A DNA stretch of 64,000 nt from Aureibaculum algae. Its GTDB lineage: Bacteria; Bacteroidota; Bacteroidia; Flavobacteriales; Flavobacteriaceae. How positions within the stretch are numbered: position 1 is the stretch's first letter; each line of letters opens with the position of its first letter. Below the pieces are notes generated by a model. It did no database searches. It saw nothing but the letters and a program-made list of their open reading frames with translations, and had not been told where the DNA came from. The stretch lies in NCBI RefSeq assembly GCF_006065315.1, contig NZ_CP040749.1, forward strand, positions 3,238,501 to 3,302,500. Reading direction: 5' to 3'. Positions 1 to 64,000 of this stretch are shown here, in pieces. The translations under genes were made by a program, and so were the position numbers.

Positions 1-205
1 AGCCACAACAACCCGATTCATAACAGCAATAAACAGTATATCCCTTAAAATGCCTATCCACATACTTTTTTAAACTAAATGCATCTGGTGGAATAGTTAA
101 CGATGATCCATCAAAAAGATCCGTTGCAGTACGAATTTTCCAACTTCGCTTGTGTACGTCAATTCCAATAAATAACTTTGATCTAGTAGTATCCTTTGTT
201 TTCAT
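1..205 (-). CDS. IS110-family transposase, N-terminal part (runs off the window)
   Basis: Reading leftward from an ATG at 203-205, the frame stays open to the window edge. It gives the N-terminus of a DEDD transposase: LFIGIDVHKRSW carries the first catalytic Asp in the family context GIDVHK, and YCCYESGC matches the family's second conserved block around residues 55-65. Only about 68 residues are visible, so intactness cannot be judged. Members of this family encode a recombinase with a RuvC-like domain and a C-terminal serine domain, and move without terminal inverted repeats. Fewer than 70 bases separate the start codon from recognisable attC-like sequence, so any guide RNA of this element probably lies beyond the other, unseen end. 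That placement is inference. Confidence 0.85.
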   Translation of the reverse strand, partial: MKTKDTTRSKLFIGIDVHKRSWKIRTATDLFDGSSLTIPPDAFSLKKYVDRHFKGYTVYCCYESGCCG

Positions 206-273
206 AATAATAAGTTTTTGAACCTTAAAATTATTAACTAAACTTTGGATACTGCTTTTACATGGTTGCTAAA

Positions 274-390
274 ATTAATTGCTAGTTAGAGCCTATTTAC
301 GAAAGTCCTCGCGGACTTTCTATCTGTGATTTATTTGCTAACTTTAATGTTTAAACACGCAAAGAAATCATACACAAAACGCTAGCAAAC
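274..390 (+). repeat. attC-like inverted repeat, left arm cut by the IS110 element
   Basis: The right arm, the apical hairpin (GAAAGTCC-TCGC-GGACTTTC) and the central bases match the complete copy at 4493-4622 closely. The left arm starts only at AATTAATTGCTAG, so the outer left arm is missing where the IS110 sequence joins. The right end, GCTAGCAAAC (381-390), forms the left boundary of the following cassette and pairs, with two mismatches, with GTTTGCCAAC at 1110-1119 at the end of that cassette. Reading this as a recombination site rests on the whole set of repeats, not on this copy alone. Confidence 0.6.
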
Positions 391-399
391 ATTCTCTAA

Positions 400-1104
400 A
401 TGAAAACAACAAGAGGAAAAATATTAACTTTATTATTTATTATTTTTATCTCAATTAGTAGCTATGTTATTTATGACCTTTTTCTTTTTGACTACTTTAA
501 CAACAAACGTCTTGAACAAAGAAAAGTTGAACTTGTAGAAAATTACTACAAAAATGAGGACTCGTTTGCAAAATTTAAATCACTAATTGAGGGCATTGGA
601 AACGTATCTAACTTACATTTTTTTGAACCTAATCAAATCAGTTTTTCAATATTCAGTAAAAACTACGATTCAAACAATGACATCGCACCTTTGGTCCTTG
701 AGATTTATAATGATGGTGATAGTTTAACCATGGATTATAAATTTAATAAAGATTATTCAATAACTTTAAATAATACTGACTCTGTTGAAACATTTAGTGA
801 ATGGCAATTTTACATTGACACTGATCAAAATGATAAAAGAATAATACAGTTACTCGATTATATTGATTTAACTCCAGAGAAACTAATTACTATTAAAAAC
901 GAGTTAAGTAATTTGAATTGTAAAGCCTTAAATAGAAATAATCAGCTCATTAAATTTAGATACGCGGGTCATTTGGGCAAATCATTGGACTACATTATTC
1001 CGTTGAATCAAAAAGAAATTGAGAATACGATTATAAAAATTAAGGACAGATTTCACTATGGAATTACAAATGATTTTACCTATTGTGGAATTACAAAATG
1101 GTAA
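400..1104 (+). CDS. Hypothetical membrane-anchored protein in cassette A
   Basis: This 234-residue protein has one clear hydrophobic segment at residues 8-30, following a basic MKTTRGK start. It is therefore probably anchored in the inner membrane with the rest in the periplasm, or is a protein with an uncleaved signal. The remainder is polar, mixed alpha/beta in composition, with no motif I recognise. The ATG lies ten bases after the cassette's left boundary motif and the stop lies six bases before the right one, a tight fit typical of integron cassettes. I cannot assign a function. Confidence 0.6.
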   Translation: MKTTRGKILTLLFIIFISISSYVIYDLFLFDYFNNKRLEQRKVELVENYYKNEDSFAKFKSLIEGIGNVSNLHFFEPNQISFSIFSKNYDSNNDIAPLVLEIYNDGDSLTMDYKFNKDYSITLNNTDSVETFSEWQFYIDTDQNDKRIIQLLDYIDLTPEKLITIKNELSNLNCKALNRNNQLIKFRYAGHLGKSLDYIIPLNQKEIENTIIKIKDRFHYGITNDFTYCGITKW

Positions 1105-1109
1105 AAAAA

Positions 1110-1218
1110 GTTTGCCAACAATTACTATAATTCACTTTAGCTTCGTAATTAAAAGAAAATACCATAACGAGTATGAACGCTTCCGAATTATCGGGACGTT
1201 TAAATAATTGTTGTAAAC
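1110..1218 (+). repeat. attC-like recombination site between cassettes A and B
   Basis: This is a 109-base imperfect inverted repeat between two short genes. It begins GTTTGCCAACAATTA and ends TAATTGTTGTAAAC, so the outer arms pair. Its middle (CTTTAGCTTCGTAATT and following bases) is also present in the next site at 1784-2027. The right boundary GTTGTAAAC (1210-1218) is the exact reverse complement of GTTTACAAC at 1784-1792, which is the far end of cassette B. A 16-bp palindrome at 1181-1196 looks inserted relative to the sister site. Confidence 0.6.
1181..1196. repeat. 16-bp palindrome TTCCGA-N4-TCGGGA, third copy
   Basis: Six-base arms (one mismatch) flank a four-base loop, ATTA. The layout equals that of the palindromes at 3475-3490 and 4256-4271. 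The related attC-like site reads GAACG then TATTG then CGTTTATA at 2006 and following. Here about 17 bases containing the palindrome replace TATTG, which suggests insertion into the site. Confidence 0.5.
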
Positions 1219-1271
1219 AATTAAACGGAACAATTTTTGATAACAAAGTATTGGTTATAAATTAAGAAATT

Positions 1272-1694
1272 ATGAAAAAATTACTATTTATTTTGACATC
1301 TCTAGTTCTATTTAGTTGCGGTAATAAAGCGAATAAAAAAAATCATTCTATAATAGGAATGGAATTTCAAAAGTTCTACGAAATAGAAAGACTTTCAGAT
1401 TATTCTAAAATAAGTGATACTACTGTTTACGGAAATAATTCTGAACTAAAACATGGAATTCTTCATTTACGAGATAAAAAAAACAATCTTATAATTTTAA
1501 AAAGCATAACTCTTGACTCAAAAAATGAAAATAGAATTTATAAAATTCTGGATACTTTAATAATACCAAATTTGAATAAACCTGAATTAATCACAATTGG
1601 ATATTGTCAAATAAATGAAGATAGCGATAAAAACCTTATAGCAATTGTTGACAAAACCGATAGTTTAAAAATTCAGAATATTAGAAAAATATGA
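1272..1694 (+). CDS. Hypothetical lipoprotein in cassette B
   Basis: This 140-residue protein starts MKKLLFILTSLVLFSCGN: a short signal peptide with a lipobox whose Cys is residue 16, so it is predicted to be lipid-anchored. The mature part is polar and rich in Lys, Asn and Asp, with no domain I recognise. The gene lies in a cassette bounded by GTTGTAAAC (1210-1218) and GTTTACAAC (1784-1792). About 60 bases before the ATG could hold a promoter, but no clear TAnnTTTG box is seen. Function unknown. Confidence 0.6.
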   Translation: MKKLLFILTSLVLFSCGNKANKKNHSIIGMEFQKFYEIERLSDYSKISDTTVYGNNSELKHGILHLRDKKNNLIILKSITLDSKNENRIYKILDTLIIPNLNKPELITIGYCQINEDSDKNLIAIVDKTDSLKIQNIRKI

Positions 1695-1783
1695 AGAGCG
1701 AATACAAGTACTAATAAAATTGAAATTGTAAATAACCTAAACGGAATTAATTGTTTCAATGAATGGTTTTTGGAAAAATAACT

Positions 1784-2027
1784 GTTTACAACAAAGTCCT
1801 CTATTAAAAACCACCAAACCACACCATTTTTTCACACTACACCTTAACCATAGTTACTACCCAAATCTTCTATTTGCTTTATTGCCATTTTATAGCTACT
1901 TTTGAAAGGCTGTCGCTAAATAAAACCTACTCCAACCCAATTGAAGTCCTGTTCTCTTTAGCTTCGTAATTTAAGAAAATCCAATAATGAATAAGAACGT
2001 ATTGCGTTTATACAATTGTTGTGGTTA
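1784..2027 (+). repeat. Unusually long attC-like site between cassettes B and C
   Basis: The site starts GTTTACAAC (1784-1792), the end of cassette B, and ends GTTGTGGTTA (2018-2027), the start of cassette C, whose partner TAACCACAAC is at 2758-2767. At 244 bases it is about twice the length of the other sites. Its right 90 bases resemble the right part of the 1110-1218 site, while the left 100 bases pair poorly. It may be two half-sites joined, or a site with an insertion. It holds no open frame worth calling. Confidence 0.5.
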
Positions 2028-2079
2028 ATTTTGAAACAAGTCGAAATCTTCACCAATAGAACTGTGATTTAACAGAAAT

Positions 2080-2760
2080 ATGAATATCAAATCAATTTTA
2101 TTATTGCTTTTTGTTTGCCAAATTGGTTGGGGACAAAATTGCGATTTCGAAATTCGAAGTTTATCAAATCAACTCATAGGGGAATTTGAAATAATTGAAA
2201 TTTCGGAATACCAAAAAGTAAAAATGAATCCAGAAAAATATATTGAATTCACTCCAATGTCAGAATCGGATTTGATAAAGAAGTACCCTGAGATATTCAA
2301 AATTAAAGATTCGTGTTATGTGTTTCCAGCCAATTCCAATATTGATATTGGAATCAAAACAACGGAATTGAAAGCATGTAAAAATAAGACACAATCAAAA
2401 GCATATTCTAATTACGATTTTAAAGGAGTTTACTGCGATAATGGACTAGTTCAAGTGCAAGGTTACGAAAGCTCTGGATTTCTATCAATAGACTTATCAA
2501 ATGGATTAACAAGCTATACAATGGGTAAGCCTTTTACTTCAAATGGAGAAACAGCTATCTCCTACTCTAACTCTTATGGAGAAGAAGAAATTGCGTTGAC
2601 GGATTTATGGACTAAAAAGCAATTCGTAATCGGAATTGAAGGTTGGCGGACAAAGGAATCACAAGTTCAAGACAATGTTTATTATTTAAAACTTGAATCG
2701 GAATTTCAAACTGAATGTGATAGAGAAACTAAATACTTGAAATTGCGCATAAAAAACTAA
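2080..2760 (+). CDS. Hypothetical secreted protein in cassette C
   Basis: This 226-residue protein has a classical signal peptide, MNIKSILLLLFVCQIGWGQ, with a likely cleavage after GWG, which is common in flavobacterial exported proteins. The mature chain has Cys pairs (CDF near residue 21, KDSC, KAC, YCD, TECD) that could form disulphides in the periplasm or outside the cell. No known domain was recognised. The stop codon TAA is itself part of the right boundary motif TAACCACAAC, so the gene fills the cassette to its last base. Confidence 0.6.
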   Translation: MNIKSILLLLFVCQIGWGQNCDFEIRSLSNQLIGEFEIIEISEYQKVKMNPEKYIEFTPMSESDLIKKYPEIFKIKDSCYVFPANSNIDIGIKTTELKACKNKTQSKAYSNYDFKGVYCDNGLVQVQGYESSGFLSIDLSNGLTSYTMGKPFTSNGETAISYSNSYGEEEIALTDLWTKKQFVIGIEGWRTKESQVQDNVYYLKLESEFQTECDRETKYLKLRIKN

Positions 2761-3474
2761 CCACAACAAAAGTAATCGTTGCACAAGCAGTAAAAACCCC
2801 CTTTTAAATCAATAATTGACTTGATTTCAACCATTTTAAGAACGGCTGTAATTTAATTTTCTACCTCAATTGAATATTTTTAAAAAGGTTATACCAGCTT
2901 ATTTTATCCCATATATTGTTAATATTTTGAGTTAAATAGGTTGTAAGTGATTTGGCATCACTTCTTACTACTTTACTGGTAAATTTTAGGTATTTCTTTA
3001 AATTATAGGCGATCGCTGATAGGTGCATCACCTTATTAGCTTGTTGTATGCCAATGGTATTTATTTTTCTGAGTCCCATAAATTGGGTAAGTGTACCAAA
3101 GACGGGTTCAACTGTACTCTGCCTTTTAGATTTCATATACCTACCACGTTTACTATTGACCCGTTGGTTATTGCGTTCATATTCTTCTCTATAATACGTT
3201 ACCGAAAACTTCTTTTCTTGTGCCGTTTTACCTAAACATTGCCTTTTCATTGGACAGGCCCTACATATTTTAGATGATATCCTATATTCCTTCTTCTTGG
3301 TGTGGGTTCTGTAATCATTAAATACTTTTTTAAAGGGAACTATCTTGCCGTATGGGCAAACATAATGGTCGTAAGTTTTGTTATAAATAAACCCGTCTGG
3401 ACCTCCTTTATAGGTGCCATGTGGCGGTATGTAACTTGTTAAACCTATTTTTTCTAAAAAAGCATAATTTTCTC

Positions 3475-3490
3475 CCCCGACGCTTCGGGG
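3475..3490. repeat. 16-bp palindrome CCCCGA-CGCT-TCGGGG inside the transposase
   Basis: Perfect six-base arms flank a four-base loop. On the coding strand it separates codons for DTGYS from codons for ENYAFLEK. Removing 14 bases (CCCGAAGCGTCGGG) restores GYS-GENY in one frame, so it is an insertion relative to an intact transposase. Confidence 0.7.
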
Positions 3491-4255
3491 CTATAACCTG
3501 TGTCCGCAACACAGTTTTTCCATATCAAACCTTGTCTGTTTAATCTATTCTTTAATCTTGGTACAATGTCTTGCAAGTATTGGCTATCTTTCTTATCGGC
3601 CATATACGCTCTAATATCTGTAATTACATGATGCCCTGTATCAACACTTAATTGGCTCATATAATTTAACTTTCGTGCCTTGCCCGGTTTTACACTTATT
3701 TTTGCATCGGGGTCAGTTGGACTATAATGGGTTTTGTTTGAGGTGTATTTACTACCTTTATTACCCGCTCCTGGACGTTGGTCTTGGTCTTTTGACCACT
3801 TTTTGTTTCTGCACTTTATAGCTGTCAGTTCTTGTTTACTCGCTGATACAGTCTTTTGTGATGGGGTCGCTTTGTTGGTTTTGGCTTTACGTATTGGCTT
3901 GTCCTTATCCATCGCACTTAGTTGACGGATTTTTTTTAAATGCTCTTCCAACTCTTCTTCTGGTACTTTCAGTTCTAAACTATCCATGGAAGCATTCGCC
4001 TTGACTGGAGCTGAATCTATCGCTTGAGTATGCCCACTTACCATGCCTTTTTCAATACACATCATTAAAACTCTTGTAAATACTTCTTCAAAAATAGCTT
4101 CAGGATACAATTGACGAGTTCGACTTATGGTGCTATGCCATGGTAGTTCTTCATCAATATCATAGCCTAAAAAATATAAAATATCTATACGCAAACTACA
4201 ATGAGATATCAACTGGCGATCGCTGATGATGTTCTCTAAATAACCAACCAAACAC

Positions 4256-4271
4256 CCCCGAGACTTCGGGG
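4256..4271. repeat. 16-bp palindrome CCCCGA-GACT-TCGGGG inside the transposase
   Basis: The arms are identical to those of the copy at 3475-3490, but the four-base loop differs. It lies between codons for SIDPTVFF and codons for CLVGYLEN of the transposase, exactly where the frame changes. Different loops argue against one tandem duplication and for two separate events. Confidence 0.7.
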
Positions 4272-4492
4272 AAAAAACACCGTAGGGTCAATGCTCTTTT
4301 GACCGCTATCACCATAATAAGAACGCGTCAATTCATAAAGGAAATGAAAGTCCAATGCTTGCTTTAAACGTCTGTAAAAATTCTCTGGGGGAATCCGATC
4401 ACTCATCAGAAATTGAGTGAACAGTTTTTCTTGATATTTTTTTTTGCCTTGCATAATACAAGATACTAAAAATCACTAACTTGTGCAACAGG

Positions 4493-4622
4493 CACAATGT
4501 GTATAATTCATTGCTAGTTATAGCCTACTTACGAAAGTCCTCGCGGACTTTCTATCCGTGATTTATTTGCTAACTTTAGTGCTTAAACACGCAACGAAAT
4601 CATACACTAGACCGTTGTAACC
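4493..4622 (+). repeat. attC-like site between cassettes C and D (right part, after the IS)
   Basis: The arms GTGTATAATTCATTGC (left, from 4500) and GCAACGAAATCATACAC (right, from 4591) pair. The apex is GAAAGTCC-TCGC-GGACTTTC. The right end, GTTGTAACC (4614-4622), is the exact reverse complement of GGTTACAAC at 6004-6012, the end of cassette D. The outer left part of this site is displaced to 2758-2777 by the IS1182 insertion. Confidence 0.65.
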
Positions 4623-4670
4623 AATTCAAAAATACCTACTTATGGGTATTTTCTAATTTAACTAAATTAA

Positions 4671-4678
4671 TATCTTTG
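4671..4678 (+). promoter_or_regulatory. Promoter -7 box inside cassette D
   Basis: TATCTTTG matches the Bacteroidota -7 consensus TAnnTTTG and lies 29 bases before the ATG at 4708, giving a short untranslated leader. No clear TTTG -33 element is seen upstream. The box lies within the cassette boundaries, so the promoter would travel with the cassette. Confidence 0.5.
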
Positions 4679-4707
4679 AAAGAAATTATTAACCAAAATT
4701 ATAGATA

Positions 4708-5082
4708 ATGAAACAAAAAATAATCTTGTCTTTAAATAATGTTGAATTAGAAGAATTTAGAGAATTAGTACAAAACAGTAATTTAGAAGACTTAAACAAA
4801 TTAGTGAATTTGGTAGTTCAGAAAGATGACCCAGATAGTTTCATTAAAAGAAAAGTCTATGAAGCTTTATCTGATTTAAGTGGTTTTGGAATAGATTTCA
4901 TAAAAGAAAGCCATAAACTAAAAAGTGATTTAGGCTTAACTAACTATCATAAAAAGTCTTTAAAGACTTACTTTCAAAGAATTGTGAAGGAATTAGATTC
5001 TGATAAAATTGTGAGTGTCACAGAGTGCGAAAAATTGGAAAAAGTGTCAGAATGTTTAAAATTAATAAAATCTAAAATATGA
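4708..5082 (+). CDS. Hypothetical small helical protein in cassette D
   Basis: This 124-residue, Lys/Glu/Leu-rich protein lacks a signal peptide and looks wholly alpha-helical and cytoplasmic. I recognise no domain. It overlaps the next gene by four bases (ATGA at 5079-5082), which implies translational coupling. A promoter box at 4671-4678 serves both genes. A small cytoplasmic protein coupled to a membrane or secreted partner recalls toxin-immunity or sensor pairs, but nothing in the sequence proves this. Confidence 0.6.
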   Translation: MKQKIILSLNNVELEEFRELVQNSNLEDLNKLVNLVVQKDDPDSFIKRKVYEALSDLSGFGIDFIKESHKLKSDLGLTNYHKKSLKTYFQRIVKELDSDKIVSVTECEKLEKVSECLKLIKSKI

Positions 5083-5972
5083 AATATATATTCTCACTAA
5101 TACTTTTTTTATTTTCTATAATTTATGTTAATGGGCAAAATTCAGAAAATAATATTTTTGAACAAATTACGCTAAGAAAATCTTTTCAAAGTAAAAATGA
5201 TAAAGCTGAAGCTGCTATTGTAACTTTTTCAAAACCAAAAGATAAAGCCGAATCTTGGTTATTAAATGCTGCAATTGGAATTAATATCTTACCCAATACA
5301 ACAAAAGTCTTGACTCTTTCACCATATATAGAGTATCATAGGAATACTTTAATAGACAAAGAACAAAATAATTTACAAACTGGATTAGCTCTAGAATGGC
5401 AACTTCGAGATTTATCTATAAAAAAATGGACACCTATCTTTATTTCATCTATAAAATATAATGATGATAAAATTAAGAAAGTATCCTCTTTTCAAGGAAA
5501 CTATTATTTCACACCACTTTTAAAAGGTAAAGGAAAAAATTCAAAATACTTCTATATACCAAATACAATTGTAGATTTTGGAAATGCTTTTCAATTCACT
5601 TATTCACCATATATAGGAATAGAAAATGAAAATAGATTTTCAACAGAAGATCTTGCTGATAAAGGAAGTATTTATCGTGCATATTTTAGAGTTACATCTA
5701 ATATATTACTTTTTCCATCTTCGGAAAAACTAAAAGAAAAATTTGAGTTCAATATAGATTGGCAGTATAGATATAATTTAGAAGAAAATGTTGAAAATCT
5801 AAATAAGTCAGAACACAAATATTTTACTGCTAGTTTCAATTATATATTTTTCACAACTCAAGAAGGCAAAAAGTCAGCTAAAATCGGTTTTGACTATACA
5901 AATGGAGAAAACCCTTCAAAGAATTTTGAGGAACAATCTTTTTATGCTCTAAGTTTAAAAGTTAAATTATAA
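5079..5972 (+). CDS. Predicted outer-membrane beta-barrel protein in cassette D
   Basis: This 297-residue protein has the signal peptide MKYIFSLILFLFSIIYVNGQ. The mature part alternates polar and aromatic residues in strand-length runs (NTTKVLTLSPYIEYHRN, HKYFTASFNYIFF). It ends in an aromatic/hydrophobic strand, FYALSLKVKL, typical of outer-membrane barrels. No family is recognised. It is coupled to the 124-residue gene before it by a four-base overlap, and its stop lies about 30 bases before the cassette end motif at 6004. It probably sits in the outer membrane; its substrate or role is unknown. Confidence 0.6.
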   Translation: MKYIFSLILFLFSIIYVNGQNSENNIFEQITLRKSFQSKNDKAEAAIVTFSKPKDKAESWLLNAAIGINILPNTTKVLTLSPYIEYHRNTLIDKEQNNLQTGLALEWQLRDLSIKKWTPIFISSIKYNDDKIKKVSSFQGNYYFTPLLKGKGKNSKYFYIPNTIVDFGNAFQFTYSPYIGIENENRFSTEDLADKGSIYRAYFRVTSNILLFPSSEKLKEKFEFNIDWQYRYNLEENVENLNKSEHKYFTASFNYIFFTTQEGKKSAKIGFDYTNGENPSKNFEEQSFYALSLKVKL

Positions 5973-6003
5973 ATTACTTACAGATTAACTTTAGAGAACT
6001 ACT

Positions 6004-6141
6004 GGTTACAACACCGTATAAACTTTATTGCTAGTTTTTGCTCACTTGGGAAATTCCTTCGGAATTTCGCCGTTCGTGTTTTATTTAGTAAATTCACTGC
6101 TTAAACAACGCAACAAAGCTTATACAACAACGTTATGCAGC
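6004..6141 (+). repeat. attC-like site between cassettes D and E
   Basis: A 138-base imperfect inverted repeat. The left arm ACCGTATAAACTTTATTGC pairs with the right arm GCAACAAAGCTTATACAAC, and the apex is GAAATTCC-TTC-GGAATTTC. It begins with GGTTACAAC, which closes cassette D. It ends with GTTATGCAGC (6132-6141), whose exact reverse complement GCTGCATAAC at 8632-8641 closes cassette E. This is the cleanest complete site in the array. Confidence 0.7.
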
Positions 6142-6161
6142 ATTAAAAAAAACACGACTAA

Positions 6162-8630
6162 ATGACAGAATACGACATAGCATATAAAAATCTTACAGAA
6201 TTCGAAAAGGACTATTCTGCTTTTAAAGAACTTGACTTATCAGAAACAGATACGAGAAGTAAAATTCTTGACAAGCTATTAATTGAAGTGCTTGGTTGGA
6301 CTGAATTTGATATAGAAAGAGAAGGTTGGGTTAGAGTTGGTTTCTTTGATTACGAACTAAAAACTTCTGCATTTCAATTTGTAATTGAAGCTAAAAAAAA
6401 CTTTATCGAATTTAAACTACCAAAAAAAGGTAACGAAGTTAAATTAGAAACTATATACAAGGGCAATAAGGAAGTATTTGACCAAATAAGAAGTTATATT
6501 TTTGAAAGAGGATTATCCTATGGCGTAATAACAAATGGAACACAATTCATCATTGCACAATTCTCAAACACTTTGGGCAAAGACTGGAAAGAGCAAAAAT
6601 GTATCTTTTTTAAAGATATAGAAGACATAAAGAAAAATTTTGATAGATTTTATGATTTATTACATAGAGAATCAGTCACGAACTATGGCAGATTAAAAAT
6701 AAATAAAACATCAAATATTGCTAAAACAATTGTAAAAGACCATAGTTTAAAAAGGAAAAAATTTGAACTAGTAAGAAACCAAATAAGTCAACAATTAATT
6801 CCTATAATCAATAAAGTATTTGAAGAAATATATAATACCGAGAGTTTAGAAGGCAAAAAAATACTAAAGGACTGTTATGTGGAAAATAAAGATGTTAAAA
6901 AATATAATTCTGAACTAGGGTTTATTTTTGCAGACAATCCACCAACTTTTGACACTAGAATTATCCCTGTACAAAATACAGAAAAAACTCAAGAACAACT
7001 AAAAGATCAAATTTTCACAGATGTCAATGTTCTACCTGACCCAATAATCTTAATAGGTACAGCTGGGGCAGGAAAAACAACTTTTATAAAATATTTTACA
7101 GAGGTATTACTTTCTAAAAAACATAAAAAAAACAGACCATTAGTTTACTTAGATTTTAGACTTTATACTAGTCAAACAATTAGAGATACACGTTTTATTT
7201 ATAATGCAATAATTGAACAACTTGAAAATGAATATCCCGAATTAAATCTTACTAAGATTAATGTTTTAAAAACAATTTACAAAAAAGACATTGACAAAAA
7301 AAAACAAGGTACGTGGTCATATTTCGTTTCTAATGAAGAAAAAATCAACGAAGCAATTGCAAATTTAATTGATGAAAAACAAAAAGACCCAATAAATCAC
7401 CTAAAGTCAGTTACTGATTATCTTTTGTACAAATGCAATAAGAGGATTTGTGTATTATTTGATAACGCTGATCAATTAAATGAAGCTGATCAAAAAGAGG
7501 TTTTTCTTTTAGGTAACGGCATTAATAGAAGTTTGAAATCTATCGCGATAATATCACTGAGAGAAGGGTATTTTTATAAATGGAAAAACAAACCTCCATT
7601 CAATGCATATCAATCAATTGTTTACCATATAACCGCACCACCATATAGAAAAGTACTTGAAAAAAGAATCAATTATGTAATGACAAGATTTGATTTTCAA
7701 GCTATAGAATTAAATGCTGAAAACAAACAAGTTAAATTCCAGAAAGGTAGTTTAGATCATTTATTTAAAAACTTATATGATACTTTGTTTAATTATACTA
7801 ATTCTAGTATAATGGAATTTTTAGAAGAAACATCATACCCAAACACAAGACAAGGTTTAGAAAATTTTAAGAGTTTTCTTTTGTCTGGTCATTCTAAAAT
7901 AACTGAATATATGTCGTTTGATTATAATATTGGACAAGGAGGTATTCCTATTTGGGAGTTTTTTAAATCAATTGCATTAGATTCTAATTATTATTATGAA
8001 ACAAATAAAAGTACTGTTGTAAATCTTTTTTATCCGAGTAAAAACAATACGAATCATTTTACCAAATTACGCTTATTAAATTATTTGTTTGATAAATTAA
8101 AAAAAACTTCAAAAAAAATTGAGTATTTCCCTGTGAATATAATCACTAATGAATTCATAAAGGCTGGTTACTCAATTGATATAATTGAAGAAGAGATTCA
8201 AGAGTTATTCGACCTCAAACTTGTATCAACTTCAGAATATTCAGAAGATATTGAAGAAGAATTCAGAATAGAATCTGAATCTATGATTTCCATAACTTCG
8301 GTTGGAGTGTTCTACATAAAATCATTGGTCAATAAGTTTTATTACCTTGATTTAATTCTTCAAGATACACCAATTTATGATGATGAATTTTTCAATAAAT
8401 TATGCGAAGTATTCCCAGATAGTGACGAGTATGGAAACCGTAGCTTGGAAAAAAGAAAAAAATCCGTTGAGCTATTTATTAAGTATTTGTTGAGTCAAGA
8501 ATCAAAAGACAAAAAGTTTATTTCTAATTTTGAGGATAAAATAATAATGTTTGATGTGAATTCTCACCTTTTATCTGAATTAAGTGATGAGTTATCTGGT
8601 TTAGAAAAAGTTATCAAACGGATAAAATAA
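6162..8630 (+). CDS. Nuclease-like/P-loop NTPase protein, candidate defence gene (cassette E)
   Basis: This 822-residue protein has two recognisable parts. The N-terminal 150 residues resemble the nuclease domain of type I restriction HsdR subunits: Asp63, then Glu76-Ala-Lys78 in FVIEAKKN, gives a PD-(D/E)xK pattern, followed by YGVITNGTQFIIAQF. A P-loop NTPase follows, with Walker A GTAGAGKTT near residue 299 and Walker B VLFDNADQ near residue 430. The C-terminal 300 residues are helical with winged-helix-like stretches but have no known motif. The architecture recalls STAND or KAP-like antiviral ATPases with nuclease effectors, which is inference. The gene fills a cassette whose end motif starts two bases after its stop codon. 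Confidence 0.65.
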   Translation: MTEYDIAYKNLTEFEKDYSAFKELDLSETDTRSKILDKLLIEVLGWTEFDIEREGWVRVGFFDYELKTSAFQFVIEAKKNFIEFKLPKKGNEVKLETIYKGNKEVFDQIRSYIFERGLSYGVITNGTQFIIAQFSNTLGKDWKEQKCIFFKDIEDIKKNFDRFYDLLHRESVTNYGRLKINKTSNIAKTIVKDHSLKRKKFELVRNQISQQLIPIINKVFEEIYNTESLEGKKILKDCYVENKDVKKYNSELGFIFADNPPTFDTRIIPVQNTEKTQEQLKDQIFTDVNVLPDPIILIGTAGAGKTTFIKYFTEVLLSKKHKKNRPLVYLDFRLYTSQTIRDTRFIYNAIIEQLENEYPELNLTKINVLKTIYKKDIDKKKQGTWSYFVSNEEKINEAIANLIDEKQKDPINHLKSVTDYLLYKCNKRICVLFDNADQLNEADQKEVFLLGNGINRSLKSIAIISLREGYFYKWKNKPPFNAYQSIVYHITAPPYRKVLEKRINYVMTRFDFQAIELNAENKQVKFQKGSLDHLFKNLYDTLFNYTNSSIMEFLEETSYPNTRQGLENFKSFLLSGHSKITEYMSFDYNIGQGGIPIWEFFKSIALDSNYYYETNKSTVVNLFYPSKNNTNHFTKLRLLNYLFDKLKKTSKKIEYFPVNIITNEFIKAGYSIDIIEEEIQELFDLKLVSTSEYSEDIEEEFRIESESMISITSVGVFYIKSLVNKFYYLDLILQDTPIYDDEFFNKLCEVFPDSDEYGNRSLEKRKKSVELFIKYLLSQESKDKKFISNFEDKIIMFDVNSHLLSELSDELSGLEKVIKRIK

Positions 8631-8631
8631 C

Positions 8632-8830
8632 GCTGCATAACAATGTATAAAAAACATAGGGCGTTTGTGCTAAACCGAAAGTTCTGTGCATATTTACAAA
8701 GTCCGCTAAATATAAAATTTGGCGTTTATAATAGAAAAGATAAAAGCAAAATATTTATATTTAGCTAAGTAATAAACCGAAACGACAGTGCTTATCACCT
8801 GCCCTACGTTTATTATACTTAACGTAATTT
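8632..8830 (+). repeat. attC-like site closing cassette E
   Basis: The site starts GCTGCATAAC (8632-8641), complementary to the cassette E start. The left inner arm ATGTATAAAAAACATAGGGC pairs with GCCCTACGTTTATTATACTT on the right (8801-8820), with a few mismatches. The right end reads AACGTAATTTG. It diverges from the GTT core of the other sites, possibly by loss of one T, so recombination here may be impaired. The arm sequence belongs to a different subtype from the 4493 and 6004 sites. Confidence 0.6.
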
Positions 8831-9278
8831 GACCAACCAAAGAAAAATAGAACTGCATTTAGGTAACCCAGAAAATGGATGGCTTCCGGTTACATTAAAA
8901 GCTACAGATTTTGAATTGGAATTTAACGCTTCAATTATTCCCGAAAGTCCTACTGACAAGCTTTGTAAATCTCTTATTTTAGCACTGAATGGAAACGATA
9001 CAGAAATATGCTGGAATTTAGAACCTGAATATTATTTCTTTGAACTAAAGCAAAGTAAAAAAGATATTTATCTGACTATTTCTAATAGTGGCGGAGAAAC
9101 AAATAAACGAAATCCAATTTATGAATTGACTGGAGATTTTGAGTCGGTTATATTACCAATGTATCGTGCTTTAAAGAAGTTCAATACGTTGGAATTTAAT
9201 AAAAAGGATTGGGTAAAACTTAACCAACTAAAACTAAATAAACTTGCCAACTTAGTAAAAGAAATAAAATCTTTGTAA
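8829..9278 (+). CDS. Hypothetical protein in the last, degenerate cassette
   Basis: This 149-residue protein has no signal peptide, alternating acidic and basic stretches and no known domain. The start must be the TTG at 8829 or very close to it: an in-frame TAA stop lies at 8820-8822 and the first Met comes only near residue 110. The TTG sits in the boundary sequence of the preceding repeat. No complementary cassette-end motif was found after the stop codon, so either the right end of this cassette has been lost or the gene was captured without it. Expression and function are unknown. Confidence 0.5.
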   Translation: MTNQRKIELHLGNPENGWLPVTLKATDFELEFNASIIPESPTDKLCKSLILALNGNDTEICWNLEPEYYFFELKQSKKDIYLTISNSGGETNKRNPIYELTGDFESVILPMYRALKKFNTLEFNKKDWVKLNQLKLNKLANLVKEIKSL

Positions 9279-9733
9279 AACATACCCTTAATAATTATGA
9301 GATAAAAAAGACCAAAATTATAGAACCAATAAAAATTCAAAGAATATTGGCTGAAAACTTAGCAGTAATTAATGACACAAAAAATACGCTAAATAAAATA
9401 ATAAAAATTCCTTTTTTCTCGCTCAACAATCCATACCTTGAAATCTAAATTCTAATTAAAACAACCTCCAAAAAAGAGTTCTTTTTTTGCCTTCTATTTC
9501 TTTAAATTTTACAAAAAATAATAAGGTAAAAAGACTACAAAAAGACAAAATACTACAATCTAGTAACTTTTAGAGTTATTGATATCTCAAAATAACCAAC
9601 CTAAATTTGGGAAGCCATAATTAAATATTACAAATATTTTTGAACTGGTAATTCATCAAACATAAGCCTTCTAAACACGTCATCTTTTATATTAAAATGT
9701 ATCTTTAGCTTTACGAACTTATATATTTTTTAC
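9279..9733. other. Intergenic gap between the cassette array and conserved chromosome
   Basis: This 455-base, very AT-rich stretch has no supported gene. One frame stays open for about 50 codons (around 9284-9448) without a start codon, possibly a decayed cassette gene. TATCTTTA at 9700-9707, 27 bases before the next ATG, is a near match to the TAnnTTTG promoter box. No attC-like repeat was seen, so the array probably ends before this gap. Confidence 0.4.
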
Positions 9734-10978
9734 ATGCGAATAGGTATTATTATTGGTAGAATCGGTGGTGTTGATGGTGTAGCTCTAGAAACAGAGAAAT
9801 GGATTGAGGTATTAAAAAAATTAGGGCATGAAATATTCATAATGTCAGGAGAATTTGAGTCTTGGAATATGGATTATGAACATGATTATCTTTACCCTGC
9901 ATTATCCTTTTTTTCCGTTGAAGCAGAATGGGGTCAGCGTAAAGCATTTTACGAACCTGATAAAGACCCCACTCCCTTAATAGAACATGTAGAAAGTGCT
10001 TCTAATATGGTTTATGAAGCCATGTTATCATGGGTTACAGATAAAAAAATTGAGGCCATACTCTCAGAAAATGCTTCTGCACTACCCTGTCATTTATCTA
10101 TGGGCGTTGCCATTAAAAAACTGATTCTAAAAACCGGCTTACCTATTGTAACTCACGATCATGATTTTCATTGGGAACGCGGTGAGCGTTATGTTTCAGC
10201 TCATCCTGAAATTAACACCTATGTAGATGATAATTTTCCGTTACTACTGCCCAATGTTAAACACGCCGTCATAAATACTTTTGGTGTAGAAACCTTTAAA
10301 AACAGATTTAATATTGATGCCACATTGGTGCCTAACGTAATGGATTTTGATCGTGTTTATGGGCTACCAACCAAAGAAAATCAATTCTTCCTTAAAGATT
10401 TAGGCATTACACAAGATGAAATTGCCTTATTACAAGTAACCCGTATTGTGCGTCGTAAAGGTATTGAAACCGCAATTTCATTAATTGATAAGCTAGACGA
10501 CAAAAAGCTTAAACTTGTAATTACGGGTAATAATAATGATGATGAAAATAAAGAATATTATAATGAATTGATAGATCAGATTCATGAATTGAATCTGTCC
10601 AGTCAAGTAATCTTTGCCGCACACAAAGTGTTAGACCATAAAGACCTTTCTGATGTTTATGCTCACGGTAGAGCCTGTACTTATTTTAGTACCTATGAAG
10701 GTTTCGGAAATGCCTTTGTAGAATGCGTACTTGCTAAAAAACCCATATTTGTAAATAACTACAAACCGGTATACATGCAAGATATTGGCAATAAAGGTTT
10801 TGAAACTGTAATGACAGAAGATGGTATACTCACCAACCAAAACGTTCAGCAAATGTCTGACATTATTTATAACCCCAAACGCTGTTTAGAAATTGGCGAA
10901 TACAACTTTAACCTCGGAAAAAAATACTTTTCTTTTGATGTCTTAGAAGAAAAATTAAACAACCTATTTACATTTTAA
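9734..10978 (+). CDS. GT4-type glycosyltransferase
   Basis: This 414-residue protein has a GT-B fold. The N-terminal Rossmann start MRIGIIIGRIGGVDGVALE has the Gly-rich acceptor loop. HDHDFHWERG lies near residue 143. The C-terminal nucleotide-sugar domain has the EX7E-like motif EGFGNAFVE near residues 322-330 and LLQVTRIVRRKGIETA before it. It should transfer a sugar from a nucleotide donor in the cytoplasm. The acceptor is unknown, though the GGVDGVALET start resembles GT4 enzymes that make glucosylglycerate-type solutes or glycans. The next gene follows after nine bases and shares the HDFxWExG block, so the two are probably co-transcribed and work on related substrates. Confidence 0.8.
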   Translation: MRIGIIIGRIGGVDGVALETEKWIEVLKKLGHEIFIMSGEFESWNMDYEHDYLYPALSFFSVEAEWGQRKAFYEPDKDPTPLIEHVESASNMVYEAMLSWVTDKKIEAILSENASALPCHLSMGVAIKKLILKTGLPIVTHDHDFHWERGERYVSAHPEINTYVDDNFPLLLPNVKHAVINTFGVETFKNRFNIDATLVPNVMDFDRVYGLPTKENQFFLKDLGITQDEIALLQVTRIVRRKGIETAISLIDKLDDKKLKLVITGNNNDDENKEYYNELIDQIHELNLSSQVIFAAHKVLDHKDLSDVYAHGRACTYFSTYEGFGNAFVECVLAKKPIFVNNYKPVYMQDIGNKGFETVMTEDGILTNQNVQQMSDIIYNPKRCLEIGEYNFNLGKKYFSFDVLEEKLNNLFTF

Positions 10979-10987
10979 AAACTATAA

Positions 10988-13900
10988 ATGATTAAAACGA
11001 ACACTAAGAAAATCACTACAATATTAAAAAAACTTAAAAACGAAAAAATAAATACTTGGTTTGATCTTGGTTTATTTATTGATAAATTTAAAGAACAAAA
11101 TTCAACATCAGCATTTAAAGGTGATACTCCTTCTTTTGATGCTCACCTTGAAAAAGGAGGCATTGCTTTTTTAACCTTTTACTTCACCATAGATGGCATA
11201 ACTGTAGAAACAGAGAAATATGCCAAAACCTTTAAAAAGATTTACCCAAACATCCCTATTCATTTTATTGCTGGAGATATAAAGCAAGAAGCTGATGAAT
11301 TAATTCCGAAAGATGCCGCTAGAAAAGTAATTCCAGAAATGGAAGCTTTTGATGCTTGGCCATTATATGACGATTTTTTTAGAATAAAAATGGAACGTGG
11401 TAGTGCCGCCTACAATAACCTTATTGGTAAATTTTGGAATGAAGTGCTCGTTTTAGTAGAAAAACTAGGTAGCTATATTGAAGAGAATGAAATTTCTATA
11501 TTGTATTTAATCAATGTATGTTCTAACCCAGGTAATGTTTCATTGGCTTTAGCTACGGTGTTAATTTCAGAATACTTAGGCATACCTGTTATTAATAACA
11601 ATCACGATTTTTATTGGGAAGGCGGTAATAGAGCCATTGATATTAAAAAGAAAGGCTTAAAAAAAGGTCCACGAGATTTCTTTTTTCACAATGCCCATGT
11701 TGGCGAATTTTTCTCAATTATAGAAATGATTTATCCTTGGGAAAGTCGCTCTTGGATGAACGTAAATATTAATAAAATACAGCAAAACCATCTCATTGAT
11801 ATCAATGGTCATAATCCCGCAAATGTTGCCTTATTAGGTACTGCGGTAGATACCAAAATGCATCAAATGAGTAAGCGTGATATTATCAAAGCGTTTATGC
11901 AAGTCTCCACCATTTTTGCCAATAAAAAAGAGACCATTACAGTGCATACGGCAGCAAATCACACCGACAGTGAACGCTCTTTAAAACCCATACTTTTAGG
12001 TCACAAAACCATAAGAAAATTCGATTTTGTAAACAATAATATCATTTTCTTACAACCTACACGGATCATTAGTAGAAAATCTATCGAACTTAATTTTAAG
12101 CTTATCAAACGCTTATTTTCATATGATTCGTTTGCTGAAAAATTTAGTACAAATCCGCAATTAAAATTATCATTAATTGTATCTGGTCCCATTCCACATG
12201 GCCAACAGCATTATTATCAAGACTTAAAAAAGGACTTTAATAACTTTCTTAATGACCTTCCTAAAGAATTCAAATCTAGAGTACTTCTCGGTTTTTTATT
12301 TAGCGAATTTGATAAAAATGATTTTAAGAAAAAACACAAAAAACCCTTAGATATTGAGCAGCTTTACGATGTTGCTTCTTTAATCTTATTACCCAGCCAA
12401 ACCGAAGGCAGAGGCTTGCCTATAATAGAAGCTGCCGCTTGTGGTACACCTATATTTTGTAGACAATATGAACCAAGAGAAGTTTATGACGAAGTTATTG
12501 GTCGTCATTTAGATAAATCTTTACGTTTAAATGTACTTGAATTTAAAGGTTCTAAGGTGCCTAAAAAACTAGCGGAAAGCATTTCTGATCATGTTTTCTA
12601 TCCTCAAAATAGAATGGTTGATGTAACGCATAATAGAAGTGTTATAAATAAACGTTACAGCTTAGAAGCGTTACAAAAAAACATAGCCTATATTCTTGGC
12701 AGATTGCATTTGCAGTTAGGTGCCATTGATAATGAAGTGAATGAGCAAGTGGTTGATTTGCTAAAGGATTACAAAGAAAAGGTCAATTTTGAAAACGAAG
12801 ACTTGCATGCTCTACTCAATAAAGAAGCGAGGCATTATTTACCGGGTTACGGAAGGTTGTCTTTTATGACCTATTTAAAATCTTTAATTGATCCCAGTTT
12901 TTTTAGAGTGGAAGAACAACTTATAAAGGGAATGGTGATGAATTATGCTCGGATGATGGAAAATGATATTCCTGACCTTGTAAATACAGACTTAAAATTG
13001 ATTCATAAGTACTATAATGCCATTGATGACATTTTTAAATATGTTGATGGTGAATTTGCCATAAGACATGATCATGCGTTAGCATACAGACATAGAAACA
13101 AAAAGAAGTATGCCTATCAAGATTTTACCTATCAAGAAGTTACGGGTTTAGTAAACATGATTTATAGTGATATTTTTAAACCAGAAAACCTACCGGATTT
13201 AACCTTGGCTCCGCAATTTTTTGCCGATTGGGAATTGGCTTTATTTCAATTGACCAATAGTAAATATTTAGGTATTGATGATCGAAAGATTTTAACCGAA
13301 AAATTAAAAAATAATGTTCCTAAAGGCTATTTTCCGGGACGCTATATAAAACATGAATTAGAATATTTTGTTTTACAACCTATTCGTGCACAACTTAAGC
13401 TTAAAATAGAAGAAGAACTTACGGCTGAAGTCCTAAAAGAAAAAGGACAACATTTAGAAAAGGTTTACATTTTTATTCATGAACCAAGAATTACAAAATG
13501 GTTTTCTAATGCCAATATTAAAGAGTATTTAGAAAGCGAAAAAGAGCCCGAACTTGGCTTATTATTTAAGACGGGAGTTGTTCAAATTATAGAAACAAAA
13601 CAATGGTCTGAAGGGGTACACTTTCCTCAAATGGGTGCCAAAGCCATTAAAATATTACGCGACATAAAAGAGGCGAATGGCTTTATTATTACCAATGGCG
13701 AATATGCTGCAATGATGACTGACATTATAGAAATTGATCATTTTCATATTGGTAAAGTAATGCATCAAATGACGGCTAAAATTATGGGCATTCCTAAAGA
13801 TAGTGGTTTCATACAGTTTGTGCCTTCAGCGGTACGCACAACATTAGCATTTCCTACCCCTATTCAAACAGCGAAAGATTTTGATCTCGTTTTAAAAAGT

Positions 13901-15181
13901 GATTTGTTTCAAACACTTAAAAATAAACTTGGTGAAAAGGAATTGTTTGCTATAATCTCTAAAGATGCTATTGAAAACGGTACGCCAATCAAGAAGTTAT
14001 TAGAACACATAGAGAACAATTTAAAAGATACGACAACTGTTGAAAAAGTAACATCTTCATTTGCTGGAGGTGTGTATGAAGATGGTTTACCTTGGAGTGG
14101 TGTATTGGCGGAAATTGACACCAAAAAACACCAATGGAAATTCGCAGCACATATTGCCAACAAAGAGCCTAAAAACGTACCTTCTCTCGTTAAGGAATAT
14201 CAAAAGAAAAGTAAAAACCCTCATAAGATTGAATTAGCTTGGAATGGTGGCTATATATTAAATCCTGAATTGGTGGGTAAATTAGGCTTGCCAGAAACGT
14301 ATATTGGCTCACCGTTAGGCCTTTTAATAATGAACAATAAGGTGTTTTGTCCACCGCTTTTTAATAAACCCGCTTTTATCATCTATAAAAATGGCGATGT
14401 AGATATTCGAAAAGTAAATAGTAAGGCTGGTTTTATTGTAAAAGGGAAACAAGAACAATTATTGTTTGCTGCTAGCCAATATAACAAACACAGTGACACA
14501 GCACCTTGCTTTTATGATTTATCGTATACAGATGAGACCATAGAAGGTAATGGCAATGTTATTGTAAGAATTGCTGGACATACCGTTAAACAAATTATTG
14601 AAACGAAACCTAAAGAAGTAGTACCGATAATTCCAGTAGGTATTACACTCTCCATTCCTTCACAATTGTTTTCAAAAGACATTTTTAAAGAAGGAAAGCC
14701 CTTAGATATTCAGTTATTAGAACCTGAAACTAATCCTTATAATTGGGATAAGATATCATATGCCATAGAAGCCGGACCGATGCTAATTGATGGTGGCAAG
14801 CAAATTTTAAATATGGAAGATGAAGGTTGGAAAACATCAAACTCTATTAAAACACAAGCGGCACGATTAGACTTTACAGATATGCGTGGGCCTAAAATAG
14901 CCGTGGGTATTACCAAAGAAGGTAAATTGATGGTACTTATGGTAAATGGACGTATTAGAGAGTCTGTAGGAGCAACGCATTTTGATATGGTCGATATTCT
15001 GTTAAAGTATGGTATGGAAAAAGCCATGGGCTTTGATCCAGGAGGAAGCAGTACTTTGGTTGTTGATGGAGAAATTATGAATATTTCACCTTACAATAAG
15101 AATTACGAGGAAGACATTATCTCATTACCACCAGAACCTCGGTTTGTTGCCAATGCCATTATGGGATGGATTGAGGACTAA
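10988..15181 (+). CDS. Glycosyltransferase fused to a phosphodiester glycosidase (NAGPA-like) domain
   Basis: This is a 1397-residue multidomain protein without a signal peptide. Residues about 50-570 form a GT4-like glycosyltransferase: NNHDFYWEGG near residue 205, FLQPTRIISRKSIELN near 355, and SQTEGRGLPIIEAAACGTP near 470 with the EX7E pair. Residues about 600-1010 match no family I know. From about 1025 to the end lies a phosphodiester glycosidase domain of the NAGPA type: AWNGGYI, SPLGLLI, GPKIAVGITKEGKLMVLMV, and the signature MGFDPGGSSTLVVDGE near residue 1349. Together these suggest making and trimming a sugar-phosphodiester product. The fusion and the lack of an export signal are unusual. 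Nine bases separate it from the GT4 gene upstream. Confidence 0.75.
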   Translation: MIKTNTKKITTILKKLKNEKINTWFDLGLFIDKFKEQNSTSAFKGDTPSFDAHLEKGGIAFLTFYFTIDGITVETEKYAKTFKKIYPNIPIHFIAGDIKQEADELIPKDAARKVIPEMEAFDAWPLYDDFFRIKMERGSAAYNNLIGKFWNEVLVLVEKLGSYIEENEISILYLINVCSNPGNVSLALATVLISEYLGIPVINNNHDFYWEGGNRAIDIKKKGLKKGPRDFFFHNAHVGEFFSIIEMIYPWESRSWMNVNINKIQQNHLIDINGHNPANVALLGTAVDTKMHQMSKRDIIKAFMQVSTIFANKKETITVHTAANHTDSERSLKPILLGHKTIRKFDFVNNNIIFLQPTRIISRKSIELNFKLIKRLFSYDSFAEKFSTNPQLKLSLIVSGPIPHGQQHYYQDLKKDFNNFLNDLPKEFKSRVLLGFLFSEFDKNDFKKKHKKPLDIEQLYDVASLILLPSQTEGRGLPIIEAAACGTPIFCRQYEPREVYDEVIGRHLDKSLRLNVLEFKGSKVPKKLAESISDHVFYPQNRMVDVTHNRSVINKRYSLEALQKNIAYILGRLHLQLGAIDNEVNEQVVDLLKDYKEKVNFENEDLHALLNKEARHYLPGYGRLSFMTYLKSLIDPSFFRVEEQLIKGMVMNYARMMENDIPDLVNTDLKLIHKYYNAIDDIFKYVDGEFAIRHDHALAYRHRNKKKYAYQDFTYQEVTGLVNMIYSDIFKPENLPDLTLAPQFFADWELALFQLTNSKYLGIDDRKILTEKLKNNVPKGYFPGRYIKHELEYFVLQPIRAQLKLKIEEELTAEVLKEKGQHLEKVYIFIHEPRITKWFSNANIKEYLESEKEPELGLLFKTGVVQIIETKQWSEGVHFPQMGAKAIKILRDIKEANGFIITNGEYAAMMTDIIEIDHFHIGKVMHQMTAKIMGIPKDSGFIQFVPSAVRTTLAFPTPIQTAKDFDLVLKSDLFQTLKNKLGEKELFAIISKDAIENGTPIKKLLEHIENNLKDTTTVEKVTSSFAGGVYEDGLPWSGVLAEIDTKKHQWKFAAHIANKEPKNVPSLVKEYQKKSKNPHKIELAWNGGYILNPELVGKLGLPETYIGSPLGLLIMNNKVFCPPLFNKPAFIIYKNGDVDIRKVNSKAGFIVKGKQEQLLFAASQYNKHSDTAPCFYDLSYTDETIEGNGNVIVRIAGHTVKQIIETKPKEVVPIIPVGITLSIPSQLFSKDIFKEGKPLDIQLLEPETNPYNWDKISYAIEAGPMLIDGGKQILNMEDEGWKTSNSIKTQAARLDFTDMRGPKIAVGITKEGKLMVLMVNGRIRESVGATHFDMVDILLKYGMEKAMGFDPGGSSTLVVDGEIMNISPYNKNYEEDIISLPPEPRFVANAIMGWIED

Positions 15182-15223
15182 ATGTTGCATATAGAAATAA
15201 AATCTGAAATCATATTAATTAAG

Positions 15224-15255
15224 ACTCGCTTTATCAAAAAGCGGGTTTTAATTTT
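15224..15255 (+). terminator. Rho-independent terminator after the glycosyltransferase operon
   Basis: The stem ACTCGCTTT/AAAGCGGGT (nine pairs, one G-U) has a five-base loop and is followed by TTTAATTTTT. It lies 43 bases after the stop codon of the 1397-residue gene. Confidence 0.7.
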
Positions 15256-15390
15256 TCTAGATAGTCTTTAGGCTAACTATACTTCAAACAGCATTGCTGT
15301 TATTTGTAGTGCATTAAAGCTTAAAATTACGCTAGCGGATTGATTGCAAAAGCAAAATGTAAACCTTAGCAAACCATCAGCCAATTAGCT

Positions 15391-15398
15391 TATATTTG
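15391..15398 (+). promoter_or_regulatory. Promoter -7 box for the dihydrouridine synthase gene
   Basis: TATATTTG matches TAnnTTTG exactly and lies 17 bases before the ATG at 15416. Confidence 0.55.
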
Positions 15399-15415
15399 CC
15401 CAACTAAATACACAG

Positions 15416-16381
15416 ATGGCTTCTACTCTACTTTCATCACCTTTACAAGGTTTTACAGACTTCAGGTTTCGTAATGCCTTTAACCATTACTTTGGTGGTA
15501 TTGATACTTTTTATGCACCTTATATAAGGCTGAATGGAAAGTTAAAAATTAAGCAATCATATCAAAATGATTTAGCACCAGAAAACAACACCACGTTAGA
15601 AGTGATTCCGCAAGTAATGACGAACGACCCTGATGAGTTTTTATATGTGATTAAATACGTGCAAAGTTTAGGTTACAAAGAACTAAATTGGAATTTAGGT
15701 TGCCCGTATCCTATGGTTACTAAATCTGGAATGGGTTCTGGCTTAATTTGTAATCCTGACAGAATTAATGAAGTTTTACACAAAGCACATAACGAGTCAG
15801 ATATAGTCGTTTCTATGAAGATGAGAATGGGTTACGAAAACGCTGAAGAAATTCTCGATGCCTTCCCTATTTTAGATAAATATCCACTTAAAAATATTGC
15901 CATACATGCAAGAATTGGTAAGCAACTTTACAAAGGCCCTGTAGATTTAGATGCTTTTGAAAAATGCATCAGTAGCACCAAACATAAACTATACTATAAC
16001 GGAGATATAACGAGTGTTGCTTCATTTAAAGTCATTCAACAACGCTTTCCATCTATAGATCATTTTATGATGGGTCGTGGCTTAATTGCTGATCCTTTTT
16101 TACCGAGCATGATAAAAAATAACACCACGGAATATCCAGCAGACCGTTGGTCCATTTTTTCAGAATTTCATGATACTATTTACCAGCAATATGATGAATA
16201 CTTGTCAGGACCAACGCCCATAAAAATGAAAATGCTTGGTTTTTGGGAATTCTTTTCGCAAGCTACATCAAACCCAAAGAAAACCTACAAAGCCATAAAA
16301 AAGGCGACCAACCCTGTTAAATATAGGACAGCCGTTAATCAAATTTTAAATGCTGAAATGAAAATTAAAAAAGATGTTTAA
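15416..16381 (+). CDS. tRNA-dihydrouridine synthase family protein
   Basis: This 321-residue, FMN-dependent TIM-barrel enzyme reduces uridine to dihydrouridine in tRNA. The start SSPLQGFTDFRFR is the flavin-binding loop. LNWNLGCPYPMVTKSGMGSG near residues 90-110 holds the Cys expected to act as general acid. VSMKMRMGYEN and AIHARIGKQLYKG are the conserved RNA/flavin blocks. The FMN phosphate site reads YYNGDI and MMGRGLIADP. Length and motifs fit the DusC-like group common in Bacteroidota. Its last 17 bases overlap the 3' end of the convergent aldehyde dehydrogenase gene, an unusually tight arrangement that leaves no room for a separate terminator. Confidence 0.9.
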   Translation: MASTLLSSPLQGFTDFRFRNAFNHYFGGIDTFYAPYIRLNGKLKIKQSYQNDLAPENNTTLEVIPQVMTNDPDEFLYVIKYVQSLGYKELNWNLGCPYPMVTKSGMGSGLICNPDRINEVLHKAHNESDIVVSMKMRMGYENAEEILDAFPILDKYPLKNIAIHARIGKQLYKGPVDLDAFEKCISSTKHKLYYNGDITSVASFKVIQQRFPSIDHFMMGRGLIADPFLPSMIKNNTTEYPADRWSIFSEFHDTIYQQYDEYLSGPTPIKMKMLGFWEFFSQATSNPKKTYKAIKKATNPVKYRTAVNQILNAEMKIKKDV

Positions 16382-17735
16382 TTTTCTTTACAATCTTCAT
16401 AGATAAATTATAGGGCGGATAACGTAATGGAGCATCAAACCAATTCGCTTTTTTAATAATTGCTTTTTGATGTGAAAAAACATCAAATGATTCTTTTCCG
16501 TGGTAGGCTCCAATTCCACTTTGCCCCACACCACCAAATGGCAATCGTTTGTTTGTAATTTGAATTACGGTATCATTAATGGCTCCACCACCAAAACTAA
16601 ACGTAGTAATTATTCTTTTTTGAAATTTTTTGTTCGTTGAAAAAACATAAGTAGCCAATGGTTTTTCATAATTCCCAATATACTGTTCTATATCTTCAAA
16701 GGTTTTATAAGAAATGATGGGTAGTATAGGTCCGAAAATTTCACCAGCCATTATTTTACTGTCTAATTTGGGTTCATTTACTAAGGTTGGTGCTAAAAAA
16801 TTATCAGCAACATTATGCTTTCCTCCAAAAAGTATCTCTTCACCGTCAAGCATTTCTTTAAGGCGTGTAAAATGCTTTTGGTTGACGATACGTGCAAAAT
16901 CTGGAGAGGCTTCTACATTTTCTCCATAACACTTGGTGATACTTTGTTCTAATGCTTTAATCAATTTATCTTTTACATTTTCATGCACTAAAATATAATC
17001 TGTGGCAATACACGTTTGACCTGCATTTAAAAACTTACCCCACACAATGCGTTTTGCCGCCAATGCTATAGATGCCGTTTCATCTACAATACAAGGATTT
17101 TTTCCTCCCAATTCTAAGGTAACTGGGGTTAGATGTTTTGCGGCACTTTCATAAACAATTTGACCTACAGTACTACTTCCTGTAAAAAAGATAGCATCCC
17201 ATTTTTCGGCTAGCAATTGTTGAGATACTTCTACGCCACCTTCCACAACAGTAACATGACAAGGATCAAAAACAGCGTTGATAATTTCTGAAACAATAGC
17301 GGCGGTGTGCGGTGTAACCTCTGAGGGTTTTACCACTGCAGTATTACCCGCGGCTATAGCACCAATTAAAGGAGCAATGGCTAATTGAAAAGGATAGTTC
17401 CATGGAGCAATAATGAGTACTGATCCATAAGGTTCTTTGTAAATAAAATCGGAAGATGGCCAATTCATCCAGCTAGAATCAACTCTTTCTGGACGAGCCC
17501 ATTCATCAATATTTTTAAGTACATGTTTTAATTCAGCCAACACAAATTGCGTTTCTGCCGCCAAGGTTTCGAATCTTGGTTTCTTAAAATCAGCAAATAA
17601 CGCATCACAAATGTCCTCTTCACGTGTAACAATCTCTTGTCGTAACCGCTTTAGAGCTTTCTTTCTAAATGAAACATCCTTTGTTTGTTGCGTTTTAAAA
17701 AAACTTCGCTGTTGTTGTATTATATCTTTGATCAT
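16365..17735 (-). CDS. Aldehyde dehydrogenase (ALDH3-like)
   Basis: This 456-residue, NAD(P)-dependent enzyme oxidises aldehydes to acids. VTLELGGKNP near residue 207 has the catalytic Glu, and NAGQTCIATDY near 241 has the nucleophile Cys. APWNYPFQLA and FTGSSTVG are the cofactor-binding blocks, and LPFGGVGQSGIGAYHG lies near the C-terminus. The short length and the C-terminal hydrophobic/basic tail (LSMKIVKKIKHLF) match the fatty/aromatic aldehyde class ALDH3 rather than the 500-residue betaine or succinate semialdehyde groups. The substrate cannot be told from sequence. The tail may bind membrane. Confidence 0.9.
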   Translation of the reverse strand: MIKDIIQQQRSFFKTQQTKDVSFRKKALKRLRQEIVTREEDICDALFADFKKPRFETLAAETQFVLAELKHVLKNIDEWARPERVDSSWMNWPSSDFIYKEPYGSVLIIAPWNYPFQLAIAPLIGAIAAGNTAVVKPSEVTPHTAAIVSEIINAVFDPCHVTVVEGGVEVSQQLLAEKWDAIFFTGSSTVGQIVYESAAKHLTPVTLELGGKNPCIVDETASIALAAKRIVWGKFLNAGQTCIATDYILVHENVKDKLIKALEQSITKCYGENVEASPDFARIVNQKHFTRLKEMLDGEEILFGGKHNVADNFLAPTLVNEPKLDSKIMAGEIFGPILPIISYKTFEDIEQYIGNYEKPLATYVFSTNKKFQKRIITTFSFGGGAINDTVIQITNKRLPFGGVGQSGIGAYHGKESFDVFSHQKAIIKKANWFDAPLRYPPYNLSMKIVKKIKHLF

Positions 17736-17818
17736 TATAGCTTATCTTCTAATACATCAAAAATAAGACATAAAAAGGTCGAAACCTATGCTATGTATTC
17801 AAATATGAAATCTAGACA

Positions 17819-20392
17819 TTAATTAACCTCTAATTCCACCTTATTTGTAGTGGCTGAGCTATCACCAACAAACACTTCAAAAACACCAGCCTCTATAAAA
17901 GTCTCACCAACATTATTAAAAATTGATAAATCTTTAGAATTAATTTCAAATTCAACAGTTTGTGATGCTCCTTTTTTCAAAAATATTTTTTGAAAACCTT
18001 TTAAAGATTTTAAGGGCGTAGCTACACTAGCTTCTTTGTCGTTTATATACAATTGAACTACCGTTTCACCGTCTAAATTACCTGAATTTGTAACCGTTAC
18101 ACTGACTTTGTTAACGCCATCTTTAGTCATGGTCATTTTTTCCAACTTCGGTGTTGAATAAGTGAAATTTGTATAGCTTAATCCGTAACCAAAAGGATAT
18201 AAAGCCTCTCCGTTAAAATAACGGTAGGTACGCCCTTTCATGTGATAGTCTTCAAATGGTGGTAAATCATCCACTGATTTGTAAAATGTTACTGGTAATT
18301 TACCTGAGGGATTAAAATCTCCAAAAAGAATATCAGCTGTAGCTTCACCTCCACCTTGTCCGGGATACCATACATTTAAAATAGCAGGCAAATTTTCCTG
18401 TTCCCAATTAATTGCCATGGCACTACCTGCAGTCAATACAAAAACAACTGGTTTTCCTGTTGCATTCAACTCCTTTAACAACTCATGCTGTACTTTTGGC
18501 AATTTTAGATTTGTTCTATCTCCTTTATAAAACCCTTCAATATCTACGGGCATTTCTTCTCCTTCCACTCGTGCTGAAATACCACCCACAAATATAACGG
18601 CATCACTTTCATTCACTTTTTGCATCATCTTTTCTTTACCTTGTCTGTGCTCAACATCCCATAATAATTGTAGCGATGCCAACCATGGGTTTGTACATTT
18701 ATACTCTAAAACAAGATTGTATTTCGTATTCCTTTTAACAAAAAAGGATTGCGGTGTTACTTCTGTTTCATTCTCATCAGTACTTGAAAGTAACTCCTTT
18801 CCGTCAATCATTAACTTGTAAGTACCACCACTTTTCAATATATTTAGAGAGACCTCTCCTGTAAAATCAGGTTTTAGAGTTCCCGAATAACGAATTGAAA
18901 AATTTCCAGGTTCTAATACATCAACAGGTGCTGCTCCGCCCCAGTCAAAATCAATAATATCTTCCGTTTGTACAACAGCAGGACTTTCTTCCAATTTTGA
19001 ATTGTTGTAGTATTCTACCTTTATTTTTCCGTGATAACTATCTTTACCAATAACATCAAAAACGGTTTTGTCATCTGCTAGATTTACCCCTTTAAAATAA
19101 TGCACTTTTGTTTTTTTAGAAACTTTATCCTTCACCGCTTCTAAAATAGTTTTTGAATACGTTGGAGTTCCAAAATAATTCCCTAACACAAAATGACGAT
19201 CATTGGCATTAGGTCCGATAACAGTGATGGTTTTACTCTTTTTTGAGAGCGGTAAGGTATTATTTTCATTTTTCAGCAGTACCATTGATTCTCGTGCTGT
19301 TTTCAACGCCAGTTGCTGATGTGCTTCTGACTCTAATGCATCATCAGAAATATCAGAAAATGGTGTTTGCCCAGCAGGATTTAACATTCCTAATTTAATT
19401 TTAGCAATGATTAATCTTCTTAAGGCGATATCTATTTCTTTTTCTGTGATTAAGCCTTTTTCTACAGCTTTTTCTAAATAAGCATACGTATTACCACAAT
19501 TTAAATCGCAGCCCGCTTTTACCGCTAATGCAGAAGCTTCTTCAGCAGTTGCAACAATATCATGGAATTTGTAAATATCATATACAGCACCACAATCAGA
19601 TACCACATACCCTTTAAAGCCCCATTTATCTCTTAAAATATCATTGAGCAACAATGTACTTGCAGTAGCTGAAGAACCCAAATATCGATTATAAGCTGAC
19701 ATCACTGAAAAGGCCTTACCTTCAACAACGGTGGCTTCAAAAGCAGGTAAATAAGTCTCCCATAAATCCTTTTTGTCTGTATACGCATTAAAACTATGTC
19801 TGTTATGTTCAGGACCGCTATGTACTGCAAAATGTTTAGGTGTAGCAATAACTTTAAAATAGTCAGGATGGTCACCTTGTAATCCTGTTACAAAAGCAAC
19901 GCCCATCCGTGAAGTCAAATAAGGATCTTCTCCATACGTTTCTTGACCACGCCCCCATCTTGGATCTCTAAAAATATTGATATTTGGAGTCCACATGGTC
20001 AATCCTTGATACCGATTGTGTTGTCCCAATTTAATACTATGATTGTATTTAGCTCTCGCTTCTGTACTGATAACACTGGCCACTTCATTAATTAACGGTG
20101 CGTTAAAAGTGGAGGCCATACCTATAGCTTGCGGAAAAGAAGTAGCGTTACCTGCCCTAGCTACACCATGTAAACATTCGTTCCACCAGTTATAATTTGG
20201 AATTCCCAATTTCTCAATTGCTGGAGCTACATCTTGCATTTGTGCAATTTTTTCTGATAACGTCAATCGCTGTAATAAGTCGTCTGCTCTAACTTGGGCA
20301 TCTAAAGTAGCATCTTGAAAAGGGTAATCAGCTTGTTGACCTGTAACTACTGTTGGAATAAAAGCTAATAAAAAAAGTACTATGTTTTTCAT
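17819..20392 (-). CDS. Secreted GH3 glycosidase with PA14 insert
   Basis: This is an 857-residue exported glycoside hydrolase of family 3 (beta-glucosidase or beta-xylosidase). The start is placed at the ATG (20390-20392) because the following MKNIVLFLLAFIPTVVTGQ is a clean signal peptide; an 18-residue longer frame adds nothing recognisable. The N-terminal barrel holds ATPKHFAVHSGPEHNRH and VVSDCGAVYD near residue 264 with the nucleophile Asp. After it come a PA14-like insert (around residues 450-590) and the alpha/beta sandwich. The C-terminal fibronectin III-like domain has YPFGYGLSYT before it. HNRH and the SDCGA context resemble xylan beta-xylosidases. It acts in the periplasm or outside the cell. 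Confidence 0.9.
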   Translation of the reverse strand: MKNIVLFLLAFIPTVVTGQQADYPFQDATLDAQVRADDLLQRLTLSEKIAQMQDVAPAIEKLGIPNYNWWNECLHGVARAGNATSFPQAIGMASTFNAPLINEVASVISTEARAKYNHSIKLGQHNRYQGLTMWTPNINIFRDPRWGRGQETYGEDPYLTSRMGVAFVTGLQGDHPDYFKVIATPKHFAVHSGPEHNRHSFNAYTDKKDLWETYLPAFEATVVEGKAFSVMSAYNRYLGSSATASTLLLNDILRDKWGFKGYVVSDCGAVYDIYKFHDIVATAEEASALAVKAGCDLNCGNTYAYLEKAVEKGLITEKEIDIALRRLIIAKIKLGMLNPAGQTPFSDISDDALESEAHQQLALKTARESMVLLKNENNTLPLSKKSKTITVIGPNANDRHFVLGNYFGTPTYSKTILEAVKDKVSKKTKVHYFKGVNLADDKTVFDVIGKDSYHGKIKVEYYNNSKLEESPAVVQTEDIIDFDWGGAAPVDVLEPGNFSIRYSGTLKPDFTGEVSLNILKSGGTYKLMIDGKELLSSTDENETEVTPQSFFVKRNTKYNLVLEYKCTNPWLASLQLLWDVEHRQGKEKMMQKVNESDAVIFVGGISARVEGEEMPVDIEGFYKGDRTNLKLPKVQHELLKELNATGKPVVFVLTAGSAMAINWEQENLPAILNVWYPGQGGGEATADILFGDFNPSGKLPVTFYKSVDDLPPFEDYHMKGRTYRYFNGEALYPFGYGLSYTNFTYSTPKLEKMTMTKDGVNKVSVTVTNSGNLDGETVVQLYINDKEASVATPLKSLKGFQKIFLKKGASQTVEFEINSKDLSIFNNVGETFIEAGVFEVFVGDSSATTNKVELEVN

Positions 20393-20470
20393 TTTAAATG
20401 ATTTAAAGAAATAATAAAATATACTATGAGGAACATTTTGCAACAATGGTTGCTATTTTTTTTGCGATTT

Positions 20471-21175
20471 CTACTCGCAAGCTTCAGCATTATTTGATAT
20501 TTGTAACTTGTTATCAGATGGAGAAACATATGGAATACCTAACCCCAAGCCTCTCAGTATGAATAACAAGCCTATCAATACAACAAAAACAGGAATTGCT
20601 TTTTGAATTTTTGCTCTTATGGTGCCTTTTAAAAAATTTCCGGCCAATACGGCTGCACTCATCATGGGCACGGTACCCAACCCGAACAGAAACATATATA
20701 ATGCTCCTTCTAAAGCACCTGAAGTTGCTATTGAACCTACCAATGCCATATAGACCAAGCCACAAGGTAAAAAACCGTTAAAAAAGCCAATATATAAGAA
20801 CGTACTGTTTGTTCGTTTTTTTAGATAGAATCCTAGCTTAGATCTCACATAGGAGATCCCTTTATAAATTGGTTTTGAAAAATTATACTTATTAAAGATA
20901 TGTATTGGAACCAATACCATAAGAATCATTAATACACCAATAAGAATGGACAAACGCTGCTGAAAACCAGCCAAATACAAACCTTTACCTACCAAACCGA
21001 AAATTACTCCTATCAATGAATAGGTTAATAAGCGACCGAAATGATATAGCATGGTTTGAAACACCATTTTCGGTTTGCTTTTCCGATCAATTGGCAATGC
21101 AAAAGCAATGGGTCCGCACATGCCAATGCAGTGAAAACTTCCTAGTAAGCCTAGTATGAATGCCGTGTAAAAAAT
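20471..21175 (-). CDS. SafE/TauE-like membrane protein at the end of the cbb3 locus
   Basis: This polytopic membrane protein of about 235 residues belongs to the sulfite exporter TauE/SafE group often encoded with cbb3 oxidase genes and suspected in copper handling. The first ATG (21119-21121) would start in mid-motif, at MCGPIAFALP. In-frame sequence upstream reads FYTAFILGLLGSFHCIGMCGP, which is the family's first membrane helix with its Cys-x2-Met-Cys motif. This helix has no ATG, GTG or TTG. The frame runs to a TAG at 21191-21193, and the likeliest start is ATT at 21173-21175. It follows fixH on the same strand after 57 bases. Confidence 0.75.
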   Translation of the reverse strand: MFYTAFILGLLGSFHCIGMCGPIAFALPIDRKSKPKMVFQTMLYHFGRLLTYSLIGVIFGLVGKGLYLAGFQQRLSILIGVLMILMVLVPIHIFNKYNFSKPIYKGISYVRSKLGFYLKKRTNSTFLYIGFFNGFLPCGLVYMALVGSIATSGALEGALYMFLFGLGTVPMMSAAVLAGNFLKGTIRAKIQKAIPVFVVLIGLLFILRGLGLGIPYVSPSDNKLQISNNAEACE

Positions 21176-21232
21176 AGACGTTGGTTTTAGCTATTTATAA
21201 TTGGTTTTTTGTAAATTTTGATTATCAGACTA

Positions 21233-21685
21233 TTAATAAAATAGGTTCTTTTTAAACATGTATTCCTGATCATCATATTTCCAATCCACTTTAACATTCC
21301 ACCTTCCGTTTATAAGTTTATCATCAACGACTAGCATGGTGTTTTTATCTAAAACAATTTCTTTTTTAAAATCTATTCTATTATCTGAAGGTCTTTGAAA
21401 ATAAACTATGCCTGTAATTTTACTTTGTTCCATATCACTTGGAAAAGTAACTTGCATACCTTCATCACCTCGCTCTACAACTAAATTCTCTTTAAGTTTA
21501 CTCGCATTGTTCATTTTATCAATCTCATGTTGATAGTACAATTCATCCTTATAATAATCTTCTGATACTAAATGATGTTCTAACGTATCATCCGCCAAGG
21601 TTCTATATACATATTGCAAAATAAAAGTCATAAATGCAGCCATTGCAATGACCATTGCCCATCCCCAGTTAATTTTTATCTTCAT
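21233..21685 (-). CDS. ccoH: FixH/CcoH family cbb3 oxidase assembly protein
   Basis: This 150-residue protein has one N-terminal membrane helix (INWGWAMVIAMAAFMTFILQ) and a periplasmic beta-rich domain with YYKDELYYQHEIDK, the typical FixH block. FixH/CcoH binds the forming cbb3 complex and helps its assembly or copper loading. It lies 20 bases after ccoG in the same operon. Length and layout are normal for Bacteroidota. Confidence 0.88.
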   Translation of the reverse strand: MKIKINWGWAMVIAMAAFMTFILQYVYRTLADDTLEHHLVSEDYYKDELYYQHEIDKMNNASKLKENLVVERGDEGMQVTFPSDMEQSKITGIVYFQRPSDNRIDFKKEIVLDKNTMLVVDDKLINGRWNVKVDWKYDDQEYMFKKNLFY

Positions 21686-21705
21686 AATTATACAATTTAA
21701 TTCAA

Positions 21706-23121
21706 CTAATTAATCTTCATTGGTCCCGTGAAATTAGTGGAAGTCGTTTCAATTAATTTACCATCAGCATAAATACCTATTTTCAATTTTTCTTTTGACG
21801 ATTCAAGGTCTTTTTTATCTATTTCAATAAATAAGGTACCATCTGTTAGATCGCCTTTGGCTACTTTACTATTACCACCTACAATTCTAACCTCGCCTGC
21901 ATGAGAAATCAATTTAATTTCGACATCATCTAAATCCTTTACTGTTTTGTTTATCAATTTAAAATTATAAACATTACTGACCGTTGTTTCGGTAGTAGTA
22001 AAGGTTTGACCAGGTAACCTTAAAATAATTGCTTCAATATCTGACCTTAAAAATAGTAAGGTAACTAATACAGCTACTAAAATAGTTAAAACCGCTGTAT
22101 AGGCTTTAATTCTAATGTTAAACTTAAATTTTTCTCCATTCGTAATATTATCTTCGGAAGCATAACGAATTAATCCCGGTTCAAATCCCGTTTTATCCAT
22201 AATCTCGTCACAAGCATCAATACAAGCGGTACAGTTAACACATTCTAATTGTGTTCCATTTCTGATATCAATACCCGTTGGGCAAACAACTACGCATTGA
22301 TTACAATCAATACAATCACCATTACCAAGTTCATCTCTATCTTCATTTTTTCTAAACTTTTTTCGACCCTTTTCACCCTCACCTCTTTTATGATCATAAG
22401 CCACAACAATAGATTTTCTATCGAGTAAAACCCCTTGCAATCTACCATAAGGACAAACTATTATACATACTTGTTCTCTAAACCAAGCAAATACAAAAAA
22501 GAAAACTAACGTAAAAACTAATAATTTAATTAATGTACCAATGTGGTCAATTGGATTACCCGTGATGTATTTTAACAAAACATCGCTACCAATAAAATAG
22601 GCTAAAAACACATTGGCTATTAAAAAGGATATGATGAAGAATAAAATCCATTTAGTAACCTTTTTTCTAATCTTTTCAGCCGTCCAAGGTTGCTTATTTA
22701 ATCTAATTTGTTTCCCTCTATCCCCTTCTATCCAATATTCAATTTTACGAAAAACCATTTCCATAAAAATAGTTTGCGGGCAAATCCACCCACAAAAAAT
22801 TCTACCAAAAATAACCGTAAATAAAATGATAAAAACAATGCCTACCAACATAGACAAAACCAGTAAATAAAAATCTTGAGGCCAGAAAGGCTGACCGAAG
22901 ATATTATATTTACCTTCCATAATATTAAATAACAAAAACTGGTTGCCATTTATTTTAATGAACGGTGAAATAACAAGTAATGCTAATAAAAACCAACTCA
23001 GATAGGTTCTATAATTGGTGAATTTTCCGGATGGTTTTTTGGGATATATATGATTTCGTTTACCATCTTCTGTTATGGTACCTATGGAATCTCTAAATTT
23101 TTCTTGCTGTTCTTCCGCCAT
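21706..23121 (-). CDS. ccoG: CcoG, cupric reductase for cbb3 oxidase assembly
   Basis: This 471-residue membrane iron-sulphur protein reduces Cu(II) to Cu(I) for cbb3 assembly in studied homologues. The start is set at MAEEQQEKF (ATG at 23119-23121); the frame runs 26 codons further, but those residues look non-coding. Membrane helices flank GRIFCGWICPQTIF and REQVCIIVCPYGRLQG. Two 4Fe-4S motifs follow: CIDCNQCVVVCP and CVNCTACIDACD. The C-terminal part is a periplasmic immunoglobulin-like domain. It sits between ccoP and fixH, the standard order. Confidence 0.93.
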   Translation of the reverse strand: MAEEQQEKFRDSIGTITEDGKRNHIYPKKPSGKFTNYRTYLSWFLLALLVISPFIKINGNQFLLFNIMEGKYNIFGQPFWPQDFYLLVLSMLVGIVFIILFTVIFGRIFCGWICPQTIFMEMVFRKIEYWIEGDRGKQIRLNKQPWTAEKIRKKVTKWILFFIISFLIANVFLAYFIGSDVLLKYITGNPIDHIGTLIKLLVFTLVFFFVFAWFREQVCIIVCPYGRLQGVLLDRKSIVVAYDHKRGEGEKGRKKFRKNEDRDELGNGDCIDCNQCVVVCPTGIDIRNGTQLECVNCTACIDACDEIMDKTGFEPGLIRYASEDNITNGEKFKFNIRIKAYTAVLTILVAVLVTLLFLRSDIEAIILRLPGQTFTTTETTVSNVYNFKLINKTVKDLDDVEIKLISHAGEVRIVGGNSKVAKGDLTDGTLFIEIDKKDLESSKEKLKIGIYADGKLIETTSTNFTGPMKIN

Positions 23122-23258
23122 TTGATTTTTTAAATAAAAAAAAATACTTTTAATTACACTAACAAAGTTACTACCAATAAATGAACAAGAATGAAACATT
23201 TATTACACAACCAGGATAGGCAAATAAAAGTATTTTTAACTAATTTGAGTTAGTAATA

Positions 23259-23903
23259 TTATTTATCACCCTCTTTCCAAATCTCACCCTCTGGTGCTTT
23301 TGGTTTCTCAGGTGTTGTTCCTTTTAATGTCAAAATAAAACTGGCTAATTGTTGTCTCTCTTCTAAGCTAATCGTTGATTCCCAAGCAATCATACCTTTA
23401 CCTGGTCTCCCTCCTTTGGCCAATGTATGCATAATGTTTTTGAATCCACCACCTAAAATCCAATATTCATCAGTAAGGTTTGGTCCGATACTACCACCAC
23501 CATCTGCTAGATGACATGCTGTACACGTTTTTGTGGCAAACAATTCCTTACCCTTTTGTATACTAGCAGCATCAGTCAACGCAACTAAATTAGCGGCATC
23601 ATATAATTCAGGATGTTCTTTTTTATATTGTTCAACAGCCGCGTCTCCTTCCGCTACTGCGTTAGCAAACTCAACTTTTTGATCATATTTATCTGTAAAA
23701 AAGACCATGATATAATAAAATATACCAACGGCAATAGTGATATAAAAACCTGCTAACCACCATGGCGGTAACACATTATCAAGCTCTCTAATGCCATCAT
23801 AATCATGATCGGTCATGATATCTTCTTCACTCTCTATGGCCTTAGCTCGTGTTAGCTTTTGCGAAAGATTACTCCAAAATGATTTTTCCTTATTGTTGCT
23901 CAT
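23259..23903 (-). CDS. ccoP: CcoP, single-haem c subunit of cbb3 oxidase
   Basis: This 214-residue subunit has one membrane helix (WWLAGFYITIAVGIFYYIMV, residues about 48-67) and one cytochrome c domain with CTACH near residue 131 and a distal Met candidate in GKGMIAW. Proteobacterial CcoP has two haem c sites; this one has one and is correspondingly shorter. Its start overlaps the ccoQ 3' end by 14 bases, so translation is probably coupled. It passes electrons towards CcoNO. Confidence 0.92.
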   Translation of the reverse strand: MSNNKEKSFWSNLSQKLTRAKAIESEEDIMTDHDYDGIRELDNVLPPWWLAGFYITIAVGIFYYIMVFFTDKYDQKVEFANAVAEGDAAVEQYKKEHPELYDAANLVALTDAASIQKGKELFATKTCTACHLADGGGSIGPNLTDEYWILGGGFKNIMHTLAKGGRPGKGMIAWESTISLEERQQLASFILTLKGTTPEKPKAPEGEIWKEGDK

Positions 23904-24087
23904 GGTTGTTGTTGTTTTCGTCCTCTTCTAAAGGTAAATTACTAATACTTTCAATACTCTCTTTTGGTATTCTCATAACATGAACGAGCATGGTTACAAA
24001 TACCGCAAAAAATAAGATTAATGATATCATTGGGTAGATTTCTATATCTACCATTGAATCAAAATTGTGTTTTATATATCTTAACAT
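23890..24087 (-). CDS. ccoQ: CcoQ/FixQ small subunit of cbb3 oxidase
   Basis: This 65-residue protein has a single membrane helix (YPMISLILFFAVFVTMLVHV) and a short acidic, polar C-terminal tail. It lies between ccoNO and ccoP, five bases after the ccoNO stop. CcoQ stabilises the oxidase in studied systems. The assignment rests on position, size and topology. Confidence 0.85.
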   Translation of the reverse strand: MLRYIKHNFDSMVDIEIYPMISLILFFAVFVTMLVHVMRIPKESIESISNLPLEEDENNNNHEQQ

Positions 24088-24092
24088 ATCTA

Positions 24093-26243
24093 TTAATTTT
24101 CAGCGGTTTCACCTTTTTTAATATCCGTACCTAAACGTTGTAAATAGGCAATAACTGCTACAATTTCTTTGTCCTGCATGTTACTTTCACCATAATTTTT
24201 AACATACTCAGGATCTTGTCTTAGACTCTTTTCAATTTCTTCCGCTTGATTTCTTAATAAGAACAACCCTTTATCAACTTCAGATTGCGAATAAGGAACC
24301 CCTAATTTAACCATAGCTTCCATTTTACCTTGTGTATTTGAAGTATTCAAATCATCGGTATACAACCAAGAATAACGTGGCATAATTGAACCTGGCGAAG
24401 TTGATCTAGGGTCTAACATATGGTTGAAATGCCAGTTGTTATTATACTTACCTCCAATTCTATGCACATCAGGACCTGTTCTTTTAGAGCCCCAAAGGAA
24501 TGGGAAATCATAAACAAATTCACCTGCTTTTGAATATTCACCATAGCGTTCTACTTCAGAACGGAATGGTCTAATCATTTGAGAGTGACAGTTATTACAA
24601 CCTTCTCTAATATAAATATCTCTTCCTTCTAGTTCTAATGGTGTATATGGTTTTACACTTGTAATTTTCGGAATATTCTCGTCTATAGTTAATAATGGAA
24701 TTATTTCAACGGCTCCTCCAATAGCAATAGCTAAGGTAGTTAACACTGTAAATAATATGGTTCTTCTTTCTAACCATGAGTGCCATCCTTCTCCTGCAGT
24801 TCTTCTCGCAGTTATTTTTTTCAAAGGTGCAGCTTCTACCAATTCATCTTCAACTTTAGAACCTGCTTTAGCCGTTTTATAAACGTTATATGCTAATAAA
24901 ATAAATCCAGTTAGATACAATGTACCACCAAAAGCACGCATAGCATACATTGGTAAAATTTGTGTTACCGTTTCTAAAAAGTTACCATAAACTAAGGTAC
25001 CATCTGGATTAAATTGTTTCCACATAGAGGCTTGTGTAAATCCGGCAACATATAAAGGAATAGCATAAAATAAGATCCCCAATGTACCAATCCAGAAATG
25101 TGCATTGGCAAGTTTTTTAGAGTACAACTCTGTTTTCCATAATTTAGTGGCCAACCAGTAAATAATACCTGCCGCCATAAAACCGTTCCATGCTAATGTA
25201 CCAATATGCACGTGAGCTACAATCCAATCTGTATAATGCCCAATAGCATTAAGCGTTTTAAAAGACAACATAGGTCCTTCAAAAGTTGCCATACCGTAAC
25301 CTGTAATGGCTACAACAAAGAATTTTAAAACAGGGTTTTCTCTTACTTTATCCCAAGCACCACGTAAGGTTAACAAACCGTTTATCATACCACCCCATGA
25401 AGGGAAGATTAACATAATAGAAAATACAGTACCTAAATTTTGTGCCCATTCTGGTAATGCAGTATATAATAAATGGTGTGGTCCTGCCCAAATATAAATA
25501 AAGATAAGAGACCAAAAATGCACTATTGAAAGTCTATAAGAATATACAGGTCTATTTGCCGCTTTCGGTACAAAATAATACATCAAACCTAAAATAGGTG
25601 TGGTTAAGAAAAATGCCACCGCATTATGACCATACCACCATTGTACTAATGCATCTTGTACACCTGCATACACAGAATAACTCTTAAATGCACTTACTGG
25701 TAATTCTAAATTATTAAAGATATGAAGTACAGCAATTGTTACGAATGTGGCTAAATAAAACCAGATAGCTACATAAATATGACGTTGACGTCTCTTTAAA
25801 ATAGTACCAATCATATTGATACCCATTATTACCCAAATTACAGCTATTGCTATATCAATTGGCCATTCTAATTCAGCATATTCTTTAGAAGATGTTAAAC
25901 CTAATGGTAATGTAATAGCAGCAGCAACAATAATTAATTGCCAACCCCAAAAGTGAATTTTACTTAAAGTGTCATTAAACATTCTAGCTTTAAGTAACCT
26001 TTGCAAAGAATAATACATCCCCATAAAAAAGCTATTACCCACAAAAGCGAAGATAACAGCATTGGTATGTAACGGTCTTAGACGACCAAAACTTAACCAA
26101 GAAATGCCTTCCATGTAATTAGGAAAGTTAAATAAGAGAGCAACCATAAGGCCAACTGTCATACCTACAATCCCCCATACTACAGTAGCAATAAGGAACA
26201 TCCTTACAATTTTGTTATCGTAATAAAATTGTTCTTTTTCCAT
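24093..26243 (-). CDS. ccoNO: CcoNO, fused catalytic and mono-haem subunits of cbb3 oxidase
   Basis: In this 716-residue fusion, the first 480 residues are CcoN. It has twelve membrane helices, the haem/CuB His ligands in RPLHTNAVIFAF, WWYGHNAVAFFLT and HHLLYTALP, and IVAHVHIGTLAWNG for the low-spin haem. After a linker and one helix, the CcoO part holds CNNCHSQ near residue 551, followed by GPDVHRIGGKY and the Met ligand in GSIMPRYSW. It reduces O2 to water with high affinity and pumps protons. The fusion is usual in Bacteroidota. Confidence 0.95.
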   Translation of the reverse strand: MEKEQFYYDNKIVRMFLIATVVWGIVGMTVGLMVALLFNFPNYMEGISWLSFGRLRPLHTNAVIFAFVGNSFFMGMYYSLQRLLKARMFNDTLSKIHFWGWQLIIVAAAITLPLGLTSSKEYAELEWPIDIAIAVIWVIMGINMIGTILKRRQRHIYVAIWFYLATFVTIAVLHIFNNLELPVSAFKSYSVYAGVQDALVQWWYGHNAVAFFLTTPILGLMYYFVPKAANRPVYSYRLSIVHFWSLIFIYIWAGPHHLLYTALPEWAQNLGTVFSIMLIFPSWGGMINGLLTLRGAWDKVRENPVLKFFVVAITGYGMATFEGPMLSFKTLNAIGHYTDWIVAHVHIGTLAWNGFMAAGIIYWLATKLWKTELYSKKLANAHFWIGTLGILFYAIPLYVAGFTQASMWKQFNPDGTLVYGNFLETVTQILPMYAMRAFGGTLYLTGFILLAYNVYKTAKAGSKVEDELVEAAPLKKITARRTAGEGWHSWLERRTILFTVLTTLAIAIGGAVEIIPLLTIDENIPKITSVKPYTPLELEGRDIYIREGCNNCHSQMIRPFRSEVERYGEYSKAGEFVYDFPFLWGSKRTGPDVHRIGGKYNNNWHFNHMLDPRSTSPGSIMPRYSWLYTDDLNTSNTQGKMEAMVKLGVPYSQSEVDKGLFLLRNQAEEIEKSLRQDPEYVKNYGESNMQDKEIVAVIAYLQRLGTDIKKGETAEN

Positions 26244-26250
26244 TCTTTAA

Positions 26251-26451
26251 TTATTGATTTTGATTAATTGATTTTGACGTTGATTTTTGCTCTTTTGGGA
26301 CTTCACTTATAAACTCATCTTCAAAAAGCATTCTAACTGAAGGTGTATACATATCATCATACTGACCAGACTTAACCGATTTAATAAAAAGTATAAAGAA
26401 GATTACAGCAATTAGAATACTTACCGCAATCATTACAAAGATGATATCCAT
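26251..26451 (-). CDS. ccoS: CcoS, cbb3 oxidase maturation protein
   Basis: This 66-residue protein starts MDIIFVMIAVSILIAVIFFI, one membrane helix, then has KSGQYDDMYTPSVRMLFED. The SGQYDD-tPs-RmLf signature is that of CcoS, needed to insert haem and copper into CcoN. It is the first gene of the ccoSNOQPGH run, seven bases before ccoNO. A promoter box and palindromic operator lie just upstream. Confidence 0.93.
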   Translation of the reverse strand: MDIIFVMIAVSILIAVIFFILFIKSVKSGQYDDMYTPSVRMLFEDEFISEVPKEQKSTSKSINQNQ

Positions 26452-26476
26452 TAATGGCTTATTGTTAAATTTTTCA

Positions 26477-26484
26477 CAAAAATA
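26477..26484 (-). promoter_or_regulatory. Promoter -7 box for the ccoSNOQPGH operon
   Basis: On the minus strand this reads TATTTTTG, an exact TAnnTTTG match, 25 bases before the ccoS ATG. Its downstream edge is 37.5 bases from the centre of the palindrome at 26501-26528, placing that site near -43 relative to the expected transcription start. Confidence 0.6.
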
Positions 26485-26500
26485 AGATAATACTCAGTTT

Positions 26501-26528
26501 ACAAAACATGACTTTTATCATGTTTTGT
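26501..26528. promoter_or_regulatory. Fnr-type operator palindrome upstream of ccoS
   Basis: Perfect 11-base arms, ACAAAACATGA and TCATGTTTTGT, flank a six-base spacer. The core on the minus strand, ATGATAAAAGTCAT, differs by one base from the site at 28966-28979. The position suits a class II activator site for ccoS. A terminator role for ccoI, whose stop is at 26550, is possible, but the stem is AT-rich and no T-run follows. Confidence 0.65.
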
Positions 26529-26549
26529 ATTAATTGTAAATTTAAATAT

Positions 26550-28916
26550 TTATTTTTTATGTGCAATTAAATTTGTTCCTAATGTAACAAATATTACGAT
26601 AGTAATAGAACTTAATGGCATTAAAATGGCCGCAACAATTGGCGACAAGTTACCTGTCACCGCAAAAAGCATCCCAATAAAATTATAAAGAATTGAAACG
26701 ATAAAGCTCATTTTTATGATACCAAGGGTTTGTTTTGACAATTTTAGAAATTTAGGTAAAAATTCAAAATGAGTAGCATCAACAATTCCATCAGAAGCTG
26801 GTGAAAACACATTAATATTTTCAGACACCACTAAACCAACGTTACTTTGTACCAATGCACCTGCATCATTTAAGCCATCACCAATCATTAATACATTTTT
26901 TCCTTGATCTTGTAAATCTTTAATATATTTTAATTTGTCGGCAGGTTTCTTATTAAAAATTAAGGTTGCATTGTCAGGAAGCATCAGTTGTAATTGCTCT
27001 CTTTCACCATCATTATCACCCGATAAAATTCCAAGTTCAAATTCATCTTTTAACTGATTAAAAAGTACATCCAATCCATGTCTATAGGAGTTTTCAAAAA
27101 TAAAATTCCCTTTTACTTTTCCAGCTATACTGATATAAGAGCGTGTCTGCAAGCTGTTTTCTGGTGTTATATCTACAAACTGAGCTGAACCAATTTTAAT
27201 AGTCAAATCATTTACTTTTCCTTCTATTCCCTTTCCTACTACCTGTTTAAAACCAGAAACCTCTTCTATCCCCTCTTCTTGTATGTCTTCATATAACATT
27301 CTACTTAGAGGATGGTTAGATGATCTTAAGATACTTTTTATTGCAATATATTCATTCGTTGAAAGTGGTTCACCTTGATAGGATATTTTCGCTTTACTAT
27401 TGGTGATTGTTCCCGTTTTATCAAATATAACAGTGTCAATTTTAGATAAATTTTCAATGACATCTACATTTTTTAAGTACAATTTTTGCCGACCAAATAT
27501 GCGTAACATATTACCTAATGCAAAGGGTGCAGATAAAGCCAACGCACATGGACAAGCCACAATTAGCACAGCGGTTACTACATTTGCTACCATTTTCACA
27601 TCAACAAAATACCAATACAATCCGGCTAGGAAAGCAATAACCAACACAATTATAGTAAAGCGTTTACTTATAGAGTCCGTTAAGTTTTTTATACCGCTTG
27701 CTTTAGTGGTATTAAACACATCATTACTCCATAACTGGGTTAAATAACTTTGAGAAACGGTTTGTAAAATTTCCATTTCAATGGCACCAGAAAGTTGTTT
27801 ACCTCCAGCAAAGAGCTTATCACCTGAGTTTTTGTTTACGGGTAAGGACTCACCTGTTACAAAACTATAATCTATCTCTGCATTACCGGCAATTAAAATA
27901 CCATCAGCAGGTATTAGCTCCTTATCTCGTATTAATAACCTATCCCCTTTCTTAACATCATAAATAGCCACGTTTATTTCCTTCTTATCATTATCTATTT
28001 TTGTGACTGCTACTGGGAAATACGATTTATAATCGCGTTCAAATGAAAGAAAACTATAGGTTTGTTGCTGAAATATTTTTCCTAATAATAAAAAGAAAAC
28101 AAATCCCGCTAAGCTGTCAAAATAGCCTTGACCAATATTAAAGAATATTTCATATGCACTTCTTAAAAACAATACTACTATACCTAAGACAATAGGTACA
28201 TCAATATTTAAAATTTTATGTTTTATTCCTTTGTAGGCCGAAATAAAATATTCGCTCGCAGAATAAAACACTACGGGAATCACCATAACAAAAATCAACA
28301 ACCTAAATAGTGGTTTATAACGGTCTAACCAATATTCATCTGATTGAAAATATTCAGGAAAAGACAATAACATGATGTTACCAAAAGCAAAACCTGCAAC
28401 ACCTAATTTATAGATTAATGTTCTATCTATTTTACGATTGCTTACTGTGGCGTCTTCAAGACTAATAAGCGGTTCGTACCCTATTGAGCTTAATAACTCT
28501 ACCACTTTTTTTAAGGAAATAGTAGTGCTGTTAAAAGTTACTCTAACTTCCTTTTTTGGAAAATTAACTTGTGAAGAATTTATGGATGGATTTAGCTTAT
28601 TTAGGTTCTCTAAAATCCATATACAGGAGCTACAATGAATATGTGGAATATAAAAAGTGATGACACTCGATGTTTCATCTTTAAAATCGTAAAGTTTTTC
28701 TACAATTTTATCATCATCTAAATAATTGTATTTACCATTTATTTCCTCCGGTATTTTACCTGGATTGTTTTCTAAATCGTAATAACACGTTAAATCATTT
28801 TCATTAAAAATCTGATAAACTGTTTTACATCCGTTGCAGCAAAAGCATTTTGAATCGTAAACAACTGGTTTAGAGCCACAATCATTTCCACAGTGAAAAC
28901 ATTTTTCTTTTATCAT
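26550..28916 (-). CDS. ccoI: CcoI, copper-transporting P-type ATPase for cbb3 assembly
   Basis: This 788-residue P1B-type ATPase starts with a Cys-rich metal-binding segment (CFHCGNDCGS, CFCCNGCKTVY). A heavy-metal-associated domain follows with HCSSCIWI. There are eight membrane helices with CPCALALS near residue 457, phosphorylation loop DKTGT near 500, and GDGLNDAGAL near the C-terminus. It exports Cu(I) for insertion into the oxidase. It is transcribed towards ccoS and has its own palindromic operator and promoter upstream, divergent from the fnr-like gene. Confidence 0.95.
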   Translation of the reverse strand: MIKEKCFHCGNDCGSKPVVYDSKCFCCNGCKTVYQIFNENDLTCYYDLENNPGKIPEEINGKYNYLDDDKIVEKLYDFKDETSSVITFYIPHIHCSSCIWILENLNKLNPSINSSQVNFPKKEVRVTFNSTTISLKKVVELLSSIGYEPLISLEDATVSNRKIDRTLIYKLGVAGFAFGNIMLLSFPEYFQSDEYWLDRYKPLFRLLIFVMVIPVVFYSASEYFISAYKGIKHKILNIDVPIVLGIVVLFLRSAYEIFFNIGQGYFDSLAGFVFFLLLGKIFQQQTYSFLSFERDYKSYFPVAVTKIDNDKKEINVAIYDVKKGDRLLIRDKELIPADGILIAGNAEIDYSFVTGESLPVNKNSGDKLFAGGKQLSGAIEMEILQTVSQSYLTQLWSNDVFNTTKASGIKNLTDSISKRFTIIVLVIAFLAGLYWYFVDVKMVANVVTAVLIVACPCALALSAPFALGNMLRIFGRQKLYLKNVDVIENLSKIDTVIFDKTGTITNSKAKISYQGEPLSTNEYIAIKSILRSSNHPLSRMLYEDIQEEGIEEVSGFKQVVGKGIEGKVNDLTIKIGSAQFVDITPENSLQTRSYISIAGKVKGNFIFENSYRHGLDVLFNQLKDEFELGILSGDNDGEREQLQLMLPDNATLIFNKKPADKLKYIKDLQDQGKNVLMIGDGLNDAGALVQSNVGLVVSENINVFSPASDGIVDATHFEFLPKFLKLSKQTLGIIKMSFIVSILYNFIGMLFAVTGNLSPIVAAILMPLSSITIVIFVTLGTNLIAHKK

Positions 28917-28935
28917 TACTTAACTAATCAACTCA

Positions 28936-28979
28936 CAAAGATCATATGCAAACTTAATCAAGTCTATGATAAATGTCAT
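28936..28979. promoter_or_regulatory. Fnr-type operator and ccoI promoter region
   Basis: ATGATAAATGTCAT at 28966-28979 is a TGA-N6-TCA palindrome nearly identical to the one before ccoS. On the minus strand GATCTTTG (28936-28943) is a one-mismatch TAnnTTTG box whose downstream edge is 36.5 bases from the palindrome centre, one base off the spacing at ccoS. The site probably activates ccoI and may also control the divergent regulator gene. Confidence 0.6.
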
Positions 28980-28989
28980 ATAATTTCGA

Positions 28990-28997
28990 TATATTTG
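28990..28997 (+). promoter_or_regulatory. Promoter -7 box of the Crp/Fnr regulator gene
   Basis: TATATTTG is an exact TAnnTTTG match, 23 bases before the ATG at 29020. The palindrome at 28966-28979 would be centred near -31 of this promoter, overlapping its -33 region, which suggests autorepression. Confidence 0.55.
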
Positions 28998-29019
28998 TCT
29001 AATAATTCATTCCTTTCTT

Positions 29020-29706
29020 ATGAGTAAATGTCAACAATGTATTATTCGCGAATTTAACACACTTAGGTCTTTGACTGCAGATGAGTTAAAAACGATGTCT
29101 AAAGAAAAAGATGTATTAAACTTTAAAAAGGGTGATGTTATTTTTAAAGAGGGTAATGCCATAAATGGTGTTTACTGCGTAAAACATGGCATTTGTAAAT
29201 TATCTAAACTAAATGCCAATGGAAAAGAGCAAATAGTTAGATTTATGAAGGGTGGTGACATGTTGGGGTATCGTTCCATCTTAAGTGATGAGCCTGTAAC
29301 ACTTACAGTTACAGCTTTAAAAGACATGGAAGCTTGTTATATTCCAAAAAAAGAAATTTTAGATGCTATTAAGGAAAATCCTAAATTTTCGCTTGATATG
29401 ATGAAAACTGTTTGTGGTGACTTACGTGATGCAAACGCATCATTATCTAATATGGCTCAAAAAAGTGTTAAAGAAAGATTAGCAGACACCATGATTTTCT
29501 TAAAAGAAACTTTTGGAGAAGATAAAGATGGTTATTTAGACATTGTACTGACTAGAGAAGAAATAGCTAGTGTTGTGGGGACTGCAACCGAATCTGCAAT
29601 ACGATTGTTATCTGAGTTTAAAAAGAAAGGTTTTATAGAATTAACAGGTAAAAGATTAAAAGTTGTAGATGAAGTTGGTCTATTAAAATTGTCACAAGGC
29701 TTCTAG
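29020..29706 (+). CDS. Crp/Fnr-family transcription regulator beside the cbb3 genes
   Basis: This 228-residue protein has an N-terminal cyclic-nucleotide-binding fold (FKKGDVIFKEGNAINGVYCV) and a C-terminal winged helix with REEIASVVGTATESAIRLLSEFKKKG as recognition region (about residues 185-210). Cys4 and Cys7 near the N-terminus and further Cys at about 50, 56 and 109 might ligate an iron-sulphur cluster, but the spacing differs from E. coli FNR, so oxygen sensing by this route is inference. Position next to ccoI and shared palindromes make it the likely oxygen-linked regulator of the locus. Confidence 0.88.
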   Translation: MSKCQQCIIREFNTLRSLTADELKTMSKEKDVLNFKKGDVIFKEGNAINGVYCVKHGICKLSKLNANGKEQIVRFMKGGDMLGYRSILSDEPVTLTVTALKDMEACYIPKKEILDAIKENPKFSLDMMKTVCGDLRDANASLSNMAQKSVKERLADTMIFLKETFGEDKDGYLDIVLTREEIASVVGTATESAIRLLSEFKKKGFIELTGKRLKVVDEVGLLKLSQGF

Positions 29707-29784
29707 AAAATAATAATCTTCACTATTATCTATACACTTTTTTAATAAAGTAGTTTTTCAAATTGATAATATTGCAAACTACTA

Positions 29785-30465
29785 TTATAAACGAGTACTT
29801 CCCTCCTCTTTCCATCGTTCAATAACCTCCTCAACATGATTTATTGTTTTTTTCGTCCAATCCAATCGTTTTTCATTTTTTTCAACCTCTGACAATTGCC
29901 AATTTAGTTGGGAAACTCTTAATCGTTGTGTTACCGATTGTAATATTATAGCCGCCGCAACAGATATATTTAAACTCTCTGTAAATCCATTCATTGGAAT
30001 TTTTAAATAGCCATCGGCTTCATCTAACATATAATCTGAGACACCCCCTTTTTCTACCCCAAAAACAAAAGCAGATTTTTTAGAGATATCAAAATCTTGT
30101 AATAAACAAGAATCATTATGTGGCGTTGTCGCTATTATTTGATAACCATTTTTACGGAGTGTTTTTAAACAATTTTCCGTGTTATTTGCGTGTTGATTAT
30201 ATTCATGAAAATCTATCCATTTCTGAGCTCCTTTTGCAACTTGATTGGACACGTAGCTGTTGTACTTATTTTCGATAATATGTAAATCTTGAATCCCAAA
30301 GACATCACACGTACGTACTACTGCACTTGTATTATGTTTTTGATAAATATCTTCTAAAACCACTGTAAAATGCCGCGTTCTTTCTGCTAATACCTTCTCA
30401 AAAAGCTCCTTTCTATGCTCCGTAATTAAGCCTTGTAAATAGTGTAACAATTCTTTATCAAACAT
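29785..30465 (-). CDS. TrmH-type tRNA (guanosine-2'-O)-methyltransferase
   Basis: This 226-residue SpoU/TrmH-family enzyme has the trefoil-knot motifs HNTSAVVRTCDVFGIQDL (motif 1, catalytic Arg), FVFGVEKGGVSDYML (motif 2) and IPMNGFTESLNISVAAAIIL (motif 3). This set, with the short N- and C-terminal extensions, fits TrmH acting on G18 of tRNAs. It converges with the fnr-like gene; a weak hairpin (29749-29783) lies between. Assignment to the exact tRNA site is by similarity of motif and length only. Confidence 0.85.
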   Translation of the reverse strand: MFDKELLHYLQGLITEHRKELFEKVLAERTRHFTVVLEDIYQKHNTSAVVRTCDVFGIQDLHIIENKYNSYVSNQVAKGAQKWIDFHEYNQHANNTENCLKTLRKNGYQIIATTPHNDSCLLQDFDISKKSAFVFGVEKGGVSDYMLDEADGYLKIPMNGFTESLNISVAAAIILQSVTQRLRVSQLNWQLSEVEKNEKRLDWTKKTINHVEEVIERWKEEGSTRL

Positions 30466-30603
30466 TATTTTTGTTCCTTATAAATAAGCCTTAAATTTAA
30501 AGCTATATTTAACATTAGTTACGTAAAAGTACAGAAATAAAAACCTGAGGTATACATAAAACAAAGTGCTAACCTCAGTATTATATTAACAATTATTTTA
30601 AGC

Positions 30604-31284
30604 ATGAAAAAACTAGTTGTATTAACAGGAGCCGGAATGAGTGCCGAGAGTGGTATCAATACATTCAGAGATGCTGATGGATTATGGGAAGGACATGATG
30701 TAATGCAAGTGGCCTCTCCAGAAGGTTTTAGAAAAAACCCAGAATTGGTACTCAATTTTTACAATGAACGTCGTCGTCAATTACTATGTGTAAAACCAAA
30801 TGCTGCCCATCTAGCGTTAGCTGATCTCGAAAAAAAATATGACGTTACGGTAATCACTCAAAATGTAGATGATTTACACGAACGTTCAGGCAGTACTGAT
30901 ATTATCCACCTACATGGAGAATTATTAAAAGCAAGATGTATAGATAATGACAATGAATTTTACAATTGCAATGAAGACATTCATTTAGGCGATTTATCCC
31001 CTAACGGTAAACAGCTAAGACCTCATATTGTTTGGTTTGGAGAAGCAGTTCCTTTACTTGAAAAAGCTGCGGAAATTACCGCAACAGCTGATGTTTTAGT
31101 AATTATTGGTACGTCTATGCAAGTATATCCAGCGGCAAGTTTAATTAATTATGTAAAACCAGGTATTCCAATTTATTTTATTGATCCAAATCCTTCAATA
31201 CATAAATCTAATTTTAATAATCTAGAGATTATTGCAGAAAAAGCCACCGTAGGTGTCTCACAGCTGATTGAAAATTATTTATAA
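30604..31284 (+). CDS. cobB: SIR2-family NAD-dependent protein deacylase
   Basis: This 226-residue sirtuin has the NAD loop LTGAGMSAESGINTFRDADG near the start, TQNVDDLHERSGS and the catalytic His in HLHGEL. The RPHIVWFGEAVP block matches class III bacterial CobB, whose substrates include acyl-lysines. The zinc module is degenerate: between HLHGE and RPHIVWFGE only two Cys remain instead of four. It is followed without any gap by the next gene. Confidence 0.9.
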   Translation: MKKLVVLTGAGMSAESGINTFRDADGLWEGHDVMQVASPEGFRKNPELVLNFYNERRRQLLCVKPNAAHLALADLEKKYDVTVITQNVDDLHERSGSTDIIHLHGELLKARCIDNDNEFYNCNEDIHLGDLSPNGKQLRPHIVWFGEAVPLLEKAAEITATADVLVIIGTSMQVYPAASLINYVKPGIPIYFIDPNPSIHKSNFNNLEIIAEKATVGVSQLIENYL

Positions 31285-31854
31285 ATGAAGGAAGCTACTT
31301 TTATATCACTATTAGCTGATGATTCCGAACGTTTAAAATTTCGAAGCGAGCTTGTTGAGGCTACTTTAAAAAACCCACAATGGGTAGAAATTTTATTAAC
31401 CAATATGGAAGCTATTGATGATGCAAATTCTAATTTTTCAGCTCGTATTTTAGAATTAGCTTGCAAAGATAAGTTGGGACTTATAGTTCCGTATTTAGAT
31501 ACCTATTGTGATTTATTACCAAAAGTAAAACAAGGGCCAGTCATTAGAGCGTGTGCTAAAATTTGTGAATTACTTACGATTCGTTATTTTAAAAACCATC
31601 CATTACCACTAAAAGAAAGACATTTTGAAAAAATTATAGAGGCAGGATTTGATTGGATGATTTCCGATCAGAAAACAGCAGTAAAAGCCTATACAATGCA
31701 AACGCTGTACTTACTTGGTTTAAAATACGATTGGATTCATCCTGAATTGGTTTTAAATATAGAAAAAGATATTCCCACAGGTACCACGGGTTACGTAAAC
31801 CGAGGACGGAAAATTATTAAAGCTATTGAGACCAAAACGAAGTTCAAGATTTGA
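31285..31854 (+). CDS. Conserved hypothetical HEAT-like helical protein
   Basis: This 189-residue protein has no signal peptide. It is composed of amphipathic helices in pairs (WVEILLTNMEAIDD, ARILELACKDKLGLIVPYLD, RACAKICELLTIRY), suggestive of HEAT-like repeats. It begins on the base after the cobB stop, so the two are co-transcribed. Similar proteins in flavobacteria sometimes carry a purine-enzyme name, but no adenylosuccinate lyase motif is present, so I would not use it. Function unknown. Confidence 0.65.
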   Translation: MKEATFISLLADDSERLKFRSELVEATLKNPQWVEILLTNMEAIDDANSNFSARILELACKDKLGLIVPYLDTYCDLLPKVKQGPVIRACAKICELLTIRYFKNHPLPLKERHFEKIIEAGFDWMISDQKTAVKAYTMQTLYLLGLKYDWIHPELVLNIEKDIPTGTTGYVNRGRKIIKAIETKTKFKI

Positions 31855-31909
31855 ATACTGTTCATTGGTTTTATGTTCTGGTAAAATTCTAGTTAAAAAA
31901 TCATTGCGA

Positions 31910-32391
31910 CGTCCGTTCGAGTGCTTTTTCCTGAAGTGCAACGAAAGATAAAAGTGTATCGAGAACTTTTGTATCCAAGCACATTGACATGCCTCTAGAA
32001 AAAATAAAAAAAACGAATCTTATATTCTCTAATTAAAAACACCAATTAAACGTCCGTTCGAGTGCTTTTTTCTGAAGTGCAACGAAAGATAAAAGTGTAT
32101 CGAGAACTTTTGAATCCAGATACATTGACATACCTAGAAAAAATTAGAAAAACGAATTTTATATTCTCTAGTTAAAAACACCAATACAACGTCCGTTCGA
32201 GTGCTTTTTTCTGAAGTGCAACGAAAGATAAAAGTGTATCGAGAACTTTTGTATCCAGGTACATTGACATGCCTCTAGAAAAAATAAAAAAAACGAATCT
32301 TATATTCTCTAATTAAAAACACCAATACAACGTCCGTTCGAGTGCTTTTTTCTGAAGTGCAACGAAAGATAAAAGTGTATCGAGAACTTTT
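31910..32391. repeat. Four direct repeats of about 140 bp
   Basis: Four copies of a unit start with CGTCCGTTCGAGTGC at 31910, 32051, 32190 and 32331 (periods 141, 139, 141). Each has a conserved core of about 61 bases ending TATCGAGAACTTTT. The first three are followed by an AT-rich spacer of about 79 bases that differs by only a few bases between copies. On the minus strand the core runs from GTTCTCGATACA to CACTCGAAC and resembles the hairpin at 57448-57497. The repeats fill the gap between the HEAT-like gene and the haem-binding gene; no gene lies in this 600-base stretch. Confidence 0.85.
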
Positions 32392-32455
32392 GAACCGAAC
32401 TATAATCTCTATGACAAAAACCGATTAGCTTTTGACATCAAAGGCAAAGGTTGAA

Positions 32456-32920
32456 TTATTCAACTTTAGTATAATTAATTTTCGACTTTATTTCTTTAAA
32501 ATAAGCAATGAGTTCTTTTTGTTGTTCCTCACTAAGTTTAGCTTCTGGATGCATAGGTAAATAACTCTCTAAAGGCATTTCTTTTTCCTCAATCATCTCT
32601 ATGTTTTCTTCCAGCTTATGATCTTTCTTTTTATCAGAATACGTATCCCAAATTGAAAAATCAAAATGCTTTTTACCATCATTTACATGATTGGCAACCC
32701 ACCACGATACTGGAGCTACCTCAGCATACCAAGGATAAGCCGTATTATTTGAATGGCAGTCATAACAAGAGGCCTTAATAGTAGCTGCTAAATTGGCGTC
32801 GGTGCCATTGACAACCAGAAAATCGGTGTCAGGCGTTTCAATAGAAATGTTTTTTTCGGGACGATAAAATTGAATGGCTACAATAACTAATAACAATCCA
32901 ATAACTATTTTTTTAACCAT
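32456..32920 (-). CDS. Haem-binding domain protein, periplasmic
   Basis: This 154-residue protein has an N-terminal hydrophobic anchor (KIVIGLLLVIVAIQF). Its single c-type haem motif, CYDCH near residue 53, is followed by SNNTAYPWYAEVAPVSWWVA, the hallmark of the Bacteroidota Haem_bd family. It is a small membrane-attached monohaem cytochrome, probably facing the periplasm; its redox partner is unknown. It lies 17 bases after the 156-residue gene on the same strand, so the two may share a transcript. Confidence 0.8.
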   Translation of the reverse strand: MVKKIVIGLLLVIVAIQFYRPEKNISIETPDTDFLVVNGTDANLAATIKASCYDCHSNNTAYPWYAEVAPVSWWVANHVNDGKKHFDFSIWDTYSDKKKDHKLEENIEMIEEKEMPLESYLPMHPEAKLSEEQQKELIAYFKEIKSKINYTKVE

Positions 32921-32937
32921 GGTATATGAATTTTCAT

Positions 32938-33408
32938 CTAAGATATTAATTTAAACAATCCCTCGTATAACTTTCCGTCAGCAATTACACTTCCCTTTTG
33001 AATTAAATCAAAAATTTCACTATTTCTATCACTTTCATACTTTTTTACCCCTTTATAAAAGGTAATAGATCCGTCTTTAGTATTGTCAATAAACCATTGG
33101 TAATCTTTGTCATTGAAAAAACTAAAATCTGTTTTATTAATTTGAACTACAATTCTAGAAATATCTTTTTCTTCAACTTTGAATAGGTTAATACTTTTTT
33201 CTGAAAAGTGTTCTAAATACTTCGTTCTATTTAACACATCATCCCAAACCACATCACTAAAGAGGTTTAATTCTTGTTCAGCTACTTCTGGCTTGTCCTT
33301 TTTGATTGCATTCCACTCATTAATATCAACTTGCTGACTTGCCAAAAATTGAGCAAACTCTACGTGTAATGCTTCAAATTGTTCTTTTGTTAACTGTCTG
33401 TATTTCAT
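32938..33408 (-). CDS. Conserved flavobacterial protein of unknown function (DUF6495-like)
   Basis: This 156-residue, acidic cytoplasmic protein starts MKYRQLTKEQFEALHVEFA and continues with EQELNLFSDVVWDDVLNRT. I associate this start with a family of unknown function widely kept in Flavobacteriaceae (recalled as DUF6495, not checked). No catalytic motif is seen. It precedes the haem-binding gene on the same strand. Confidence 0.6.
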   Translation of the reverse strand: MKYRQLTKEQFEALHVEFAQFLASQQVDINEWNAIKKDKPEVAEQELNLFSDVVWDDVLNRTKYLEHFSEKSINLFKVEEKDISRIVVQINKTDFSFFNDKDYQWFIDNTKDGSITFYKGVKKYESDRNSEIFDLIQKGSVIADGKLYEGLFKLIS

Positions 33409-33433
33409 AATTTAATTTCGTTTTACAAAAATA

Positions 33434-33463
33434 AAAAACCACTCAAAATTAAGAGTGGTTTTT
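33434..33463 (-). terminator. Terminator after the Oar-like receptor gene
   Basis: An 11-base perfect stem (AAAAACCACTC/GAGTGGTTTTT) has an eight-base loop. It lies just past the receptor stop codon at 33484 on the minus strand, and the T-rich arm follows the stem. Confidence 0.75.
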
Positions 33464-33483
33464 ACATTCTTTTTTAAGAATTA

Positions 33484-36400
33484 TTAGAAAATATATCTTA
33501 ATCCTAATTGTACTTGCCATCTCGATAATAAACTAGCATCATAACCAAATGTTTCCGTTAATGTATCATCAAATGTAAACACAGGGTCATTATTAGTATC
33601 AAATGCTACTGATAATGGTGTTAAATCATTAGGTTGTTGAATTACCCCCCAATCAGAATTAATTAAGTTACCTATGTTCAATACATCTACAGAAAACTGT
33701 ATTGCATTGTCTTTAGACACTTTTAACTCTTGAATGAACTTCACATCCCATTTACCTCTCCAAGGTGCTAAAGCTCCGTATCTATCCATATAATCTCCAC
33801 GATTATCATTCAAGTAATCATCTTGTTCAATATAAGCTTCTAATGCTGCCGCTTGACCAGGACCTGAAAAAATCATTTGTTGAACTTCTGAACTTGTAGG
33901 AATATATAATAAATCATTGTTTTGACCTGAAGGATCTCCATTAATATTACCTGCATAGGTATAGTTAAACCTTCCTCCTTGTGCATATTCAAAGAATGTA
34001 GAAAAAGTAGTTGGAGCTTTTTCTCCAAAGAAAGTGAATCTTTTAGAGGCTACACCAATAAACCTGTGCGTATCACCATATTTAGAATAAGATAAAACAT
34101 CATTATTAGCATTCCCTAAATTAGGATTAAAGTCGAAAGCATCACCCGTAATTTCCGCTTCAATTGAATTTACATCTTTAGCATTCAAATAATTGTACGC
34201 AAAACTTGTGTATAATCCGTTATTAAATGTTTTTTGTGCTTTAAGGGTAGCATTTATAATTCTACCTTTATCAGAGTTTGTAAAAACATATGCATTATTA
34301 CCTTTATCACTTGCCGTATATACCGGTCTATTATCTCCTGGAGCATTCAACGTTCCTGAAGGGTTTCTTATTCCCCAATTTTGAACATGGGCTGCATTTA
34401 AATCTTTAGTATAAGATAAATCACCCGTTAATACCAAACCATTTTCAAATCGATGATCTGCACCAATATTCGTACGCCAAACTTGAGGCCATTGATAATC
34501 AGGATCAATTAATTGGAAAAAACCATCATCTGCTCCACTTACTTGGTTACCTAACCATACAAAAGGAAAACGACCTGTGAACAAACCTGTACCACCTCTT
34601 ACTTGTGTTATTCCTTCGTTCTTAACATCCCAATTAAAACCAACTCTTGGAGAAATTAACCAATCACTATTTGGCAATTGAGTTGAACTCAAATTAACTT
34701 CTTTATTGGTATTAGGATTATAATAGGTAACTGAATTATCTCTACTTGCACCATTGTCTGTATCAATATATTTTTGAATTAAGCTTGAAGTATCAAAATA
34801 TAAAGGTTTGTCAAAACGCACACCATAAGTCAATTTAAAAGCATCATTTATATTCCAATCATCTTGAACATAAAAGGACAATTGACCAACATTTAATTCC
34901 GCCAATTTCCAACCACCATCATTACCATCCCCATTGGCATTAAAACTGTCGTAAGCATTTTGCGTAGCACCTAAATATTGCTCTACTACTCCACCCGGCT
35001 GTGCACTATCTAAAAATGTTTGCATGTCTGGGTAGGGATTAAATATGCCGTAATATGGGAAAATACCAAAGTTAAATGACTCATAATTTACTAAATTAAA
35101 TGAGTTTTGAAAGGCAAATTTCTCATAAGAGAATCCCACTGTAAACGTATGATTTCCTTGAACTATATTTAAGTTGTTCGTCAACTGAAATACTTTTTGA
35201 TCTAATTTATTGTTGATTGAAAAAGGCTCATGACCCGCAATTATATAATTAGAACTAGATCCGTCTTGAATAGTAATAATTGGTGCTGGTGCAGACATCG
35301 GATTTCTAAAATCGTCAAAATGTGTATACCCAACTTGAACCTTATTGGTTACATTATCAGCCAACGTTGAATTCAATTCTAATTGTATAGATTGTATCTT
35401 ATTATTGATTTCGTATCCTGAATTTTCAAACTGTAATGTATTAAAACTTGGTCCTCTTGAACCAATAGCGGTAGGATGAGCTGGTTTTTCTTTAGATGCA
35501 TTTAAGAAATTATAGATTACTGCAAATCTATTATTGTCATTAATATTCCAATCTAATTTAAAAATACCTTTAGTTGATTCTGATCCATAAGTAAACCCTT
35601 GATACCTACCTGTGTCATAACCTAAATTACCTAAAGCATTTTGAACAGCTATTAAATCAGATTCTAATACTCTAGACTCATTTACAGCTCCAGAGTTGGT
35701 GTTTGGCACCCAACCATTAGAACCTAAATCAGTTCTATCATCTTTTTCAAAATTGGCAAAGAAAAATAACTTATTCTTTACAATGGGTCCACCAATACTT
35801 AAACCGTATTGAACCTGTTTTAAATCTGAATTTGCAACATCTTCACCATTAATTTTTGATCCTGTTAAATTTTCATCTCTATAAAATGAATATACAGTAC
35901 CATGAAACTCATTTGTTCCACTTTTGGTTACTGCATTTACAGAAGCACCTGTAAAACCAGATAACGTAACATCATAAGGTGCTAATGACACAGAAATCTG
36001 ATCAATAGCATCTAAAGAGATTGGTTGAGCATCTGTTTGACCTCCAGGTGTTGGAGCATCTAAACCGAATGGGTTATTAAAAATAGCTCCATCCAATGAA
36101 AAGTTATTGAATTGATCATTTCTCCCTCCAAACGAATTACCTGATGAAGAAGGTTCTAATCTCGTAAAATCTGCCGCTGATCTAGAAATTGTTGGTAAAG
36201 TGGTTAATTCTCTTTTACCGACACTCGTTTCAGCACCCGTTCTACTTGATCCAAATACATTACCTCTACTTGATCCTTTAAGTACTACTTCGTTTAATTG
36301 TTGAGCATCAGGTATCATTTTTACGTCTAGAGAAAATGTTTTCCCTAAAGTTAAATATACGTCTGTAATTTCTTGAGTTTTAAAACCAACATAGCTTATG

Positions 36401-36636
36401 GTTATGGTATAGGGTCCTCCAATTCTTAAATTTAGAAGGTTGTACCTTCCATCAAGGTTTGAAATTCCTCCTTTTTTTGTACCCGTTGGAGTATGAACCG
36501 CAATGATGCTGGCTCCTGGCAATGGCTCACTTTGGTCATCTATTACCACCCCTCTAATATCGGAGGTTGTAACTTGGCCAAATGATAAGGAAACAACACT
36601 ACACAATAGCATTGTAAAAAAATAATTTTTCATCAT
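33484..36636 (-). CDS. Oar-like TonB-dependent outer-membrane receptor
   Basis: This 1050-residue outer-membrane protein has a signal peptide (NYFFTMLLCSVVSLSFGQ). A carboxypeptidase-regulatory-like domain at about residues 24-110 carries GVVIDDQSEPLPGASI and ISYVGFKTQEI. A plug with GRNDQFNNFSLDGAIFNNPFG and a long barrel ending WQVQLGLRYIF follow. The layout matches the Oar group of TonB-dependent transporters, whose ligands are mostly unknown (peptides or proteases in some cases). There is no SusD partner beside it, so it is not a SusCD pair. It is monocistronic, with a terminator at 33434-33463. Confidence 0.88.
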   Translation of the reverse strand: MMKNYFFTMLLCSVVSLSFGQVTTSDIRGVVIDDQSEPLPGASIIAVHTPTGTKKGGISNLDGRYNLLNLRIGGPYTITISYVGFKTQEITDVYLTLGKTFSLDVKMIPDAQQLNEVVLKGSSRGNVFGSSRTGAETSVGKRELTTLPTISRSAADFTRLEPSSSGNSFGGRNDQFNNFSLDGAIFNNPFGLDAPTPGGQTDAQPISLDAIDQISVSLAPYDVTLSGFTGASVNAVTKSGTNEFHGTVYSFYRDENLTGSKINGEDVANSDLKQVQYGLSIGGPIVKNKLFFFANFEKDDRTDLGSNGWVPNTNSGAVNESRVLESDLIAVQNALGNLGYDTGRYQGFTYGSESTKGIFKLDWNINDNNRFAVIYNFLNASKEKPAHPTAIGSRGPSFNTLQFENSGYEINNKIQSIQLELNSTLADNVTNKVQVGYTHFDDFRNPMSAPAPIITIQDGSSSNYIIAGHEPFSINNKLDQKVFQLTNNLNIVQGNHTFTVGFSYEKFAFQNSFNLVNYESFNFGIFPYYGIFNPYPDMQTFLDSAQPGGVVEQYLGATQNAYDSFNANGDGNDGGWKLAELNVGQLSFYVQDDWNINDAFKLTYGVRFDKPLYFDTSSLIQKYIDTDNGASRDNSVTYYNPNTNKEVNLSSTQLPNSDWLISPRVGFNWDVKNEGITQVRGGTGLFTGRFPFVWLGNQVSGADDGFFQLIDPDYQWPQVWRTNIGADHRFENGLVLTGDLSYTKDLNAAHVQNWGIRNPSGTLNAPGDNRPVYTASDKGNNAYVFTNSDKGRIINATLKAQKTFNNGLYTSFAYNYLNAKDVNSIEAEITGDAFDFNPNLGNANNDVLSYSKYGDTHRFIGVASKRFTFFGEKAPTTFSTFFEYAQGGRFNYTYAGNINGDPSGQNNDLLYIPTSSEVQQMIFSGPGQAAALEAYIEQDDYLNDNRGDYMDRYGALAPWRGKWDVKFIQELKVSKDNAIQFSVDVLNIGNLINSDWGVIQQPNDLTPLSVAFDTNNDPVFTFDDTLTETFGYDASLLSRWQVQLGLRYIF

Positions 36637-36690
36637 AATTTAAATTTATTTGAGTTAAGTTAATTGAAAATATATAAAAAATTTATCATA

Positions 36691-36724
36691 AAAAAAAAAG
36701 CCTGTTCAAATGAACAGACTTTTA
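36691..36724 (-). terminator. Terminator of the rpsF-rpsR-rplI operon
   Basis: On the minus strand the stem AGTCTGTTCA/TGAACAGGCT with a two-base loop is followed by nine or more T. It lies 25 bases after the rplI stop. Confidence 0.8.
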
Positions 36725-36748
36725 ATATCAACATGTGTTGATAACATT

Positions 36749-37201
36749 TTATTTGCCTTCAGCAATTACATCAAACGGAAAATCAATGATTACCGCTCTA
36801 TGTAAACGAATTTTGGCATTATAGGTACCTAATCTTTTTACTAACCCACCCAAAACGGTGATGAATTTTCTGTCGATTTCTACACCAGCTTTATTAATTG
36901 CATCAGCAACATCAGCATTACTTACAGAACCGAAAAGCTTATCGCCAGTACCTACTTTTGCAGGTATCTTAATTTCTAATTCTTGTAATTTTTTAGCTGT
37001 AGCTTCTGCTTCTTTAATAACACTAGCTTCTTTATAAGCTCTTTGCTTTAATGTTTCAGCCAATACTTTCTTTGCAGAAGGTGTAGCTAACATAGCATAT
37101 CCTTGTGGGATTAAAAAATTGCGACCATAACCATTCTTCACAGAAACCACATCGTCTGTAAATCCTAAATTAGCTACGTCTTGTTTTAATATAAGTTCCA
37201 T
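36749..37201 (-). CDS. rplI: 50S ribosomal protein L9
   Basis: This 150-residue protein has the L9 N-terminal domain (ELILKQDVANLGFTDDVVSVK, then NGYGRNFLIPQGYA), the long connecting helix and the C-terminal domain with KLFGSVSNADVADAI. It is the last gene of the rpsF-rpsR-rplI operon and is followed by a strong terminator. Confidence 0.97.
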   Translation of the reverse strand: MELILKQDVANLGFTDDVVSVKNGYGRNFLIPQGYAMLATPSAKKVLAETLKQRAYKEASVIKEAEATAKKLQELEIKIPAKVGTGDKLFGSVSNADVADAINKAGVEIDRKFITVLGGLVKRLGTYNAKIRLHRAVIIDFPFDVIAEGK

Positions 37202-37220
37202 ACTAGTTCTTAAATTTAGA

Positions 37221-37520
37221 TTATTTTAACATATCAGCTACATAAGGCAATAGTGCCAAATGACGTGCTCTTTTTATTGCTTGAGATACTTTTCGTTGAA
37301 ATTTTAACGAAGTACCAGTTAAACGACGTGGTAAAATTTTACCTTGTTCATTTACTAAATACAATAAAAAATCTGCATCTTTATAATCTATATATTTAAT
37401 ACCGTTTTTCTTAAATCTACAGTATTTTACCTTCTGTTTTGTATCAATGTCTAACGGAGTTAGATATCTGATCTCGGCTTTATTTCCGCCTTTTGCTTGT
37501 TGTTCTATTGTTGATGACAT
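37221..37520 (-). CDS. rpsR: 30S ribosomal protein S18
   Basis: This 99-residue protein has [19 protein letters not shown] and [19 protein letters not shown], the S18 signature, and pairs with S6 on the 30S platform. It lies three bases after the rpsF stop codon on the minus strand and 19 bases before rplI. Confidence 0.97.
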
Positions 37521-37523
37521 AAC

Positions 37524-37865
37524 TTAGTTTTTAGCAGCTTTATTACGTTCTTTTCTTTTTACAGCCCATTCAGCAGCATGTTTATCTAACTTTACAGTTA
37601 AATAACGCATAATGCTATCATCTCTTCTAAACTCTAATTCAAAAGGATTAATAACTTCACCGGCAACTTTAAACTCAAATAAATGATAAAAGCCAGTTTT
37701 TTTCTTTTGGATTGGATAAGCTAATTTTTTTAAGCCCCAATCTTCTTTGTGGATCATTTCGGCACCTTTAGAAACCAAGTAGTCGTTAAACTTCTTTACT
37801 GTTTCCTTTACCTGAACATCAGATAAAACGGGATTCAAAATGAAAACAGTTTCGTAATGATTCAT
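37524..37865 (-). CDS. rpsF: 30S ribosomal protein S6
   Basis: This 113-residue protein starts MNHYETVFILNPVLSD, with KKLAYPIQKKKTGFYHLFEF and RRDDSIMRYLTVKLDKHA, the S6 ferredoxin-like fold signature. It is the first gene of the operon; a TATATTTG box lies 34 bases upstream of its start. Confidence 0.97.
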   Translation of the reverse strand: MNHYETVFILNPVLSDVQVKETVKKFNDYLVSKGAEMIHKEDWGLKKLAYPIQKKKTGFYHLFEFKVAGEVINPFELEFRRDDSIMRYLTVKLDKHAAEWAVKRKERNKAAKN

Positions 37866-37898
37866 AATTAATTGTTTTTTTGTTTATTTTTAAGCGTG

Positions 37899-37906
37899 CA
37901 AATATA
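37899..37906 (-). promoter_or_regulatory. Promoter -7 box of the rpsF operon
   Basis: On the minus strand this reads TATATTTG, an exact TAnnTTTG match, giving a leader of about 25 bases. The rest of the 37866-38216 gap is AT-rich and shows nothing else I can name. Confidence 0.55.
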
Positions 37907-38216
37907 CGATATTATCTCACTTTATCATATATATGCGATAGAAAATTAAACTATTCTTTTTAATTAGTGTTTTTGGTCTCAAAGTCACAGAATCAAAGAT
38001 AACTGATAAAAGCCATACACCTTTTAAAAACAAGTGTTTCTATAAAAATCAAGTACGATTATAAATGACGAAGTCAATTTTAATCTATTTACGAAAAAAA
38101 AATTTAATAACCCCACTCCTATTTTCAATACAATATAAATACTAGATCACCTCATCTTCTTTAGATGTTGCTAACGCACAAAGATAAAGTCATTATAAAG
38201 TAGTATAATTTTTTCT

Positions 38217-38224
38217 TACTTTTG
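38217..38224 (+). promoter_or_regulatory. Promoter -7 box of the fatty acid hydroxylase-family gene
   Basis: TACTTTTG matches TAnnTTTG. It overlaps a possible TTG start (38222), which argues that translation begins later, at ATG 38228 or, more likely, ATG 38246. Confidence 0.5.
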
Positions 38225-38245
38225 AACATGATCTTTGCACAAACC

Positions 38246-39139
38246 ATGGAAATACCTGAAATTCCAAACTTAATCCACTATGCCATTCCCTTTTTTGCAA
38301 TTACATTGTTTATTGAAGTTATTGTAGATGCTCGTGAAAAAACAAATAGTTATGAAACTAAAGATGCAATTACTTCCATTACTATGGGATTGGGCAATGT
38401 TTTTCTAGGGCTGTTTAGCAAAGTATTGGTTTTTGCTGCATTTATATTTATTTATAATAATTTTCGATTATTTACCATACCTTTTACATGGTGGGCTTGG
38501 GTATTGCTGTTATTTACTGAAGATTTCTCATATTATTGGATGCATAGAATAAGCCATACCAATCGATTTTTTTGGGCAAGTCATATCATACACCATTCAT
38601 CGCAACGCTATAACTTAAGTACTGCCTTAAGACAATCTTGGACCGGTGGTTTTATGACGTTTATCTTCTGGTTATGGTTGCCGTTATTAGGTTTTCATCC
38701 TGTAATGATTTTGGCTCAAATGTCTATCAGTCTCATTTATCAGTATTGGATTCATACGGAACGTATCAAAAAAATGCCCAACTGGTTTGAAGCAATTTTT
38801 AATACACCCTCACACCACAGAGTACACCATGCTACAAATCCCCAATATTTAGACCGAAATCATGCGGGAATCTTTATTATTTGGGATCGACTTTTTAAAA
38901 CGCATGAACCCGAAGCTGAAAAACCAATTTACGGATTGGTAAAAAACATTAGTACTTTTAATCCGCTATATGTAGCTTTCCATGAGTGGATTAATTTATT
39001 TAAAGATGTAGTTCACTCAAAAACCTCCTTAAAAAATCGATTCAATTATTTAATTAAACCTCCAGGATGGCGACATGATGGTAGTGGCATGATTTCTGAC
39101 GATTTACGAAAGGAATGGAAAAAAAACAAGCAAAAATAA
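38246..39139 (+). CDS. Sterol desaturase/fatty acid hydroxylase family membrane protein
   Basis: This protein of about 297 residues has four or more membrane helices. The eight-His di-iron motif of the family is present as HRISH, HIIHHSS and HHRVHH, with EDFSYYWMHR before the first. Such enzymes hydroxylate or desaturate lipids using O2; the substrate here is unknown. The start at ATG 38246 (MEIPEIPNLIHY) is chosen because a promoter box covers the earlier TTG. A TonB receptor follows on the same strand after a hairpin. Confidence 0.85.
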   Translation: MEIPEIPNLIHYAIPFFAITLFIEVIVDAREKTNSYETKDAITSITMGLGNVFLGLFSKVLVFAAFIFIYNNFRLFTIPFTWWAWVLLLFTEDFSYYWMHRISHTNRFFWASHIIHHSSQRYNLSTALRQSWTGGFMTFIFWLWLPLLGFHPVMILAQMSISLIYQYWIHTERIKKMPNWFEAIFNTPSHHRVHHATNPQYLDRNHAGIFIIWDRLFKTHEPEAEKPIYGLVKNISTFNPLYVAFHEWINLFKDVVHSKTSLKNRFNYLIKPPGWRHDGSGMISDDLRKEWKKNKQK

Positions 39140-39152
39140 GTGATTTCTAAAA

Positions 39153-39180
39153 CAGAAGCCTAGCTTCTATTTTTATCTTT
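39153..39180 (+). terminator. Likely terminator after the fatty acid hydroxylase-family gene
   Basis: The stem AGAAGC/GCTTCT with loop CTA is followed by ATTTTTATCTTTTT. The short stem makes it a modest candidate. Confidence 0.5.
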
Positions 39181-39187
39181 TTATGAG

Positions 39188-39195
39188 TACTTTTG
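39188..39195 (+). promoter_or_regulatory. Promoter -7 box of the TonB receptor gene
   Basis: TACTTTTG matches TAnnTTTG, 16 bases before the ATG at 39212. It repeats the box seen before the gene upstream. Confidence 0.5.
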
Positions 39196-39211
39196 AATTC
39201 TATATTTATCC

Positions 39212-41287
39212 ATGAAGTACTTTTTAATTTCTATCCTTTTTATTACCAGCTTCGCTTTTTCACAAAAGAAAATGGCTACAGATAGCATTACCAAATTAAA
39301 TGAAGTATTGCTGTATCAAAAGGTCAAAATTAGACACCTTAATGGTATTGTACCTTCATCAATTATAACTATTCAATCATTTAAAAATTCAAGCCCTTCT
39401 GAACTAAGTGCTCACTTAAATAAAATTTCAGGTGTTTATGTACTTTCAGGTGCTCTTAACACTAATAGAATTACAATACGTGGCGTAGGTTCTAGAACGC
39501 CTTATGGTACTGACAAAGTTAAATTGTATTATAACGATATACTGGTAACAAATGGTTCTGGATTTTCTACTATTGAAGCTTACGATCTTGAAAACTTAAA
39601 TGCCATAGAAGTTATTAAAGGCCCTAAGGGAACTGCCTTTGGTGCCAACTTAGGCGGAGCAATAGTATTAAGACCTAACGAAAATTTAGACCCAGTTACC
39701 GCTTTTCAAAATAATGTTACAGTTGGCTCTTACGGATTGTTTAAAAACAATTTAAGCTTCAACCATAAAACAGATAAACTTTCGTTAGACCTCCGTTACG
39801 GACATTTAAATGTAGAAGGTTTTAGAGAGAACAACCAGTACAAACGTAATGGTATTCTTTTAAATACAGCATACGTAATCAATGCTAAAAGTAAGCTTAG
39901 CTTATTAGTAAATCATATTGACTATACTGCACATATAGCCAGTTCAATTGATCTCGATGCTTTTAATGATGACCCTTCACAAGCCGCTTTTACATGGAAA
40001 TCTACCAAAGGATATGAGGCGAATACGTATAAACTCACGGGATTTTCACTATCTCATAAATTTTCTGAACAGTTATCAAATACGACGAGTGTTTTTTATA
40101 CTCATCTAGATCATTATGAGCCGAGACCGTTTAATATTTTAGATGAAATCACCGATGGTTACGGATTTAGAACACAATTTAAAGGTGACTTTTATCTTAA
40201 TAAAAAGGTAGCCAACTACACCTTTGGTGCAGAAGTTTATAAAGATGATTATAATTGGTCAACTTTTGAAAATTTGTATGAAGAGAATAATGACGCAGGT
40301 AGTTTACAAGGAACTGCACTTAGCCTAAACAAAGAAAAAAGAAGTCAGTTTAGTGCATTTGGAACATTTACTTATCCGTTTACCAATGGCTTTTCAGCTC
40401 AATTAGGTGTGGCCATAAATAAAACCTCGTATACATATCAAGATTTGTTCAATAGCGGTTCAGAAAATAAAAGTGGTAAGCGAAGTTTTGACGCCATAGT
40501 TTTGCCCAATCTTCAGCTTAATTATAATTTTTTAAAAAATCAGTTGCTTTATGCAAACGTAAGTAGAGGCTACTCCAACCCTAGCCTAGAAGAAACATTA
40601 ACGCCTGAAGGTGTTATCAACCCCAACATCGCTCAAGAAACAGGAATTAATTATGAATTAGGCAGCCAACTACAATTTTTAAGTACTAAACTAAAACTGA
40701 ATACTTCTATATACCAAATGAACATTAAGAATATGTTAGTTGCTCAGCGTATTGGTGATGATCAATATATTGGTAAAAATGCAGGTAGCACTAAGCATCA
40801 AGGTTTTGAATTAGACATAAACTATAATTACCTTATTTCCCCTAAATTGAAATTAATGCCTACAATAAGCTACTCATACAGCAATCATAAATTTGTGGAA
40901 TTTATTGATAATGATGCAAATTATAGTGGTAATCCTTTAACAGGTGTACCCAAACATAGAATAAACACAAATATGCATTTTCAATGGTTAAGCGGACTTT
41001 CTTTAAACACTGCTTATACGTATGTAAGCTCAATTCCTTTAACAGATGCTAATACAATTTCCAGTGCTTCGTATAATTTATTAAATATCACAATAGGTTA
41101 TCATAAACAACTTTCAAAGTCTCTTTCTTTTGAAACCAGCGTTGGAATACAAAATGTAACCAATACAAACTATGCACAGTCTATATTAATAAATGCTAGT
41201 AGTTTTGGAGGGCGAGCACCACGTTATTATTACCCTGGCACACCTTTAAATTATTACGGAAGTTTGCAATTGCGATATCGTCTCTAA
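39212..41287 (+). CDS. TonB-dependent receptor (FecA/siderophore-like)
   Basis: This 691-residue protein has the signal peptide MKYFLISILFITSFAFSQ. The plug domain holds ISGVYVLSGALNTNRITIRG and IEVIKGPKGTAFGANLGGAI (about residues 65-150). The barrel has YANVSRGYSNPSLEETLTP and ends YYGSLQLRYRL. It lacks the carboxypeptidase-like domain of the Oar receptor, and its size and NPNIAQETGINYELG block resemble siderophore or ferric-citrate type receptors. No neighbouring transport gene helps to fix the ligand. Confidence 0.85.
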   Translation: MKYFLISILFITSFAFSQKKMATDSITKLNEVLLYQKVKIRHLNGIVPSSIITIQSFKNSSPSELSAHLNKISGVYVLSGALNTNRITIRGVGSRTPYGTDKVKLYYNDILVTNGSGFSTIEAYDLENLNAIEVIKGPKGTAFGANLGGAIVLRPNENLDPVTAFQNNVTVGSYGLFKNNLSFNHKTDKLSLDLRYGHLNVEGFRENNQYKRNGILLNTAYVINAKSKLSLLVNHIDYTAHIASSIDLDAFNDDPSQAAFTWKSTKGYEANTYKLTGFSLSHKFSEQLSNTTSVFYTHLDHYEPRPFNILDEITDGYGFRTQFKGDFYLNKKVANYTFGAEVYKDDYNWSTFENLYEENNDAGSLQGTALSLNKEKRSQFSAFGTFTYPFTNGFSAQLGVAINKTSYTYQDLFNSGSENKSGKRSFDAIVLPNLQLNYNFLKNQLLYANVSRGYSNPSLEETLTPEGVINPNIAQETGINYELGSQLQFLSTKLKLNTSIYQMNIKNMLVAQRIGDDQYIGKNAGSTKHQGFELDINYNYLISPKLKLMPTISYSYSNHKFVEFIDNDANYSGNPLTGVPKHRINTNMHFQWLSGLSLNTAYTYVSSIPLTDANTISSASYNLLNITIGYHKQLSKSLSFETSVGIQNVTNTNYAQSILINASSFGGRAPRYYYPGTPLNYYGSLQLRYRL

Positions 41288-41706
41288 TTAAACCATATAA
41301 GTTTCTTTACTTAAAAGTTGAGTAAATCTTGTCATATTAAAACTAAAATAATAACTTTGATTTATTACTTTTATTTTAGATTTATAGTAGTTGTTGGATG
41401 ATCTATAAAGTTGTCTTTGAAATGAAATGAGTCTCGAATAATCCCTGATTATATTACCATCAAAATAGTTTAGTTTTTGAAGACTTTCTGTATAGTGACT
41501 TTTAATTTAACCAAAAGTTAAGTTAATGAACTTAAAACAAATCATTGAAAATAATAAGTCATTTTACATCCTTTTTTCAGTCAATTAAAATGCTATTAAT
41601 AAGATTAATTTTATCTTAATTTGTACATACAAAATTATATTAAAGCCCTACTGATTGGGTTTTATATTAAACGAAATAATAACCTATAGAACAAAAATAA
41701 ATAAAC
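41288..41706. other. Intergenic gap before the uronate genes
   Basis: This 419-base AT-rich stretch has no gene I can support. TTAATTTG near 41616-41623 is a one-mismatch -7 box that could serve the oxidoreductase gene, leaving a leader of about 80 bases. Confidence 0.35.
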
Positions 41707-42525
41707 ATGAATGATATTTTTTTTAAAATAACCGATAAAGTGGCAATCGTAACAGGTGGCGGTGGTGTATTAGGTGGTAGTATTTCAAGACATTTAGTAC
41801 AAGCAGGATGCAAAGTAGTTATTTTAGATATACGCGAAGAAAATGTTAAATCTCGGGTGGCCGAATTGGAAAAATTAGGTGGAGAAGTAATCGGTTTTGT
41901 TTCTAATGTTTTAGACGTTGAAGAAATGAAGGTTACAAGAAAAAAAATTCTTGACAATTGGGGCCATATTGATATCCTAATTAATGCTGCGGGTGGTAAT
42001 TTGCCAGGAGCCACACTTACGGAGGAACAAACCGTCTTTGATATGAAAATTGAAGATTTTGAAAAAGTAACCAATCTTAATTTGAATGGTACAGTATATC
42101 CTTGTTTGGTTTTTGGAGAAGCCATGGCAAAACAAGGCAAAGGCAGTATCATAAACGTATCATCAATGGCTACACTATCTGCAATAACAAGAGTACCTGG
42201 ATATTCTGTAGCAAAAAGTGGAATAGATATATTCACCAAATGGCTTGCCATGGAATTAGGAACTAAATTTGGGGAAAAGGTAAGAGTTAATGCGATCTCT
42301 CCTGGTTTTTTTATTGGTGATCAAAATAGAAAAGTATTGATTAACGATGACGGTTCATATACGGAACGAAGTAAAAAGGTATTGGCTAGAACACCCATGA
42401 AGCGTTTTGGTGATATTAATGAATTAAACGGAATGGTTCATTTTTTATGTTCAGATGCGGCTAGTTTTATTACAGGCACCATTATTCCTATAGATGGAGG
42501 TTTTAGTTCTTTTAGTGGTGTTTAA
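41707..42525 (+). CDS. SDR-family D-mannonate oxidoreductase
   Basis: This 272-residue short-chain dehydrogenase has the NAD(P) loop TGGGGVLGG, then INAAGGN, catalytic Ser in NVSSMA and Tyr-x3-Lys in GYSVAKSG. It lies 12 bases before the mannonate dehydratase gene, which points to reduction of D-fructuronate to D-mannonate, the SDR type used in Bacteroidota in place of the long-chain UxuB. The assignment combines family and context. Confidence 0.82.
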   Translation: MNDIFFKITDKVAIVTGGGGVLGGSISRHLVQAGCKVVILDIREENVKSRVAELEKLGGEVIGFVSNVLDVEEMKVTRKKILDNWGHIDILINAAGGNLPGATLTEEQTVFDMKIEDFEKVTNLNLNGTVYPCLVFGEAMAKQGKGSIINVSSMATLSAITRVPGYSVAKSGIDIFTKWLAMELGTKFGEKVRVNAISPGFFIGDQNRKVLINDDGSYTERSKKVLARTPMKRFGDINELNGMVHFLCSDAASFITGTIIPIDGGFSSFSGV

Positions 42526-42537
42526 CTTATAAAAAGT

Positions 42538-43749
42538 ATGGAATTAAAAAAAACACTGAGGTGGTTTGGAGATAAAGACCCAATTAGTTTAGCACAAATT
42601 GCTCAGACAGGAGCTAAAGGCATAGTTACCGCATTGCATCATATTCCAAATGGAGAAGTATGGACGGTACAAGAAATTTTAAAGACTAAAAATAAAATTG
42701 AATCCCATGGTCTTACTTGGGATGTCGTTGAGAGTTTACCTGTTCATGAAAATATAAAAAAAGGATTAGCGAGCCGTGATTTACTTATTGAGAATTATAA
42801 AGTTAGTGTAAAGAACTTGGGACTATGCGGTTTAAAAACTATTTGTTACAATTTTATGCCTGTATTAGATTGGGCAAGAACAGACTTAAATTATACCTTA
42901 AATAATGGTACAGAAGCCATGTATTTTCAAGTAGATTTATTTACAGCGTTTGATATTTTTATATTAAAAAGGCCAAATGCCTTACAAGATTATACAAAAA
43001 AACAAATAATTGCTGCTGAGGCCATTTATAAAACCTTAAATAAAAAAGAAATACAAGAAATTGCTTATAATATTATTGTAGTTACACAAGCTTTCATTGA
43101 CGGTGCAGTTGGGGAAGATGAAAAAGAACCTATTAAACTATTTTTAAAATTATTGGCAGAATATAATGGCATCGATAAAAATAAGCTAAGAGAAAATTTT
43201 TCTCATTTCTTAAATGAAGTTATACCCACTGCAGAAAAATATGACGTTAATCTAGCCGTTCATCCAGACGACCCTCCTTTTCCTTTATTAGGTTTACCGC
43301 GAATTGTTAGTTCAATTGAAGATTTTAATTGGTTATCTAAAACCTGTCCTTCATTAAATAATGGAATTACTTTTTGTACAGGTTCATTAGGTGCACGTAA
43401 AGACCATAATCTTTCCAAGATATTTGAACAATATGCTGAAAGAATACATTTTTTACACTTACGAAGTACAAAATTATTAGATAATGGCGATTTTTATGAA
43501 ACTGAGCATTTAGATGAAACCGTAAATCTAGCAACTGTGATGAAAGTGATAATTGCAGAACAAATACGAAGAAAAGAAACCGGGAGATTGGATTATAATA
43601 TACCTATTAGGCCAGACCATGGTCACAAAATGTTAGATGATTTTAATAGAAAATCAAATCCGGGTTACCCGTTGATTGGTAGACTAAAAGGACTTGCAGA
43701 ACTCTCTGGACTTGAAGCTGGAATGAGATACTTAATGGTGAAAAAGTAA
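42538..43749 (+). CDS. uxuA: Mannonate dehydratase
   Basis: This 403-residue TIM-barrel enzyme dehydrates D-mannonate to 2-keto-3-deoxygluconate. LRWFGDKDPISLAQIAQTGA, LHHIPNGEVW, NLAVHPDDPPFPLLGLPR and IRPDHGHKMLDD carry the metal ligands and substrate residues of UxuA. It forms a two-gene unit with the SDR gene for the glucuronate branch of uronic acid breakdown. The kinase and aldolase for the next steps are not in view. Confidence 0.95.
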   Translation: MELKKTLRWFGDKDPISLAQIAQTGAKGIVTALHHIPNGEVWTVQEILKTKNKIESHGLTWDVVESLPVHENIKKGLASRDLLIENYKVSVKNLGLCGLKTICYNFMPVLDWARTDLNYTLNNGTEAMYFQVDLFTAFDIFILKRPNALQDYTKKQIIAAEAIYKTLNKKEIQEIAYNIIVVTQAFIDGAVGEDEKEPIKLFLKLLAEYNGIDKNKLRENFSHFLNEVIPTAEKYDVNLAVHPDDPPFPLLGLPRIVSSIEDFNWLSKTCPSLNNGITFCTGSLGARKDHNLSKIFEQYAERIHFLHLRSTKLLDNGDFYETEHLDETVNLATVMKVIIAEQIRRKETGRLDYNIPIRPDHGHKMLDDFNRKSNPGYPLIGRLKGLAELSGLEAGMRYLMVKK

Positions 43750-43802
43750 CGAAGCTACTAAATGTATTGCCTTTAATAAAAGCCTAGGGTTATTTTAGCC
43801 AT

Positions 43803-43874
43803 TTATTTTTTATACTGAGAGGGTGTAACACCAAACTGTTTTTTAAATAATTTCCTTTTATTATTGTAATTTAA
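43803..43874 (-). pseudogene. Remnant of an AraC-family regulator C-terminus
   Basis: On the minus strand about 23 codons read LNYNNKRKLFKKQFGVTPSQ, then YKK and a stop at 43803-43805. FKKQFGVTPSQYKK is the typical end of an AraC DNA-binding domain. An in-frame stop lies directly upstream and no further AraC sequence was found, so only the tail of a lost regulator gene remains next to uxuA. Confidence 0.65.
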
Positions 43875-43998
43875 TTAAAGTGACTTAATGTTTCCTTTTC
43901 AAATTACTCTAAAAGTAATCGTTAAAAAAGATTAAAAACATATTTGTAAGGGAAAAATATTTTAACTTCGTTAAATATCACCTATAAGGTTCTCACAA

Positions 43999-45252
43999 AT
44001 GCAAAAAAAGCTTATTTCACTTCTTATCATCTTATTGCTTAACCAATATATAGTAGCTGCACAACACACGGAAAAACAAGAAGTACTCATTGCAAAAATC
44101 AATACTATTTTAGAAAACGAAATAAACCAATCTAACATTCCTGGTGCGGTGGTTTTAGTAAAACAAGGTGACGTAACACTTTACAAAAATGCTTTTGGGT
44201 ATGCTTCTTTAAATAATTTTGATAATAAACGTTTACAGAACCCCGAAAAAACGACCGTAAATCATCTCTATGATATTGCTTCACTAACCAAAGTAATTGG
44301 AACAACAACATCCATAATGTTATTGGTTGATCAAGGACTTATAAATGTTGAAGATCCTGTTTGCGATTATATTAAAGCATTTAATACACCTGATAAAAAT
44401 AAAATTACCATCAGGCATTTACTTACGCATACGGCTGGTTTAATTGAATGGTTTCCATTCTATTATTATTCTAACAAAAGAAAAGACACCTATAAAATTA
44501 TTGATAAACTCCCCTTAAAATATGCGATTGGCAGTGGCAGACACTATAGCGATTTAGGCTTTATACTCTTAGGTGAGATAATTGAAAAAGTATCAAACCT
44601 TCCATTAGATCAATTTATGGAACAACATATTTTTAAGCCATTACGAATGGAGCATACACTGTTCAATCCACTTAAAAACGAAACTTACAATAAGATTACA
44701 GCTACATCGCACGGAAATCCATTTGAAAATAGAATGGTTACTGATGCTTCTCTTGGTTTTAAAATAGATAGTCTTAATCCAAACCAATGGAATGGGTGGC
44801 GACAATACACGCTAAAAGGTGAAGTTAATGATGGAAATGCATGGTATGCCAATGAAGGAGTTTCTGGACATGCAGGAATATTCTCTACAGTTGACGATTT
44901 ACAAAAAGTAATTGATGTTTTAAAAAATAAAGGGAAATTAAATGATAGACAATTTATTTCTGAAAACACGCTAGACCTGTTTTTAACTCAAGATGAATTC
45001 AAAAATGGATTAGGTTGGGTAATGAACAATAGTAGTGCCTATTTAAAAAATGCCCCCAAGGGAAGTTTTGGACATACAGGCTTTACAGGAACTAGTATTG
45101 CGGTAATCCCGAAATATGACATCTCTGTTATCTTATTAATTAATCGTCAAAATTTGGGACTTTTAGCATCAAAATCTTATTATAATTTAAACCCCATTAG
45201 AGAAAAAATAGTTACTTCTGTTCTGGATTATTGTGACAATAAAAAAAACTAA
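43999..45252 (+). CDS. Exported serine hydrolase (beta-lactamase/DD-peptidase fold)
   Basis: This 417-residue protein has a signal peptide (KLISLLIILLLNQYIVAAQ). The catalytic Ser-x2-Lys is in DIASLTKVIG near residue 98, the Tyr motif in RHYSDLGF, and the third motif HTG in SFGHTGFTG. This is the class C beta-lactamase-like fold, which includes esterases and peptidases; a role in antibiotic resistance cannot be assumed. It stands alone behind an AT-rich gap. Confidence 0.85.
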   Translation: MQKKLISLLIILLLNQYIVAAQHTEKQEVLIAKINTILENEINQSNIPGAVVLVKQGDVTLYKNAFGYASLNNFDNKRLQNPEKTTVNHLYDIASLTKVIGTTTSIMLLVDQGLINVEDPVCDYIKAFNTPDKNKITIRHLLTHTAGLIEWFPFYYYSNKRKDTYKIIDKLPLKYAIGSGRHYSDLGFILLGEIIEKVSNLPLDQFMEQHIFKPLRMEHTLFNPLKNETYNKITATSHGNPFENRMVTDASLGFKIDSLNPNQWNGWRQYTLKGEVNDGNAWYANEGVSGHAGIFSTVDDLQKVIDVLKNKGKLNDRQFISENTLDLFLTQDEFKNGLGWVMNNSSAYLKNAPKGSFGHTGFTGTSIAVIPKYDISVILLINRQNLGLLASKSYYNLNPIREKIVTSVLDYCDNKKN

Positions 45253-45513
45253 AATCTAGGAAAGCCCCTATATTTATATGTGATAAATACAATTTATAAT
45301 TTTCTATGAAAAATTAATAATCTATCATTTTCTATCACCTAAAAAAAAGACAACTATTAAGTATCTATTTCTGAAATGAACAATAGTGAAATAGGTTACA
45401 GAAAGATTATAAAGATTAAAACGCTGTTTAACTAGTTGTAATTTACTAAATTAGTGCTTTGAAATTATTACGCTAAATAAACACAAAAGATTAGACCATT
45501 TTAAACACTAATT

Positions 45514-46356
45514 ATGAAATCAAAATTTACTTTATTTATTTTTGCAACCATACTTTTATCCATTACAATAGCAAGTGCACAAGAAATTCCTATTGAACAT
45601 CTCAATATGAATTTACAACCAAATCAACAAGAATATTCCAAAGGAATTCTCAAAAATGAAATTCCAGGAATAAAAGTAAATCATATTGCTTTAACAGGAA
45701 AATTTGTAAGTGAAGATCAACTCAAAGAAGGGTTTAAATATATTTATCTTTTTGTAAAAGGAAATGGTACTGTAGTTGCAAATAAAGAAAGTTATGACAT
45801 AGTACCTGAAACAATATTTCTACCAAATTCTATTCAAAAAATTTCAATTAATGTGGCTAAAAATGATACGTTACATTTTCTTAAAATCTCAAGTGAGTTA
45901 ACGGAACAAGACAAGCTAGATTTAAAAGAATTTCCAGAAGAAAATACACAGAATGTGTATTACACTAAATTTGAAGATACGGAACCCTATACGGAACCTA
46001 TCAAAAGCCCTAATACGATAAGTCGTACCATATTACCTAATAAGTATATACCTCGTATTGCAATGGGTACTGTTCAAGCTCCAGGGCCTGACCATGTTGG
46101 TGCTCATGAACACGGAATGTTAGAACAATTATTTTTAGGTTTAACTGATAACAACGTTGTTGTGCATGCAGATGAAGCTCAGGTCGATTTTCCTGAATAT
46201 TCAGTGTTGCACATACCATTAGGTTCTAGTCATTCTGTAGATGTAACTGACGGAGATGAAATGTACTATGTATGGATGGACTTTTTTAGAGATAAAAAAG
46301 GGGAAGAATGGTTAAAAACACATAATACTGGTAAGAAAGAAAAAAAGGACTATTAA
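45514..46356 (+). CDS. Exported bicupin protein
   Basis: This 280-residue protein has a signal peptide (FTLFIFATILLSITIASAQ) and two cupin halves. The second half keeps the metal-binding pattern: HVGAHEHGMLEQLF supplies the His and Glu ligands and PLGSSHSV the late His. The first half (YLFVKGNGTVVANKES) lacks most ligands. The role is unknown; a link to uronate or glycan breakdown is suggested only by its location. Confidence 0.7.
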   Translation: MKSKFTLFIFATILLSITIASAQEIPIEHLNMNLQPNQQEYSKGILKNEIPGIKVNHIALTGKFVSEDQLKEGFKYIYLFVKGNGTVVANKESYDIVPETIFLPNSIQKISINVAKNDTLHFLKISSELTEQDKLDLKEFPEENTQNVYYTKFEDTEPYTEPIKSPNTISRTILPNKYIPRIAMGTVQAPGPDHVGAHEHGMLEQLFLGLTDNNVVVHADEAQVDFPEYSVLHIPLGSSHSVDVTDGDEMYYVWMDFFRDKKGEEWLKTHNTGKKEKKDY

Positions 46357-46603
46357 CATCTATTGAATCAATATGAAATTGTCTCATTAAATATTTATGC
46401 TGTTTACCTAGATTAAATTGAATAGGGTCTTTACTTGGTGTAAATTGAAAGGATTTTATACTTTTCTATCCCTAGTTAAGATCTCGATTGTGAAATCAAT
46501 CTAAGATAATAACTGTTAGAATAAAATTCTAAAACCTAAGGTTTAAAGGCAAGATACATTGTTATTTCCCAAATTATTATAGTTAGGTTTCAAATTGATT
46601 CTA

Positions 46604-48130
46604 ATGAAAAAATCAGAATTCACTTCCTTAAGAGTTCTTAAAATAACAAATACCTCTGGAAAAAATACAGAGGTTAAAATCTTTATTTTTAACACATTAT
46701 TATTATTCCTATTCCTAAGCTCACCTTCCTTAATGGCTCAAAATACCTGGGCTAAAATTTTACCCGGTATTGGTTCATTTTCATCCCCCAGAATTGCTGA
46801 TTTGAATAATGATAAAGTCGGTGACATTATTCTTGGTGCTGGCCGGAAAGAATTTCAAGCTTGTGATTCTGCTGTCGTTGCCTTAAACGGCAAAACGGGT
46901 GAACTGCTCTGGAAGGTTCATGCAAAAGATCAAATTTTTGGTTCTGCCGCTCTTCAAGATATTACTGAAGATGGAATTTTAGATGTACTAATAAATGGAC
47001 GTTCAGCGGAACTTATTGCCATTAATGGGCAAACAGGAAAAGTATTGTGGCGATTTATAAAACCTAAAGGTGAAGAAAAAGAATGGTTCAATTTTTATAA
47101 CCCGCAGTTTATCACAGATCAAAATAATGACGGTCAAAAAGATATTTTAATTTCCAACGGAGGAGACGTATTAGCTGAACCTAACGACCCAAACAGACCC
47201 ACTGGACATTTGGTTATTATCAATAGCAAAACGGGAAACGTAATCAGTAAGGCTCCTATGCCTGATGGTGGTGAAATATATATGTCGGTTTCCGTGCTTC
47301 CGCATGAATCTGAAACCTTTAAAAGTGTAATTTTTGGTACAGGAGGTGAAACAATAGGTGGAAACCTTTATGTGACTTCAATATCGGAAATCAAATCTGG
47401 TGACCTATCTAAATCGATTAAACTAGCTACAAGCGAAAAGAAAGGTTTTGTTGGTCCAGGTGCTTGGGCCGATATTAATGAAGACGGCCATCATGACATT
47501 ATTGCGAATTCAGTAGATGGTCGGTTGATGGCATTCGATGGCATTACCCATAAATCTATTTGGACGGTTACCGTACCAGATACGGAAGCTTATGGATCTG
47601 TCGCAATAGGATTATTTAATGATGATAACATCCCTGACGTTTTTGTTTCTTATGCTCAAGGCGTATGGCCAGACCTTGGATGGTCAAAGCAGATCATGGT
47701 AAATGGTAAAAACGGTACTATAGCGTTTGAAGATACATTAGGCTTTTACCAAATGAGTTCTCCAGTAGCAGTAGATCTAAATAATGACGGCAAAGATGAA
47801 GCTTTATTACCTATGAATTATCAAGTGAAAAATGAATTTCAAATGAAATTTTTTCACAATAACATTATAGCTATCGAATTCACTGAAAAAGTTGCAGCCG
47901 AACTAGATCTGCAATACGAAGGCAATAATTTATCATCAACACCTTGGATAGGTGATTTAGACGGAAACGGGTTTCTAGATATCGTCTACCTGCATGGTAC
48001 AAATGTGAAAAAGACGTATACATTCGATGGTCTGAGAATAAACAGGATCGATACTAAATTTCCTATTACAAAAAAGATCCGATGGGGATCATATATGGGC
48101 AGTGATTATAACGGTGTGTTTACAAAATAG
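46604..48130 (+). CDS. Exported FG-GAP/VCBS-repeat beta-propeller protein
   Basis: This 508-residue protein starts at ATG 46604; an upstream TTG adds only three residues. A long N-region precedes a hydrophobic signal ending SSPSLMAQ near residue 45. At least six repeats with Asp-rich calcium-binding-like loops follow (DLNNDKVGDIILG, DITEDGILDVLI, DQNNDGQKDILIS, DINEDGHHDII, DLNNDGKDEALL, DLDGNGFLDIVY). This predicts a secreted beta-propeller used for binding rather than catalysis. Its terminator is shared with the convergent gene. Confidence 0.75.
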   Translation: MKKSEFTSLRVLKITNTSGKNTEVKIFIFNTLLLFLFLSSPSLMAQNTWAKILPGIGSFSSPRIADLNNDKVGDIILGAGRKEFQACDSAVVALNGKTGELLWKVHAKDQIFGSAALQDITEDGILDVLINGRSAELIAINGQTGKVLWRFIKPKGEEKEWFNFYNPQFITDQNNDGQKDILISNGGDVLAEPNDPNRPTGHLVIINSKTGNVISKAPMPDGGEIYMSVSVLPHESETFKSVIFGTGGETIGGNLYVTSISEIKSGDLSKSIKLATSEKKGFVGPGAWADINEDGHHDIIANSVDGRLMAFDGITHKSIWTVTVPDTEAYGSVAIGLFNDDNIPDVFVSYAQGVWPDLGWSKQIMVNGKNGTIAFEDTLGFYQMSSPVAVDLNNDGKDEALLPMNYQVKNEFQMKFFHNNIIAIEFTEKVAAELDLQYEGNNLSSTPWIGDLDGNGFLDIVYLHGTNVKKTYTFDGLRINRIDTKFPITKKIRWGSYMGSDYNGVFTK

Positions 48131-48264
48131 ATGTCCCCTAAACACTATCCACCTCCAAATTAAAACATATCAATGTAAAATCTGCAATATTCTGGTTAGA
48201 GAATAGAAACAGTAGTGCCTTCTTCAATTAATGGATGCATAATTTGAAATAAAACAATAACTAA

Positions 48265-48294
48265 AAACCTCTTTCATTTTATTGAAAGAGGTTT
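48265..48294. terminator. Bidirectional terminator
   Basis: A perfect 12-base stem, AAACCTCTTTCA/TGAAAGAGGTTT, has a six-base loop and sits between two convergent genes ending at 48130 and 48329. A- and T-rich flanks let it work both ways. Confidence 0.8.
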
Positions 48295-48328
48295 ATTATA
48301 CATGTAAAATTATTGTTTTTTATCTAAA

Positions 48329-49399
48329 TTATTGAGCGATATACGCTTTATCTGAGAAAAAGATATCAATAGGTGAATTACCCACTTCTTTTATTGTTTT
48401 AAATAAAGAGTTGTCTTCATTATAAATGGATAACACACTTTTTTCAGTATCAAAATAGTCTTCAAGCCCCAATACATATACTTTTTTGGTAAGTGGATGC
48501 TCTTTAACCAAAGTTGTTAACATGACACCATCAAACAAAGGCGTGCAAAATTCTTCAAGTGTTTTTGTACTCGTATTAAATCTATAGATTTTACCTGAAT
48601 TTGATTCTGACCAATAGGCGTAATAACTATTTTTACTCATTATTAAGATGCTATTTTTATATAAGTTAACGCTTTCATCTTCAACCGTTACTGTTTCAGC
48701 TATTGAATAATCAGCATTTAATTTAACAAATGAAGCTTTTTCTGTTCGTTTTTCAGTGGCAATCCAAATAACATCATCTGCATCTCTTACGATACCTGAA
48801 ATAGTTTCACTAAACTCATGAAGCACCGATATTTCTTTAGAAAGAATATCCATTGCTTTAAGCTCATTACCATCTGCAATTAAAACATTGTTATTATCTA
48901 ATAATAAAGCGGAGTTACTTGGCAACATGTCTTCAGAAATATCATCAATGGCTTCACTTATACCTGTATTCATATCTACATGAGCTAAAAGGTATTTTTT
49001 ACGCCTTCCACTACCTGAAGATCCTACAACCAATCCATTATCTTCTGAATACATTAAAAGATTACTTGGGTTATCCATTTCAGAAGTAGCAACAACTCGG
49101 TCTTCTTGTAATGTTTCGTCATTAAGTTGTGTTATAAAATTGGGTCCACTTTGATTAACCAGATAGAGCTTATCATTAAAATTATGCATAGACAAAGCAT
49201 CTCCATTTAATGATGTATACACATCAGGTGTATAAACATATGCAGTATCCAAATGTTCAAGAGAAGTTTTACCTGTTTCAAATGTTAATATGTATGTATT
49301 ATCATACGTTGGAATAACCAATGGGTCATCAGAATCTTCTGTACACGAAAACATAGTTAAAGCAAATAGAATTGCTGTGAAAATTGATAGTTTTTTCAT
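48329..49399 (-). CDS. Lipoprotein under B12 riboswitch control, BtuG-like candidate
   Basis: This 356-residue lipoprotein has the lipobox FALTMFSCTED (Cys about residue 19). The mature part is built of repeated short beta blades (LYLVNQSGPNFITQLN, NVLIADGNELKAMDILS, VIWIATEKRTEKASFVKLN, KVYVLGLEDYFD), consistent with a seven-bladed propeller of the YncE/DUF5074 type. A cobalamin riboswitch lies directly upstream on the same strand. In Bacteroides, BtuG is a surface propeller lipoprotein that binds B12 for BtuB. The combination makes this a BtuG-like candidate, although no btuB is visible here. Confidence 0.7.
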   Translation of the reverse strand: MKKLSIFTAILFALTMFSCTEDSDDPLVIPTYDNTYILTFETGKTSLEHLDTAYVYTPDVYTSLNGDALSMHNFNDKLYLVNQSGPNFITQLNDETLQEDRVVATSEMDNPSNLLMYSEDNGLVVGSSGSGRRKKYLLAHVDMNTGISEAIDDISEDMLPSNSALLLDNNNVLIADGNELKAMDILSKEISVLHEFSETISGIVRDADDVIWIATEKRTEKASFVKLNADYSIAETVTVEDESVNLYKNSILIMSKNSYYAYWSESNSGKIYRFNTSTKTLEEFCTPLFDGVMLTTLVKEHPLTKKVYVLGLEDYFDTEKSVLSIYNEDNSLFKTIKEVGNSPIDIFFSDKAYIAQ

Positions 49400-49529
49400 T
49401 ATATATATTTAAAAAGTTACTAAGTCAGACAGCCTTATCGTTAATTATAACTAGTTATAGTATGATTAATAAAAGGTGCTTCAAAATGTATTTTTACTCT
49501 TTATCCGAAAGTAGAAAATACTGAATGTA

Positions 49530-49695
49530 GTTTTGGCAGGTCTCCTGGCTCGCGTCTTGTTAAAACCTTCCCGTGTAAACAGTGGTGTAAGAATATAACA
49601 AGCATCTCTATATTAAGACGAAGCTTACAGTTGCGGGTACAGCTCAGGATTTTTTTAAATAAATCACCTGATTCCCTATTAATTTCGTTTTTATT
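49530..49695 (-). ncRNA. Cobalamin riboswitch
   Basis: Read on the minus strand, the conserved elements occur in order: AATAGGGAATCAGGTG, then GTACCCGCAACTGTAAG, then CACTG and GGGAAGG, and finally the B12 box GCGAGCCAGGAGACCTGCC (49535-49553). This is the full aptamer of the AdoCbl type. About 130 bases separate it from the ATG at 49399. No strong terminator was seen there, so control may be at translation. Confidence 0.95.
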
Positions 49696-49726
49696 ATTAC
49701 TAAAAATAAAAACCAAAACTGAGCAA

Positions 49727-49734
49727 CAAAGATA
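49727..49734 (-). promoter_or_regulatory. Promoter -7 box for the riboswitch transcript
   Basis: On the minus strand this is TATCTTTG, an exact TAnnTTTG match, about 30 bases before the first conserved riboswitch bases. Confidence 0.55.
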
Positions 49735-50156
49735 CTTCGTTTTGTGTTTTTAGACTACTCTATTTTGAAGAAATTTTATTAAAAAAAGGATATTATTTAG
49801 GGCCATTTTTAGGGAACTGTGAATGTGTTAGTTAGTACCTTAATCATAGGAATAATAAAGAGAAAAGTTATATATCAGCTATTGAAGAAAATCATTACTT
49901 ATTACATTATTTTTTAGCAAAACACTAAACTTCTATATTTTCTAGCCAACTAGAATACCTCATAATAACTTCATTTTTTTTCTCATTAAGGTTAGTGAAA
50001 TCCCCTAACCTACTGATTATCTGATACTAATTTTGCACCTCTCCTATATTTGAACTAACTTACATTGCATATCTAATATATTGGAAGACGTATACAGTCA
50101 GTAATTAAACCATATAATAGTAGTATTGAGATCTTCAATATTTAAACCAAATCATT
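49735..50156. other. Divergent intergenic gap
   Basis: This 422-base AT-rich stretch lies between the riboswitch promoter and the methyltransferase gene. I see no gene, repeat or clear promoter box in it. Confidence 0.4.
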
Positions 50157-50939
50157 ATGAAAAAATCTGAAATACAAGGAGAACTTTGGGGTAAATCACC
50201 AACGGGTTGGGCAGAGATTCAAGAGCCACTCCACAAACCATTATGGGAAGCCATGCATAATGCTACCAAAGTGGGAGTAGGCACTAGCCTTTTAGATGCA
50301 GGTTGTGGTTCTGGCTGGTCATGTGTTTTGGCTAAAGAACGAGGAGCGGATGTTCATGGAATAGACGTCGCTGAAGGATTACTTTCTTTTGCAATGCAAC
50401 ATGTTCCTGAAGCAGATTTCAAACTTGCAGATATCGAAAATCTACCCTATGAAGATAATATGTTCGATGTTGTTTTTGCTGCCAATTCACTACAGTACGC
50501 TGAAGATCGGATAGCAGCGTTAAAAGAACTTAAAAGAGTATGTAAACCCAATGGAAGGATTATTGCTGGACTTTTTGGTGAACCTGAAAAAGTAGATTAT
50601 CGGGTTGTCTTTAAAGCTGTGAAAGATACTATGCCTGTACCTCCAAAAGGTGGTGGCCCGTTTGAACCTTCAATGCCTGGAAAACTTGAATCTCTTTTTA
50701 AGGAAGCAGGCCTAACGAATATTGAAACTGGAGAAGTAAACTGTCCCTTTGCATATGAAAATTTTGAATCGTTTTGGTATGGAAACAAATCGGCAGGGCC
50801 ATTTCAAGGAATGTTGCAAACGGTCAGTGAAAGCAAGTTAAAAGAAGCCGTCAAAGAAGCTGTAAATTCTTTCCGTCAGAACGATGGTCGTATTATTATT
50901 CCTCAGAATAGCTTTAAATATGTAATGGCAACGATGTAA
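50157..50939 (+). CDS. Class I SAM-dependent methyltransferase
   Basis: This 260-residue cytoplasmic protein has motif I LLDAGCGSGWSCVLA near residue 44, the acidic strand GIDVAEGLL and motif LPYEDNMFDVVFAANSLQYA. These are typical of the Methyltransf_11/UbiE-like group acting on small molecules. The substrate is unknown. A terminator follows directly. Confidence 0.85.
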   Translation: MKKSEIQGELWGKSPTGWAEIQEPLHKPLWEAMHNATKVGVGTSLLDAGCGSGWSCVLAKERGADVHGIDVAEGLLSFAMQHVPEADFKLADIENLPYEDNMFDVVFAANSLQYAEDRIAALKELKRVCKPNGRIIAGLFGEPEKVDYRVVFKAVKDTMPVPPKGGGPFEPSMPGKLESLFKEAGLTNIETGEVNCPFAYENFESFWYGNKSAGPFQGMLQTVSESKLKEAVKEAVNSFRQNDGRIIIPQNSFKYVMATM

Positions 50940-50952
50940 CTAAAAAACAAAA

Positions 50953-50998
50953 AAAATAGTTTGCGGTCCATTGGTTACAATAAACTGCAAACTATTTT
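50953..50998. terminator. Bidirectional terminator
   Basis: A 12-base stem, AAAATAGTTTGC/GCAAACTATTTT, has a 22-base loop and lies between convergent genes ending at 50939 and 51030. Confidence 0.65.
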
Positions 50999-51029
50999 AA
51001 TTTCTAACTATTCATTTTTCAATAAAAGT

Positions 51030-54000
51030 CTATTTTCTGTATAAAGGATCTGCTCCAATAGTACCCACTAAGCTTTTAAGATAGTCAGCAGAGCTCACCT
51101 CTTTAAGTGAATTTTCAACTTTATGCAATTGGGTATTTAAGTCCAATTCAGTAACCAATAACGCATTGTTACTTTTTGCAATAAAACTTTCTAAATAGTC
51201 TTTTTGTTTTGTATAAAATTGGATATCCTTTTGTTGTTTGATTTTTAATCTTTCTTGATACCAATCGCTATTGATGATATAATCTCTTTCAAAATAACCT
51301 CTCAACTCAGAGTCACTCATCTCCTTGCCTTCATAATGTCCATATGCCATCATATGTAATACTATTTTTAATGGCGGTATGGCAGATGCTATACTTCCAT
51401 CTTCAAAATAGCGAAGGGCTACTTTTTGTTGGGCCTCAACAATATTTGCAATACCATCTACATAATCTTCCAATCCTTGTAATTCAGGTTTTAACATCTT
51501 TTCATTAAATACAGCATTGGGTTCATCAAACAATCGATTTAAACATCGTAAAGAAAACATACTCGTAATACGGTATCCTAGCCTGCTTGCCAGTACTTTT
51601 TTACCATTATGTTCAAAATCTTCTAACTTTTCTAAAGATCCATTTGCTATCAATGCTTTTGGATCTCTATCTTCAGGTACCAATCGTGCCCAAATTTCAG
51701 GTATTAACAAACTAATATCATGATCTACTTTATTATCACCACCTACATAACCTGCAGCGGTACTAAATGCATTAGACTCCGTTAAAATATGAGATAATAA
51801 GGCATTGTTTAAGTCCGTTGTTGGCGTTAACATATTAAAGGGCCCTTTGGTTAAGGCTCCTTCAGAACCCGCTCCTGTAGTAGAAGGGGATTTTCCCGTT
51901 AAACTACAAATAAAATCCATGAATAACTCAGGCGTTTCCTGATAATGGATGGGGTTATAAACTGCCAAAGGCCGTATGCCTGCTTTTTTATCTACAGGGT
52001 TATTTCTTCTTCCTGGTAATACCGCATTTACGACATTAATAACAGGATCTTCCGATTTTATTTTTCGGCATAAACGAACGCCTATTTCACCTAAATAACT
52101 CGCTTCCGTTTCATTGAAAAAGATATTAGGTTCTAAATAGCGTGGATTTTTAGTAGGTTCCCCATTTACAATCCTCGTGTGTGATGGTAAGGCAAAATAT
52201 TCCTCCTCATTTTCACTCGTTACTACGCTTATAATTAGATCTTTTACTGGCTGTGTATATTTATCAAAATTGATGGTATCTTCATAAATTTCTACCGCAT
52301 CTTTTTTGGTTAGTAATTCGTAATTTGTTAAAAATACTCCGTCTGCAACCAAATCGCGTTCAGCACCTTCGTCATATCCCCGTATAATGGCTTCATCAGG
52401 TCTTTGAAATAAGTGAGATTCACAATTGGCAACTACTTTTAAACTTTTATTTGGATAAAGCGGATTTAAATCTTTAAACTGATTACGTGGTAATGTAATA
52501 GAAGCAGAAATATCATCTTCCATTTGAATTTTCGTTGAAGCAGAAAAATCTGACCTGAGCTTATTCAACATCCAAATTCCTTCTTGATTAAATCCAATGC
52601 GTACGTAACTTCCAACTACCTTATTATTGAAATACCATAACCCAGTACCTTTTTGTCCGTTTATAATTTGAACTGACATACAATCTTTCCAATTCAATCG
52701 CTCATGATCTTGTCGATAAAGCCTTTTTACAAATAAGACCAAGGATCTTATATGAACAGGAATATTCGTAACAAATTCATTATAAGCATCAGTATTATTT
52801 TTTGAAGGTGACAAAAGCTTTACAGCAGACCCCAAAGTTCTTCCTTTATCTAAAAAAGACCTAGACGGTGGTAAGGTAGGGTCGTAATTTTTCCAACGTT
52901 TTGAATAATTAAATTCAATAATTTCATCAGCCTTTTTAAAGTCCTCGTCAATATCAATAATGTTAAACGAATTATAAGTAATGGCGTTTAGCATAGATTT
53001 TGAAATCTCTGATTTTCCACCACCAGAAACGGTACAAGGCTTGTGACAAAATACACCTTCAGGTGAGGTGTTAACGATTCGCCACAAAGAAATCGCTTGA
53101 TGTTTTTCTAATCTAAATTTATTACCTGTTGGATGTATATATGTTTTTACCGGTGATAAAATCAGTTTTTGTTGAGCATTATTATAGGTCCAAGTAATGC
53201 TATTGGTATTTGTATTGATATAGGCATCTTCAGGGATATAAACCAGGTTTGGATATTTCTTATCGATTGCATAATTTGAAGGTTGAATATCAATTCTGTC
53301 TCCCAATAAAGCTTTAACATCTTCAAAACTGAAGCTGTTACCAAATTTGGAATTAAACTTATTACCATCAACAATATCACCCATAACACCTCTAGGGAAT
53401 GCAATGGCACCACCTGAATGCTCTTCTTCAACTAAACCAAATAAGTTTGCCGAATAGCTGATTTGAGTTTTAATTTCTTTTTTAGAGTATCCAAAATAAT
53501 TGTCTGCAATAAGGGTGACTACAACACCTCGATCATCTCTACAAGTTATTTTAAAAGCCCCTCCATCATTATACAATTCATTTTCATTTTTCCAGCACAT
53601 TCCGTCATTTCTTTGACGTTCTGTGGCATCATCATAATGAGGCAATCCAACATCTTTTTTCTTAAGGAGTTTTAATTGCGGTGCTAGAATAACACAACCT
53701 GTATGGCCTGTCCAATGTTCCGTATCTAATGCAGCATCATTATGTGCTAAATTTGGATCTCCTGCATTACCGAAAATAGTTTCCACAAAATCTAAATTAC
53801 TAACCAAGCTTCCTGGAGCAAAAAAACGAACCTCTAAACTCTTTTTTGATATAACACCTTTAACTTCTGGACAAACCACAGGTCTCATTAAAAACGAAAC
53901 CATCAATTTGGCCTTTTCGTCTTGATTAGCAGTAAATGGTAATACTTTTAATTTGTCTGAAGGGTTAAATGCTGCATTCAAAAAATGCTTAAATACAATT

Positions 54001-54509
54001 TTTGGTACTTCTTGCTTATCTAATGGAACTGGTAATGGCCCTTCTACAATATGAAAAGTACCTTTAGTTGTTCGTTTATCATTTATTGGATTGTTTAAAA
54101 TACCTTGTTTAATTCTATACGAAGTAATATCTTCACTTTTAAATGAGTCTCCATTTGGTGGTAAACTCACTTCTCTAGCATGCCCTTTTTGATTTAAAAT
54201 CAACGTATCGTTAGGTAAATGTATAGAGGTCCGTTCTAATTCTTCCGCCAAATAATCGTTTAAAAAATTTTGAATTCTGGTATCCGCAGGAGCCAAATGA
54301 TCTGAAAGTAATCTAGATTTTTCACGAAAATTTTGGATTAAACCATTCGTTAATTTTTGAAACTTCGGATTGCATAACTTATCTACAGAATTCTCATCAT
54401 CATGATAAATAGGTTGCCCAAGAGCAGATAATTGCAGATTTATATATTGTATGGTATCTTTCCTACTCTGTTTAATTTGATCTTGATTCAATTGGCTTTC
54501 CCTACTCAT
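51030..54509 (-). CDS. Large protein, possible PPi-type phosphoenolpyruvate carboxykinase
   Basis: This 1159-residue cytoplasmic protein has no signal peptide. Conspicuous blocks are EHWTGHTGCVILAPQL, a glycine-rich P-loop-like TVSGGGKSEISKS near residue 495, GLVEEEHSGGAIAFPRGV, and SLTGKSPSTTGAGSEGALTK near residue 873. The length, and a kinase-type Gly-rich loop in an otherwise unfamiliar sequence, fit the 1100-1200-residue PPi-dependent PEP carboxykinases known from Propionibacterium and Entamoeba, which interconvert oxaloacetate plus PPi with PEP, CO2 and phosphate. I recall the family only in outline, so the call is tentative. The gene is monocistronic. Confidence 0.5.
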   Translation of the reverse strand: MSRESQLNQDQIKQSRKDTIQYINLQLSALGQPIYHDDENSVDKLCNPKFQKLTNGLIQNFREKSRLLSDHLAPADTRIQNFLNDYLAEELERTSIHLPNDTLILNQKGHAREVSLPPNGDSFKSEDITSYRIKQGILNNPINDKRTTKGTFHIVEGPLPVPLDKQEVPKIVFKHFLNAAFNPSDKLKVLPFTANQDEKAKLMVSFLMRPVVCPEVKGVISKKSLEVRFFAPGSLVSNLDFVETIFGNAGDPNLAHNDAALDTEHWTGHTGCVILAPQLKLLKKKDVGLPHYDDATERQRNDGMCWKNENELYNDGGAFKITCRDDRGVVVTLIADNYFGYSKKEIKTQISYSANLFGLVEEEHSGGAIAFPRGVMGDIVDGNKFNSKFGNSFSFEDVKALLGDRIDIQPSNYAIDKKYPNLVYIPEDAYINTNTNSITWTYNNAQQKLILSPVKTYIHPTGNKFRLEKHQAISLWRIVNTSPEGVFCHKPCTVSGGGKSEISKSMLNAITYNSFNIIDIDEDFKKADEIIEFNYSKRWKNYDPTLPPSRSFLDKGRTLGSAVKLLSPSKNNTDAYNEFVTNIPVHIRSLVLFVKRLYRQDHERLNWKDCMSVQIINGQKGTGLWYFNNKVVGSYVRIGFNQEGIWMLNKLRSDFSASTKIQMEDDISASITLPRNQFKDLNPLYPNKSLKVVANCESHLFQRPDEAIIRGYDEGAERDLVADGVFLTNYELLTKKDAVEIYEDTINFDKYTQPVKDLIISVVTSENEEEYFALPSHTRIVNGEPTKNPRYLEPNIFFNETEASYLGEIGVRLCRKIKSEDPVINVVNAVLPGRRNNPVDKKAGIRPLAVYNPIHYQETPELFMDFICSLTGKSPSTTGAGSEGALTKGPFNMLTPTTDLNNALLSHILTESNAFSTAAGYVGGDNKVDHDISLLIPEIWARLVPEDRDPKALIANGSLEKLEDFEHNGKKVLASRLGYRITSMFSLRCLNRLFDEPNAVFNEKMLKPELQGLEDYVDGIANIVEAQQKVALRYFEDGSIASAIPPLKIVLHMMAYGHYEGKEMSDSELRGYFERDYIINSDWYQERLKIKQQKDIQFYTKQKDYLESFIAKSNNALLVTELDLNTQLHKVENSLKEVSSADYLKSLVGTIGADPLYRK

Positions 54510-54838
54510 TTTTTAAGATTTAAGTTGTGCATTTTTAAAATAATAAACTAAGAACTTCTATGGCTATAAATATAGTCACTAAAAATTGGTTAACCAATTT
54601 TATGTCTTACAAAATTCGAGAAAAAACATTAGAACTACTTTTGAAAAGGGAACATATTATACAAAATGTTTATTTTCAAACAAGTTTATAAGAATTGAAT
54701 TATTATTAAAGTATCGCTACGAATAAAACAGTCTTCGCTACTTTATTTCTTATCCTATAATGTGAACAGAGAACATTAGAAATATCAAAAAACCTATAAT
54801 TTCAATAAAAAGTAAAAACAATCTATTTATAGAATGAA
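54510..54838. other. Intergenic gap
   Basis: This 329-base AT-rich stretch lies between two minus-strand genes. I see no gene, clear promoter box or terminator in it. Confidence 0.35.
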
Positions 54839-57286
54839 TTAATAATTATCCACATCTACATTAAACCGTATCGGTCGATAATTAGGTATAGACTGAAAGC
54901 TATTTTTAATTTTTTGTATTACTGCTTTTGATAAGTTTATCGATTTATCTTGGGGTAACTTAATTAGAATAGTTTTAATATGTTGATTTCTAATTCTTGA
55001 AATGGCAGGACTCGTGGGTCCTAAAATATTAGTCCCAAACGTATTATATAAAGACTTATACAACCAATCAGCTCCTGAAGTTACTTTGATATAATCTCTA
55101 TGCTTTAATGTTATTTTAACCATCCTTAAAATTGGAGGGTATTTGTATTGATGGCGTTCGTACAATTGTTCTTTGTACATCGTAGCATAATCATTTGTTG
55201 TAACTTGTTGTAGTATTTGATGATACGGGTTAAAGGTTTGGATAGCTACTTTACCTCTTTTTTTAGCTCGCCCTGCCCTACCAGAAACTTGCACTAACAA
55301 CTGAAAACTCTTTTCGTGTGCTCTGAAATCTGGAAAATTGAGCATATTATCAGCATTTAATACGCCAACTAGCGAAACATTGTCAAAATCTAAGCCTTTT
55401 GAAAGCATTTGTGTCCCCACTAAAATATCAATTTCACGAGATTGAAATGCCTCAATAATTTTATGATAACCATATTTACCACGTGTGGTATCTAAATCCA
55501 TTCTCCCAATTTTATGATTAGGGAATAATTCTTGCAATTCCAATTCAATTTGCTCTGTACCAAAACCTTTAGTGTCTAAACTCGGATTTCCACAAGCTGA
55601 ACATATTTTAGGTAGCGGCTTGTGATATCCACAATAATGACATTTTAATTCGCCACGTAATTTATGGTAGGTTAAACTGACATCGCAATTAGGGCATTGG
55701 GGAGAAACACCGCAAGATTTACACTCTACTATTGGTGAAAATCCACGTCGGTTTTGAAATAATATAATCTGTTCTTTTTCATCTAAAGCTTCATTAATCA
55801 GCACCATAAGTCGTTCTGAAAAATGTTTGGTCATTCGTTTTTTACGGTACCCTTCTTTAATATCTACCAATTCAATTTCTGGCAACAAAACATTCCCAAA
55901 ACGACGGTTGAGTTCTACCAAGCCATACTTTTTTTGTTCTGCATTGTAATAACTCTCTAAAGATGGAGTGGCACTTCCTAAAAGCACTTTCGCTTTATGC
56001 AAATTGGCCAATACAATGGCTGCGTCTCGTGCATGATAACGTGGTGCAGGATCAAATTGTTTGTACGAAGTTTCATGTTCTTCATCTACAATGATTAATC
56101 CCAATTCTGAAAATGGTAAAAATATAGAAGATCTGGCACCTAAAATTAACTGTGCTTTATCTGACTTGTTTAAAATATTATTCCACACTTCCACCCTTTC
56201 ATTTAAAGAATATTTAGAGTGAAATACGGCAATTTTATTTCCGAAATATTTCTGTAAGCGGTCAATTAACTGAGTTGTTAGTGCAATTTCTGGTACTAAA
56301 TATAATACTTGTTTACCTTGCTTTAATACTTGGTCAATTAGTTTTACATAGATTTCTGTTTTACCACTTGACGTGATGCCATGTAATAAAACAACTTCAT
56401 TTATCTCAAAACTTGTATTGAGGTCATTATAGCATTCTTCCTGAAATTCAGATAGTTCCTTAAAACTATCGGTAGCTTCTTTAAAGTTAACACGATCTGT
56501 TTGGATGGTATAAATTTCAAACACTTCTTTTTCTACCAATGCTTTTATAACTGCAGGTGATACTTTACTAACCTCTTTAAGTTGCTTCTGCTTTATTGGT
56601 TTTTTGGTAGCTCCATGTAATGAAAAATAAGTCATTACGGCATTGCGTTGTTGATTGGCTCTGCTTAGTTCCTCTAGTAATTCCCCTAATGCTACTTGAT
56701 CATTATACCGTTCATTTAAACGGATATACTTTATTAATTTAGGTGTGTATTGCTCTATAATTTCTTCTTGTAAAACAATTGCTTTCTTTTTGAGTAAATC
56801 ATTTAAAATGGGTAAAACACGTTTTTTATCTAGAATGGCACTAATTTTCTGAATAGGTAATACCTCTTGATGTTCTAACGCTTCTATGATTAAAAATTCA
56901 TCATCCGTTAAGGAAGATTCCAACATGAATTCTTTATTTTTTATAACCTGTGTTTCACTTTCCAATAAAAATGTTGACGGTAATGCAGAACGCAATACTT
57001 CACCTAAAGAACACATATAATAATTGGCTATCCATTGCCAATGTTTCAATTGCTTTTTTGTAATAATTGGATACTCATCTAAAATTTGAAAAATATCCTT
57101 GGCTTGATATGCCGTAGGTTCCTTTTGATGTACTTCTGCTACTATAGCCGTATATATTTTTGATTTTCCGAAAGGTACAGCCACACGCATACCTGGTTCT
57201 AAAAAATCTTTTTCAGCTTCCGTTATACTATACGTAAAGAGTTGCTGTAAGGGTATTGGTAATATGACGTTTACGAAGTTGTTCAA
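54839..57286 (-). CDS. priA: Primosomal protein N' (PriA replication restart helicase)
   Basis: This 815-residue superfamily 2 helicase reloads the replisome at stalled forks. The N-terminal DNA-binding domain starts NNFVNVILPIPLQQLFTY. Walker A is GITSSGKTEIY near residue 305, the DEEH box follows, and eight zinc-binding Cys occur in CKSCGVSPQCPNCD and CHYCGYHKPLPKICSACG. TQMLSKGLDFDNVSLVG and QVSGRAGRA are motifs V and VI. Translation begins at a TTG (57284-57286); no ATG or GTG lies in frame near the conserved N-terminus. Confidence 0.95.
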   Translation of the reverse strand: MNNFVNVILPIPLQQLFTYSITEAEKDFLEPGMRVAVPFGKSKIYTAIVAEVHQKEPTAYQAKDIFQILDEYPIITKKQLKHWQWIANYYMCSLGEVLRSALPSTFLLESETQVIKNKEFMLESSLTDDEFLIIEALEHQEVLPIQKISAILDKKRVLPILNDLLKKKAIVLQEEIIEQYTPKLIKYIRLNERYNDQVALGELLEELSRANQQRNAVMTYFSLHGATKKPIKQKQLKEVSKVSPAVIKALVEKEVFEIYTIQTDRVNFKEATDSFKELSEFQEECYNDLNTSFEINEVVLLHGITSSGKTEIYVKLIDQVLKQGKQVLYLVPEIALTTQLIDRLQKYFGNKIAVFHSKYSLNERVEVWNNILNKSDKAQLILGARSSIFLPFSELGLIIVDEEHETSYKQFDPAPRYHARDAAIVLANLHKAKVLLGSATPSLESYYNAEQKKYGLVELNRRFGNVLLPEIELVDIKEGYRKKRMTKHFSERLMVLINEALDEKEQIILFQNRRGFSPIVECKSCGVSPQCPNCDVSLTYHKLRGELKCHYCGYHKPLPKICSACGNPSLDTKGFGTEQIELELQELFPNHKIGRMDLDTTRGKYGYHKIIEAFQSREIDILVGTQMLSKGLDFDNVSLVGVLNADNMLNFPDFRAHEKSFQLLVQVSGRAGRAKKRGKVAIQTFNPYHQILQQVTTNDYATMYKEQLYERHQYKYPPILRMVKITLKHRDYIKVTSGADWLYKSLYNTFGTNILGPTSPAISRIRNQHIKTILIKLPQDKSINLSKAVIQKIKNSFQSIPNYRPIRFNVDVDNY

Positions 57287-57447
57287 AAATGTTTGTGGTT
57301 TTACTGTTTGTTATTACTTTTTGTAAATTAATTTCGGGTATTCATATTTACGAATATCACCTTGAGCGGAGTTGAGAAGTTAACCGTTTACTATCAAAAC
57401 TTACCAACCTCAAAAAGCAAAGTTAAAATTTTAATTCTTAGAAAATT

Positions 57448-57497
57448 GTTCTCGATACAATTTTCTTCCGGACACATCGCCAGAAAATCAATCGAAC
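57448..57497. repeat. Intergenic hairpin element of the GTTCTCGATAC...ATCGAAC type
   Basis: About 50 bases start GTTCTCGATACAA and end AATCGAAC, with inner arms ATTTTCT and AGAAAAT pairing around a CG-richer loop. The outer ends match the minus strand of the four-copy repeat at 31910-32391, so both belong to one family of dispersed intergenic hairpins. It lies upstream of the dienelactone hydrolase gene. Confidence 0.5.
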
Positions 57498-57598
57498 TAT
57501 TGAAAGCAATGGATTAAAAATTAGAAAAAATAGAAATACTGGTATTATTTAAAATATTGTATCTTTATAAACATCAGGTAATCATTAAATTAATAAAA

Positions 57599-58486
57599 AT
57601 GAAGAATATAAAAAAAGAAGATATCAATCAAGAAGTTTTTGATTTGTACGATAGTTATGTCCATAGTAAGATTGACCGTCGAAATTTTATGAATAAGCTT
57701 TCAGTTTATGCTGTAGGTGGATTAACCCTTCCTTCTTTATTAGCCTTTTTAATGCCTAAATATGTAGAAGCTCAGAAAGTTAATTTTAATGACCCTCGTC
57801 TAAAGTCCGAATATGTTGAATATGAGTCACCCAAAGGTGGTGGAAAAATGCGTGGTTTATTAACAAGACCTATTGATAGCACTGCAAAATTACCTGGAAT
57901 AATAGTAGTACACGAAAACAGAGGTCTTAATCCACATATTGAAGATGTAGCTCGCAGAGCTGCTCTTGAAGGCTTTATAGCTTTTGCACCAGATGCATTA
58001 TTCCCTTTAGGAGGATATCCTGGTAACGATGATGAAGGTAGAGAACTACAACGCAAGAGAGACCGAAATGAAATGCTAGAGGATTTTATCTCTGCCTATG
58101 ACTTATTAAAAGCCCACAAGGAATGTACAGGTAATGTTGGTGTTGTCGGTTTTTGTTTTGGAGGTTCCATTTCTAACATGATGGCGGTACATATTCCCGA
58201 TTTAAAAGCATCTGTTCCTTTTTATGGAGGGCAACCAGAAACTAAAGATGTACCAAAAATTAAGGCTCCATTACTCCTCCAATTTGCCGAATTAGATAAA
58301 AGAGTAAATGCAGGATGGCCAGCTTATGAAACTGCATTAAAAGAACATAAAAAAACTTATACTGCACATATCTATAAAGGCGTAAATCATGGATTCCACA
58401 ATGACACTACTCCTAGGTATGATGAAACTGCCGCTAAACTTGCATGGAAACGTACGATTGCTTTTTTTAAGGAAAAGCTAGTTTAA
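57599..58486 (+). CDS. Dienelactone hydrolase family protein with Tat-like signal
   Basis: This 295-residue alpha/beta hydrolase starts at ATG 57599 (MKNIKKEDI); a longer frame adds 14 unlikely residues. A twin-Arg stretch ([20 protein letters not shown]) near residue 27, ending YVEAQ, suggests Tat export. The nucleophile elbow GFCFGGS has the Cys of the dienelactone hydrolase family, and the His is in NHGFHND. The substrate is unknown. Confidence 0.85.
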
Positions 58487-58639
58487 GTTATTCCATTTTA
58501 AAATTAAAATTTATCCTCAACTTTATCAAGTTAATTTTAACATTTAAAAATGAAAACAATTTGATAATTTAATTCTACAAATAAATACTCCATAAGTATA
58601 TACTGCACAAAACCCTTATAAGACAAGGGTTCTGGACTT

Positions 58640-58654
58640 TGGCACGATGCTTGT
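58640..58654 (+). promoter_or_regulatory. Sigma-54 type promoter
   Basis: TGGCACG (58640-58646) and TTGT (58651-58654) lie at the -24/-12 spacing of RpoN promoters (consensus TGGCACG-N4-TTGC). The ATG at 58713 follows with a leader of about 45-50 bases. The only deviation is T for C in the -12 element. Confidence 0.65.
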
Positions 58655-58712
58655 AATTATCTTCACGGTAGTGTTAACCAAAACCTATTTATTAACCTTT
58701 AACACTTTAATT

Positions 58713-59912
58713 ATGAAAAAAATTACATTATTACTCGTAACAGTCTTCGCACTGAGCCTTAGTCCGCAAATTTATGCTACTGATGCAAACACTTATTTAG
58801 AAACTCAAAACAGGGGAGTTTATGAAAATAATAAATCCTTCACATTTGTTGAAGAAGGAATTACATTTTCAATATTCCAAAATGGAGAGTTTGATTTTTA
58901 TATTAACCCAAGACGTGGTATGCATGTTGGCGTTGATCTAGATAATGTAAGTATCAGTTACAACTCAGGTTATAATTATGAGCCTTATGTACAATACGAT
59001 GATTATGGTGCTATAATTCAAATAGAAAACACACCAATTTATTATGACTCTTATGGGCGTATAATCGAAGCTGGTGGTGTAAAGATTAATTACCGTTCTA
59101 GTAGAGTAAACCGAATCGGTAGCTTAAACATCTATTACAATTCTTATGGAGGGTATTCGTACCATAGAGGCTATGTAAATGTATTTAACAGACATCATGT
59201 GTTTCACCCATTTCATAACTTTTTTGTACTACCATTTTTTAACAGATCGATACTAAGTTATAAGCCTTATAGAAATAGATATAGACCAACACGTTACAGC
59301 TATTATTATGGTAAAAACAATCACAAAAGAAACTATAATAGAAGTTATAATAGTAATAGAGGATATAAAAAAATAAACTCTAGAGTAAGAACTCGTAATT
59401 CTAGTGTTGCAAGATCAAAAGGAGTTAATAGTAAAAGAAATAACACTGTAACAAGAAGACAAACGGCTCAACGTAATACGGCGACTAGAAACATTAAAAA
59501 TAGCACCCGTTCTAATAGAACAACAAATAAAACACCTAAAAGAACAGTTGCACAAAATAGAAGTACTACACCTCGCAATAATAGAACTGTTAATACTCAA
59601 ACGAGAAGTACGGTTCAGAACAGAAGTGACAGAAAGCCTGCACAACGTACAGTGAAAACACAGTCTCGTAAAGCAAATGAAAGAAGTATTTCACAAAGAA
59701 ATTCTTCAACAAAAAACAGAAGTTCATTACAAATAACAGAAAGAAAACCTGTACAACGTACTACAAGAACTCAAACAAGAAAGACCTCTAGTTCTTCTAG
59801 AACGGCATCACAAAGATCTACTCCAACAAGGACTAAATCTACCGTGCAAAGAAAAACAAGAACAGCATCTACATCTCCAGTAAAGAGATCTTCTTCAAAA
59901 AGAAGGATGTAA
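58713..59912 (+). CDS. Exported protein with a highly basic Arg/Ser/Thr/Asn-rich tail
   Basis: This 399-residue protein starts at ATG 58713 (KKITLLLVTVFALSLSPQIYA signal peptide). An earlier ATG at 58647 lies inside the promoter and is rejected. Residues about 30-170 are rich in Tyr and Gly with repeats of YDSYGRI and YNSYGGYSYH types. The last 200 residues are almost wholly Arg, Lys, Thr, Ser, Asn and Gln (TQTRSTVQNRS, KPAQRTVKTQSRK), disordered and strongly basic. It may bind polyanions such as extracellular DNA or acidic polysaccharide. No family is recognised. Confidence 0.7.
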   Translation: MKKITLLLVTVFALSLSPQIYATDANTYLETQNRGVYENNKSFTFVEEGITFSIFQNGEFDFYINPRRGMHVGVDLDNVSISYNSGYNYEPYVQYDDYGAIIQIENTPIYYDSYGRIIEAGGVKINYRSSRVNRIGSLNIYYNSYGGYSYHRGYVNVFNRHHVFHPFHNFFVLPFFNRSILSYKPYRNRYRPTRYSYYYGKNNHKRNYNRSYNSNRGYKKINSRVRTRNSSVARSKGVNSKRNNTVTRRQTAQRNTATRNIKNSTRSNRTTNKTPKRTVAQNRSTTPRNNRTVNTQTRSTVQNRSDRKPAQRTVKTQSRKANERSISQRNSSTKNRSSLQITERKPVQRTTRTQTRKTSSSSRTASQRSTPTRTKSTVQRKTRTASTSPVKRSSSKRRM

Positions 59913-59940
59913 AAAGTAAGAAAAGGGAAAGTTGATGCAG

Positions 59941-59972
59941 AAAAAAGGCTTACCAATTGGTAAGCCTTTTTT
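59941..59972. terminator. Bidirectional terminator
   Basis: A perfect palindrome (AAAAAAGGCTTACC, AATT, GGTAAGCCTTTTTT) lies between convergent genes ending at 59912 and 59984. Confidence 0.9.
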
Positions 59973-59983
59973 ATTGTTCATTT

Positions 59984-60400
59984 TTAATTGGTTTTAAAAA
60001 CATCTTTTGTAACAGCAAATGTTTTAAACTCGACCATATAATCATTAGGGTCCTTTACAAAAAATGACGTATGCTCTCCATTTTTACCTTTTAAGAATGT
60101 TATTTCTTCAAAAAGTTCTATGTGTTGCGACGTAATTCTTTTATATAATTTTTCCCAAACTTCATGAGTGACAATAATCCCAAAATGAAATGATGGTAAA
60201 ATTTTACCTTCAAAACTATAATTTTGAAAGCTAAAATCAAATTTACCCGATTTGGTAAACGTAATTTGATTGCCATATAAATTGATATCTAACCAATTTT
60301 GAGCAACTCTACCTAAGTCAGCACCTAATTTATCTATATAGAAATTTCTCGTTGCTTCTATATCTAAACAAGGCAATGATAAATGAAATGGTGCATTCAT
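59984..60400 (-). CDS. VOC (glyoxalase/dioxygenase-fold) family protein
   Basis: This 138-residue protein has the repeated beta-alpha-beta-beta-beta fold: APFHLSLPCLDIEATRNFYI at the start, and EHTSFFVKDPNDYMVEFKTF near the end with the terminal Glu metal ligand. HLSL supplies a possible first His. The substrate is unknown. Confidence 0.8.
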   Translation of the reverse strand: MNAPFHLSLPCLDIEATRNFYIDKLGADLGRVAQNWLDINLYGNQITFTKSGKFDFSFQNYSFEGKILPSFHFGIIVTHEVWEKLYKRITSQHIELFEEITFLKGKNGEHTSFFVKDPNDYMVEFKTFAVTKDVFKTN

Positions 60401-60474
60401 ATGATTCGGATTTAAAGTTAAATGGTAACTCGTTGTTCCGCGAAAAAACGGGGCTAACGAATGCTCATTAGATA

Positions 60475-60846
60475 TTAATCGTCGTCTTCATCATCAGAAT
60501 CCTTAACTGAAGGCTCATCATCGTCATCGTCATCATCGTCATCTCCATCAAATTCTAAATCTTCATCTCCAATCATATCATCATCAATTATAGCATCATC
60601 GTCATCATCGTCATCGTCATCATCACTTGTATCAACATGATTTTCCATAGATTCTTCTAATCTTACACTAACTTTTACAAGATAAATAGTATCCTCTGTT
60701 TTTACTTCTACAGCTTCAATAGTTTCACCCGCTGCATTTTTAAAAACAACAATATCAGAATCACCATAGCCATCAGGGAATTTCTCCACCAACATATTTA
60801 AAATGTCTTCCGTTAGTTTTTTAAAATCGACAATTACTCTTTTCAT
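60475..60846 (-). CDS. Small protein with a poly-aspartate tail in the polyamine operon
   Basis: This 123-residue protein has a folded N-terminal part of about 70 residues (KRVIVDFKKLTEDILNMLVE, then a beta-rich stretch). The roughly 50-residue tail is made almost only of Asp and Glu with a few Ile, Gly and Ser. The tail is encoded by an irregular GAT/GAC triplet repeat, which could change length in frame. It is the last gene of the speA-speB-DHS-like run, 40 bases after the DHS-like gene. A polycation-binding tail beside polyamine genes is suggestive, but function is unknown. Confidence 0.65.
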   Translation of the reverse strand: MKRVIVDFKKLTEDILNMLVEKFPDGYGDSDIVVFKNAAGETIEAVEVKTEDTIYLVKVSVRLEESMENHVDTSDDDDDDDDDDAIIDDDMIGDEDLEFDGDDDDDDDDDEPSVKDSDDEDDD

Positions 60847-60886
60847 GAGTTTTTTTATTTTTTATAGTTTTAAGGTTATAATATTA

Positions 60887-61867
60887 TTACATATTTAGCA
60901 AATATGCAAATACTAATGGTGCAACAATTGTTGCATCGCTTTCAATAATAAACTTCGGCGTATCTATGTCTAATTTACCCCAAGTAATTTTCTCGTTAGG
61001 AACTGCTCCTGAATACGAACCATAACTTGTTGTTGAATCAGATATTTGACAAAAATAACTCCAAAAAGGCGTTTCTGGACGCTCCATATCTTGATATAAC
61101 ATTGGTACTACACAAATCGGAAAATCACCGGCAATTCCACCACCTATTTGAAAGAAACCAATACCATTTTCAGAATTATCAGTATACCAGTCAGCCAAAA
61201 ATGTCATATATTCAATACCACTTTTCATGGTACTTGCTTTTAATTCTCCTTTTAACACATAAGATGCAAAAATATTGCCCATGGTACTATCTTCCCAACC
61301 TGGACAAATAATCGGTAGATTTTTTTCAGCTGCCGCATACATCCATGAATCTTTCAAGTCAATTTCGTAATAGTCTTCTAAAACACCAGACAATAAAAGT
61401 TTATACATGTATTCATGCGGTAAGTATCGCTCACCAGCATCTTCTGCATCTTTCCAAATTTTAAAAATATGCTTTTGTAACCTTCTAAAAGCTTCTTCTT
61501 CTGGTATACAAGTATCAGTAACCCTATTCAAGCCTTTTTCAAGTAAATCCCATTCATCTTGAGGCGTTAAATCTCTATAATTAGGGACACGTTTATAATG
61601 CGAATGTGCTACCAAGTTCATAATATCTTCTTCCAAGTTTGCACCGGTACAAGAAATTATTTGCACTTTATCTTGACGGATAACTTCAGCAAATATTTTA
61701 CCTAATTCAGCCGTACTCATTGCACCTGCCAGAGATACTAGCATTTTAGCACCTTTATTTAATTGGTCTTCGTAACCTTTTGCAGCATCGACCAAAGCGG
61801 CTGCGTTAAAGTGTAGATAATATTTTTCTACAAAATTTGATATAGGTCCTTTAATCATCGTCTTCAT
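60887..61867 (-). CDS. Deoxyhypusine synthase-like protein, probable homospermidine synthase
   Basis: This 326-residue protein of the deoxyhypusine synthase family has AAALVDAAKGYEDQLNKGAK at the start, the NAD-binding VSLAGAMSTAELG, QIGGGIAGDFPICVVPM, and the active-site Lys in ITWGKLD near residue 296. Bacteroidota have EF-P rather than eIF5A, so the target cannot be eIF5A. A cyanobacterial homologue is needed to make homospermidine. Its start overlaps the speB 3' end by 17 bases, which supports a polyamine role. Confidence 0.85.
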   Translation of the reverse strand: MKTMIKGPISNFVEKYYLHFNAAALVDAAKGYEDQLNKGAKMLVSLAGAMSTAELGKIFAEVIRQDKVQIISCTGANLEEDIMNLVAHSHYKRVPNYRDLTPQDEWDLLEKGLNRVTDTCIPEEEAFRRLQKHIFKIWKDAEDAGERYLPHEYMYKLLLSGVLEDYYEIDLKDSWMYAAAEKNLPIICPGWEDSTMGNIFASYVLKGELKASTMKSGIEYMTFLADWYTDNSENGIGFFQIGGGIAGDFPICVVPMLYQDMERPETPFWSYFCQISDSTTSYGSYSGAVPNEKITWGKLDIDTPKFIIESDATIVAPLVFAYLLNM

Positions 61868-62789
61868 CTATAAAGTTAGCAATATTATTTTTTAATGCTA
61901 TAGCATCATCATTTAATTCATCAAAATCGTCAACATCAAGGTCAGCGAATTTATAACTTAACATTTTATAATACAATTTAGCAGCTAAAAAATCTGAAGA
62001 TTTATCATCTTCGTTAGGACAAAGCTCAACGATATCAAAACCAACGACGTTTTTTTCTTTAAAAACTTGCTTTAAAAAATCTAATGTTTCGTACCATAAT
62101 AATCCTCCTGGCTCTGGTGTACCAGTGCTTGGCATAATTGACGGATCAAAAGCATCTAAATCAAATGTAATAAAAACATTCTCAGTCATTAAATCTATTA
62201 CATTTTCTACCCAATATTCATTAGTTACCATTTCATGGGCAAAAAATGTTTTCTCGGTATCCATAACCGTTTTCTCAAGAACATCCATACTACGGATTCC
62301 AACTTGAATTAAGTTGGTATTTTGACTAGCTTCATAAACAGCACAAGCATGATTACATTTAGTACCTTCATACTCAGGTCTTAAATCGGCATGAGCGTCA
62401 ATATGCAAAACAGTTAAGCTATTAAAACATTCGTTAAAAGCTCTAATTGTACCAATAGAAATAGAATGCTCACCACCAAAAATGGTTACGAATTTATTCT
62501 TATTGATATACTTTTTAACAGTTTGGTGTACTTCTTCTACCATTGCTTCTGGCGAACTATCTTCTGTAACCGCCTCAGCTAAGAAAACACCTTGTTTGTA
62601 AACTTCTGAATCTGTTTCAATATCGTACAGTTCCATGTTTTCTGATGCTTCTAAAAAAGCATCAGGACCTTTGTTTGCACCTTTTTGCCATGTGCTTGTT
62701 CCATCATAAGGAACAGGAATTAATACCACTTGTGCTTTTTCAAGTTTTGAATATTCCTGTGGAATTCCAGCATACGTTTTGTTACTCAT
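61851..62789 (-). CDS. speB: Agmatinase
   Basis: This 312-residue ureohydrolase has the two-manganese motifs GGEHSISIG, HIDAHADLRPEY and FDLDAFDPSIMP with GTPEPGG after it. It should turn agmatine into putrescine and urea. The start overlaps the speA stop region by eight bases and its end overlaps the DHS-like gene by 17, so the three are one translationally coupled operon. The C-terminus is acidic (FIDEDDD). Confidence 0.92.
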   Translation of the reverse strand: MSNKTYAGIPQEYSKLEKAQVVLIPVPYDGTSTWQKGANKGPDAFLEASENMELYDIETDSEVYKQGVFLAEAVTEDSSPEAMVEEVHQTVKKYINKNKFVTIFGGEHSISIGTIRAFNECFNSLTVLHIDAHADLRPEYEGTKCNHACAVYEASQNTNLIQVGIRSMDVLEKTVMDTEKTFFAHEMVTNEYWVENVIDLMTENVFITFDLDAFDPSIMPSTGTPEPGGLLWYETLDFLKQVFKEKNVVGFDIVELCPNEDDKSSDFLAAKLYYKMLSYKFADLDVDDFDELNDDAIALKNNIANFIDEDDD

Positions 62790-64000
62790 AATAGCCTAAA
62801 ATTTTTAAAAAATCTGTGTGTGTTTGTTGTTGTGAAAATAATTTAGTTCTGATGTTCCCATCGCTGTCTTTATCAATTAATATATGTTTAGGTTGCGGAA
62901 TTAAACAATGTTGTAATCCTCCAAAACCTCCTATTGATTGTTGGTATGCTCCCGTATTAAAAAAACCAATATATAACGGTTTATCATCTCTATACACAGG
63001 CATGTAAATAGCATTAATATGTTGTTCTGAATTGTAATAATCATCACTATCACAAGTTAATCCACCCAATAAAACCCTTTCATAATTAGAATTCCATCTG
63101 TTAATAGGTAACATTACAAAACGTTTATTTATGGCCCAAGAATCTGGTAACGTTGTGATAAATGAAGAATCAATCATATTCCAATTCTCTCTATCATTTT
63201 GTTTTTTCTGATACAATACTTTGTAAATAGCACCTCCACTCTCTCCTACGGTAAAACTTCCAAATTCTGTAAAGATATTAGGTACGTCAACTTCAGCTTC
63301 CTGACAGGTTAAATTAATTTGATTTACAATTTCATCAATCATATATTCATAATCAAAATCAAATGCTAGTGAGTTTTTAATTGGAAAGCCTCCACCTATA
63401 TTTAGACTGTCTAACGTTGGACAAATCTTTTTCAAGCTAACATAGACTTTCAAACATTTTAACAACTCATTCCAATAATAGGCATTGTCTCTAATACCTG
63501 TATTGATAAAAAAGTGAAGCATTTTTAACGATACCTTCGGATTGTCTTGTATTTGATTTTTGTAAAAAGGTACAATATTTTTATACCCAATACCCAATCT
63601 ACTTGTATAAAATTCAAATTTAGGCTCTTCTTCAGAAGCAATTCTAATACCCACTTTAAATTTACCGTCTATTTCTTCACTTAGTAAACTAATCTCCTCA
63701 TAATTATCAATAATAGGAATACAGTTTTCATGTCCACTATTAATTAATCTTGCAATATTTAATACGTATTGTTCACGTTTAAATCCGTTACAAAGGATGT
63801 AATCTGTGTCTTTGATCTTACCATTTTCTATTAATTTTTCAACAATATTAATATCAAAGGCAGAGGACGTCTCTATATGAATGTCGTTTTTTAAAGCTTC
63901 GTTCAGAACAAAATTAAAGTGCGAACTTTTTGTACAATAACAATAATGGTATTTACCTTTATAATTATGTTTTTCAAAGGCTTTTGCGAACCAACTTTTT
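62782..64000 (-). CDS. speA: Biosynthetic arginine decarboxylase, C-terminal part (runs off the window)
   Basis: The open frame continues to the right window edge, so 405 residues of the C-terminal part are visible; a GTG at 63654 is internal (FKVGIRIA), not a start. It is a fold III PLP enzyme: the cofactor Lys is in CYCTKSSHF near the visible N-end, FYTSRLGIGY and SLNIGGGFPIK bind PLP, and LLGGLTCDSDDYY holds the Cys-Asp pair of the second active-site half. It makes agmatine from arginine, the first step before SpeB. Confidence 0.92.
   Translation of the reverse strand, partial: KSWFAKAFEKHNYKGKYHYCYCTKSSHFNFVLNEALKNDIHIETSSAFDINIVEKLIENGKIKDTDYILCNGFKREQYVLNIARLINSGHENCIPIIDNYEEISLLSEEIDGKFKVGIRIASEEEPKFEFYTSRLGIGYKNIVPFYKNQIQDNPKVSLKMLHFFINTGIRDNAYYWNELLKCLKVYVSLKKICPTLDSLNIGGGFPIKNSLAFDFDYEYMIDEIVNQINLTCQEAEVDVPNIFTEFGSFTVGESGGAIYKVLYQKKQNDRENWNMIDSSFITTLPDSWAINKRFVMLPINRWNSNYERVLLGGLTCDSDDYYNSEQHINAIYMPVYRDDKPLYIGFFNTGAYQQSIGGFGGLQHCLIPQPKHILIDKDSDGNIRTKLFSQQQTHTDFLKILGYYE

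What the first reader, a model, noticed from the sequence alone, without database searches (positions are those of the whole stretch)
274..9278. Integron-like gene-cassette array without an integrase in view
Six small plus-strand transcription units are separated by 110-245 bp imperfect inverted repeats. For four cassettes the first bases after one repeat are the exact reverse complement of the last bases before the next repeat: GTTGTAAAC/GTTTACAAC (1210, 1784), GTTGTGGTTA/TAACCACAAC (2018, 2758), GTTGTAACC/GGTTACAAC (4614, 6004), GTTATGCAGC/GCTGCATAAC (6132, 8632). A fifth (GCTAGCAAAC/GTTTGCCAAC at 381, 1110) has two mismatches. Integron cassettes show this pattern because attC arms are split across the integrated cassette. 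The cores are AAC/GTT, but the rest departs from the classical RYYYAAC/GTTRRRY boxes, so standard attC models may miss them.
Basis: partly seen in the sequence, partly recalled or inferred. Interest (0 to 1): 0.88.

Follow-up and report, generated by a model that had tools for sequence, protein, structure and literature searches.

The report
Gene-cassette system with unusual recombinase
The repeats mark an array of what look like movable gene cassettes, as in the integrons that collect genes in other bacteria, and in this bacterial family such arrays sit next to a gene-shuffling enzyme built differently from the known integron enzyme, so a common gene-capture system may have been overlooked.

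Summary
All five quoted end pairs are present. The repeats look like folded recombination sites (attC-like), and each cassette's variable first and last bases pair with each other: 200 of 239 adjacent site pairs from the window, its genome and relatives. The genome has more arrays and four related tyrosine recombinases, each upstream of sites on the same strand. In 18 of 24 recombinase loci the first cassette starts 26-130 bp after the recombinase stop codon, at a GTT that pairs with that cassette's own end: an attI. Near-identical units (gene plus its own site) recur in different arrays, with identity ending within 5 bases of the GTT cores. In 299 sampled genomes of the family the site is found in 246, the recombinase in 190. 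The recombinases lack the 'patch' that defines integron integrases and have an extra N-terminal domain that weakly resembles HARP. The sites rarely fit GTTRRRY (16 of 200). So it is built like an integron, but fails two tests for classical integrons. I file it as a new variant. Recombination itself was not shown.

The parts
1..269 (-). end of an IS110-like insertion sequence (transposase is L084 9650-10705, minus strand; family name by my reading) inserted in an attC-like site; the site's left part and one more cassette (L084 8476-9330) lie upstream of the window
270..383 (+). right part of attC-like site 1 (core reads CGCT instead of CGTT)
   Evidence: CM R1 68.2 bits at 259-383
381..1119 (+). 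cassette 1, ORF 400-1104 (234 aa, no Pfam family); ends pair with two mismatches
1117..1212 (+). attC-like site 2, AAC...GTT, short variant not found by R1
1210..1792 (+). cassette 2, ORF 1272-1694 (140 aa)
   Evidence: end pair GTTGTAAAC/GTTTACAAC
1790..2020 (+). attC-like site 3, long variant not found by R1; by eye a second copy lies at L084 about 8227-8478
2018..2767 (+). cassette 3, ORF 2080-2760 (226 aa)
   Evidence: end pair GTTGTGGTTA/TAACCACAAC
2765..4616 (+). attC-like site 4, split by an IS1182-like element (about 2778-4489, transposase pieces on the minus strand; family name by my reading); CM match 4493-4616, 110.4 bits
4614..6012 (+). cassette 4, ORFs 4708-5082 and 5079-5972; the gene pair has a 72% homologue in genome G211 without recognisable cassette ends
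6010..6134 (+). attC-like site 5, intact
   Evidence: CM R1 108.8 bits; fold
6132..8641 (+). cassette 5, ORF 6162-8630 (822 aa; NACHT, AAA and HSDR_N matches, each below cut-off)
8639..8826 (+). attC-like site 6, terminal, core CGTA; weak CM match 16.5 bits (E 0.41)

Best explanation
The region is part of an array of gene cassettes of an integron-like system. Each cassette is a short unit, mostly with one longest ORF pointing to the site (about 125 bases, AAC...GTT) behind it. Shown by computation: the site forms a conserved imperfect hairpin; the variable bases beside the AAC and GTT cores of one cassette are complementary; shared units end at the GTT cores; arrays start 26-130 bp behind a tyrosine recombinase gene on the same strand. 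Inferred: the folded single strand (probably the bottom strand, which is predicted to be more stable) of a cassette is recombined by that recombinase at GTT, either with attI behind its gene or with another site, so cassettes are inserted, cut out and shuffled. The window's own array has no recombinase beside it and would depend on one of the four encoded elsewhere in the genome. The recombinases lack the integron patch; I propose, as the least certain step, that their N-terminal HARP-like domain helps to read the folded site.
For: End complementarity: 0 of 5000 permutations; 200 of 239 pairs, with the core placed at the best-matching candidate, which raises the number somewhat; 0.98-1.00 complementarity at the nine leading positions of those 200, which were selected for matching and whose first three positions are the core, with 93 distinct 7-mers. 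Hairpin: 95.9% of cells paired against 77.1% in shuffles, 10 of 13 pairs with changes on both sides, covariation score 0.427 against 0.096. Bottom strand more stable in 181 of 183 reconstituted sites. Recombinase upstream on the same strand and attI; random ends match the window from -30 to +150 in 0.7% (up to 1 mismatch) and 4.0% (up to 2) of 4800 trials. Divergence after GTT in three pairs of copies: L077/L080, L129/L130, L082/L083 (for L083 no matching cassette end was found). Unit mobility: 968-nt unit 100% identical in two arrays of G113; units shared between genera at 90-94%. ORF direction: 160 forward, 3 reverse, 37 without an ORF of 50 aa. Co-spread in the family.
Against: No recombination was observed; everything is comparative. 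In this genome only 6 of 16 adjacent pairs matched. Of 24 recombinase loci, L139 and L142 have no site downstream, L083 and L144 gave no attI, L133 only one at +1007 with two mismatches, L134 one at +368. L129/L130 (305 aa) lack the N-terminal domain yet have 18 and 8 sites behind them (that genome has a third, full-length copy). HARP matches only 5 of 41 N-termini at E <= 0.5, and DUF5710 matches 7. 246 genomes have the site but only 190 the recombinase at the thresholds used. No structure model could be made (server busy).
Confidence: 0.85

Rival explanations
1. A relic or cluster of classical integron cassettes (CALIN) left by a patch-bearing IntI that was lost or acts from elsewhere.
For: Array anatomy and attI-attC logic resemble integrons; insertion sequences sit at one position inside the sites.
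Against: No TIGR02249 match over cut-off in this genome. The patch-less recombinase stands beside the arrays. Of 395 phylum genomes, 107 had a match at E <= 1e-60; in the listed rows none is in the family and one (G333) in the class. The sites rarely fit GTTRRRY.
Confidence: 0.05
2. The sites are moved by a recombinase other than the adjacent one (XerC/D or another family); the adjacent gene is a passenger.
For: Only adjacency links the enzyme to the sites; the genome has 16 Phage_integrase matches.
Against: The attI core lies 26-130 bp behind this gene in 18 of 24 loci, and pairs of near-identical copies share the stretch between gene and GTT but differ after it.
Confidence: 0.08
3. Homologous recombination between about 125-bp repeats and tandem duplication shuffle the units; no site-specific system.
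For: Some units are tandem duplicates (L127 10903-12182; the 300-nt family in G113).
Against: It does not explain why each cassette's own variable ends are complementary (neighbour control 7%, own ends 70.5%), nor ends at GTT instead of anywhere in the repeat, nor the attI position.
Confidence: 0.03
4. Intergenic hairpins such as terminators or REP-like elements with no role in recombination.
For: Sites lie behind ORFs and fold well.
Against: Complementary cassette ends, attI, unit mobility.
Confidence: 0.02

Closest known systems
Chromosomal integrons / superintegrons (IntI, attI, attC arrays)
   Same: Tandem, co-oriented cassettes; folded attC-like sites with AAC/GTT cores and complementary ends; attI beside a tyrosine recombinase; cassette unit = gene + its own site. 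Cassettes include restriction, toxin-antitoxin and candidate defence genes.
   Different: Recombinase lacks the patch (67-68 residues between K and R of the motifs, against 109 in IntI) and has a HARP-like N-terminus; the gene points towards the array; most sites depart from GTTRRRY.
CALIN (attC clusters without a nearby integrase; IntegronFinder term)
   Same: The window's own array has no recombinase of this kind in the window or 10.5 kb upstream.
   Different: Other arrays of the same genome do have one, and it is not IntI.
XerA / XerC-like tyrosine recombinases (NF040815, PDB 4a8e, 5hxy)
   Same: Best profile and structure-sequence matches; catalytic residues aligned and conserved.
   Different: Extra N-terminal domain, tail like 'SPLD' in many, and position beside cassette arrays.
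HARP domain (PF07443; SMARCAL1, PDB 4o66)
   Same: The N-terminal profile finds 4o66 first (E 0.013), and 5 of 41 members match PF07443 at E <= 0.5, best 8e-7.
   Different: Weak similarity; fold not predicted; function of the domain here unknown.
Riemerella anatipestifer gene uptake (PMC13148043)
   Same: One gene with 27 bp before and 140 bp behind it, the latter folding like attC, entered one chromosomal site without homology; the authors call the mechanism not fully elucidated (section 11 read). My cassettes have a median of 32.5 nt from GTT to start codon and sites of median 125 nt.
   Different: Another family (Weeksellaceae); I did not have that genome and did not look for the recombinase there.

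Membership tests
classical integron | integrase with the IntI-specific additional domain (patch) | tested here: not met
   23 of 23 recombinases have 67-68 residues where 7 of 8 IntI have 109 (the eighth, L244, was mis-extracted); TIGR02249 177-210 bits in 8 proteins, two stretches, cut-off 265
classical integron | attI beside the integrase gene, cassettes inserted there | tested here: met
   18 of 24 loci, 26-130 bp behind the stop codon; control
classical integron | arrays of co-oriented cassettes, each gene + attC | tested here: met
classical integron | attC R boxes GTTRRRY / RYYYAAC | tested here: not met
   16 of 200 starts and 16 of 200 ends fit; the GTT/AAC core itself is in all 200 by construction
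classical integron | attC folds as single strand, bottom strand preferred, with unpaired features that set the strand | tested here: inconclusive
   predicted fold and covariation fit; unpaired bases seen in the folds, their role not tested
classical integron | integrase-dependent excision and circular cassettes | not testable with these tools
   needs experiment
classical integron | cassette promoter Pc | not tested
   -
CALIN | cluster of attC sites without intI nearby | tested here: met
   for the window array only
CALIN | sites recognised by the IntegronFinder attC model | not testable with these tools
   model not held; in Rfam the region 1-10500 gave only three matches below gathering score, none an integron family
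Xer/dif (pdif) modules | dif-type XerC/XerD sites of about 28 bp around genes (recalled) | not tested
   sites here are about 125-bp hairpins with cassette-specific ends

The most novel reading that the evidence does not exclude
A second lineage of integrons, common in Flavobacteriaceae and spread through the class Bacteroidia, in which a patch-less tyrosine recombinase has gained a HARP-like junction-reading domain and uses it, in place of the IntI patch, to recombine folded single-stranded cassette sites; it would be an independent or early-diverged solution to the same task and may also explain homology-free gene uptake reported in a related bacterium.
Probability: 0.5. Interest if true: 0.94.

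Novelty: new variant of a known kind. Interest (0 to 1): 0.88.

Why it matters
IntegronFinder 2.0 names one complete integron in Bacteroidetes proper, in Salinibacter ruber (passages), and recognises integrases by the IntI-specific domain (passage in another paper). If the reading here is right, most of the sampled genomes of this family carry a gene-capture system that this rule should miss, with many arrays to mine for defence and toxin-antitoxin genes. A patch-less, HARP-like integrase would also make it testable which protein features are needed to recombine folded single-stranded DNA, and how integrases arose from Xer-like enzymes. In the rows listed by my ten searches of the held open-access library I saw no description of this system; several lists were cut (one search showed 20 of 11,959), and subscription papers and preprints were not searched. 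NCBI already names some of these recombinases 'site-specific tyrosine recombinase/integron integrase'.

Tried and rejected
A short right-arm pattern (TTATACANCNNCGTT) was not enriched in the window (6 matches with up to 2 mismatches, 7.3 expected) or in the genome (34 matches with up to 1 mismatch against 62 for the reversed control). Rfam gave nothing useful. A model-free chain search in named loci gave 22 of 79 loci with a chain start in the attI window; its reverse-strand control (327 of 2850, 11.5%) is not independent, because the reverse complement of a chain is also a chain, so I do not use it as proof. The same search in 20 loci of other families of the class gave 11 of 20, of which I read seven by eye as fitting the cassette signature; several of these loci were cut short by contig ends, and the control has the same flaw. 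Homologues on plasmids of Chryseobacterium (two) and Rufibacter (one) showed no clear cassette array by my rule. The window's cassette 4 genes have a homologue in G211 not visibly in a cassette, so no gain or loss could be shown for the window's own cassettes. In the tree IntI form a clade with 100% support (apart from the mis-extracted L244), but many deep nodes are below 66%, so I make no claim on origin. Rows dropped or unseen: the listing was cut, so I saw only part of its 192 hits; 34 of 310 site hits without a clear core; adjacent pairs without a core near the model ends were not counted; sites over 170 nt in the folding (17 of 200), 12 of 20 IntI loci, 7 of 11 Xer-like loci and 2 of 30 named loci where my ORF extraction failed, and L144 left out; 2 of 152 cassette proteins; 7 of 32 named N-termini left out by eye as poorly alignable and 14 of 17 pieces not used.
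Full report
OBSERVATION. The five end pairs are at the stated places. The window lies at 3238501-3302500 of a complete 5.17-Mb genome.

SITES. Starting from the intact site at 6010-6134, iterated profile searches (E <= 0.01) gave 310 hits in 40 loci: the window and 39 stretches of its genome and relatives. No locus had hits on both strands. Of these, 276 had a clear AAC and GTT core, median length 125. Loci of relatives were chosen because a BLAST search for the site or a search for the recombinase led to them, so they are not a random sample. In an alignment of 44 sites, 13 base pairs are predicted, 10 of them with changes on both sides; 95.9% of cells pair, against 77.1% in column shuffles and at most 46.5% when partners are slid. 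The structure came from the same alignment, which favours it over slid versions. With DNA parameters, the bottom strand of the reconstituted site is more stable than the top in 181 of 183 (mean -27.8 against -23.3 kcal/mol).

CASSETTE ENDS. In the first set of 95 adjacent pairs, 70.5% matched at 6 or more of 7 variable positions; mispaired ends 2.4%, neighbours 7.1%. Within that set only 6 of the 16 pairs of this genome matched; five of the ten failures run into an IS end, the rest I did not resolve. With the core placed at the best-matching candidate, 200 of 239 pairs matched at 6 or more of 8. Base 11 of the start is A in 200 of 200 and mismatches the end in 93% of cases, a constant mismatch. 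The classical GTTRRRY fits only 16 of 200.

RECOMBINASE AND attI. Four recombinases of one family lie in this genome, near 553.7 kb (+), 1394.6 kb (-), 2761.6 kb (+) and 3815.0 kb (+). The first site found behind each on the same strand is 0.7, 1.4, 0.7 and 3.2 kb from the stop codon; the covariance model finds 47 sites in the genome at E <= 0.01. Of 24 recombinase ORFs in the fetched loci, L139 and L142 have no site downstream; L144 lies inside an array, has a changed catalytic motif and is itself in my cassette list. In 18 of 24 a GTT core 26-130 bp behind the stop codon begins a cassette whose end pairs with it (14 with at most one mismatch in eight, 4 with two); L134 has one at +368, L133 one at +1007 with two mismatches, L083 and L144 none. 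Random cassette ends match the window from -30 to +150 in 0.7% (up to one mismatch) and 4.0% (up to two) of 4800 trials; the search scanned the whole stretch up to the first site, so the two are not fully alike. Three pairs of copies with recombinases 95-100% identical share every letter between stop codon and GTT and differ after it: L077/L080, L129/L130, L082/L083.

UNIT MOBILITY. Cassettes were compared with 400-base flanks. A unit of 968 nt in one array of G113 recurs at 100% identity in another array of that genome, with the match ending 1 base before and 4 bases after the positions of the two core G's. Two adjacent units in G157 equal one unit elsewhere in that genome at 100%. The first cassette behind this genome's own recombinase (L077 6918-7678) is 94% identical to one in G121, from base 0 to +5; a G113 unit is 90% identical to one in G157, from -2 to +3. 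Other hits are less clean: repeats of one 300-nt cassette family in G113 run across several units, and some alignments stop short of the site or run past it. The printed list was cut, so I saw part of the 192 hits.

WHAT THE RECOMBINASE IS. Eight were scanned. Pfam: Phage_integrase and SAM_4. Best NCBIfam profile in all eight: NF040815 XerA (184-235 bits, cut-off 220, passed by three), ahead of TIGR02249 (177-210, cut-off 265). The NF040815 name reads 'site-specific tyrosine recombinase/integron integrase', and some public records carry it. IntI4 (2a3v) aligns in two pieces with the patch region missing. The stretch between two catalytic residues is 67-68 residues in 23 of 23, and 109 in 7 of 8 IntI. 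The N-terminal 90 residues resemble HARP: PF07443 in 5 of 41 at E <= 0.5 (best 8e-7), DUF5710 in 7 of 41 (best 1.2e-4), and SMARCAL1 (4o66) as first hit of the profile in the PDB at E 0.013. This is suggestive, not settled. I recall, from no call, that HARP domains bind single/double-strand DNA junctions.

SPREAD. Family sample: site (E <= 1e-6) in 246 of 299 genomes, recombinase (E <= 1e-75) in 190 of 299; by my count 30 of the 190 have a best E weaker than 1e-110 and may be other recombinases, since one of them (G294, L142) has no array behind it. Class sample: recombinase in 168 of 345; in 20 fetched loci outside the family I read seven as having a fitting first cassette. Classical IntI: 105 of 395 phylum genomes over cut-off; in the listed rows none is in the family and one in the class. 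How many of the 395 belong to the family was not shown.

THE WINDOW ARRAY. Sites 2 and 3 are variants that the covariance model misses, but their cassette ends obey the rule. No recombinase of this family was found in the window or the 10.5 kb before it, nor any Phage_integrase match there.

CONTENT. 200 cassettes: median 702 nt, longest ORF forward in 160, reverse in 3, none of 50 aa in 37. Of 150 cassette proteins scanned, some match restriction and modification enzymes, toxin-antitoxin parts and a STAND-type NTPase; 76 of the 89 Pfam families found match one protein each. Enrichment was not tested.

PRIOR WORK. The archaeal integron paper (passages) and Nemergut 2008 (passages) recognise IntI by the additional domain or patch; IntegronFinder 2.0 (passages) and a 2021 review (passage) place integrons in the phylum, the former naming Salinibacter. 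[quoted passage not shown] The Riemerella paper (section 11 read) describes gene uptake of the size and shape predicted here, with an attC-like fold suggested and no enzyme named in that section. No paper in the rows listed by my ten searches described this system.

VERDICT. Its anatomy is that of an integron; it fails two defining tests of the classical family (patch, box consensus), and its activity is untested. New variant of a known kind, with an open chance that the enzyme reads its sites in a new way.

Noticed in passing
window 1-269 and 2778-4489; L077, L078, L079, L080, L081, L082, L083, L084: Ends of two insertion-sequence families (IS110-like, 7 ends; IS1182-like, 9 ends; names by my reading) sit at the same position inside the attC-like sites, so both seem to target the site.
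   Followed up: partly
L129 15745-16659 and L130 2886-3800 (G159): Two identical short recombinases (305 aa) without the N-terminal domain, with stop codons in the stretch upstream, each heading a different array; a third full-length copy is in the same genome.
   Followed up: partly
L144 13495-14772: A 426-aa recombinase-like protein with a changed LRHSFATH motif (LRYCYIKH) encoded inside an array, apparently as cassette cargo.
   Followed up: no
L077 8608-10752 and 11047-12168: Genes behind this genome's first cassette match candidate phage-defence families PDC-S06 (and PrrC) and PDC-M30A.
   Followed up: partly
CP116296.1 and CP116298.1 (L267): Two Tenacibaculum finnmarkense plasmids carry the site, one of them upstream of toxin-antitoxin genes.
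   Followed up: partly
L273 13122, 15217, 17598 (Chryseobacterium plasmid): A recombinase homologue is followed by repeated short GTTGGGAAAAATCG hairpins, an annotated IS110 transposase and a group II intron; reminiscent of, but not the same as, the arrays here.
   Followed up: partly
phylum sample: Patch-bearing IntI over cut-off in 105 of 395 genomes of the phylum, in the listed rows nearly always outside the class of this genome: more than I expected from the literature.
   Followed up: no
window 1790-2020 and L084 about 8227-8478: A longer site variant of about 235-250 bases, seen twice by eye, that the model does not find in the window.
   Followed up: no
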